From NCBI GenBank assembly GCA_947258975.1, contig CAMYKK010000055.1, positions 1-36,945 on the forward strand: 36,945 bases of DNA, given 5' to 3'. Numbering within the stretch: the stretch's first letter is position 1; every line of letters starts with the position of its first letter. The notes under the pieces were generated by a model. The model was not told the DNA's origin. It saw only the letters and a list, made by a program, of their open reading frames with translations, and ran no database searches. The position numbers were made by a program, and so were the translations under genes. The DNA comes from an uncultured Gammaproteobacteria bacterium (GTDB taxonomy: Bacteria; Pseudomonadota; Gammaproteobacteria; Arenicellales; JAANXG01). This document shows, one piece after another, positions 1-36,945 of the stretch.

Positions 1-207
1 ATGTATCGCGGCGCGGAATACGTCGTGGATTTTCTGCCCAAGATCAAACTGGAGGTTGCCGTGGATTCTGAAATGCTGGATCGCGTGACTGAGGCAATAG
101 CCAAGGCGGCGAAAACCGACAAGATCGGCGACGGCAAGATCTTCATCCTAGACCTGCAACAGGTGATGCGTATTCGTACCGGTGAAACCGGTAAAGCAGC
201 ACTTTGA
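1..207 (+). CDS. glnK: Nitrogen regulatory protein PII (GlnK), 3' part only
   Basis: This is the last 68 residues of a PII signal protein (about 112 residues in full); the gene begins before the window, and the ATG at base 1 is probably an internal Met. The T-loop motif YRGAEYVVDFLPK is present, so the uridylylation tyrosine (Tyr51 in E. coli) is residue 2 here. The B-loop reads TDKIGDGKIF and the end is RIRTGETGKAAL. PII trimers sense 2-oxoglutarate and ATP/ADP, and the GlnK type docks on AmtB to block ammonium entry. The stop lies 33 bases before amtB, and this pairing is why I call it glnK rather than glnB. The usual TGK of the B-loop is TDK here. Assignment to the PII family is secure. 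Confidence 0.93.
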   Translation: MYRGAEYVVDFLPKIKLEVAVDSEMLDRVTEAIAKAAKTDKIGDGKIFILDLQQVMRIRTGETGKAAL

Positions 208-240
208 CAGCAGACAGCTCAACAAACAGAGATAACGAAG

Positions 241-1551
241 ATGATACGTAAAAAAATTGATCTTTGGCGCGGGATTACCGCTGTACTAGTCCTATGCGCC
301 TCAGGCATCGCGCTCGCGGAGGAAGCCCCCAAGATCGACACCGGCGATACCGCTTGGATGCTCACCGCGACCGCACTCGTTCTGTTCATGACCATCCCCG
401 GTCTGTCGTTGTTTTACGCCGGCATGGTGCGCAGCAAAAACGCGCTGTCGGTAATGATGCAGTGCTTTGCCATCACCTGCGTGATGACGATCCTGTGGAC
501 ATTGTACGGTTACAGCCTTGCCTTCGAGGATGGCGGCGCCATGCAGAAGTGGGTGGGCGGACTGAGTAAGGCATTCATGAAAGGCGTCACCGTTGATGCG
601 GTAAGCGGGACGATACCGGAATCGGTGTTCGCCATATTTCAGATGACGTTCGCCATCATCACTCCCGCATTAATGGTAGGTGCCTTCGCTGAGCGCATGA
701 AATTTTCTGCCATGTTGCTGTTCATGGCCATCTGGCTGACGATAGTCTATGCACCCATCGCGCATTGGGTATGGGGCGGCGGCTGGCTCGGTGATCTTGG
801 GGTGCTCGATTTTGCCGGTGGTACCGTTGTCCATATCAACGCCGGAATAGCGGGAATGGTTGCCGCGATCATGATCGGCAAGCGCCGCGGCTATCCGACC
901 ACGGCAATGCCCCCACACAGTCTGGTGTTGACCCTGGTTGGCGCCGCGATGCTGTGGGTCGGCTGGTTTGGCTTCAACGCCGGCAGTGAACTCGCTGCGG
1001 ACGGCACCGCGGGCATGGCCATGGCGGTCACGCAAATCGCCACCGCCGCCGCCGCGCTCACGTGGATGTTCGCTGAATGGATGTTCCATGGGAAACCCAG
1101 CGCCCTGGGCATTGCCTCCGGCGCCGTGGCCGGCCTGGTCGCGATCACACCGGCTTCCGGTTTCGTGGGTCCGATGGGCGCACTGGCCATCGGCCTGTTG
1201 GCCGGCATCGGCTGTTACATTGCGTCGGTGCGGATCAAGCGCGCCATGGGATATGACGACTCTCTGGACGTGTTTGGGGTCCACGCCGTCGGCGGCATCA
1301 TCGGCGCGATACTCACCGGTATCTTTGTTGACGCGTCGTTGGGTGGCGCCGGCCTGGCGGAAGGCATAAGTATCGGATCTCAGGTGTTCAAACAAATCGT
1401 CGGCGTAGTCGCCACTATTTTCTACGGCGTGATCGTCACCTTCATCATTCTTAAGGTCGTCGACGGGATCGTCGGACTACGCGTGACGGATGAAGAAGAG
1501 ACCGAGGGACTGGATATCGTGCTTCACGACGAACGCGGCTACAATTTGTAA
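241..1551 (+). CDS. amtB: Ammonium transporter AmtB
   Basis: A 436-residue Amt/Mep/Rh channel of the inner membrane that carries ammonium into the cell. Residues 1-26 form a signal peptide ending ALA-EE, as in E. coli AmtB, followed by about 11 membrane segments. With an offset of 30 from mature E. coli numbering, the key residues are all present: Phe137 and Phe245 (gate), Trp178 and Ser249 (outer site), Asp190, and the twin pore histidines His198 (in GGTVVHIN) and His348 (in DVFGVHAVGG). The cytoplasmic tail ends TEEEGLDIVLHDERGYNL-like, normal for GlnK docking. It follows glnK by 33 bases and is almost certainly in the same transcript, probably under nitrogen control, but the promoter lies outside the window. 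Confidence 0.97.
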   Translation: MIRKKIDLWRGITAVLVLCASGIALAEEAPKIDTGDTAWMLTATALVLFMTIPGLSLFYAGMVRSKNALSVMMQCFAITCVMTILWTLYGYSLAFEDGGAMQKWVGGLSKAFMKGVTVDAVSGTIPESVFAIFQMTFAIITPALMVGAFAERMKFSAMLLFMAIWLTIVYAPIAHWVWGGGWLGDLGVLDFAGGTVVHINAGIAGMVAAIMIGKRRGYPTTAMPPHSLVLTLVGAAMLWVGWFGFNAGSELAADGTAGMAMAVTQIATAAAALTWMFAEWMFHGKPSALGIASGAVAGLVAITPASGFVGPMGALAIGLLAGIGCYIASVRIKRAMGYDDSLDVFGVHAVGGIIGAILTGIFVDASLGGAGLAEGISIGSQVFKQIVGVVATIFYGVIVTFIILKVVDGIVGLRVTDEEETEGLDIVLHDERGYNL

Positions 1552-1562
1552 TCCCATCTCGA

Positions 1563-1587
1563 GCTCGGGGCGCGCTGCGCCCCGAGT
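1563..1587. terminator. GC-rich hairpin between convergent amtB and surA
   Basis: Bases 1564-1573 and 1577-1586 form a perfect 10-bp stem (CTCGGGGCGC / GCGCCCCGAG) with a 3-base loop, lying in the 43 bases between the amtB and surA stop codons. Neither side has a clear T tract, so it is not a textbook intrinsic terminator. Its place between convergent genes suggests a shared transcription barrier or transcript 3' end; that role is inferred. Confidence 0.6.
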
Positions 1588-1594
1588 CGCAGGA

Positions 1595-2890
1595 CTAAAA
1601 ATCGCCCACCTTGAATTCTACGTACGATTCATCCCGAAGCCGCCGCAGCCATTGCTCGTAACGCTCATCGGACTTACGGGCACGTATTTGGATCAGGGCG
1701 TTATTTCTCCCGGCGGCATCATCCAATTGCTGTTCGCGGCGCTCGAGAACCTGAATCAAATGAACACCAAATGGTGTCGCCACCGGCCGGCTGATTTCCC
1801 CGATCTTCAATCTATGCATCACCGCTTCAAATCCCTCTACGGTTTCGCCCGGATTGAGCCAGCCCAGATCGCCGCCGTTGACGCTGGATACCGGATCGTC
1901 TGAATTGGCTTCGGCCAGTTCGGCAAAATCCTCGCCGGCGACCAGTTGCTCACGAATGCGAATGACCCGCTGGGTAGCCTCGGTGGGAGACAAAAACTCG
2001 TCGTTCTTGATCAAGATGTGGCGGGCACGGGTCTGACGCACAACACCTGCTGTGCCGCCACGGGCTTTGTTCAGTTTCAGAATGTGAAATCCATTAGGGC
2101 TGTGCAGGACATCGGTGACTTGTCCCGGCTGCATCTTGCGCACAGCACCGAGAAATAATACCGGCAGCTGCCCCGCCTGGCGCCATCCCAGTCCTCCTCC
2201 GTCCAGGGCGTTCTGCGCCTGGGAGTAATTTATCGCCGCCTGCTCGAACTCCATACCGTCGCGAATTTTATCCAAAGCCCGTTGCGCTTTCGCTTTGAGT
2301 TCGGCGATGGCCTGGGGAGCGGCCGCCTCCGGCACCCGGACAAGGATGTGCGAAATATCGTATTCTTTCACCTCGTCCGGCTGGCCACGTTGATTGGCGA
2401 GGAAACCCTCAATCTCCTCGTCGGTGACCGCCACGCGGCTCACGACTTCGCGATCCACCAAACGCTGAATAATCAGCTGTGTTTTGATGTTCTCCCGGAA
2501 GTCGTCATAAGGAATTCCATCCCGCGCCAACGCGTTTTGCAATTGCGGCAGAGTGAGGTTGTTGCGCCCCGCCAATTCCTGCAGCGCGTCATTGATGGTG
2601 TTCTCGGGCACCTTGACACTGAGGCGCTCTGCAACTTGCAGTTGAATTCTATCCGTGACCATGCGCTCCAGAACCTGGCGGTTCAGCGTGCGTTCGGGTG
2701 GAGTCTGGGCCTTGCGTGCACGCAGTTCCTGCCGCACGCGAATTAGTTGCTTTTGAAACTCAGAATCGGTAATGACATCATTGTTGACTATTGCAACAAT
2801 GCGGTCGATCTGGCGCGATTGCGCAAGAGACAACCAAAACATACCGCCTAGGCACAGAATGAGAACGAGCCAAGGACGTAACTTATACAT
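1595..2890 (-). CDS. surA: Periplasmic chaperone and peptidyl-prolyl isomerase SurA
   Basis: A 431-residue SurA, which escorts outer-membrane proteins, LptD among them, through the periplasm to the BAM complex. Residues 1-23 are a signal peptide. The N-terminal chaperone domain spans about 24-170 and opens with the typical IVAIVNNDVITDSEF. Two parvulin domains follow at about 176-275 (start YDISHILVRV) and 286-390 (start RARHILIKND), each ending in the GFHILK / GVHLIQV type of strand. Length matches the family (428 in E. coli). The ATG at 2890 has GGAG about 9 bases upstream. It lies downstream of lptD on the same strand, the usual order, but a hairpin separates the two genes. Confidence 0.96.
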   Translation of the reverse strand: MYKLRPWLVLILCLGGMFWLSLAQSRQIDRIVAIVNNDVITDSEFQKQLIRVRQELRARKAQTPPERTLNRQVLERMVTDRIQLQVAERLSVKVPENTINDALQELAGRNNLTLPQLQNALARDGIPYDDFRENIKTQLIIQRLVDREVVSRVAVTDEEIEGFLANQRGQPDEVKEYDISHILVRVPEAAAPQAIAELKAKAQRALDKIRDGMEFEQAAINYSQAQNALDGGGLGWRQAGQLPVLFLGAVRKMQPGQVTDVLHSPNGFHILKLNKARGGTAGVVRQTRARHILIKNDEFLSPTEATQRVIRIREQLVAGEDFAELAEANSDDPVSSVNGGDLGWLNPGETVEGFEAVMHRLKIGEISRPVATPFGVHLIQVLERREQQLDDAAGRNNALIQIRARKSDERYEQWLRRLRDESYVEFKVGDF

Positions 2891-2918
2891 CGCTCAAACT
2901 CCGCTTTTTATTAAGCAA

Positions 2919-2940
2919 AAGGCCCACTCCGGTGGGCCTT
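2919..2940 (-). terminator. Intrinsic-terminator-like hairpin between lptD and surA
   Basis: On the minus strand a perfect 9-bp stem (AAGGCCCAC / GTGGGCCTT, 4-base loop) is followed by TTTTGC. It sits 28 bases after the lptD stop and 28 bases before the surA start. The T run is short, so partial termination that lowers surA relative to lptD is plausible. Little room remains for a separate surA promoter. Confidence 0.65.
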
Positions 2941-2968
2941 GAGGTAATCCTGCCGAGATTGCCTGTGC

Positions 2969-5221
2969 TCATAATCCCGAGCTGATGGTCGTGAGTCCGG
3001 TTAGTTCCAATTCCACAATAAAGGCGTTTCGTGCTTGTGAATTGTTGTCTTTGCGTGATTGGAAAAACCCGCGAAGTTTCCAGCAGCAGGAATCATATTC
3101 GATCCCAACCCTGGTCTCCAAGTTCTCTTCGTCGCGTATGGAATAGCGCTCGCTGAGCAAAGCATGCCAGCGCGGAGACCCCAAAGGCCATTCCGCCGCG
3201 ACTTCGACCTGCTCCAGCGCATCTCGCGAAAACCGGTAACTCAGGTCGATGTATTTTCGTGACTGAGGGCGAAATCGCAGATCAAGCTTTCCTTCGCGAA
3301 CCTTCGACTCGTCGTCATCGTATTGCAAATAGCCGAAGGCGCTCCAACTCGTGCTGAGCCTTGCGACCACTTCAGCAAGGAAATCCGAGGTATCGTTGGT
3401 GAACTCCTGCCCGGGTGTAAAATTCTCCACGCGGTCCTCGAGAAAGAAAATTTGGCCGATGCTCCCCCGGATCCACTCCGTTCCACTTTCAGCTTCCATG
3501 AAACGGCTGGTCAACGCCAATGTCACCTGATTCGTGTCGCCGACGCGATCGCGTCCGAAGAAGCGATTTTCACGAAAGATATTCCCGAAATTGTTGAGAT
3601 TGAGAAACCCGGTGTCAAATACCGGCAGGTCATCCTGGTTTTCCTTCGGTATATAGACGTAGAACGCGCGGGGCTCGAGCGTATGCAGCATCGATGTGCC
3701 GCGCCAAGCGGTGAGGCGCTCGAAAAACACGCCGGAATCGAGACTGAACACCGGCACGCTCCGGGAGGGACGATCAGCCTCGCCTTCCGCCACGTCTTTC
3801 AGGCTGTAGCTGGTATGTCGCAGGGACACCTTCGGTGTGAGGTAGCCCCAGGTGTTATCCAACGGCAATCTCACGAACGGCGTAATATCCCAGCGCCAAC
3901 CATCAAATAACTCTGGTTGCTGAAAGTTGACCAACTCGGACTCAAGCCCATATCGCAACCCGTAGGGTCCACGGGGAAGCTTGCTGATCACGCGGAACTG
4001 CGGGAGCCGATCATAGGGTTCTGAAGTCGCGGGTATGGTATCGTCCACCGTCTGATAGGCGTACAGCCTGCCCTGAAAATTCCACAGCTCGCCGGTATAA
4101 AAAACTTCTGCAAATTGGGGCAGGAAGAACGCGCTGGATATCTGAATATCGTTGCTGAAGTCGTCTAAATACTGGTTGTCCGTCACCCAATCGACGCCGA
4201 CATTGCTGCGCCAGCGGCTGGAAAATTCCTGCCGGTGTCTGATCTTGTAGGCGCCACGATCGTCGTCGTTGAACTCGGAATCCGAAGGCAGATATTCACC
4301 GAACAAAGTACCCTCGGCACCAGGGGTCAAATAGCGAAATTCGGCACCGAGCTTAACTCCGCGTTTTGCGTATATACGCGGGTAAAAGGTGGCGTCATAA
4401 TTCGGCGCGATGTTCCAGTAATAAGGAGTCTGCATCACAAACCCGGATCCTTCCTGGCTGCCAAAACTGGGATACAGAAAGCCGGATTTCCGCTCATCGT
4501 TGATGGGAAAAGTGACCTGTGGGAAATAGAAGATGGGCACATTCTTGAATCTGACCTTCAGATGCTTCGCGGATCCCTGGCCGATGGCCTGGTCTATGGT
4601 GATGGCCGACGCCGTCAAGAACACATCATCCTTTCCTTCCGCGCAAGTCGTGTAGCGGACATTCTCCAAACGCATGATATCGTGGCCCTCGAAGAAGATT
4701 TTCTCCGCGCTGCCGCGTGCATTGACAAACGCCTTATCCGGATCCTCTGGCACACGGTCACGTTTTGCGAGCCGATATTCCACCGCCTCCGCCTCGCCGA
4801 TAAAAGTCTCTACCTGTAACTTGACGCTGGACGCCTCAAGACGATCGCCAGTCTGGCTGTGCAATACGACGTTTCCCTTACCTTCTACTTCATCAGTCTG
4901 GCGGTGGTAGCGGATCTCATCCGCCGACATCGTCTGCCTGCCACGCTTGAGCGTCGCGTTCCCGCGCATGGACACGATGTCGGTCTTCACCGTTTCCACT
5001 TCGTCGCCCTCCAATTCAATGGGCAACGGATCACCGGCCTTCTCCGGGGCCGGACCCGGCGCGGGTAGAGTGAGCAAATCCGGAACGCATATCTCCTCGG
5101 CCGGCATCGCCGTGGGAGCATAGACCGCCGCCAATGCCACGCCCCAAAAAGCAATTAGATGAGATATCGGATTATTCGTGAGCACCGTGTTGGGCTTGTT
5201 TCCTGGGGAGTAAAATCGCAT
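2969..5221 (-). CDS. lptD: LPS-assembly protein LptD
   Basis: A 750-residue outer-membrane barrel that, with the lipoprotein LptE, puts lipopolysaccharide into the outer leaflet. A signal peptide ends near PTAMPAEE (about residue 41). The periplasmic OstA/jellyroll domain covers about 70-200, with segments such as GNATLKRG and ADEIRYHRQTDEVEG, and a beta-barrel fills the rest. Cysteines sit where the family's disulfides need them: Cys45 just after the signal, Cys193 (YTTCAEG) and the pair Cys712-Cys713 (DSCCWKL). I chose the ATG at 5221 because it opens a clean signal peptide; the frame stays open upstream to 5293, but those 24 residues would bury the signal. Transcribed toward surA and divergently from amgK. 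Confidence 0.95.
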   Translation of the reverse strand: MRFYSPGNKPNTVLTNNPISHLIAFWGVALAAVYAPTAMPAEEICVPDLLTLPAPGPAPEKAGDPLPIELEGDEVETVKTDIVSMRGNATLKRGRQTMSADEIRYHRQTDEVEGKGNVVLHSQTGDRLEASSVKLQVETFIGEAEAVEYRLAKRDRVPEDPDKAFVNARGSAEKIFFEGHDIMRLENVRYTTCAEGKDDVFLTASAITIDQAIGQGSAKHLKVRFKNVPIFYFPQVTFPINDERKSGFLYPSFGSQEGSGFVMQTPYYWNIAPNYDATFYPRIYAKRGVKLGAEFRYLTPGAEGTLFGEYLPSDSEFNDDDRGAYKIRHRQEFSSRWRSNVGVDWVTDNQYLDDFSNDIQISSAFFLPQFAEVFYTGELWNFQGRLYAYQTVDDTIPATSEPYDRLPQFRVISKLPRGPYGLRYGLESELVNFQQPELFDGWRWDITPFVRLPLDNTWGYLTPKVSLRHTSYSLKDVAEGEADRPSRSVPVFSLDSGVFFERLTAWRGTSMLHTLEPRAFYVYIPKENQDDLPVFDTGFLNLNNFGNIFRENRFFGRDRVGDTNQVTLALTSRFMEAESGTEWIRGSIGQIFFLEDRVENFTPGQEFTNDTSDFLAEVVARLSTSWSAFGYLQYDDDESKVREGKLDLRFRPQSRKYIDLSYRFSRDALEQVEVAAEWPLGSPRWHALLSERYSIRDEENLETRVGIEYDSCCWKLRGFFQSRKDNNSQARNAFIVELELTGLTTISSGL

Positions 5222-5346
5222 AGAATCAACGACCTTTATGATTTTTAATGAATTGCAGGTTGTCATGTTATCGCGTTTGATCCGCACACACACGCGTGGG
5301 ACGGTATAGCGCTCGCTTATGTTCGCGATTATAGGGGTCTGGGGTT

Positions 5347-6333
5347 TTGGATAAAAGGTTGATCGACCTGACCCGGTGGGTTGAACAACGGCTCGGCGAT
5401 CCGGGGATTGAAGTGCGCGCTGCGTCTTCGGACGCCAGTTTCAGGCGTTATTTCCGAGCTGTGTCGGGGGGCAGGTCCTATATCATCATGGACGCCCCAC
5501 CCGACAAAGAAGACACCGCGCCGTACGTAAGCGCAGCAAAGCGCCTGCTTGATATCGGCCTCAACGTTCCGGAGGTCATCGACAGCGACGCCAACCAAGG
5601 ATTTTTATTGCTCTCCGATCTCGGTACCCGGACATATCTCGAACAGCTCACGCCAAAAACGGTGGAGCGGCTGTATGGCGACGCCCTGGGCGCATTGGTC
5701 ATTCTCCAGATCGGCACCCATACAGACCCCAACGGCTTTCCCGATTACGACGACGCCACGCTTCTGCAAGAGATGGCCTTATTCAAGAACTGGTATATCG
5801 GCCGTCACCTGCGACAGACTCTGACTTCCAGTCAAAGCCGGACGTTGGACCACATGTTTTCTCTGCTGCTTGGCAACGCCAAGGCCCAAGCCAAGGTGTG
5901 GGTGCACCGGGATTACCACTCGCGTAATTTGATGGTGACACCGATGAATAACCCCGGGATACTCGACTTTCAAGATGCGGTCATCGGGCCGGTCACTTAT
6001 GACCTGGTCTCCCTGTTGCGCGATTGTTATATCTCATGGCCCAAAGAGCGCGTCGAAGAATGGGCGAACGGCTATTACGTCCTAGCGCGACAGTCCGGCC
6101 TGCGGGTCGGCGACGACGAACAACACTTCATCCAAGATTTCGATTGGATGGGGGTGCAGAGGCACTTAAAGGTACTGGGAATATTTTCACGTCTCGCGTA
6201 CCGGGACGGAAAAACGAGTTTTCTCGAGGAAATACCGCAGGTTTACCAGTATCTAATCGACGTATGTGGCAGCTATCCCGATCTTGCGCCCCTGTACTCG
6301 CTGTTAATGCGATTTCCACCACCGGAATCATAG
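5347..6333 (+). CDS. amgK: Anomeric MurNAc/GlcNAc kinase AmgK
   Basis: A 328-residue aminoglycoside-phosphotransferase-fold kinase. AmgK phosphorylates C1 of free MurNAc or GlcNAc, the first step of a recycling route that returns MurNAc to UDP-MurNAc without new synthesis. The N-lobe contains SDASFRRYFR (28-37); the catalytic loop VHRDYHSRNL (186-195) carries Asp189, and the metal-binding DFQD is at 207-210. The start is a TTG, since an in-frame TAG lies 15 bases upstream and no ATG fits. murU follows after 2 bases, and the pair stands divergent to lptD-surA exactly as in Pseudomonas, which makes the specific name safer than the fold alone would. In pseudomonads this route raises intrinsic fosfomycin resistance. 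Confidence 0.88.
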   Translation: MDKRLIDLTRWVEQRLGDPGIEVRAASSDASFRRYFRAVSGGRSYIIMDAPPDKEDTAPYVSAAKRLLDIGLNVPEVIDSDANQGFLLLSDLGTRTYLEQLTPKTVERLYGDALGALVILQIGTHTDPNGFPDYDDATLLQEMALFKNWYIGRHLRQTLTSSQSRTLDHMFSLLLGNAKAQAKVWVHRDYHSRNLMVTPMNNPGILDFQDAVIGPVTYDLVSLLRDCYISWPKERVEEWANGYYVLARQSGLRVGDDEQHFIQDFDWMGVQRHLKVLGIFSRLAYRDGKTSFLEEIPQVYQYLIDVCGSYPDLAPLYSLLMRFPPPES

Positions 6334-6335
6334 CA

Positions 6336-7019
6336 ATGGATGCCTTTATTCTTGCGGCTGGACGCGGCGAGCGGCTGCGACCACTCACCGACACCCTGCC
6401 CAAGCCGCTCATCCCGGTTGGCGGCTCGACATTGATTGAGATCCGCATACGCAGCCTCGCCGCAGTCGGGATCACGCATATCGTCGTCAATCATGCCCAT
6501 CTGGGACAACAAATCCTGCAACGTCTGGGCGACGGCAGCCGCTACGGAGTACGCATCTCGTACTCGGACGAGTCCCGCGGCGCACTGGGCACGGGAGGCG
6601 GCATCATCAAGGCACTGCCGCTGCTGCAAAGCGACCCGTTCCTGGTCGTCAACAGCGATATCTGGACCGATTATTCGTTTACCAACTTGCCGAGCGCGCC
6701 GTCCAGACTCGCACATCTGGTCCTAGTAGGCAATCCAGCCCATAACCCCACAGGAGATTTTTGTTTATGCGGCGATCGCGTGGACAAACTCGATGGTTGC
6801 ATGGGCCGGCGCGCGACCTTCACTGGTATCGGTGTCTACCGGCGGGCGCTATTCGCGGATCGCGCGCCAGCAGTCCTTCCGCTGGCGCCTTTGCTGGTCT
6901 CCGCATGCGATCGTAAACTGGTCAGTGGTGAATACCATACAGGCGTGTGGTTAGACATCGGCACACCCGAGAGGCTGCAGACGCTCAATAATTTGTTGGC
7001 TGAGCAAGAATCGGATTGA
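6336..7019 (+). CDS. murU: MurNAc alpha-1-phosphate uridylyltransferase MurU
   Basis: A 227-residue nucleotidyltransferase of the NTP_transferase family. The N-terminal signature MDAFILAAGRGERLRPLT followed by LPKPLIPVGG is the nucleotide-binding and catalytic loop. SRGALGTGGGI and the metal-binding VNSDIWTD follow. MurU makes UDP-MurNAc from UTP and the MurNAc-1-phosphate produced by AmgK. The ATG at 6336 lies 2 bases after the amgK stop, so the two are translationally linked. By fold alone it could be another sugar-1-phosphate nucleotidyltransferase; the AmgK partner and the short length, without a C-terminal hexapeptide domain, point to MurU. Confidence 0.87.
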   Translation: MDAFILAAGRGERLRPLTDTLPKPLIPVGGSTLIEIRIRSLAAVGITHIVVNHAHLGQQILQRLGDGSRYGVRISYSDESRGALGTGGGIIKALPLLQSDPFLVVNSDIWTDYSFTNLPSAPSRLAHLVLVGNPAHNPTGDFCLCGDRVDKLDGCMGRRATFTGIGVYRRALFADRAPAVLPLAPLLVSACDRKLVSGEYHTGVWLDIGTPERLQTLNNLLAEQESD

Positions 7020-7055
7020 TTCGGCCACTGGATTTAGACGACACTGGATCCTGAC

Positions 7056-7946
7056 ATGACCGGCGCCAACACAATCGCCCGATCGGCTCGCGACTACGAT
7101 CGTATCGAATCCGCGATTCGCTACATAGACACCCACCAGTGCACGCAGCCTACGTTGCCACAAATCGCCGCTCACCTCGGTGTGAGCGAAAGCCATTTTC
7201 AGCGGCTTTTCAGCCGCTGGGCGGGCATTAGTCCCAAGCGGTTTCTCCAGTTTTTAACCCTCGAACATACCAAGCGGTTGCTGCGCAACGCCGCCAGCAC
7301 CCTGGACACGGCCCATGCCGCCGGCTTGTCCAGCACCAGCCGGCTGCATGAGTTATATATCGAGTGCGAAGCCATCACGCCCGGTGAATACAAGGACTAC
7401 GGCGACGGATTGGATATCCGCTTCGATTTTCATCAAAGCCCGTTCGGAGAATGCCTCGTTGCAACGACGCCACGGGGACTGTGTGCGCTGCTGTTTGTGG
7501 GCGATACCGGTCGCAGTGGTGCCGTCGCGGCACTTGAGAGAAACTGGCGCAGCGCGCGACTCACGCAGGACTCGACGGATACCGCCCATACCGTGCAACA
7601 AGTTTTCGCACCCCGCGCCGACCCCCAGCAACCGCTGTACATGCTCGTCAAAGGCACCAATTTTCAGATTAAAGTCTGGGAGGCGCTGTTGCGGGTGCCC
7701 CGCGGCCGCCTCGTATCTTACCAGGACCTGTCGCGTCACTTGGGAGCGCCGAGCGCCGTCCGCGCGGTCGCTAATGCAGTCGCCCGCAACCCCATCCACT
7801 TTCTTATCCCTTGCCACCGCGTGATCCGCAACATGGGCGAGTTTGGGGGGTACCAGGGTGGCACGGCGAAGAAAAAGGCCATCCACGCATGGGAGGCGGC
7901 GAAAATACGGTCTTCGCGGCTTAAAGCCGCTCCCACAGCCACTTGA
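7056..7946 (+). CDS. Ada-like AraC/methylated-DNA-cysteine methyltransferase fusion
   Basis: A 296-residue protein with an AraC-type HTH region at about 14-110 (including TLPQIAAHLGVSESHFQRLF) joined to an O6-alkylguanine-DNA alkyltransferase domain at about 130-285. The alkyl acceptor is Cys253 in IPCHRVI, and FQIKVWEALLRVPRG plus VRAVANAVARNP form the DNA-binding helix and finger. It repairs O6-methylguanine by irreversible self-alkylation. The N-terminal zinc domain of E. coli Ada, with its Cys38 methyl sensor, is absent, so it cannot switch on by phosphotriester transfer as Ada does. The last dozen residues (about SSRLKAAPTAT) are encoded by a REP-like repeat and are probably a late addition. 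It starts 36 bases after murU and may share its transcript. Confidence 0.9.
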   Translation: MTGANTIARSARDYDRIESAIRYIDTHQCTQPTLPQIAAHLGVSESHFQRLFSRWAGISPKRFLQFLTLEHTKRLLRNAASTLDTAHAAGLSSTSRLHELYIECEAITPGEYKDYGDGLDIRFDFHQSPFGECLVATTPRGLCALLFVGDTGRSGAVAALERNWRSARLTQDSTDTAHTVQQVFAPRADPQQPLYMLVKGTNFQIKVWEALLRVPRGRLVSYQDLSRHLGAPSAVRAVANAVARNPIHFLIPCHRVIRNMGEFGGYQGGTAKKKAIHAWEAAKIRSSRLKAAPTAT

Positions 7947-8045
7947 CCAATGTGGGAGTGACATATTGTCACGACCTTCGCGGCTCTTGTCCCCGCGCCG
8001 CAGGGGAGCAAGCCGCTCCCACGCAAGGGAAGACGCCGCTCTCAC
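7911..8045. repeat. REP-like palindromic repeat cluster
   Basis: Copy 1 (7911-7937, TCTTCGCGGCT...AGCCGCTCCCACA) has stem GCGGCT/AGCCGC at 7916-7921 and 7925-7930. An inverted fragment TGTGGGAGTG is at 7950-7959. Copy 2 (about 7975-8022) starts CTTCGCGGCT and ends AAGCCGCTCCCACG with an enlarged GC-rich loop. A third fragment, GACGCCGCTCTCACA, is at about 8032-8046. The core CTTCGCGG...CCGCTCC.ACA is like the REP family of Pseudomonas. The first copy overlaps the end of the Ada-like gene. Bases 8047-8134 show nothing beyond a weak 5-bp hairpin (8119-8133) after the lipB stop. Confidence 0.75.
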
Positions 8046-8134
8046 ATATAGTTAAGACATGTGGGGTGACATCAATATGGGGAAGCACGATGTAGCAGGG
8101 TCAGCCCACAGGTGCCATTGGGGCCCAACCCCAT

Positions 8135-8761
8135 CTAATCATAAACTGTCAAAAGCGCGTGCAGCTGGCGGCTGAGCTGTGCTTGGACCTCACCGATCGA
8201 CAACGGCACGTTAAGGTCCCGCAACTGGGTGACTTCAAGATCTTGGAAGCCGCAGGGGTCAATGTTCGAAAACGGCGCGAGATCCATATCGACATTGAAA
8301 CTCAGGCCATGGTAGCTCGCGCCGCGGCGCACACGCAGGCCCAGGGCGGCAATTTTTTTGCCTTGTACGTACACCCCGGGCGCCCCGGCTTTTCGTTGCC
8401 CCTGGATATCGTGAGTCGCTAGAAAATCAACGATTAACTGCTCCAAGAGATTCACCAACCACCTGATGCCCTTGGCGCGGCGCTTGATATCGAGCAACGG
8501 GTATACGATCAACTGTCCCGGTCCGTGATAGGTGATCTGGCCTCCGCGATCGGTGGCGATAATCGGAATGTCGCTCACAGCCAAGGTGGACATGTCACAG
8601 TTCAAGCCCTGCGTGTACACCGGTGGATGCTGCACCCACCACGCCTCATCACGGGTCGCGGCGGTTCTTGCCTGGTTAAATACCTTCATCGCGTCCCACA
8701 CCTGCCTATAATCGACCAGCCCCAGGTCGCGCATCTGCACTTCTAATGTGGTAGCTGTCAC
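8135..8761 (-). CDS. lipB: Octanoyl-[ACP]:protein N-octanoyltransferase LipB
   Basis: A 208-residue LipB that moves octanoate from acyl carrier protein to the lipoyl domains of pyruvate and 2-oxoglutarate dehydrogenases and the glycine cleavage H protein, before LipA adds sulfur. The family blocks are present: RGGQITYHGPGQLIVYP, the catalytic lysine region RKAGAPGVYVQGKKIAALG, and the catalytic cysteine in IDPCGFQDLEVTQL. I chose the GTG at 8761 because AAGGAG lies about 8 bases upstream; the ATG at 8734 lacks such a site and would trim the first strand. The frame stays open upstream but there overlaps ybeD. lipA is not next to it in this window. Confidence 0.94.
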   Translation of the reverse strand: MTATTLEVQMRDLGLVDYRQVWDAMKVFNQARTAATRDEAWWVQHPPVYTQGLNCDMSTLAVSDIPIIATDRGGQITYHGPGQLIVYPLLDIKRRAKGIRWLVNLLEQLIVDFLATHDIQGQRKAGAPGVYVQGKKIAALGLRVRRGASYHGLSFNVDMDLAPFSNIDPCGFQDLEVTQLRDLNVPLSIGEVQAQLSRQLHALLTVYD

Positions 8762-8772
8762 CGACCGACTCC

Positions 8773-9072
8773 TTACAGTGTCATCAACACCTCTGGACAG
8801 GCGGCGAGATCGGCGTAAATTGCGTGGATTTGCGATTTGCTGGTCGCTCGAATAATACAGGTAATAGAGATGTATTTTCCGTAGCGGCTGGATCGTGTCT
8901 GACTGAGGAGCAACTCGTCTGTATCTATATGACGCGACACGATATTTTGAACCAAGGCATTGAAACGGGTGGTCCGCCGGCCCATTGCCTTGATTTCGTA
9001 GCGGCACGGGTAGTCCAGCATATCCCAGGGATCCGGGCGCGCGGAGCCGCCGCGACCTTCTTCACCCGACAT
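8773..9072 (-). CDS. ybeD: YbeD/DUF493 family protein
   Basis: A 99-residue small cytoplasmic protein of the UPF0250/DUF493 family, recognised from LDYPCRYEIKAMGR, the central YGKYISITCIIRATSKSQIHAIY-type segment (ferredoxin-like fold) and the C-terminal CPEVLMTL. Function is unproven; the gene commonly lies between dacA and lipB, as here. The ATG at 9072 overlaps the dat stop by 11 bases; an alternative ATG at 9084 adds 4 residues. Neither has a strong ribosome site, which suggests coupling to dat. lipB starts 11 bases after its end. Confidence 0.87.
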   Translation of the reverse strand: MSGEEGRGGSARPDPWDMLDYPCRYEIKAMGRRTTRFNALVQNIVSRHIDTDELLLSQTRSSRYGKYISITCIIRATSKSQIHAIYADLAACPEVLMTL

Positions 9073-9955
9073 TCTGTTTCGCATCGGTTCGGCACTGCGC
9101 TTTGTACTGTTGAAACAAATCGTACATGCGTTGGAATACAGGGCCCGGGCGGCCTTGTGCGACAGCATGATCGTTGATGCGGCTAACTGGCATGATCTCG
9201 TTCGTCGAACTCGTTATCCACACTTCTTCGGCATCGATCATTTGTTGCTCGGTAAAAGCCCGTTCTTCATATGCGACTCCATGGCGATCCATGAGTTCGA
9301 CCACAAGATCACGGGTGATTCCCGGCAGCAGGTTTGGTCCGCGGGGGGCGGTGAGGACGATGTCACCAATCACCGCGAACACATTGGTTGCCGCTCCCTC
9401 GGTCACCACTCCGTCACGGACCAAGACCGCTTCAGCGGCCCCTTGCTCCTTGGCCTGCTGGCGCAACCAGACATTAGCAATCAATGAAGTAGTCTTAATG
9501 TCGCATCGGTGCCAGCGGAAATCCGCAATCGTCACTACCGTCACCCCCTTGGCGACGGATCTGTTGGCCACCGGCGCCAATTTTTGCACGTAGGCAAACA
9601 CCGTGGGTGCTATGCTCTCCGGAAACAAGTGATTGCGAGGCGCAACGCCCCGGGTGACCTGTATGTAAAGGTAATGGGCCTTGTCCGATACCCGCGACAA
9701 CAGTCCGGTTAAGACCTGCTCCCACTCCTGCCGCGTGCAGGGCCGCCGGATGCCGACGGTATCAAGATTATTGTTTAACCGCGCCAGGTGCGCGTCCCAC
9801 CGAAACGCTTGCCCGCCATAAATCGGGACCACTTCGTAAATACCGTCACCAAAGATCAAACCGCGATCAAAAGCCGAGATATGAGCGTCCGCGGGCGCCA
9901 CGAACTCACCATTGATGTAAGCGCTTACCACATCATCAAACATGTCATTCATCAA
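9062..9955 (-). CDS. dat: D-alanine aminotransferase (class IV, PLP)
   Basis: A 297-residue fold-type IV aminotransferase, probably making D-amino acids by exchanging amino groups between D-alanine or D-glutamate and 2-oxo acids. The N-terminus is typical (AYINGEFVAPADAHISAFDRG, then FGDGIYEVV). The PLP lysine is Lys154 in RCDIKTTSLIAN, followed by GAAEAVLVRDG.VTEGAATNVFAV, which binds the cofactor phosphate. Branched-chain aminotransferase and aminodeoxychorismate lyase share the fold; the length, the motifs and the place directly behind dacA favour D-amino-acid transaminase. It starts 3 bases after dacA, with alternative ATGs at 9952 and 9943. Confidence 0.87.
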   Translation of the reverse strand: MMNDMFDDVVSAYINGEFVAPADAHISAFDRGLIFGDGIYEVVPIYGGQAFRWDAHLARLNNNLDTVGIRRPCTRQEWEQVLTGLLSRVSDKAHYLYIQVTRGVAPRNHLFPESIAPTVFAYVQKLAPVANRSVAKGVTVVTIADFRWHRCDIKTTSLIANVWLRQQAKEQGAAEAVLVRDGVVTEGAATNVFAVIGDIVLTAPRGPNLLPGITRDLVVELMDRHGVAYEERAFTEQQMIDAEEVWITSSTNEIMPVSRINDHAVAQGRPGPVFQRMYDLFQQYKAQCRTDAKQNVG

Positions 9956-9958
9956 TTT

Positions 9959-11146
9959 TCACTCAAACCAAAGTAATACGGCGTCCATTGCTCTTTTCCA
10001 CCAAGCACCTTGCGGTACCTCGGACAGTGCAACCAATGGCACTTCCATGAGAGGATTGCTGTTGTATTCGATTCTGGCGAGGCCCAAGGCGTGGCCGGCA
10101 GTAACCGGCGCCACAGCGAATGGCGGGACTTCGAAATGCGCCTTGAGCGAGTCCGTCTGTCCTCGGGGAACAACAACATACACGGCATCAGCTGAACCCA
10201 GCGGAAGCCGGTCACGCTCCCCCTTGAACACTTTGATTTGTGCGGTCGGACTTCCTTCGCCGAACACACGTTTGGATTCATAGCTGGAAAATCCATGTTT
10301 CAACAACGCGTGAACCTCTTTGGCCCGTTGTTTAGCGCTAGCGGTTCCGGTGACCGTGGCGATAAGGCGCATATCATCGCGTTTGGCCGATCCGACCAGA
10401 CAGTATCCGGCGGTACTGGTATGCCCCGTCTTGACCCCATCAACCGAAGCATCCCGCCACAATAAAAGATTTCGATTGTTCTGTTTGATTTTGTTGTAGG
10501 TGAAATCCTTGGTGGAATACCAATCGTAAAACTCCGGAAACTCACGGATGATCGCGGCCGCAATCAGCGATACATCCCGTGCCGAGCTATAATGGTCCGA
10601 GTCAGGAAGGCCCGCCGCGTTGCTAAAATTCGTGTTTCCGAGATTCAACGCATGCGCGTGTTGATTCATGAGCGCGGCAAAACCCTCCTCGGAGCCGGCA
10701 ACATGCTCCGCCAGAGCAACCGCCGCATCGTTACCGGACTGGACAATCAATCCCATCAACAGGTCCTCCACCGAGACCTTGCTGTTGACTTTGACGAACA
10801 TGCGGGATCCCTCGGTGCGCCAAGCCTTCTCGCTGATCTGCGCCAGATCGCCTAACTGCAGGGTGCCTTTGCGAATTTCATGGAATACCACATACGCGGT
10901 CATCAGCTTACTGAGGCTGGCCGGCTCAATCCTTTTATCGGAATTCTTCTCCGCCAATATCCAGCCGGTATTAAAATCCATCAACAACCAAGTCTCAGCG
11001 GTCAATTTGGGGATCGGATTGTTCGATTTAACCAGATCCGGCACCAGTACCGCGAACACCGGGAACGGCAACAACGCCAACCACAGAACAATGACCGCAA
11101 TCAACGGCCTGACGGGAAGCGGTCTGAGATTGCGTCTTCTTGTCAT
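9959..11146 (-). CDS. dacA: D-alanyl-D-alanine carboxypeptidase, PBP5/6 type (DacA)
   Basis: A 395-residue low-molecular-mass penicillin-binding protein that trims the terminal D-Ala from peptidoglycan pentapeptides. A signal peptide covers residues 1-32. The active-site motifs are all visible: Ser77-Leu-Ser-Lys80 (SxxK), Ser137-Gly-Asn139 (SxN) and Lys239-Thr-Gly241 (KTG). The C-terminal PBP5-like domain covers about 290-370 and the end is an amphipathic anchor (WWKRAMDAVLLWFE). Its ATG overlaps the rlpA stop by 4 bases (ATGA), and dat follows almost at once. Confidence 0.95.
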   Translation of the reverse strand: MTRRRNLRPLPVRPLIAVIVLWLALLPFPVFAVLVPDLVKSNNPIPKLTAETWLLMDFNTGWILAEKNSDKRIEPASLSKLMTAYVVFHEIRKGTLQLGDLAQISEKAWRTEGSRMFVKVNSKVSVEDLLMGLIVQSGNDAAVALAEHVAGSEEGFAALMNQHAHALNLGNTNFSNAAGLPDSDHYSSARDVSLIAAAIIREFPEFYDWYSTKDFTYNKIKQNNRNLLLWRDASVDGVKTGHTSTAGYCLVGSAKRDDMRLIATVTGTASAKQRAKEVHALLKHGFSSYESKRVFGEGSPTAQIKVFKGERDRLPLGSADAVYVVVPRGQTDSLKAHFEVPPFAVAPVTAGHALGLARIEYNSNPLMEVPLVALSEVPQGAWWKRAMDAVLLWFE

Positions 11147-11949
11147 TCCACTATTAATGTGGGGTCATAACCCTGCCACATCATCCGCTGCACCATTTTA
11201 TCGGCCTCATCCACTGTGGCGATCGGACCTACGCGCACTCGGTGTATGTCACCGCCGTTCACCCGCACATGCTGCGTGATTACCGGATCATAAGTGTGAC
11301 CATTTAACTGGCGGCGCAGGCGCTCCGCATTATCGCGTTCGGAAAACGCGCCGACCTGAATATATATCGACGGTGAATGCGCTATCGCACTCACCACGGG
11401 TACACCAATATTTTTTTTCGCCAGCATGGTATCCGGGTCCACCGCAACCACCTCCACGAGGCCGGTACCGGTGGCGACGATTCCCAAGCGATACGCAGCG
11501 GCATAAGAGAGATCGATAACACGATTGTGCAGGAACGGGCCTCGGTCATTGACCTTTAACACCACTTGCTTCCCATTGCGCAGATTACGCACCCGCACAT
11601 AGCTGGGAAGAGGTAATGTGCGATGGGCAGCCGTCATCGCGTACATATCGTAGCGCTGACCACTCGACGTGCGGCGTCCGTGAAACATGCGGCCATACCA
11701 CGAGGCGACCCCCCGTTCGCGGTAACCATGGGATGTCCTGACTGGATAGTAGGTCTTGCCATTGACCGTGTAAGGATCGTTACCGGTATCGCTCAACTGC
11801 TCATAGCGTGGTACCGCGTCGGGAACGCGTGACACGTCGACACCTTGATGCCGCGGGGGTCCATCTCGCTGGTAGTAACCGCCCCGCGATTGACCACCGC
11901 AGGCGCACAACGTCAACGACAAACCGATAATCATCGCCACCCGTCGCAT
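11143..11949 (-). CDS. rlpA: RlpA, septal/cell-wall lytic transglycosylase lipoprotein
   Basis: A 268-residue lipoprotein. The signal ends with lipobox LCAC, making Cys17 the probable lipid anchor. The double-psi beta-barrel (about 95-185) includes GVASWYGRMFHGRRTSSG, NDRGPF and RVIDLSYAAA, and a SPOR domain (about 190-268) starts SIYIQVGAFSERDNAERL. RlpA cleaves glycan strands lacking stem peptides at division sites, with the SPOR domain binding denuded glycans. I chose the ATG at 11949 because it gives the lipoprotein signal; the frame is open to 12120, but that stretch runs through a palindromic repeat and has no protein character. It follows mltB after 322 bases and overlaps dacA. Confidence 0.92.
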   Translation of the reverse strand: MRRVAMIIGLSLTLCACGGQSRGGYYQRDGPPRHQGVDVSRVPDAVPRYEQLSDTGNDPYTVNGKTYYPVRTSHGYRERGVASWYGRMFHGRRTSSGQRYDMYAMTAAHRTLPLPSYVRVRNLRNGKQVVLKVNDRGPFLHNRVIDLSYAAAYRLGIVATGTGLVEVVAVDPDTMLAKKNIGVPVVSAIAHSPSIYIQVGAFSERDNAERLRRQLNGHTYDPVITQHVRVNGGDIHRVRVGPIATVDEADKMVQRMMWQGYDPTLIVE

Positions 11950-12050
11950 CGACAATCCGGAGCTTCCACCTGGGATCCGGGAATTTGGCGCAGAGACTTG
12001 CACTGCACGTAGTCGCAGGACCGGGGCGCTGGACGCCGCATTGGAACAAT

Positions 12051-12093
12051 GAAAAATTGGGGTCGGAGTCACAGACTCCGACCCCAATTTTTC
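12051..12093. repeat. Perfect 20-bp inverted repeat between mltB and rlpA
   Basis: Bases 12051-12070 and 12074-12093 are exact reverse complements around a 3-base loop (ACA); the core is TTGGGGTCGGAGTC. Either strand ends in a T run (AATTTTTC), so it can act as an intrinsic terminator both ways. The GGGGTC..GACCCC style resembles repeats linked to REP-associated transposases (RAYTs), but no transposase gene is here. The rest of the 322-base gap (11950-12050 and 12094-12271) shows no gene I can support. Confidence 0.85.
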
Positions 12094-12271
12094 TGTTGAG
12101 TGAAGCACAAGTGCAGACATTCGAGATCGAGCCAGGGCCGGGATAGCCCCGCCTTTATTTTTGCCAAGCGATTGTTAGTATTAAACGTCGTCATTTCATA
12201 GCAGCGACGCTGCGGTTCTCCCTGGGGTGTCGCCATGAATAGGCGCGGGGCGCCTTGATGGAACATCCGGG

Positions 12272-13267
12272 TCAACCGGACACCCGCCTTTTGCGCAGTT
12301 CCTCTCCAAGTTCAAACACCGCCATTGCGTAATGAATGCTGCGGTTATACTTGGTGATCACATAAAAATTATTGAATACGATGCGATACTCCTGCTTGGC
12401 GCCACTTTCCAAGCGCACCAGAGCCGCCTGACTTGCGCCGTTCAAAGGGATGGTGCTGCTGATTCCAGCTTTCGTTAGCCGCGCTACGGTACTATTCGTC
12501 TTCAATTTCTCGGTCACATACCGCTCGACGACGGAATCCTTCTCGACAATGGCATCACCGGCTATCGGTTTGCCAGCCTGCCAGTGATGGCGATGAAGGT
12601 AATTTGCCACACTGCCGATAGCATCCTCTGGCTGCTCGATAAGGTCCCTGCGTTGATCGCCGTTAAAATCAACCGCGTAGTGCCGATAGCTGCTGGCAAT
12701 GAACTGCGGGACGCCCATTGCTCCCGCGTAGGAACCCTTCACCTTCAGCGGATCAAGACCTTCTTCCCAAGTGAGCAACAGGAACTGCTCGAGTTCGCTA
12801 CTGAAAAACGCCCGGCGGCGCGGATACTGCACCACCAGGGTGGTCAACGAATCCAGAACCCGATACCTCCCCATGTTCTGACCGTAGCGGGTTTCCACCC
12901 CGATAATGGCCACGATTACATGCTGCGGAACACCGAATTTCCCCTCCGCCCGGTCCAGAGTTTCTCTGTGCCGCGTCCAGAATTCCATGCCATCGCGAAT
13001 ATGCGTGTCCGTAACAAAAAGTTGTCGGTATCGATGCCAGGGTAGTGCTTCGTAGGGCTTTTTAATGGCTGCCACCACAGTTGGGCGTAACTGCACCTGC
13101 GAGAACACCTGCAACAACTCAGATTTCGGGTACCCGTGCTTGGTAGACAAGTTTTCAATAATGCTTTCAATGACAGGATACTTGGTGATCTCCATTGCGT
13201 CCGCTTCGTAGCCAATGAGCATACTCAGCAACGCGGCCAACCAATAATGTTTCATATTTTCGATCAC
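12272..13267 (-). CDS. mltB: Membrane-bound lytic murein transglycosylase B (MltB)
   Basis: A 331-residue lytic transglycosylase that cuts MurNAc-GlcNAc bonds with formation of 1,6-anhydroMurNAc, the sugar that recycling enzymes later reclaim. The N-terminus is hydrophobic (HYWLAALLSMLIG) but has no lipobox cysteine, so it is probably soluble periplasmic or signal-anchored. The catalytic glutamate is Glu125 in IIGVETRYGQNMGRY, and GSYAGAMGVPQFIASSY with VDFNGDQRRDL is the MltB-type substrate region. The GTG at 13267 overlaps the rodA stop (GTGA); an ATG at 13255 would remove 4 residues, and either could be used. Confidence 0.93.
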   Translation of the reverse strand: MIENMKHYWLAALLSMLIGYEADAMEITKYPVIESIIENLSTKHGYPKSELLQVFSQVQLRPTVVAAIKKPYEALPWHRYRQLFVTDTHIRDGMEFWTRHRETLDRAEGKFGVPQHVIVAIIGVETRYGQNMGRYRVLDSLTTLVVQYPRRRAFFSSELEQFLLLTWEEGLDPLKVKGSYAGAMGVPQFIASSYRHYAVDFNGDQRRDLIEQPEDAIGSVANYLHRHHWQAGKPIAGDAIVEKDSVVERYVTEKLKTNSTVARLTKAGISSTIPLNGASQAALVRLESGAKQEYRIVFNNFYVITKYNRSIHYAMAVFELGEELRKRRVSG

Positions 13268-14361
13268 TTTGGCATGAACTTCTTGTGGGTATGGATGCTC
13301 ATGAGGATACCGAATCCAGCCATCAATGTGACCATCGAGGTGCCCCCGTAACTGATCAAAGGAAGCGGGATGCCGACTACGGGCAAAATCCCCGACACCA
13401 TACCGACATTCACGAATAGATAGAAGAAAAACGTCAACGCCAAACTACCCGCGACCAGACGCGAAAACGTGTCCCGCGCGTAAAAAGAAATGTAGATGCC
13501 ACGGCCAGTCACAAATATATACAAGGAAATCAATAACACCGCACCGATTAGACCGAACTCCTCGCCGAAAACCGCGAATATGAAATCGGTAACCCGCTCC
13601 GGGATGAACTCCAGTTGCGACTGACTCCCGTGCAACCACCCTTTGCCGTAGACGCCGCCCGATCCTACCGCGATGATGGACTGAATCGTGTGATAACCCG
13701 CACCCAAGGGATCGGACCACGGGTCAAACAAGGTCACAATACGGCGCTGCTGGTATTCATGCAACATCGACCAGGAAAACGGGCCGGCCGCAGCCAACGC
13801 CGCCAGCGCGAGCAGCAGATAGCTCCACCGCAGCCCAGCCAGAAAGATCGCAATGATTCCCGACACTGCGATCAGTACGGCGGTGCCCAAGTCCGGTTGC
13901 AGCACCACCAACAACACCGGCGCTGCGACAATCGACAGCGCGATGAGCACATCCCGCCAGCCGGGGGGCAACGTCTGCCGAGTCAGCAACCACGCCACCA
14001 TCATTGGCACGCCGAGTTTCATGATTTCCGCGGGCTGAAACCGGAACAAACCGAGATTGATCCAGCGCTGTGCCCCATGTCCGACGATACCCACCAGCAA
14101 TACCAGGGCGAGCAGGACAAGTCCGACACCGAAAATATGCGGCGACCACCTGGAGAGCGCCTCTGGCGGCACTTGCGCCAGCGCGATCAACACCGCAAAG
14201 CCGATCGCCACGCGCACACCTTGTCGGAGCAGCAACGACAAATCCTCTCCTCCGGCGCTGTATAGTATCAACAGGCTCAGACCACAAAGGAGAATCAGCC
14301 CTGCCAGCAACGGTGGATCCAGATGCCAGAACTCGTCACGTTTGATCGGGTCGGCCATCAC
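13264..14361 (-). CDS. rodA: Rod-shape SEDS peptidoglycan polymerase RodA
   Basis: A 365-residue SEDS-family protein with about ten membrane segments that polymerises lipid II into glycan strands in the elongation machine. Recognised by RWINLGLFRFQPAEIMKLG, the VLQPDLGTAVLI segment with the family's essential aspartate, LIGAVLLISLY and the C-terminal GIPLPLISYGGTSM. It acts with PBP2 (mrdA), whose gene lies directly upstream and overlaps it by 26 bases. The reading frame starts MMADPIKRDEFW. mltB overlaps its 3' end by 4 bases. Confidence 0.96.
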   Translation of the reverse strand: MMADPIKRDEFWHLDPPLLAGLILLCGLSLLILYSAGGEDLSLLLRQGVRVAIGFAVLIALAQVPPEALSRWSPHIFGVGLVLLALVLLVGIVGHGAQRWINLGLFRFQPAEIMKLGVPMMVAWLLTRQTLPPGWRDVLIALSIVAAPVLLVVLQPDLGTAVLIAVSGIIAIFLAGLRWSYLLLALAALAAAGPFSWSMLHEYQQRRIVTLFDPWSDPLGAGYHTIQSIIAVGSGGVYGKGWLHGSQSQLEFIPERVTDFIFAVFGEEFGLIGAVLLISLYIFVTGRGIYISFYARDTFSRLVAGSLALTFFFYLFVNVGMVSGILPVVGIPLPLISYGGTSMVTLMAGFGILMSIHTHKKFMPK

Positions 14362-16240
14362 GCAAGTCCGTAATCTTACTTTTCGGGGGAACGAGCGGTT
14401 CGACTGAACCGGTGAGGAAGTAATCCATTACACGGCGGGCGATCGGCGCGGCGGTGCGGCTGCCGCTACCTCCGTTTTCAGCGATCACGGCCACTGCAAT
14501 CTTGGGATCCTCCACCGGCGCAAAGGCAATAAATAGTGAGTGGTCACGAAACCGCTTGGCGATTTTCTTCTCATCGTAGCGAGCCCCTTGCGCAATACCA
14601 ATCACCTGTGCAGTACCGGTCTTACCGGCAATCCGGTATTCCGCGCTTTGGCCCACGCGCCGTGCAGTACCACGCTGACCGTGGACAACGTCGGTCAAGG
14701 CCTGGATGACCCGATCATAGTATTGATCGTTGCCGAGCTTGACCTTCTCGAGCACCTCGGGCTGCGACACCCGACGAATTTTGGTCTGGGGTTCCTCGAT
14801 GCTGTGTACGAGCCGGGGCCTGATGCGCTTTCCGTGGTTGGCCAAGGTTCCGGTGACCGTTGCCAGTTGCAACGGCGTCACCAAGGTGTAACCCTGGCCG
14901 ATTCCGGCGATGACCGTCTCTCCCGGATACCACGGCTGCCCCTTCACGCGCCGTTTCCAGGCTTTCGAAGGCACCAAACCGCTCGGTTCACCTTCAAGAT
15001 CAACACCGGTAATGCGGCCAAAACCGTATCGGGTCAGAAATTCATGGAGTTTGTCGATGCCAAGCGAGTGTGCCAATTGATAAAAGTATGTATCACAGGA
15101 TTGCACAATAGCATCACGCAGATTCATCGATCCGTGGCCGGCCCGCTTCCAGCACCGATAGCGGTGGCGGCTACCCTTTAATGAAAACCACCCCGGACAG
15201 AACACCGCGTACTCCGGGCTGCGGCGATTCTCCAGCGCCGCCAGCGAAAACAGACCCTTGATGGTCGAACCCGGCGCGTAACGGCCATTCAAGGCCCGAT
15301 TGAGTAACGGGCGCGATGACGATTCACGCAATACCTTATAGGATTTCGCGTCGATGCCGTTCACAAACGGATTGGGGTCGTACACCGGATTGCTGACAAA
15401 CGCCAATACCGCGCCAGTTTTTGGCTCAATGGCCACCACTGCTCCTTCGAATTCCCCAAGCGACTCCCGGGCCACCGTTTGCAGCTCAGTATCGATATTC
15501 AGGTGGACATTGCCCCCCGCAACCGGGCTGGTTCGCGCCAGGGTACGCACCACACGGCCGTGGGCATTGGTCTCGACCTGCTCGTAACCCACTGCGCCGA
15601 GTAATACGTCTTCGTAACGATCCTCGATCCCCAATTTCCCGATGTAATCGGTCCCGCGATATGCGGCGCGATCAATCCGGCCCAAGTCCGCCTCGCTGAT
15701 TCGCCCGACATAACCCACGACATGAACGAGTTCCGCGCCGAGAGGATAATGGCGCTGCAGCCTGGCGCGCAACTCGATCCCGTTGAACCGGTGTTGATTT
15801 ACCGCAAAACGCCCGACCTCGTCATCCGTTAGCCCTGCCTTGAGGGTCTGTGCCTCGAATCCCGGCCGTGCGTGTTGCGTCTCTTTGAACCGCTCCAAGT
15901 CCTTTTCGCTGAGCTCCACGAGCTGTCCCACCTGTCGCAGCAAACTGTCCATGTTGTCCACCCGATCGGGGGTGACTTCCAACGTATAAACAGGAAGATT
16001 CTCGGCTAGAATCACGCCGTTTCGATCATATATTTGTCCGCGCACCGGCGGAATCGGGACCAAGCGAATACGATTGTCTTGGGATAAGGTAGCATAGTGT
16101 TGATGCTGGTCTACTTGCAGGTAGAACAAGCGCAGCACCAGTATCGCAACCAGCGCGACACAAATCACCACCGCAAATACCAGACGCGACTGAATGACGT
16201 TGGTTTCGCGCAAATAGTCTTTTAAGGTAAGTTCGTCCAT
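14336..16240 (-). CDS. mrdA: Penicillin-binding protein 2 (MrdA), elongation transpeptidase
   Basis: A 634-residue class B penicillin-binding protein with an N-terminal membrane helix (about 19-42), a dimerisation/pedestal domain starting VRGQIYDRNG (66-75) and a C-terminal transpeptidase. Active-site motifs: Ser325-Thr-Ile-Lys328 (SxxK), Ser381-Cys-Asp383 (SxD, as in E. coli PBP2) and Lys540-Thr-Gly542. Length matches E. coli MrdA (633). It cross-links side-wall peptidoglycan made by RodA. It begins directly after the mreD stop with no gap, which places it in the mre-mrd operon. Confidence 0.97.
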   Translation of the reverse strand: MDELTLKDYLRETNVIQSRLVFAVVICVALVAILVLRLFYLQVDQHQHYATLSQDNRIRLVPIPPVRGQIYDRNGVILAENLPVYTLEVTPDRVDNMDSLLRQVGQLVELSEKDLERFKETQHARPGFEAQTLKAGLTDDEVGRFAVNQHRFNGIELRARLQRHYPLGAELVHVVGYVGRISEADLGRIDRAAYRGTDYIGKLGIEDRYEDVLLGAVGYEQVETNAHGRVVRTLARTSPVAGGNVHLNIDTELQTVARESLGEFEGAVVAIEPKTGAVLAFVSNPVYDPNPFVNGIDAKSYKVLRESSSRPLLNRALNGRYAPGSTIKGLFSLAALENRRSPEYAVFCPGWFSLKGSRHRYRCWKRAGHGSMNLRDAIVQSCDTYFYQLAHSLGIDKLHEFLTRYGFGRITGVDLEGEPSGLVPSKAWKRRVKGQPWYPGETVIAGIGQGYTLVTPLQLATVTGTLANHGKRIRPRLVHSIEEPQTKIRRVSQPEVLEKVKLGNDQYYDRVIQALTDVVHGQRGTARRVGQSAEYRIAGKTGTAQVIGIAQGARYDEKKIAKRFRDHSLFIAFAPVEDPKIAVAVIAENGGSGSRTAAPIARRVMDYFLTGSVEPLVPPKSKITDLRDGRPDQT

Positions 16241-16720
16241 CTAACTGATTCGCGCATAGCGGCGCACGTCCCGCATCACGACGAACAACCATGGCCAGAT
16301 CATGACTCCGATCAGGCTGGACATCCAATACATCCAATCGATTTGCAGTTCGCCGAGCAGGCTTCGCATCCAACCCACGAGACTCTTATATATAAGTAGC
16401 AGCAAGAATACGCTCAAAGACTGTTGCCACCATGGAAACATGCGAATACGTAAGTGTAAACGGCTGGTCAGATAAGCCAAAGTCGCCATGCCGAGTGCGT
16501 GAACACCAAGTAAATTCGCATTGGTGACGTCCACCAGCAAGCCTATCGACCACCCCATCCCGGTTCCGAAACGATTCGGAATCGCCAGACACCAGTAGAT
16601 CAGCACCAACACTATCCAATCGGGGCGGTAGGGCAATATCCATCCCGGCAACGGGATCAGGTTCAACACGAACGCCACCACGAACGTCAAGCACACGACG
16701 AGCCAACGCGCACCGTTCAT
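16241..16720 (-). CDS. mreD: Rod-shape-determining membrane protein MreD
   Basis: A 159-residue inner-membrane protein with about five hydrophobic segments and conserved features such as PYRPDWIVLVLIYWCLAIPN and GIGWSIGLLVD-like residues, then GVHALGMATLAYL. It links MreB/MreC to the elongation machine. The start overlaps the mreC stop by 4 bases (ATGA), and mrdA follows at once. Size and position are typical. Confidence 0.93.
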   Translation of the reverse strand: MNGARWLVVCLTFVVAFVLNLIPLPGWILPYRPDWIVLVLIYWCLAIPNRFGTGMGWSIGLLVDVTNANLLGVHALGMATLAYLTSRLHLRIRMFPWWQQSLSVFLLLLIYKSLVGWMRSLLGELQIDWMYWMSSLIGVMIWPWLFVVMRDVRRYARIS

Positions 16721-17577
16721 TCTGATTCCCTGAGATCATTGGAAAAGTTCTTACTGATTCCCTGCCATACCAGCAACACCTGTTTCGATCGCTCGAGCCG
16801 GGCCACCGGCGTAGCGGTGATAAGCAAGAACGCCTCGCTGGCGTCACGAATGATTTCCTTGATCTCGGCGACCGGGTAGCCAGCCGGGAAGCGCCCACCC
16901 ATGCCCGAAGTCACCAGCACGTCACCCAGCTTGATGTCGGCATTGTGCGTCAAATAGGACACCTTGAGCTGGTCCGGGTTGCCGGTCCCGAAGGTGATGG
17001 CACGCAGTCCATTGCGCTCGACCTGCACCGGCGTGGCGTGGCTTGGATCGGTGATCAGCGTAACGGCGCTGGTAAACGGCATGGTCTCGGTCACTTGCCC
17101 CATGACGCCATGGGGATCCAACACCGGCTGACCGACATAGATACCGTCAGTCACACCGCGGTTTACAATCAGTTTGTGGGTGTATGGATCGAGACTGACA
17201 TCGACCAATTCCGCCATGAGCACCTGATCTGGAACTTTTTCGGCGGCCGCCAAAAGGCGGCGCAGGCTCGCGTTCTCCGCCTCCAGGGCCTGCATGCGCT
17301 GCAGGCGCGCCCGCAGCTTCATGTTTTCCCCACGCACCCGCGTGTAGGCCTGATTGATGCTTTCCTCCGAGCTGAACGATTCCTGGAACCACGTGCCGAT
17401 GCGATCCGGTGTGCTGGCTATCAGTTGCAGCGGTGTTGCCACCATGGCAAGCGCAGAACGCACCCCCTGAAGGTATTCGGTACGGCGATCAGCGAGCATG
17501 ACCACCACCGACAGACAGATCAACAATACCAGTCTTAGAAAATCAGAAGAACGTGCGCGCGTGTTCCGGGTCGCCAT
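16717..17577 (-). CDS. mreC: Rod-shape-determining protein MreC
   Basis: A 286-residue bitopic protein: a short cytoplasmic tail, one membrane helix (about 10-30), a coiled coil (about 68-115, rich in Leu/Arg/Glu heptads) and a periplasmic beta domain (about 120-270) with LIVNRGVTDGIYVGQPVLDPHGVMGQ-type family residues and VTSGMGGRFPAGYPVAEI. It scaffolds PBP2 and RodA and couples them to MreB. It is separated from mreB by 168 bases containing a small hairpin and overlaps mreD. Confidence 0.95.
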   Translation of the reverse strand: MATRNTRARSSDFLRLVLLICLSVVVMLADRRTEYLQGVRSALAMVATPLQLIASTPDRIGTWFQESFSSEESINQAYTRVRGENMKLRARLQRMQALEAENASLRRLLAAAEKVPDQVLMAELVDVSLDPYTHKLIVNRGVTDGIYVGQPVLDPHGVMGQVTETMPFTSAVTLITDPSHATPVQVERNGLRAITFGTGNPDQLKVSYLTHNADIKLGDVLVTSGMGGRFPAGYPVAEIKEIIRDASEAFLLITATPVARLERSKQVLLVWQGISKNFSNDLRESE

Positions 17578-17723
17578 ATCAACTCCCGGTTACTCCGTCA
17601 CCCGACTCTATCCCGGCTTCGCTAGTGTGATGGACCGGCAAGATGTCAGTTAAGTATCCTGGGAAGGCCGTTGCCCGCGACGCACCGAGTTGGGGCGACG
17701 GCAGGCACACCCATTTTTCAAGA

Positions 17724-17743
17724 ATTGAAGTCGCCGCTTCAAT
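17724..17743 (-). promoter_or_regulatory. Hairpin just downstream of mreB
   Basis: A perfect 7-bp stem (ATTGAAG / CTTCAAT) with a 6-base loop lies 2 bases past the mreB stop. No T run follows on the minus strand, so it is more likely an mRNA processing or stabilising structure than a full terminator. It may help keep MreB in excess over MreC and MreD. The rest of the 168-base gap shows nothing clear. Confidence 0.4.
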
Positions 17744-17745
17744 CT

Positions 17746-18837
<1,092 letters not shown>

Positions 18838-18915
18838 TCAACGGCGGGTAAGGTGTTCAACCTAAACGCGTGATATGTTAATTTGGAAAACTGGGGTTCG
18901 AATTGTTACACACAA

Positions 18916-19203
18916 ATGGCTCTAGATCACCAGACCGTTAAAAATATCGCCCGGCTTGCACGACTGCATATCGATGAATCAAACGTCGAACGATATGCCG
19001 TCGAGCTGTCCCGCATCTTGGACTTTGTCGAACAAATGAACCGCGTGGATACGCAAGACGTGATCCCATTGGCACATCCCCAGGAGGGCCGCCTGCGCTT
19101 GCGCGATGACCTCGTCACAGAAACGAACCAGCGCGATTCGCTGCAAAAGGCAGCACCAGAAAAAGAAGCGGGCCTGTACCTGGTCCCGAAGGTCATCGAA
19201 TAA
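18916..19203 (+). CDS. gatC: Asp/Glu-tRNA amidotransferase subunit C (GatC)
   Basis: A 95-residue GatC that wraps around GatA and links it to GatB. Typical features: HQTVKNIARLARLHI, an LSRILDFVEQMNRVDT helix, LRDDLVTE and the C-terminal EAGLYLVPKVIE. The complex turns misacylated Glu-tRNA(Gln) or Asp-tRNA(Asn) into the amidated forms. I chose the ATG at 18916 because it gives the family length; the frame is open a further 33 bases. First gene of gatC-gatA-gatB. Confidence 0.95.
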   Translation: MALDHQTVKNIARLARLHIDESNVERYAVELSRILDFVEQMNRVDTQDVIPLAHPQEGRLRLRDDLVTETNQRDSLQKAAPEKEAGLYLVPKVIE

Positions 19204-19284
19204 TAACGCTCGACGGGATTGCCCGCTGCCGTGACAAGTGAGTGCGCGGAATCCCGACATAAAGATTCACCATGGTAGACATCC

Positions 19285-20736
19285 GTGCATAACAAGCCGA
19301 TATCAGAACTCGCCAACGATCTCGTCGCGAAAACCGTATCGAGCGTTGAGCTGACGCAGTATTTTCTCAGCCGCATTGAACAGCATGAGAACCTGAACGC
19401 GTTTATCACCGTTGATCCCGAATTCTCGTTGGCCCAGGCGCGCGAAGCCGATCGAAGGATTCAACAGGGTGATAAATCTGCTTTGATCGGCGTTCCCATC
19501 GCACATAAAGATATTTTTTGCACTAAGGGATTATTGACGACGTGCGGATCGCGCATCTTGTCAAACTTTGTCTCGCCTTACGATGCGACGGTGATCGACA
19601 GGCTCAATCAAAACGGCGCCGTTATTCTCGGTAAGACCAACATGGACGAATTCGCCATGGGATCGTCCAACGAAACGTCGTATTTTGGCCCGGTAAAAAA
19701 TCCCTGGGATAACGCCACTGTGCCGGGCGGCAGTTCGGGAGGCTCGGCGGCAGCGGTCGCGGCGCGCATCGCGCCGGCGGCGACCGGCACCGACACCGGC
19801 GGTTCGATTCGCCAACCGGCGGCATTTTGCGGCGTCACCGGCTTCAAACCCAGTTATGGTCAGGTTTCCCGCTATGGCATGGTCGCATTCGCCTCGTCCC
19901 TTGATCAAGGTGGGCCAATCACGCGTTCTGCGGAAGACGCCGCGCTGCTGCTCAATGTCGTCGCCGGATTCGATGCGCGCGATTCAACCTCGGTGCAGCG
20001 GCAGACCACGGATTTTGTTGCCGGGCTTGGCGAAGATGTCCAAGGATTGCGGATCGGACTGCCCACCCAGTTCTTCGGCCATGGACTGGACAGTGAAGTC
20101 GAGCGCACGGTGCGCGAGGCACTGCAGGAATACGAGAAACTGGGGGCGACCTTGATCGATATCGATCTACCGAATAGCGATCTGTGTGTACCGTGTTATT
20201 ACGTGCTGGCCCCCTCGGAAGCATCCTCGAACCTAGCGCGCTACGACGGAGTACGCTACGGCTACCGCGCACCGGACTACAGCAACCTCATCGATATGTA
20301 CATGAAAACCCGTGCGGAAGGATTTGGCGAAGAAGTCAAACGGCGGATTATGATCGGTACCTACGCGTTATCGGCGGGCTATTACGATGCCTACTACGTA
20401 AAGGCCCAGCAACTGCGCCGCTTGATCGCCCAGGATTTCGAGCAAGCGTTCGCACAGTGCGACGTCATCATGGGCCCGACTACGCCCACCACCGCGTTCG
20501 CGATCGGGTCAAAGACCGACGATCCCATCGCCATGTATCTCAACGACATCTATACGATTTCGGTCAACCTCGCCGGCCTGCCGGGTATCTCGATTCCGGT
20601 AGGCTTGGACAGTACAGGTAAACCCATAGGCCTGCAGATTATCGGCCAGTACTTTGGCGACACCCATGTGCTCAACGCGGCTCATCGGTTTCAAATGACC
20701 ACCGACTGGCATCAACTCGAGCCCCCGGGAGATTAA
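19285..20736 (+). CDS. gatA: Asp/Glu-tRNA amidotransferase subunit A (GatA)
   Basis: A 483-residue amidase-signature enzyme that releases ammonia from glutamine for GatB. The Ser-cisSer-Lys triad is visible: Lys75 (IAHKDIFC), Ser150 ([11 protein letters not shown]) and Ser174 ([11 protein letters not shown]). Length and motifs are normal. The start is a GTG at 19285, 81 bases after gatC, giving the typical [13 protein letters not shown] beginning. Confidence 0.97.
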
Positions 20737-20738
20737 CA

Positions 20739-20849
20739 ATGAGTCAAAGCCCCGCGGGCCATCGTACAACCAGCCCCCTGTACCACTCTCCGAAATCTGA
20801 CTCAGGCGCGACCTTTGACGGCAATGACAGCTGGATTAATACACCATGA
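20739..20849 (+). CDS. Possible 36-residue protein between gatA and gatB
   Basis: An ATG 2 bases after the gatA stop opens a 36-codon frame that fills the gatA-gatB gap and ends in a TGA overlapping the gatB ATG (ATGA). GGGAGA lies about 7 bases before its ATG, a good ribosome site. The product is polar and rich in Ser/Pro/Asp (starts [16 protein letters not shown], ends DSWINTP), with no membrane segment or known motif. It could be a real small protein or simply a coupling leader that hands ribosomes on to gatB. I do not recognise a family. Confidence 0.4.
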
Positions 20850-22279
20850 ACTGGGAACCTGTCATTGGTCTTGAAATCCATGTGCAACTGCTCACGCACA
20901 GCAAGATCTTCTCCGGCGCGTCCACCGCCTTTGGAGCGGACGCCAATACCCAAGCTTGCGCCGTGGATGTCGCGCTGCCGGGTGTCCTGCCGGTGATGAA
21001 CGAACAGGCGGCGCGTATGGCGGTCAAATTTGGATTAGCGGTGGATGCGAAGATCAATCGGCGCTCGGTATTCGCGCGCAAGAATTATTTCTACCCCGAC
21101 CTGCCCAAGGGTTATCAGATCAGTCAATATGAATTACCCATCGTCGGTGAAGGGAATCTAATCATCGATACCGACGACGGTCAAAAAAGAATCGGCATTA
21201 CCCGCGCGCACCTGGAGGAAGACGCGGGAAAATCTCTGCACGAGGACTATCATGGCATGACGGGGATTGATCTCAACCGCGCCGGCACCCCATTGATAGA
21301 AATTGTCTCCGAGCCGGATATGCGCTCGGCAAAAGAAGCCGTCACCTACCTCAAGAAGATGCACACCCTGGTGCGCTATCTCGATATCTGCGACGGCAAC
21401 ATGCAGGAAGGGTCGTTCCGCTGTGACGCTAATGTGTCTGTGCGGCCGGTTGGTCAGCAGGAATTGGGCACCCGCACGGAATTGAAAAACATCAATTCGT
21501 TCCGATTCGTCGAACGGGCCATCGAGTATGAGATTGAACGGCAAATCGATATCTTGGAAGATGGTGGCTCGGTGGTGCAAGAGACCCGTCTTTACGACCC
21601 GGACAAAGGCGAAACGCGCCCCATGCGCACCAAAGAGGAGGCACACGACTATCGTTACTTCCCAGACCCCGATCTCCCGCCACTGGAATTGGATGACGAT
21701 TTTGTTGAGGCCACGCGCCAGACCCTGCCGGAGCTTCCTAATGCCAAACAAACACGTTTCATGTCGCAATACGGGCTCAGCCGGGAAGACTCCTCACAGT
21801 TGACAGCCGCGAAAGAGCTAGCCGAGTATTTTGAAGCAGCCGCAGGCGCTACGAAGGGCGACGTGAAGACCGTCTCCAACTGGATCATCGGCGACCTATC
21901 GGGTTATCTGAATAAAGAACACAGAGAGATTGCGGAATCACCGGTCGGTGCCCGGCAGCTGGCACTGCTCATCGACCGCATCCATGACAACACCATCTCG
22001 GGGAAGATTGCCAAAGAGGTCTTCGACGCGATGTGGCACGGCGAAGGCGATGCCGACGACATCATTAACGACAAGGGACTGAAACAGATCACCGACACTA
22101 GCGCGATCGAGACGGTTATCGACGAGGTGCTCACGCGGTCCGCGCTTCAGATCGAGCAATACAAAAGCGGTCAGAACAAGGTGTTCGGCTATTTTGTCGG
22201 CCAGGTCATGAAGGCCACCAAAGGCAAGGCCAATCCGCAACAGGTAAATCAAATCTTGCAGCGAAAACTCGACGCATAA
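20846..22279 (+). CDS. gatB: Asp/Glu-tRNA amidotransferase subunit B (GatB)
   Basis: A 477-residue GatB, the subunit that phosphorylates the misacylated tRNA and amidates it with ammonia channelled from GatA. Family signature: [14 protein letters not shown] at the N-terminus, [19 protein letters not shown], the [19 protein letters not shown] block and [12 protein letters not shown]. The C-terminal YqeY-like tail domain, about 330-477, contacts tRNA and ends [10 protein letters not shown]. It is complete and last in gatCAB, followed 53 bases later by tRNA-Arg. Confidence 0.97.
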
Positions 22280-22281
22280 AT

Positions 22282-22310
22282 TTAATCAAGTCGACACAAC
22301 CGTTTATACT
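22282..22310 (+). promoter_or_regulatory. Possible tRNA-Arg promoter
   Basis: TATACT at 22305-22310 is a good -10 element 23 bases before the tRNA. The -35 position 17 bases upstream reads TTAATC (3 of 6 matches), so only the -10 part is convincing. Confidence 0.35.
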
Positions 22311-22332
22311 TCGCTCTCTGTACTTCAGCACC

Positions 22333-22409
22333 GCGCCTGTAGCTCAGTTGGATAGAGTACCTGGCTTCGAACCAGGTGGTCGGGGGTTCGAGTCCCTCCG
22401 GGCGCGCCA
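22333..22409 (+). tRNA. tRNA-Arg, anticodon TCG
   Basis: A complete 77-base tRNA with encoded CCA. Acceptor stem GCGCCTG pairs with CGGGCGC (one G-U), discriminator G, CCA at 22407-22409. Anticodon stem CCTGG/CCAGG (22360-22364 and 22372-22376) with loop CTTCGAA, so the anticodon is TCG (22367-22369), reading CGA. The T arm contains GGTTCGAGTCC. It stands at the border between housekeeping and accessory DNA, and its 3' half is the likely attachment site of the neighbouring integrase. Confidence 0.96.
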
Positions 22410-22413
22410 ATAA

Positions 22414-22444
22414 ATCAACAGGTTACGAATCATTCGCTGTTGAT
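22414..22444. other. Stem-loop right after tRNA-Arg
   Basis: ATCAACAG (22414-22421) and CTGTTGAT (22437-22444) form an exact 8-bp inverted repeat; inside it CGAA/TTCG can add a second short stem. It lies 4 bases past the tRNA CCA and overlaps the start of the island. It may be the tRNA terminator or an integrase-binding part of attL. Confidence 0.55.
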
Positions 22445-22446
22445 AC

Positions 22447-23592
22447 TCATCTTATTTCCGACATTTTTCCGACAATTTCCGACACTTTCCGCTTGACCAC
22501 CGTTAATGTCGGAGTTTGGGCGATCCCTCTGTCGACAATCCGATCTACCGCATCCAGCAACTCCTGTAGTTCCGCAGCCGAGTAGTGCGTCGTGATATCG
22601 CCGTTGGCGTGGCCCAGCAGAGCCTTGCGGGTTTCCAACGAAACCCCTGCACCCCTGAGTCGCCGTCCGAAGGTGTGCCGAAGATTATGCACGCCCTTCA
22701 GGATGCCTTTTTCGTCGGGCAGACCCGCAGCCTTCCAGGCCCTCTTCCACGCCGTGTTGTGAAGCCTGTTCACGGGCCGACCTCGGTACGTGAACACGAA
22801 CACTTTGTGCATTCCGCGCCGAGAATCAACGACTCTTCGCGCCACCGCATTTAATACCACAGCCCGTTCCGTGCTGGTTTTCGTGACCGATTCCGGCAAC
22901 ACAAACACCGACGTACCGAGATCCGTCACCTTCACTTCCCAGTCCCAGCGAAGCCGGCAGATTTCCTGCTCCCGACAACCGGTGTTGACAGCAAACAACG
23001 CCGCATCGGCCAGATGCCGGGGAAGACACCTTATTAATGTGTCCTGCTCTTCCCACGACAGCGGGTACGGTTTCGCCTGGCGCCCCCTCAATGACAACCG
23101 AGTGAGCTGCGCCGGCGCTTGCCCTAACCACGGCGTTCCATCCACGTTCCGCCAAACCCGTGCTGCTTTGTTCAACACTGCCGACACAACACCGATTGCG
23201 TTATTGACCGTCTTCGGTGCCATTTCGCGTGCGGTTTCATGATCCACGAACGCTTTAAGCGTGCCGTCATGAATCTGCTCGAGCGGCAGCTGTCCGATAA
23301 ACGGGGACACCTGGTCTAGATGCATCGCCACGATATCCGAAGACGGCTTTTGCGCAATCTCTTCGAGATAGCGCATTCCGGCTTCCTCGAAGCTGTAAAC
23401 CGCTGCCTCTTGCCGCCGGGCCTCCTGCCCTATTTCCGCCAACCGACGAATCAGGTACTGCTCTGCCTCAGCGCGGCTAGTCGTTTCCGTGCTTTCCCTG
23501 AGCCACCCTCCTTGGCAGTCATTACAACGTTTTTCAATGTGCCAGATCCCGCCTTTGAGGCGAAGCCCCGGCATTCGGTTACGTTTAGACAT
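22447..23592 (-). CDS. Tyrosine recombinase/phage-type integrase (int1)
   Basis: A 381-residue site-specific recombinase. Residues 21-30 carry two cysteines (CNDCQGG), which may be part of a small N-terminal DNA-binding fold. The SAM-like core-binding domain covers about 65-165 and the catalytic domain about 175-345. Catalytic residues: Arg207 (NTGCREQEICRL), His302 and Arg305 (HNLRHTFGRRL), His328 (LLGHANGDITTHY) and the nucleophile Tyr337. The gene ends 37 bases from tRNA-Arg, so it probably integrated the island into that tRNA. Its last 13 codons contain the phased repeats described separately. Its 5' end overlaps the excisionase-like gene by 142 bases in another frame, and an internal start (Met7, 23574) is possible. 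Confidence 0.9.
   Translation of the reverse strand: MSKRNRMPGLRLKGGIWHIEKRCNDCQGGWLRESTETTSRAEAEQYLIRRLAEIGQEARRQEAAVYSFEEAGMRYLEEIAQKPSSDIVAMHLDQVSPFIGQLPLEQIHDGTLKAFVDHETAREMAPKTVNNAIGVVSAVLNKAARVWRNVDGTPWLGQAPAQLTRLSLRGRQAKPYPLSWEEQDTLIRCLPRHLADAALFAVNTGCREQEICRLRWDWEVKVTDLGTSVFVLPESVTKTSTERAVVLNAVARRVVDSRRGMHKVFVFTYRGRPVNRLHNTAWKRAWKAAGLPDEKGILKGVHNLRHTFGRRLRGAGVSLETRKALLGHANGDITTHYSAAELQELLDAVDRIVDRGIAQTPTLTVVKRKVSEIVGKMSEIR
22455..22492. repeat. Helically phased direct repeats near attL
   Basis: TTTCCGACA occurs exactly at 22455, 22466 and 22476, and a partial copy (TTTCCGC) at 22486. Spacing is 11, 10 and 10 bases, about one helical turn, so a protein could bind all copies on one face. 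The repeats lie within the 3' end of int1 and explain its repetitive C-terminus (SEIVGKMSEIR). Arm-type sites for the integrase or its accessory factor are a reasonable guess. Confidence 0.6.
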
Positions 23593-23834
23593 ATGTCGTC
23601 CTCCAGTTTTTTAGCTTTCGGACGACGCCCGTTGCGGGTCTTATACTGATCCACCCAAGCGTCCAGATCAAGTCTGTCGAAAGCTACTCCCTGCAACCCA
23701 ATTGGGATCTCGACGAGATCCGGCCGCACATCTACGTTGAACCGGTTTCTATCCATACCGAGATACTGGGGTGCATCTCGAAGCCGGACCAGTCTCGGAA
23801 GAGTGTGTACCGCAAGCGGTTCGTCACGAGCCAT
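23451..23834 (-). CDS. Excisionase-like HTH protein of the integration module
   Basis: A 127-residue protein whose N-terminal part resembles AlpA/excisionase winged-HTH proteins: PRLVRLRDAPQYLGMDRNRF (a helix-turn-helix), then VEIPIGLQGVAFDRLDLDAWVDQYK. The basic C-terminal tail (KARKRLAALRQ) runs over the start of int1. Proteins of this layout are often found beside phage-type integrases in proteobacteria, with the same overlap. It begins 9 bases after int2 ends, so int2, this gene and int1 probably form one transcript. It is a candidate directionality factor or a regulator of the integrases; that role is inferred from family and position. Confidence 0.7.
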   Translation of the reverse strand: MARDEPLAVHTLPRLVRLRDAPQYLGMDRNRFNVDVRPDLVEIPIGLQGVAFDRLDLDAWVDQYKTRNGRRPKAKKLEDDICLNVTECRGFASKAGSGTLKNVVMTAKEGGSGKARKRLAALRQSST

Positions 23835-23843
23835 GTTTGATCT

Positions 23844-24725
23844 CTATCGACCCAAATAAGTACTAGTAATATCGATGCGGGAATGCCCCAGCTCTGCAGC
23901 AATTTGCAGCCGCGCTTCCCGATCTTTCTCCCTCAACGCACCTTCTAGTTGTATCGTCGGTGTGCCGCCAAGGATCTGCGCTTTGCGTCCGGTGAGCTCC
24001 TCATAACGCCGTTGTGCGTAGGCGTGGCGAAGGCCGTGGGTCTTCGAGAGCCCCGCACGCCGGGTCTGGTACTCCCAAGTCATAACGTGCTCTCGATAGC
24101 TTTTCCGTGCTGGTATGAGTGATCCGTTCTTAGCAAACGCCTTGGCAGCGTTTAGGACTTCGCGCTGCTGCTGGGTTCGAATCGGGATCTCCCGCGGCCG
24201 CCCCCCTTTCGTCCAACTGCTTTTTAAGACAAGTTTGTCGCCACGATCCGCCCAGGTCGGTTCAACCTTCATGGCTTCTTCTCGCCGCAGGCCAAAGGCG
24301 GCTTGCATCCGAAAACTGTGATAGACGTGGTTGTCCGTGACGCGCTTTAGAACGTCCTCGGTGAGGGGCACAGCCCTGGACTGCTCCGAGAGGTAAGTCC
24401 GCGCCTCGATTCCTAGGGAGCGGTTGGTGTCGGGCAGCAGATTCGATTTACCCACTTTCTCCAATACCCAACGCACATTCGCCAACCGGTTCTTGACCGT
24501 GGCCTCGCTGACGGGCTGGCTGTATGGATTCCCGGTTTTCCACACGTGTAAGACCTTCTGAATATGCTTTTGCCGGACATTGCGAAGCCGCAAGCCCCGG
24601 AATCCCAATGTATGGAGGTCTTTGGCAAACTGCATCACGATCTTTCTCCGGTCGTATTGGGTCACGTGCGATCCATCCCGATTTCTCTTCAATAACTGCG
24701 TCAAATCCCACTGCAAGGGCGTCAT
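23844..24725 (-). CDS. Second tyrosine recombinase (int2), integrase_1-type
   Basis: A 293-residue recombinase unlike int1, resembling the phage_int_SAM_2 plus Integrase_1 group. N-terminal core-binding part about 1-110, catalytic part about 120-293. Catalytic residues: Arg147 (AAFGLRREEAMKV), His230 and Arg233 (THGLRHAYAQRR), His281 (ELGHSRIDITSTYLG) and Tyr290, three residues from the end. I chose the ATG at 24725, with GGGAG about 10 bases upstream, over the TTG at 24743. Two different, apparently intact integrases on one strand with a small HTH gene between them suggest either a nested insertion or a recombinase pair working together. Confidence 0.87.
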   Translation of the reverse strand: MTPLQWDLTQLLKRNRDGSHVTQYDRRKIVMQFAKDLHTLGFRGLRLRNVRQKHIQKVLHVWKTGNPYSQPVSEATVKNRLANVRWVLEKVGKSNLLPDTNRSLGIEARTYLSEQSRAVPLTEDVLKRVTDNHVYHSFRMQAAFGLRREEAMKVEPTWADRGDKLVLKSSWTKGGRPREIPIRTQQQREVLNAAKAFAKNGSLIPARKSYREHVMTWEYQTRRAGLSKTHGLRHAYAQRRYEELTGRKAQILGGTPTIQLEGALREKDREARLQIAAELGHSRIDITSTYLGR

Positions 24726-25285
24726 CTTCAATGCTCCCGCCAAGTTAGTGACTTCATGCCGCCGGTTTAGGCGGCGCTTCTGGGCGCTTTCGTCGCGCCA
24801 ACACTGCGAATCTCGCTTCTACGTACGTGCGTTCGGTTAGTGTTGGTCCGCGACATGCCCCTGCCCGGCGGCAGGTCACAGTCATTGAAGGTTGAAATAA
24901 AACTTACCTTCAAACACGGCGGAATTTAACGTCGGTCACGTAGTCCCCGACGTGCCTGATGAGGCTGCAGACCACCCCATAAGTGATCTACACCGCAGGC
25001 TTTCGTTAGCCACTTTCATGAGACTCATCACCTCCTTATCTATAGAGAAGCAATGAATCCAGGGAACCCACCACCTCCAGGGTGGCGGGTCACCCCAGAT
25101 TCGGGTTTTGGAAATGCGAAGCCGGTCGGTCTTAAATCACAGACCGTCACGGTCTTCGCGGTTGACTCGACGCCGCACCAAATTGCCCTGTCCCCGCCGC
25201 GAATATCGAGACTAGGACAGTGACCGCCACAAGGGCCGGTCTCGGCAACGTCAGAGTTGGTGTCGAGCTGCCGCGCAAATGCGGC

Positions 25286-25316
25286 AAAAAGGACTAGTGG
25301 GCACACGGCCCACTAG
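25286..25316 (-). terminator. Intrinsic terminator, minus strand
   Basis: A perfect 9-bp stem CTAGTGGGC/GCCCACTAG (25294-25302 and 25308-25316) with a 5-base loop is followed on the minus strand by TCCTTTTTGCC. It would end a transcript arriving from the right, such as the small ORF near 25.7 kb, and insulate int2. Confidence 0.6.
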
Positions 25317-25701
25317 CTTAGCGGAAAGAATAAGGCCGATAAGTACACGTCCTATCGACTTAGTGGAAGTAATCCCGCTAGGCTTTACGCCCGTTTCCCC
25401 TCGCAGAAATCATTGGTTCAGTAACTGCCCACATCATGCGGCTCAGTCACCATAGCCAATTTTACGCGTCCTGCTCAATTGAACAATAGCTATACGGTTC
25501 ATCCATTTTTGACGATGAAGCATCATAAAAGCCTCCGTCACTCGCCCGTCACTCGAAATATTTCGTTTGCTTTCCCGCAAACCCGCGCCGGACTTAAGTT
25601 TCTTCGGGTACCGGCGCGCGTCACTACTGACCGGCGTCCGCAGTGACGCGCTTAATACGTTTCGATGCGACCGCTCGATCGACGCTCGAGGACTAGAAGC
25701 A

Positions 25702-25827
25702 TCAGCGTTTCCTAATAGACGGCTCACGACCCAGACTGTGTAATAACTCGGCTTTTAGCGTTTTCTCGGCGTACATGCCACTCAGATAATTTTCATCGGT
25801 ATAATTTTTTCGTTCCTTGATGTGCAT
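25702..25827 (-). CDS. Possible 41-residue small protein
   Basis: The frame ATG 25827 to TGA 25702 encodes 41 residues (MHIKERKNYTDENYLSGMY..., ending REPSIRKR) with a charged, helical, protein-like composition unlike the noisy frames around it. GGAAAA lies about 11 bases before the ATG. No family is recognised. It could be intact or the end of a decayed gene, since the frame is open upstream. Confidence 0.3.
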   Translation of the reverse strand: MHIKERKNYTDENYLSGMYAEKTLKAELLHSLGREPSIRKR

Positions 25828-25920
25828 CGTTATTTTCCATAGGCATTTTTGTACAGATTCAGCGATACAGAAGGGCTGCGAAGGATGTGAGGGTGGTGTT
25901 TTTGAAAGAAACGAGCGTGT

Positions 25921-27036
25921 CTACGCCCGTATCGCTTCAATCAGTGGTCGGGCACCCAGGATATTGATCACACGTTTGAGGTTGTATGCGAGCACGTGCA
26001 AACTCATCTCCGTGTTGACGTGTTTCAGAGTCTTCATTTGAAAGTGTGTCGATCCCATCCACGACTTCAACGTACCAAACGGATGCTCCGACGTTTGCCG
26101 GCGTACACGCATTCGCTCCGGCTCCTTATCCAGTCGGGCTTCAAGGTTTTCCAGAACAGATTCGTGCTCCCAGCGAGTCACACGTCTGTATGGGCTCGGA
26201 GTACATTGTGACTTGATCTTGCAACGGGGACACGCTGACGACCAGTACTTGTTCATCGTCTGTCCCTTCTCCTGGGTCCGAAATCGCCAAATCAATCGCT
26301 CACCACCGGGACATTCGTACTCATCATCTTCGGGAATGTAACGGAAATCCCGCTTACCAAAGCGGCCTTCAGCCTGACTACCCGAAGTCTGTGGCTTCGG
26401 CAGGTACGTCGTGATACCCGCATTCTCGCATTCCAGTATCTCTTCGCCTTTGAAGTAACCGCGATCGGCTACCACCTCCAGTTCCTCCGCGCCCACCGCC
26501 TCCTTGGCCTGCTGCGCCATATTGAATAACTGCGCACGATCATGGCCTACATTCGTTACTTCATGCGCAACAACAAGGTGATTCTTGGTATCTACCGCCG
26601 TCTGCACGTTATACCCCACCATCCCCGTGCCGCGGCCACTGGTCGCCATCGAGCGGGCATCCGGATCCGTCAGCGATATCTGTTGGTCCGGCGCCTCCAG
26701 CAGCCGGACTTCAAGCTTTTTTAACCGCGACATCTCCTTCTTCAACGCCTTGATCTTGTCTTCCAGGCGTTGCACCTTCGTCTGTGCAACCTCCGATTCC
26801 TGACGATCCGCACTCGCCATTTGGCCCAAATACCGTTCGATGCTCTCATCAATCTGCTGCAGCCGGCGCCGCATCTTCGCCTTCGTGAAGTTGCGGTCCC
26901 GGTTGTTCACCGCTTTGAACTTACTGCCGTCAATCGCAACAAACGCATCGGCAAACAAATTGAGCTTCCGACACAACATGTCCCTGGCGAATTCGTAATT
27001 CTGCCCTAAAACCAGCGGCTTGAGCAGTCTTGTCAT
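25921..27036 (-). pseudogene. IS1182-family transposase, 5'-truncated
   Basis: This frame encodes 371 residues of a DDE transposase: Asp36 in AFVAIDGSKFKAVNNRDRNF, Asp191 in VVADRGYFKG and Glu317 in RRQTSEHPFGTLKSWMG, with a coiled segment (about 85-112) and a CPRCKIKSQC cluster. Full IS1182 proteins are roughly 100 residues longer at the N-terminus; here homology starts just before the first aspartate, and the missing part would lie where the next, divergently read transposase begins. It was probably cut by that insertion. Terminal repeats were not found, and activity is unlikely. Confidence 0.8.
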
Positions 27037-27066
27037 GCATGGTGATCCACCCTACCCTGCCGTCAT

Positions 27067-28152
27067 ATGAAAGATCTAATCGTGCTGTTCGCGCATCTTC
27101 TCACCACCTTCGCGAAACTCATCGGTTCAGGCGGGGCGAAAGCGGTTGTCGCTGAGAACCTTTTACTCAAACAGCAATTGCTGATCATTAACCGATCTCG
27201 ACAACGCGCCCCGAATCTGACGACCACCAATCGATTCGTTTTCGGGTTGGCGACGCTCTTTCTTTCGGCTAACCGAATCACCAAGGTGGCGGTAATCATT
27301 CGGCCATCGACACTACTAAGGTTCCATCAATACCTAGTCCATCGGAAGTATCGCCTCTTGTTCTCCCCTATTACCCGAACGAAACCGGGACCCAAAGGTC
27401 CGTCAAAACAGCTCATTAACGCCATCGTCGAACTTAAACGGCGAAATCCAGACTTTGGTTGTCCGCGAATTGCGATGATCATTTCCAAGACTTTTGGCGT
27501 GGATATCGATAAGGACGTTGTACGACGCGTACTTGCCAAACATTATCACCCGCAACCTGGTGATGGCCCTTCGTGGCTCACTTTTATCGGCCATATGAAA
27601 GATAGTCTTTGGAGTATTGATTTTTTCCGGTGCGAGTCAATCACGCTCAAAAGTCACTGGGTCTTGATCGTCATGGATCAGTTCACTCGCCGCATCATCG
27701 GATTCGCGGTCCATCCCGGCGACGTCGACGGTATCAGCCTTTGCCGGATGTTCAATAGCATCATTGTTGGTAGCAGAACGCCCAGCTACCTCAGCTCCGA
27801 CAACCATCCTCTATTCGAATATCCTCGGTGGAAAGCAAATCTGAGCGTGCTCGGCGTGGATGAAATCAAGACTGTGCCGTATGTGCCGATCTCCCACCCA
27901 TTCATCGAGCGGTTGATCGGGACAATTCGTAGAGAGTTCCTCGATCACATCTTCTTCTGGAGCTCGATAGATCTGGAACGAAAGCTGGAAGAATTTCGGC
28001 AATATTACAACGACCATCGCGTTCACGCTTCACTCGACGGGATCACACCAGCGGAGGCTAGTGGACATGTCTCGAATAAACGAGCTGACCTAAAGGATTT
28101 CCGCTGGAAAACGTATTGTCGAGATTTAGTCCAGCTCCCGCTGGCTGCCTGA
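27067..28152 (+). CDS. Integrase-core (rve) transposase A
   Basis: A 361-residue transposase with an N-terminal HTH region (about 25-150; AVVAENLLLKQQLLI is typical of the group) and an rve/DDE core: Asp185 (LWSIDFFRCES), Asp245 (YLSSDNHPLFE) and Glu281 (SHPFIERLIGTIRREF). The closest groups are IS481/IS3-like or unclassified elements commonly annotated as integrase core proteins. It is complete, starts 30 bases from the truncated IS1182 gene and reads away from it. Its stop is followed in the same frame by the tail of another gene, so the element inserted into or deleted the front of that gene. I could not find its terminal repeats. Confidence 0.85.
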   Translation: MKDLIVLFAHLLTTFAKLIGSGGAKAVVAENLLLKQQLLIINRSRQRAPNLTTTNRFVFGLATLFLSANRITKVAVIIRPSTLLRFHQYLVHRKYRLLFSPITRTKPGPKGPSKQLINAIVELKRRNPDFGCPRIAMIISKTFGVDIDKDVVRRVLAKHYHPQPGDGPSWLTFIGHMKDSLWSIDFFRCESITLKSHWVLIVMDQFTRRIIGFAVHPGDVDGISLCRMFNSIIVGSRTPSYLSSDNHPLFEYPRWKANLSVLGVDEIKTVPYVPISHPFIERLIGTIRREFLDHIFFWSSIDLERKLEEFRQYYNDHRVHASLDGITPAEASGHVSNKRADLKDFRWKTYCRDLVQLPLAA

Positions 28153-28398
28153 ACTATAATTCGCCATGCACACGCCATCATGGCGCGTATGCTCGGTGCC
28201 ATCGATACCATCGCCAGTCTGACGGTCAGCCCGAGCCACTTACGAGCACTCGACGAACAGGTGCAGTGGATTGCCGAGCTGGCAGATCGCAGCATCGAAT
28301 CCACCCATGATCCCGCGCGGATTGAAAGGCGGCTGATGCAGGTGCGCGAAGCGCTCGTATCTGAGACCGCATTGCGCGCAGTGGAAGAGAAGGCATAG
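28153..28398 (+). pseudogene. C-terminal remnant of an unidentified protein
   Basis: After the transposase stop, the same frame runs on for about 80 codons to a TAG, with MARMLGAIDTIASL, then HLRALDEQVQWIAELADRSI and IERRLMQVREAL. The regular helical pattern and the position 4 bases before the N-ATPase beta frame suggest the end of a real gene whose front is lost. It vaguely resembles the C-terminus of DUF2254 membrane proteins; this is only a suggestion. The ATG at 28180 could give a 72-residue product. Confidence 0.45.
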
Positions 28399-28402
28399 TA
28401 CG

Positions 28403-29297
<895 letters not shown>

Positions 29298-29328
29298 TAT
29301 CGCGCCAGGTTATCTAACGATCGCTGAC

Positions 29329-29342
29329 GCCTGACGTCAGGC
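29329..29342. repeat. 14-bp perfect palindrome after the N-ATPase remnant
   Basis: GCCTGACGTCAGGC is its own reverse complement. It stands 31 bases after the truncated beta frame and just before the tandem repeats, close to the breakpoint. It could be a scar of an insertion end or a protein-binding site. Confidence 0.45.
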
Positions 29343-29351
29343 ATTGCACGC

Positions 29352-29409
29352 AATTGAATCAATGCAGCGCGAGAGAGGAAAATTGAATCAATGCAGCGCG
29401 AGAGAGGAA
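29352..29409. repeat. Perfect 29-bp tandem duplication
   Basis: Bases 29352-29380 and 29381-29409 are identical 29-base units (start AATTGAATCAATGCAG, end GAGAGAGGAA). The second unit contains the last codons and stop of the YecA-like gene on the minus strand; the first copies them beyond the stop. The reading frame is not altered. Confidence 0.9.
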
Positions 29410-30125
29410 CCGCAGCAATTCTTGTATTTCTTCCCGCTCCCACAGGGGCAAGGCGCATTGCGTCCCACCTTTGGTTTTCCTAGCCTTTGCTTGGAACGGG
29501 CCGAATCCAAGGTTGTTGCAGAAGCTTCTCGATGAGGTAGCCAGTAAGCATGTATTGCGAGGACCGTCGGTTCAATCTTACTAGACCACTCCGCATGCAT
29601 CACCGCCTCGTCCGCCGCCGTATCCAGTTCTGCCCAGCCCTCCGGTGTGGCAAAAAGCTGGAACGACCGCAGTATCCCGGGCTTTTCATCTAGAAGAGGC
29701 TGCCAAGCGTCACCGGCTAAGGCAGTTCCTTGTAGGAAACCACTACACCATTCGTCGACGATGGTGTAGGCCTTGCCTTCTACCTCGTGGATATAGAAGG
29801 TTGGGCTGAATTTCTCGGGCGCGATTTCAAAGATCATGATCACCGAGTTGTAGAACCGCATGATGAGATTGACAACCCGCTCGAAGATCTTGATGGAGGG
29901 AAACTCTGGCATCGGATCTTCGGGATCGCTGCCGAAAACGTGTGGTAACCATTGTTCCGGTGTCACTGTCACCGGCCCAATCGCGATTGCTGTGAGAAAG
30001 CCTTCTAGGGTGACGGCGTCCATGCACTCTTCGGGCAGATTATCGGAGAGGAGTAAGTCATCGAGTTCTTCAAACTCGCCATCGCTGAGCGGTTCCATCA
30101 GCGGCAGTTCCGATCGTTCAGCCAT
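29388..30125 (-). CDS. YecA/UPF0149 family protein with SEC-C zinc motif
   Basis: A 245-residue protein. About 1-180 is a UPF0149/YecA domain ([43 protein letters not shown]). About 222-240 is a SEC-C zinc-binding motif ([19 protein letters not shown]), as at the C-terminus of SecA. YecA proteins bind zinc and have been linked to ribosomes and SecA; the exact role is unclear. I chose the ATG at 30125 with AGGAT 7 bases upstream. It looks intact although it sits between a broken ATPase gene and a transposase, with a tandem duplication across its stop. Confidence 0.88.
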
Positions 30126-30146
30126 GGGCAATCCTGGCTGAAAGGT

Positions 30147-31250
30147 TCATGCGGCCTCAAGCCGGTAGTCGTGATGCAGTCCACTAAGCACAGGGTGTGA
30201 ACTCACCCGTTGGTTTCCAGCGATTCGATGTCGTGTCGGTTGTAATCGGACGGGAAGGCGCTCCGGGGGACTCGGGATACCAGGGCCAAGCGACATATGC
30301 GGGCGTGACCGGTTGTAATAACAAGCCCATTCTTTCACGATACGATGTACGTGCAATCGGCTTAATGGGATCAGGAAGTCCAGGCACTCACGCCTTAAAG
30401 TCCCAATGACCCGTTCGCAAAAGCAATTTGCGAGGGGACTCCGGTAAGGGCTTTTCAGGACACGCAATCCCATTTTTCGGGTAGATTTATCTAAATCGGC
30501 GGAAAAGATGCGGTCGCGATCATGAATGAGGTACCGGTAGGTATGGTCCGATGGAATCGCTTCTCGAAGCTGTTGCAGTGTCCATGCTGACGTTGGATGG
30601 TCCGTGACGTGGATGTGTATCAACTTTCGCGTTCCAATCTCTATGATTACTAACACATACAGGCACTTAAACGTCGCCGTAACCACGGTCAAGAAATCAC
30701 AGGCAATGATCGCCTTGGCGTGATTTGCCACGAAAATCGACCAGCGCTGATCCCCACGCGGACGTCCCCGCGGGCGTTTGGGCATGTACTTACGAACGGT
30801 GCGAGGCGAAACCTGGATCCCGAGCTTGAGTAAGAGTTCATTGGCGATGCGCTCCTCGCCCCAGCCAGGATTGTCTCGCGCCATCTGTCGGATGAGTGCA
30901 CGCAGTTCCAGTAGTATCGGTGGTCGCCCTGACCGGGACTTCCAGCGCCAGAACAGCCGGAATCCTTCACGATGCCACCCGATGAATGTTTTCGGTGTGA
31001 CATTCACCAGGGCGTCCTTCCACGCGAATGCGCGTGAGAGTAGCACCAGTATAAATCGCGATACGTTGTCGAAGCGTCGCGGTGCGACTTTACGCTCTTG
31101 GTAGAAGGCGAGTTGTTTTCGCAGGAATAGATTCTCAGCAGCCAAGGCGGTTCGGGATCGTGCACATAAGGCAATATAACGAATAGCGTCGACGAAGAGC
31201 GTGCGTGCAAGATTCGCAAGCTCGCCTAACACGTTGAAGATGCGCGACAT
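30147..31250 (-). CDS. Integrase-core (rve) transposase B
   Basis: About 367 residues, with an N-terminal HTH region (LAAENLFLRKQLAFYQERK) and an rve/DDE core: catalytic Asp in AIIACDFLTVV, Asp in LIHDRDRIF and Glu in NCFCERVIGTLRREC, then CYYNRSRPHMSLG. It is related to transposase A at 27067-28152 but clearly a different element: the two share layout, not close sequence. I chose the ATG at 31250; a GTG at 31265 adds 5 residues. It appears complete. Terminal repeats were not identified. It stands directly in front of the YecA-like gene, on the same strand, 21 bases from its start. Confidence 0.85.
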   Translation of the reverse strand: MSRIFNVLGELANLARTLFVDAIRYIALCARSRTALAAENLFLRKQLAFYQERKVAPRRFDNVSRFILVLLSRAFAWKDALVNVTPKTFIGWHREGFRLFWRWKSRSGRPPILLELRALIRQMARDNPGWGEERIANELLLKLGIQVSPRTVRKYMPKRPRGRPRGDQRWSIFVANHAKAIIACDFLTVVTATFKCLYVLVIIEIGTRKLIHIHVTDHPTSAWTLQQLREAIPSDHTYRYLIHDRDRIFSADLDKSTRKMGLRVLKSPYRSPLANCFCERVIGTLRRECLDFLIPLSRLHVHRIVKEWACYYNRSRPHMSLGPGIPSPPERLPVRLQPTRHRIAGNQRVSSHPVLSGLHHDYRLEAA

Positions 31251-31265
31251 AATATATCCATGCAC

Positions 31266-31710
31266 TTAGCATACACTGCCCTATCCATGCTTGGCTAAAC
31301 TACACCCTCAAACCAGCCTAACTATGCGGTCGGGGAATATTTGCGGAGCACAGGCCTGATGGTGATTCTGGTAGTGTTGCATACAACCCGATAAATCGAC
31401 TCAGAGTCATCGGCAAGTTTACTGAAAAGAGTTGATACAAATATCCGTTTTCTAATATGTCGATCGTCCCTTTTAGTCCGACGTGATCTGAAAGAAACCA
31501 GAACGGATGCAGAATTGAGTTAGGATGGCACGAACTGACGCTGCCGATCCACACCGGCCATATGCATAAGTGCCAGAAAGCCGACATTCGTCGCATATCC
31601 CAAGTTATTGAATACCGATAGTGTGGTCTGTATTTGCTAAAATCATAATTGTGATTTGTATTGATGGTCTGTCATATCACAAGTATCTGCATAACGACAG
31701 TAGTGAAAGC
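31266..31710. other. Stretch without a supportable gene
   Basis: Only short frames are present and base composition is lower in GC than the housekeeping part. A plus-strand scrap at 31328-31435 contains GDSGS, and another at about 31490-31620 is protein-like but unrecognised. This is probably decayed coding DNA. Confidence 0.4.
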
Positions 31711-31920
31711 ATGGAAATAGTCCCGCCAGAACCGGAACAAAGTCTGCCTCGACACAAGCTGATAAATTGGGTCGTCTATGGAGCAGTTATTGGCCTCGTG
31801 GTGGGCGTTCTCGGATGGTGGATTTCCGGAGAGGAAATTTGGTTCTTTACGGTGCTCCTAGGTGCTATATTGGGCGGGTGGGTTGCCGATACTGTCTTGA
31901 AGCCGCCGGTAATTTGGTAG
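31711..31920 (+). CDS. Small membrane protein, unknown function
   Basis: A 69-residue protein with two membrane segments: WVVYGAVIGLVVGVLGWWI (about 21-39) and IWFFTVLLGAILGGWVADTV (about 44-63), separated by a short GEE turn, with a proline- and acid-rich N-terminus (MEIVPPEPEQ). The glycine-rich helices look like a small helical hairpin. No family is recognised. The ATG at 31711 gives the cleanest protein; the frame is open 90 bases further upstream. It stands alone among non-coding DNA. Confidence 0.5.
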   Translation: MEIVPPEPEQSLPRHKLINWVVYGAVIGLVVGVLGWWISGEEIWFFTVLLGAILGGWVADTVLKPPVIW

Positions 31921-32640
31921 CGACGCATTCGAAAGTTTACAAGGCGCACTAGTTCGTATGTGGTTGGCTCCTACCGACCCCTTGCGGACCTTGATGCTTG
32001 TTAGCTCAAACACAAGAAGATTGGATATAGCGGACATTGCCAATATGCTCTCGTTCCGTATCGTAACGAGGTCGTCCGTCCGGAATCTTTAATCTTTGCA
32101 TATTGCTACGAGACGTTTGACGAGTGCGAATTCGTTTTAGGTGAATGCTGAAATAAGAGTAAGTATTTTATTTCACCGCCTTCATTCGAAGACGAGAGCT
32201 GGCCACTATTTCTATTGATGAGCCTTTGATGGATAGAACGATCTGGCATCCATGTCTCGTAACGCCTCAATACCGGCCCGATCCCGGGGGGAGGGTGTAT
32301 CTGCCGGGAACTCAGCTTGTTATAAAGATACGAGAAGTATTTCGATACATCTTGAACATCTCGGATCAGGGTTTGCGCGCGCACGGTAATACGTAGAGCA
32401 ATACTGAGTGTTATAGTAGGTTGAAAACATACAAATAGTATGGTTTTCTTTCTCGCGCAAATGCCATCAGGCCACGATCCGCACAAGACATAAGAAGGAT
32501 ATCTCTGATGCACCCCGCCATCCCTGCAAAGCACCGCTTAGGGTCCACTCGATGTCGCCGTCATCTCCGTAGTTTGTGAGCCGCTTTTGCGTGCGGAGAA
32601 CGGCCGTGGATAGTTGTGGCGCCGATACCCGGGGCGGGTG
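31921..32640. other. 0.7-kb stretch without a supportable gene
   Basis: Both strands have only short or low-quality frames. The longest (minus, 32106-32534) has no domain and a basic, serine-rich, noise-like composition. No repeats or RNA genes are recognised. Confidence 0.45.
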
Positions 32641-32742
32641 AAGGCTTGGAGATCGTAGACCCCGCCGTGTATGACGGCGCCGGCGTAGACCGGTTAACGG
32701 CGGGTTCGACCAATAGAAAAAATAAGAAGGAGCACAGCTATG
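32641..32742 (+). promoter_or_regulatory. Structured 5' region and strong ribosome site before rhs
   Basis: A hairpin CGCCGT/ACGGCG (32663-32668 and 32674-32679) is followed by GC-rich self-complementary DNA, then GAAGGAG at 32726-32732, 7 bases before an ATG at 32740. That ATG is in frame with the Rhs gene and no stop intervenes, so it would add 62 residues before the signal peptide. The codon pattern of the 62-codon stretch is weak, so a leader peptide or alternative start is possible. Confidence 0.45.
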
Positions 32743-32925
32743 AACCGAAATCTCGGTATTTTTCGAGAAACTAGCACTCCGGGCCGCGTAGCTGGATCGA
32801 TGCGCGAGAAATTCTGCTTGATGGACCTTCTCCACTTAATGAGATCGCCAACACCCACAAGCGACGATCCGTATCCTTTTGGGTCCAAGCGATCGGGAGG
32901 TCCGCAACCTCCGTGTAGAACACCC

Positions 32926-35900
32926 ATGCGCGCGAAACTCCGCGTATTGTTTGCGCTAATCGGCATGGCCGTTGGAAGCGGCGCTCTCGCCAACCACGGG
33001 GAGCGGTGGCCCGAGTGTCCGGACGTAGAGGTACTTGGCGAACTCGACTCGAGATTTACGGTCATGCAAGGTGGACAGGAAGTGGAACTGCGAGACCGTC
33101 AGTATATCGAGCTACCTGAGAACCAAACTACGGTGACCGTAATCTCTAACGCGTGGGCGACGGGTTACTGTGAAATTTGGGCTCTGGAGAGCGTCAACGG
33201 ACCGTGCATCATAGTGGAGTCGCTTTCCGGTCCCGGGGAGGTGAACGGGCATTACCTTCACGAGGTGGACGAGAACGGCAATCAGACTAGCTTCACTATT
33301 ACCTCCAATGGCCCATTTGCGGGAGTCACCTCGACACTGAGTGTCGAACGGGAAGCGGGCGTAACGCGATTGAGGGCGAGGAAAAATGGGATTGGAACCG
33401 GATGCGATTTGTTCAGTGTGGAACCGGTTGATAGGTTCATCACTGTTTATATTGATACGCCATCGCCAAAGAAAGACCACGGCTGCTCGAATGAAGAGAA
33501 GTCTGCAGGTAATCCGTGTAACGCGGGCACCGGAAATAAGTATCAGGCGGAAGTAGACTACCAGGGGGCGGCCGGCTTGTCGTTTACTCGCCATTACAAC
33601 AGTCTGGAAGCCCAAGACGTGGGCCTAGGTGTGGGATGGACCTCTGCGTTTCATAAGCGGCTGGACCTTCGTCCCGACGCGTTGACGATCATACAGGCAA
33701 ACGGTCGGGGTGAGCCGTGGGTGAAAAACGCCGGAGCTTGGGAAGGCGATGCGGATACCCAACTGCAACTAACAGAAGACGCTGCGGGATTCACCGTCAC
33801 GTTACCGAACGGCGACACCGAGCGCTACGATCTCAACGGTCGAATGGTGTCGGAGACGACGGCCGCGGGTCACACGACGACCTATGCGTACGATCCCAAC
33901 GCGAAATTGGAGACCGTAACAGGCCCGTTTGGCCATACGCTCGCCTTTACGCACGACGCCGACGGCCACCTTGCAACGATGACGGATCCTCAGGGTCATG
34001 TCTACACATACGAGTACGACGAGAACGACAATCTCGCCGATGTGCTCTATCCGGATGACACCCCCGGCGACAACACCGATAACCCCAAACGCATTTACCA
34101 TTATCAGATCGATTTTCCCTATCGGTTGACGGGTATCACCGACGAGAACGGCGACCGGTTTGCGACCTATGGCTATATCGGTATCGGGAAAGCGGTATTG
34201 ACCGAGCACGCTGACACCGGCAACGGCGGTCCGCAGGAGCAGTTCACCCTGGTCTATGACTCCGACACCCAGACCACGATCACCGACGCCGTGGGCACGG
34301 ACGAGATCCTGACCTTCCAAGAGAACCTCGGCGTTAAAAACCTTGTCAGCCGCATCAATCAAATCGACGGCAAGGGCATCACCCAGCAGTTCGACGCCAA
34401 CAACAACCTAGAATGGCGCATCGACGAGGCGGGCCGCAAGACCAGCTACGGCTACAACGCGACCAATCAACGTATCTCAAGGACCGAGGCGGACGGCACC
34501 ACCGAGGCGCGCACCGCCACCTACGAGTACTATTCGCCGGACATCGATCTGGTGACGAAAGAAAAGGTCCCCAGCGTGGCGGGCGGCTGGCGAAAAAAAC
34601 GCACGGTGACGGCCTACGATGCCACCACCCTCAATCCGTTGAGCGTGAGCCTGTACGGGTACAAACCGGACGAGACTCCCATCGAGCGCCGAACCAAGTT
34701 CGCCTACTACAGCTGGAATCAATTGTGGCGCATCGACGGGCCGCGCACGGACGTGGACGATTACACGATCTTTGGCCGCTATATGTACAACTGCCCCGCG
34801 CCCAATAAGGGCAAGTGCGGACAATTGAAGTTTATCCGCGACGCCTTGGGCTACGAGACCACGTTTGATGCGTATTACAACGACGGGCGGGTGCAACAGA
34901 CCACCGACCCGAACGGGTTGGTGACGGTGTACACCAACGACCCGCGCGGGCGAGTAGAGACGATCACCCAGACCCCACCCGCGGGGCAGGGCGTGCCCCG
35001 GGTGACCGGGTATACCTACACTGGGGTGGCAGATCAGGTCGATACCGTCACCCTGCCGGATAATGTGGTACTGGACTACGATTACGACGCCGCCCACGAC
35101 TTGCGATCGATCAGCGATAATTTGGGCAACAAAATCGAATACACCTACGACGTGCGGGGCAACCGGAAGCAAGTGGACACCATCGACCCCAACGATCCCA
35201 ACGGACCGCTGGTGCGCCGCGTCGAGACCGCCCACGACCTGCGCAACCGGGTCCAATCCATCACCGAGGCAGTCTCTGCGGGGACCGATGCGGTGACCCA
35301 GACGCAGCGCGACGCGGTGGGGAACCTGAAGAAGGTGATGGACCCCATGGGTAAAAACCAGAACGCCCAGACCCACCAGTATGATCCCCGTAACCGACTG
35401 GAATGGATCAAGGATGCGCTCAACAATCTGACGGAGTACGACTACGACACCCACGGGAATATCACCTCGGTCAAAGCCCCGAACGGGGTGACGACGACCT
35501 ACGTTTGGGACGATCTGAGCAACCTGCTTGAGGAGGACAGTCCCGATCGGGGCAAGCGGGTGTACACCCACGACGCGGCGGGCAATATTCTCACCGTCAC
35601 CGACGACCGGGGGATCACGGTGACCTATACCTACGACGCCTTGAATCGGGTGGAAACGGTGATTTATCCCAACACCGCCGAGAACGTGGTCTTGACCTAT
35701 GACTCCTGTCCCAATGGCATCGGCCGGCTGTGCCAGATCCAGGACCCCACGGGTACCACGAGCTATGAGTACGACGTGTGGGGGAACGTCAAGAAAGAGA
35801 CCAAGGTGGAGGACCTCGGTGGGTCGACGCCGACCTTTGTCACCCAATACACCTACGACGCCGGCGATCGGACCGAGACCATCACCTATCCCAGCGGCCG

Positions 35901-36945
35901 GGTAGCGACCTACTACCGGGATGCCTTGGGTCGTGTGGAACGGGTGACCACGACCTTCAACGGGGCTACCACGGACGTAGTGACCAACCGGACGTATCGC
36001 GCGGATGGGATGGTAAAGAGCCAGGTGTTTGGCAACGGGCTCACCGAGGACCGCAGCTACGATCTCACGGGCCAGCTCAAGACCCAGGATCTAGTAGGTC
36101 TCCATCTACGCAGCTATCAATACGACCTCAACGGAAACCTGGATAACCGCACCCAGGATTTGCAAAGCCGGAGCTACGACTTCGACGCGCTGGACCGGCT
36201 GATCGAGGACGACGGTGATCCTACCCCGGAGTACACCTACGACGGCAACGGCAACCGCCTGACGAAGAACGGCACGACCTACACCCACGTGGTCGACACC
36301 AATCGTCTCGCGACCGACGGAAGCCATACCATGGTCCATGACGACGCGGGCAACATCACCGGGGGCACCGGCACCCGCGAGTTCGTGTACAACGACGCTG
36401 GACGGCTGAAGGAGTACAAGAATAACGGTGCGCTGAAGGGCGTCTACGTCTATAACGCCCTCGGCCAGCGCACCCAGAAATACAAGCCGGTCACCGGAGA
36501 TACCCACGTATTTCATTACAACCGGCCAGGGTACCTCCTGTCCGAGACGAAGAACGGAGATCCGGTCAAGGACTACGTCTGGGTGGGTGATCAGGTGGTG
36601 GCCCAGGCGAGCCTGAAGCGCGATGGATCGGGCGTGCTGACGGAGACCAAGCGGATGTACCTGGTGGTCGACCACCTCAACACCCCGCGTTTGGGCACCG
36701 ACGCCAACCAGACCATCGTCTGGCGGTGGGACAGCGACGGGTTTGGCGAGGCCGGCCCCGACGACGATCCGGACGGGGATGGGACTAAGTACTGGCTGGA
36801 ACTGCGGTTTCCCGGACAATACTACGACGGCGAGAACAGCCTGTACTACAACTGGAACCGCTACTACGACCCCAAGACCGGGAGATACATCACCTCTGAT
36901 CCGATTGGTCTGCAGGGTGGGCTAAATGCCTACCTATACGCTAAA
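32926..36945 (+). CDS. Exported Rhs/YD-repeat protein, cut by the window edge
   Basis: An open frame of 1340 codons with no stop before the window ends. A Sec signal peptide (MRAKLRVLFALIGMAVGSGALA) is followed by a cysteine-containing domain of about 180 residues. A DUF6531-like start comes next (GNPCNAGTGNKYQAEVDY, then LSFTRHYNS). Many YD repeats follow (for example TTTYAYDPN, YTYEYDEND, YTYDALNRVE), and the RHS core closes the sequence: LVVDHLNTPRLGTD, FPGQYYDGENSLYYNWNRYYDP, GRYITSDPIGLQGG. In this family the repeats form a shell that encloses a variable, often toxic C-terminal domain, and an immunity gene follows. Both would lie beyond the right edge. The Sec signal differs from PAAR-linked, type VI-delivered Rhs proteins. 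Confidence 0.92.
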   Translation, partial: MRAKLRVLFALIGMAVGSGALANHGERWPECPDVEVLGELDSRFTVMQGGQEVELRDRQYIELPENQTTVTVISNAWATGYCEIWALESVNGPCIIVESLSGPGEVNGHYLHEVDENGNQTSFTITSNGPFAGVTSTLSVEREAGVTRLRARKNGIGTGCDLFSVEPVDRFITVYIDTPSPKKDHGCSNEEKSAGNPCNAGTGNKYQAEVDYQGAAGLSFTRHYNSLEAQDVGLGVGWTSAFHKRLDLRPDALTIIQANGRGEPWVKNAGAWEGDADTQLQLTEDAAGFTVTLPNGDTERYDLNGRMVSETTAAGHTTTYAYDPNAKLETVTGPFGHTLAFTHDADGHLATMTDPQGHVYTYEYDENDNLADVLYPDDTPGDNTDNPKRIYHYQIDFPYRLTGITDENGDRFATYGYIGIGKAVLTEHADTGNGGPQEQFTLVYDSDTQTTITDAVGTDEILTFQENLGVKNLVSRINQIDGKGITQQFDANNNLEWRIDEAGRKTSYGYNATNQRISRTEADGTTEARTATYEYYSPDIDLVTKEKVPSVAGGWRKKRTVTAYDATTLNPLSVSLYGYKPDETPIERRTKFAYYSWNQLWRIDGPRTDVDDYTIFGRYMYNCPAPNKGKCGQLKFIRDALGYETTFDAYYNDGRVQQTTDPNGLVTVYTNDPRGRVETITQTPPAGQGVPRVTGYTYTGVADQVDTVTLPDNVVLDYDYDAAHDLRSISDNLGNKIEYTYDVRGNRKQVDTIDPNDPNGPLVRRVETAHDLRNRVQSITEAVSAGTDAVTQTQRDAVGNLKKVMDPMGKNQNAQTHQYDPRNRLEWIKDALNNLTEYDYDTHGNITSVKAPNGVTTTYVWDDLSNLLEEDSPDRGKRVYTHDAAGNILTVTDDRGITVTYTYDALNRVETVIYPNTAENVVLTYDSCPNGIGRLCQIQDPTGTTSYEYDVWGNVKKETKVEDLGGSTPTFVTQYTYDAGDRTETITYPSGRVATYYRDALGRVERVTTTFNGATTDVVTNRTYRADGMVKSQVFGNGLTEDRSYDLTGQLKTQDLVGLHLRSYQYDLNGNLDNRTQDLQSRSYDFDALDRLIEDDGDPTPEYTYDGNGNRLTKNGTTYTHVVDTNRLATDGSHTMVHDDAGNITGGTGTREFVYNDAGRLKEYKNNGALKGVYVYNALGQRTQKYKPVTGDTHVFHYNRPGYLLSETKNGDPVKDYVWVGDQVVAQASLKRDGSGVLTETKRMYLVVDHLNTPRLGTDANQTIVWRWDSDGFGEAGPDDDPDGDGTKYWLELRFPGQYYDGENSLYYNWNRYYDPKTGRYITSDPIGLQGGLNAYLYAK

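Follow-up and report, generated by a model that had tools for sequence, protein, structure and literature searches.

A tRNA-Arg(TCG) gene, two genes of the tyrosine-recombinase fold (int1 and int2) and a small gene X between these two lie close together in the window, the whole analyzed stretch of 36,945 bp from an uncultured gammaproteobacterium. This arrangement raises the question of why one island border should carry two such proteins. The explanation we favor, and regard as probable, is that an integrative mobilizable element located at tRNA-Arg(TCG) has one of its ends at this locus, with int2 serving as its relaxase and an oriT upstream of int2.

Structure of the Locus

The features of the locus are listed in Table 1.

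Table 1. Features identified at and near the tRNA-Arg(TCG) gene of the window.
Feature	Position	Strand	Basis
tRNA-Arg(TCG), integration target	22333-22409	+	ARAGORN; Rfam tRNA
Candidate att core: tRNA 3' half plus a few bases past it	22361-22416	+	Duplicates on other contigs
int1, tyrosine integrase (PF00589) with the tRNA as its presumed site of action	22447-23592	-	ORF, Pfam
X (XA type), a small gene that overlaps int1 and may encode a recombination directionality factor	23451-23834	-	
int2, tyrosine-recombinase-fold protein PF12834+PF12835, probable relaxase	23844-24743	-	Pfam, alignment, predicted model
Three direct repeats TTTCCGACA at 22455, 22466, 22476; candidate arm-type sites	22455-22484	+	
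Stretch kept between sister elements, upstream of int2	24744-25651	-	
Candidate structured leader RNA, CAACACTAACC at its end (24835-24845), inner hairpin 24930-24952	24835-24990	-	
Inverted repeat GCGCGTCACT...AGTGACGCGC, all or part of a candidate oriT	25616-25651	-	
IS transposase (DDE; PF13751/PF01609), not part of the conserved module	25921-27036	-	

All coordinates in an earlier note on this DNA were correct. Its description of the gene order also holds: int1 lies within 40 bases of the tRNA (the spacing is 37 bases), X overlaps int1 by 142 bases, int2 follows X after 9 bases and is unrelated to int1, and both int1 and int2 carry the full catalytic set (R, K, HxxR, H, Y). The conserved unit extends past int2 to the inverted repeat, and no open frame of at least 100 codons was found within 24744-25651 in the window.

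As a tRNA-targeting tyrosine integrase, int1 showed nothing notable (PF00589, 8.7e-16). Together with the tRNA 3'-end duplication it resembles other tyrosine integrases at tRNA genes, whereas int2 comes from another family. The TTTCCGACA direct repeats sit inside the 3' end of int1 and may be arm-type sites. X belongs to no Pfam family, and its sole match was PHROG 13517, of unknown function. The earlier note had called X an HTH gene, but none of the models applied shows an HTH in it; the gene in the same place in sister element L037, XB, is HTH_17. In sister element L036, X is fused in frame to int1 (6470-7789). It is plausible that X is an excisionase, and it could act as a directionality factor.

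That the locus borders an island at the 3' end of a tRNA is supported by duplicates of this end in this genome and in sister elements. The second copy of the tRNA-Arg 3' half, for which the earlier note had proposed a search, is present in the same genome on contigs C166 (49 nt at 100%) and C153 (56 nt at 98%). That the second att copy for the window was found only on other contigs counts against the favored explanation. Five sister loci, one of them (L058) without int1, have tRNA 3'-end repeats on both sides at a distance of 6.3-9.8 kb, so that the integrase and duplicated attachment sites expected of integrative mobilizable elements were found among them. Among the large ORFs of these elements that were scanned (L034, L037, L054, L058, and L102), none matched a known relaxase family.

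Conserved Elements Upstream of int2

The inverted repeat 25616-25651 marks where sister elements begin to resemble one another. Such a repeat was found upstream of int2 relatives at 65 of 80 loci, against 0.35 expected, and a AACACTNACC-type motif at 69 of 90 (0.38 of 98 expected). This motif ends an element upstream of int2 relatives that is about 135 nt long, shows covariation, and had no match in Rfam. In the relatives, the structure of this leader comprises 29 pairs with 92.6% of the cells paired, against 28-48% when slid, and 17 pairs are altered on both sides. A consensus fold of the whole upstream stretch, attempted for four groups, gave no clear answer; only the proximal part of about 135 nt gave one. 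Among the matches of the leader model in 109 genomes, 13 of 15 lay directly before an int2; the model had no match in 7 of the 17 PF12835 genomes of the order and missed L035, L049, and L050. The leader of the window itself was the best match of its region yet a weak one (E 0.016 in 1.5 kb; 0.34 in 0.55 Mb), and it is assigned as a candidate on the basis of its relatives. Matches to radC RNA were found in L093.

This organization is closest to that of SGI1, where the available text describes the order oriT, essential sRNA, and atypical relaxase gene mpsA (PMC9299015). As described there, the SGI1 mobilization module (oriT, sgm-sRNA, MpsA, MpsB) likewise belongs to an integrated mobilizable element without a classical relaxase (PMC6414798, PMC9299015). 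Its succession of inverted-repeat oriT, sRNA stretch, and tyrosine-recombinase-like gene agrees in order with that of the candidate counterparts in int2 relatives (inverted repeat, leader, int2), the leader of the window being weak. Unlike MpsA, which was compared by description only, int2 has its own core-binding domain; moreover, the small genes after int2 do not form one family, and the island in the window targets a tRNA.

Two alternative roles of these elements, both compatible with the favored explanation, were considered. The leader might do no more than control the int2 mRNA in cis, without taking part in transfer, a possibility that we consider real but rather unlikely. Such a role would agree with the distance of a few tens of bases that separates, in most loci, the end of the leader from the start of int2, and with the wobble pairs of the leader, which favor the int2-sense strand (46 GU/UG against 20 AC/CA cells of 811); the SGI1 precedent alone, as far as the available text describes it, speaks against it (PMC9299015). 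Alternatively, the structured element with AACACTNACC could be the oriT itself, comprising a hairpin and a nic site on the transferred strand, while the distal repeat would have another job. The closing stem of the leader, standing immediately before the conserved unpaired AACACTNACC, resembles a nic region. In SGI1, however, oriT is described as distal and the sRNA core as proximal to the relaxase gene (PMC9299015), and we find this second placement of the oriT unlikely.

The int2 Protein and Its Occurrence on Plasmids

The int2 product matched PF12834 (6.3e-14) and PF12835 (9.1e-14), with no match in NCBIfam. Residues R153, K179, H236, R239, H287, and Y296 were invariant across 45 aligned sequences. 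The start common to relatives is ATG 24725, while the open frame begins at TTG 24743. A profile of int2 gave one doubtful match to PDB sequences; in phages, two weak records of int2 were found. The nearest PDB folds were those of the integron integrase VchIntI (2a3v, E 5.3e-7) and then XerH, which would suit recombination just as well and were counted against a relaxase function.

Tyrosine-recombinase-type relaxases with an oriT upstream of their gene are described for pCW3 (TcpM) and pIGRK (MobK), and the comparison with int2 was made by description (PMC8152469, PMC9299015). The catalytic residues and tyrosine of TcpM, MobK, and MpsA are also found in int2 across the 45 sequences. According to the available text, these three proteins are without a core-binding domain (PMC8152469), whereas int2 carries one (PF12834; predicted model), which also counts against the relaxase reading; for TcpM and MobK, that text mentions no RNA. 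Because of this domain, int2 was not assigned to the same group but only regarded as probably working like its members.

On plasmids, int2 occurs without int1 beside it, as judged from annotation. Among 18 fetched plasmid records, 16 were typed as non-mobilizable by MOB-suite, and six have a type IV coupling-protein gene downstream of int2 in the same orientation, with one small gene between them in five of these six. The coupling protein was confirmed as PF02534 in L179 (plasmid) and L071 (chromosomal). Several observations were counted against the relaxase reading. The coupling protein was absent from the fetched stretch in 9 of the 18 plasmids. Three alphaproteobacterial int2 plasmids (L184-L186) also have MobA/MobL genes, IncQ1 functions are encoded in L188, and a gene for a TraI_2 relaxase/helicase lies near int2 in L096; thus, int2 is not always the sole relaxase candidate. 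In addition, L180, L181, and L189 encode another, shorter site-specific integrase elsewhere on the plasmid, and L178, L180, and L188 a recombinase-family gene.

The main competing explanation for int2 itself is that it is a true site-specific recombinase, either a multimer resolvase, which small plasmids can use, or an enzyme like an integron integrase that takes the inverted repeat as its site for cargo insertion. The complete catalytic set, the best PDB fold matches, and the start of sister-element similarity at the repeat are all in line with recombination, but the coupling-protein genes beside int2 on plasmids would be left unexplained, an RNA-like leader would be unexpected for a resolvase, and no cassette array was seen. 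The resemblance to XerH is shared by MpsA as modeled in the available text of PMC6414798. On balance, we consider recombinase function doubtful.

An integron has a cassette array with attC-like sites beside the integrase; a repeat of the inverted-repeat type occurs once in the window and at 12 scattered places in the genome, and this assignment was rejected.

Exchange of Integration Modules

The int2 gene is a module independent of int1. Its neighbors in this genome, at different tRNAs, are a serine integrase and two unrelated modules with a tyrosine integrase: copies 76-80% identical to that of the window occur with int1A (C153), with XB and int1B at tRNA-Ala (C152), and with a large serine integrase at tRNA-Leu (C70). 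Elsewhere, its neighbors include serine, P4-type, or other integrases, and for 41 of 89 int2 genes, whose mobile-element setting is only presumed, no integrase was found within 2.6 kb. On a tree of 36 int2 proteins, the partner type switches 15 times, no less often than in shuffles (mean 14.6); overall it is not clustered, and int1A alone is slightly so.

These data make it very improbable that int1 and int2 form a heteromeric integrase for tRNA integration, in spite of their adjacency on one strand and the same order in many elements, since int2 is found with other integrases or none nearby, its partner types do not cluster overall, and its plasmid copies have no int1 beside them. The earlier note had suggested a search for the int2-HTH-int1 triplet in other genomes; the order int2-X-int1 does recur in many elements, which makes a nested insertion unlikely, but int2 also occurs alone. 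Its presence without int1 and X at unrelated loci, including plasmids, an outcome that the earlier note had named as refuting, leaves the proposals of a cooperating integrase pair and of a recombinase trio one member short unsupported.

A recombinase in trio consists of three tyrosine recombinases in a row; here only two are present, and X has no recombinase match. The gamma-mobile-trio was rejected as well: the GmtY model scored int1 at 21 bits against a cut-off of 340 and did not match int2.

Proposed Mechanism and Significance

Under the favored explanation, the element would consist of two separable modules. The first (int1 and X) would insert the element at the 3' end of the tRNA and remove it again, and the second (the repeat, the leader, and int2) would serve mobilization. 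From the comparisons above, we infer relaxase activity of int2, the identity of the oriT, and a role of the RNA as follows. As a relaxase of the tyrosine-recombinase type, int2 would nick an oriT near 25616-25651, upstream of its own gene, and hand the nicked strand to the type IV secretion system of a helper. The leader RNA, positioned like the sgm-sRNA of SGI1, may assist transfer as a cofactor or else control int2.

We tentatively suggest, with somewhat more doubt than confidence, that a widespread unrecognized mobilization system of Alpha-, Beta-, and Gammaproteobacteria is represented here, in which a PF12835 relaxase and a dedicated structured RNA move 'non-mobilizable' small plasmids and defense-carrying islands that freely swap integration modules. 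Failure to find a known relaxase is a frequent reason for calling plasmids and islands non-mobilizable. An int2 match was found in 210 plasmid records, distant matches included, and 131 of these are typed as non-mobilizable; should int2 prove to be a relaxase, many of the latter would be candidates for mobility, and islands that have defense genes beside int2 would acquire a means of transfer. A relaxase-linked RNA would allow a test of whether the sgm-sRNA of SGI1 is one case of general RNA-assisted DNA transfer.

In the open-access literature searched, as far as its text was available and with most subscription-journal papers and preprints outside, neither a PF12835 relaxase nor an RNA family at the place of the leader is named. 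A 2024 survey of ocean elements lists PF12835, in its available text, among nucleases frequent in elements without a recognized relaxase (PMC11104534). A Shewanella baltica plasmid has, next to mcr-4.3, a gene with the same domain pair, PF12834 and PF12835; in the available text this gene is read as a phage integrase, not a relaxase, and its authors suggest a role in mobilizing mcr-4.3 (PMC9769806). The strand-biased circularizing element SE-6945 (intA-CDS2-intB-CDS4), compared by description, also combines two tyrosine recombinases with small genes, and its authors raised, as speculation, a relaxase function for IntB; unlike the island in the window, SE-6945 is described as having 19-bp terminal inverted repeats and preferred targets other than tRNA genes (PMC9345347).

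The int1, X and int2 genes and further int2 matches in the genome

Gene and tRNA calls bore out all coordinates, overlaps and distances given in the earlier note for the recombinase genes int1 and int2 and the small gene X between them; the full catalytic residues that it claimed for both recombinases are present. In Pfam, int1 matched PF00589 and int2 matched PF12834 and PF12835, and the search with X returned no family. The predicted model of int2 (pLDDT 91, pTM 0.69, 34 sequences) was a two-domain tyrosine recombinase, with VchIntI, XerH, XerA, Tn1549 Int and lambda Int as best Foldseek matches (TM-scores of about 0.4–0.6).

Nine further int2 matches were found in the assembly, and their partners varied (Table). 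Identity to int2 of the window was 80% on contig C153, 78% on C152 and 76% on C70, despite differing partners. The match on C69 was a 64-residue remnant, and that on C107 contained an internal TGA.

Table. Neighbours of int2 on other contigs (C) of the genome, and positions of further features at compared loci (L).
Place	Position	Feature	tRNA
C153		int2 with X and int1A	tRNA-Arg(tcg) 3′ fragment
C107		int2 with X joined in frame to int1A	
C152		int2 with XB-type gene and int1B	tRNA-Ala
C41		int2 with XB-type gene and int1B	tRNA-Met
C38		int2 with XB-type gene and int1B	tRNA-Phe
C121		int2 with int1B	
C69		int2 with XB and int1B	tRNA-Val
C70		int2 with serine integrase (PF00239, PF07508)	tRNA-Leu
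C126		int2 without integrase	
L036	6470–7789	single open frame, X and int1 fused	
Window	22415	TCAA..G.TTACG	
L034	8327	TCAA..G.TTACG	
L037	8046, 17873	TCAA..G.TTACG	
C63 (L047)	3149–4334	repeated 3′ halves	tRNA-Arg(acg)
C148 (L048)	9061–12213	repeated 3′ halves	tRNA-Arg(acg)
C70 (L034)	976	repeated 3′ half	tRNA-Arg(acg)
L170	1992, 6257	candidate-oriT-type repeats without int2	
L171	6077	candidate-oriT-type repeat without int2	
L172	1134	candidate-oriT-type repeat without int2	
C176 (L173)	3021	candidate-oriT-type repeat without int2	
L096 (Pseudomonas)	9276–10643	TraI_2 relaxase/helicase gene near an int2	
L093 (Pseudomonas)	2635, 9005, 10405	radC RNA motifs around int2 locus	
Window	28403–29317	frames resembling, by eye alone, broken pieces of ATP synthase beta subunit	

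Exchange of the integration module

Scanning a genome collection with an int2 alignment yielded at least 454 relatives, of which the best 80 loci were retained, so that the counts concern closer relatives. Among 89 int2 genes classified from 91 sources (the window, L032–L041 and L049–L128), 38 had an integrase within 2.6 kb (21 int1A, 10 int1B, four other tyrosine, two serine and one P4-type), 41 had none, and 10 lay too close to a contig end. By our count of the survey table, 29 of the 38 genes with an integrase were followed by a tRNA at a distance of up to 3.2 kb, vs 1 of the 41 without. In the int2 tree, built from 36 proteins, partner type changed 15 times vs 14.6 in shuffles (157 of 200 as low); int1A alone was slightly clustered (9 changes vs 11.9; 34 of 500 as low). 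The integration module is therefore frequently exchanged. A sample of 60 related genomes, with the own genome among them, gave an int2-profile match in 21, some mere fragments. Locus L096 is possibly an island adjoining or within a conjugative element.

Inverted repeat and leader upstream of int2

Sister elements share 780–1085 bases upstream of int2, starting at the inverted repeat (candidate oriT). Of 80 distinct loci offering 1000 or more upstream bases, 65 carried the pattern GTCACT...AGTGAC upstream of int2 (0.35 expected from shuffles), and it was absent in 15. A AACACTNACC-type motif was located 18–175 bases upstream of int2 in 69 of 90 loci and also on eight of the 18 plasmids, against an expectation of 0.38 of 98. 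A longer repeat pattern marked 12 places in the own genome: seven lay at int2 or X-int1 modules or their remnants, and five lacked int2 (C52, two on C78, C163 and C176). Leader-like DNA followed the repeats of C52, C78:6257 and C163. The repeats at L170 6257 and L171 6077 are less than 0.6 kb from tRNA-Arg genes.

The leader, a candidate structured RNA, was analyzed in alignment A4, comprising 28 of 37 sequences found; near-copies (L067, L098, L099, L121, L125) and divergent or awkward rows (L070, L080, L111, L153) were left out. Its structure had 29 pairs, 92.6% of cells paired (28–48% in the slid control) and 17 pairs changed on both sides, values biased in its favour by its choice from the same alignment. 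On four of the five measures, no shuffle among 500 reached these values; on the fifth, further pair types, 97 of 500 did. GU/UG exceeded AC/CA (46 vs 20 of 811 cells), favouring the int2-sense strand.

Run on 100 sources with an E-value limit of 1, the first model, R1, gave 62 matches, 28 being training rows and some others near-copies, and none in 39 sources, the window included. By our reading, 59 lay within about 200 bases upstream of int2, with L081, L078 and the second match of L074 as exceptions. Rebuilt models, with rough E-values, reached alphaproteobacterial plasmids (R2; L185, 1.8e-5; L186, 6e-5) and L189, a plasmid from Shewanella (9.7e-5). They matched Achromobacter- and Burkholderia-type loci, kin of four training rows, at 1e-9 to 4e-11. 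R3 found the sister elements L037 (1.8e-6), L052 and L036; near relatives of L037 and L052 were in its training set. Applied to 109 genomes from the order, R3 matched 15 times in 10 genomes, all within the 17 having PF12835, the other seven giving no match under stricter filters; 13 matches were directly upstream of int2 (exceptions G005:C181 and G077:C259).

In the own genome at E up to 10, four of five model matches were upstream of int2, the fifth having E 5.4, and the copy of the window was not among them; it was the top match of its region, yet weak. DNA similarity to L036 (72% over 140 bases) ties it to the family. Rebuilt models did not find the leader of L035, L049 or L050. No Rfam family matched at the leader position, whether in the window (E limit 1) or in L064, L070, L093 and L049 (E limit 0.5).

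Element ends and cargo

A second tRNA 3′ end was found at five loci, at 7.4 kb (L034), 9.8 kb (L037), 8.1 kb (L054), 6.3 kb (L058) and 6.8 kb (L102). L058 showed int2 without int1, and L034 int1 without int2. No relaxase family was found among their scanned large ORFs; these encoded, among others, the defence-type reverse transcriptase of L034, a nucleotidyltransferase-like protein in L037 and, in L102, a Fic protein. Defence-type genes lie next to int2 or its module at L034 (reverse transcriptase RT_VI) and, where int2 has no nearby integrase, at L088 (SIR2 protein of short-Argonaute type), L078 (pPIWI_RE protein) and L079 (UvrD-type helicase).

The motif TCAA..G.TTACG, just 3′ of the tRNA CCA, is common to elements at different tRNAs. 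Repeated tRNA-Arg(acg) 3′ halves, spaced 1.1 kb on C63 and 3.1 kb on C148, are possible tandem or decayed islands; the int2 search gave no match on either contig.

Plasmids and a putative relaxase

Among 72,556 plasmid records, 210 had an int2 match, many of those on larger plasmids being distant; the typing was non-mobilizable for 131 records, conjugative for 54 and mobilizable for 25. Context counts are limited to 18 fetched records, mainly from better matches; 16 were typed non-mobilizable, and one of the 18, L188, is a mobilizable IncQ1 plasmid. The inverted repeat was present on 10 (relaxed pattern). A coupling-protein gene was encoded downstream of int2 on the same strand in six (L177, L179, L182, L187, L190, L191), with one small gene between them in five; MobA/MobL and a coupling protein, more distant from int2, were found in L184, L185 and L186. 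No coupling protein was found in the fetched stretch of nine.

Module swapping, plasmid context, scanned elements without a known relaxase and an order of parts like that of Salmonella genomic island 1 (SGI1) suggest that int2 is probably a relaxase and the unit probably an integrative mobilizable element. In excerpts of two papers (PMC9299015, PMC8152469; 2021), TcpM, MobK and MpsA are the only tyrosine-recombinase-type relaxases named. Int2 is not assigned to this group, compared by description only, because a feature stated for it, absence of a core-binding domain, does not hold for int2. According to PMC9299015, SGI1 requires an sRNA whose coding sequence lies between oriT and mpsA; the leader occupies the corresponding place here, between the candidate oriT and int2.
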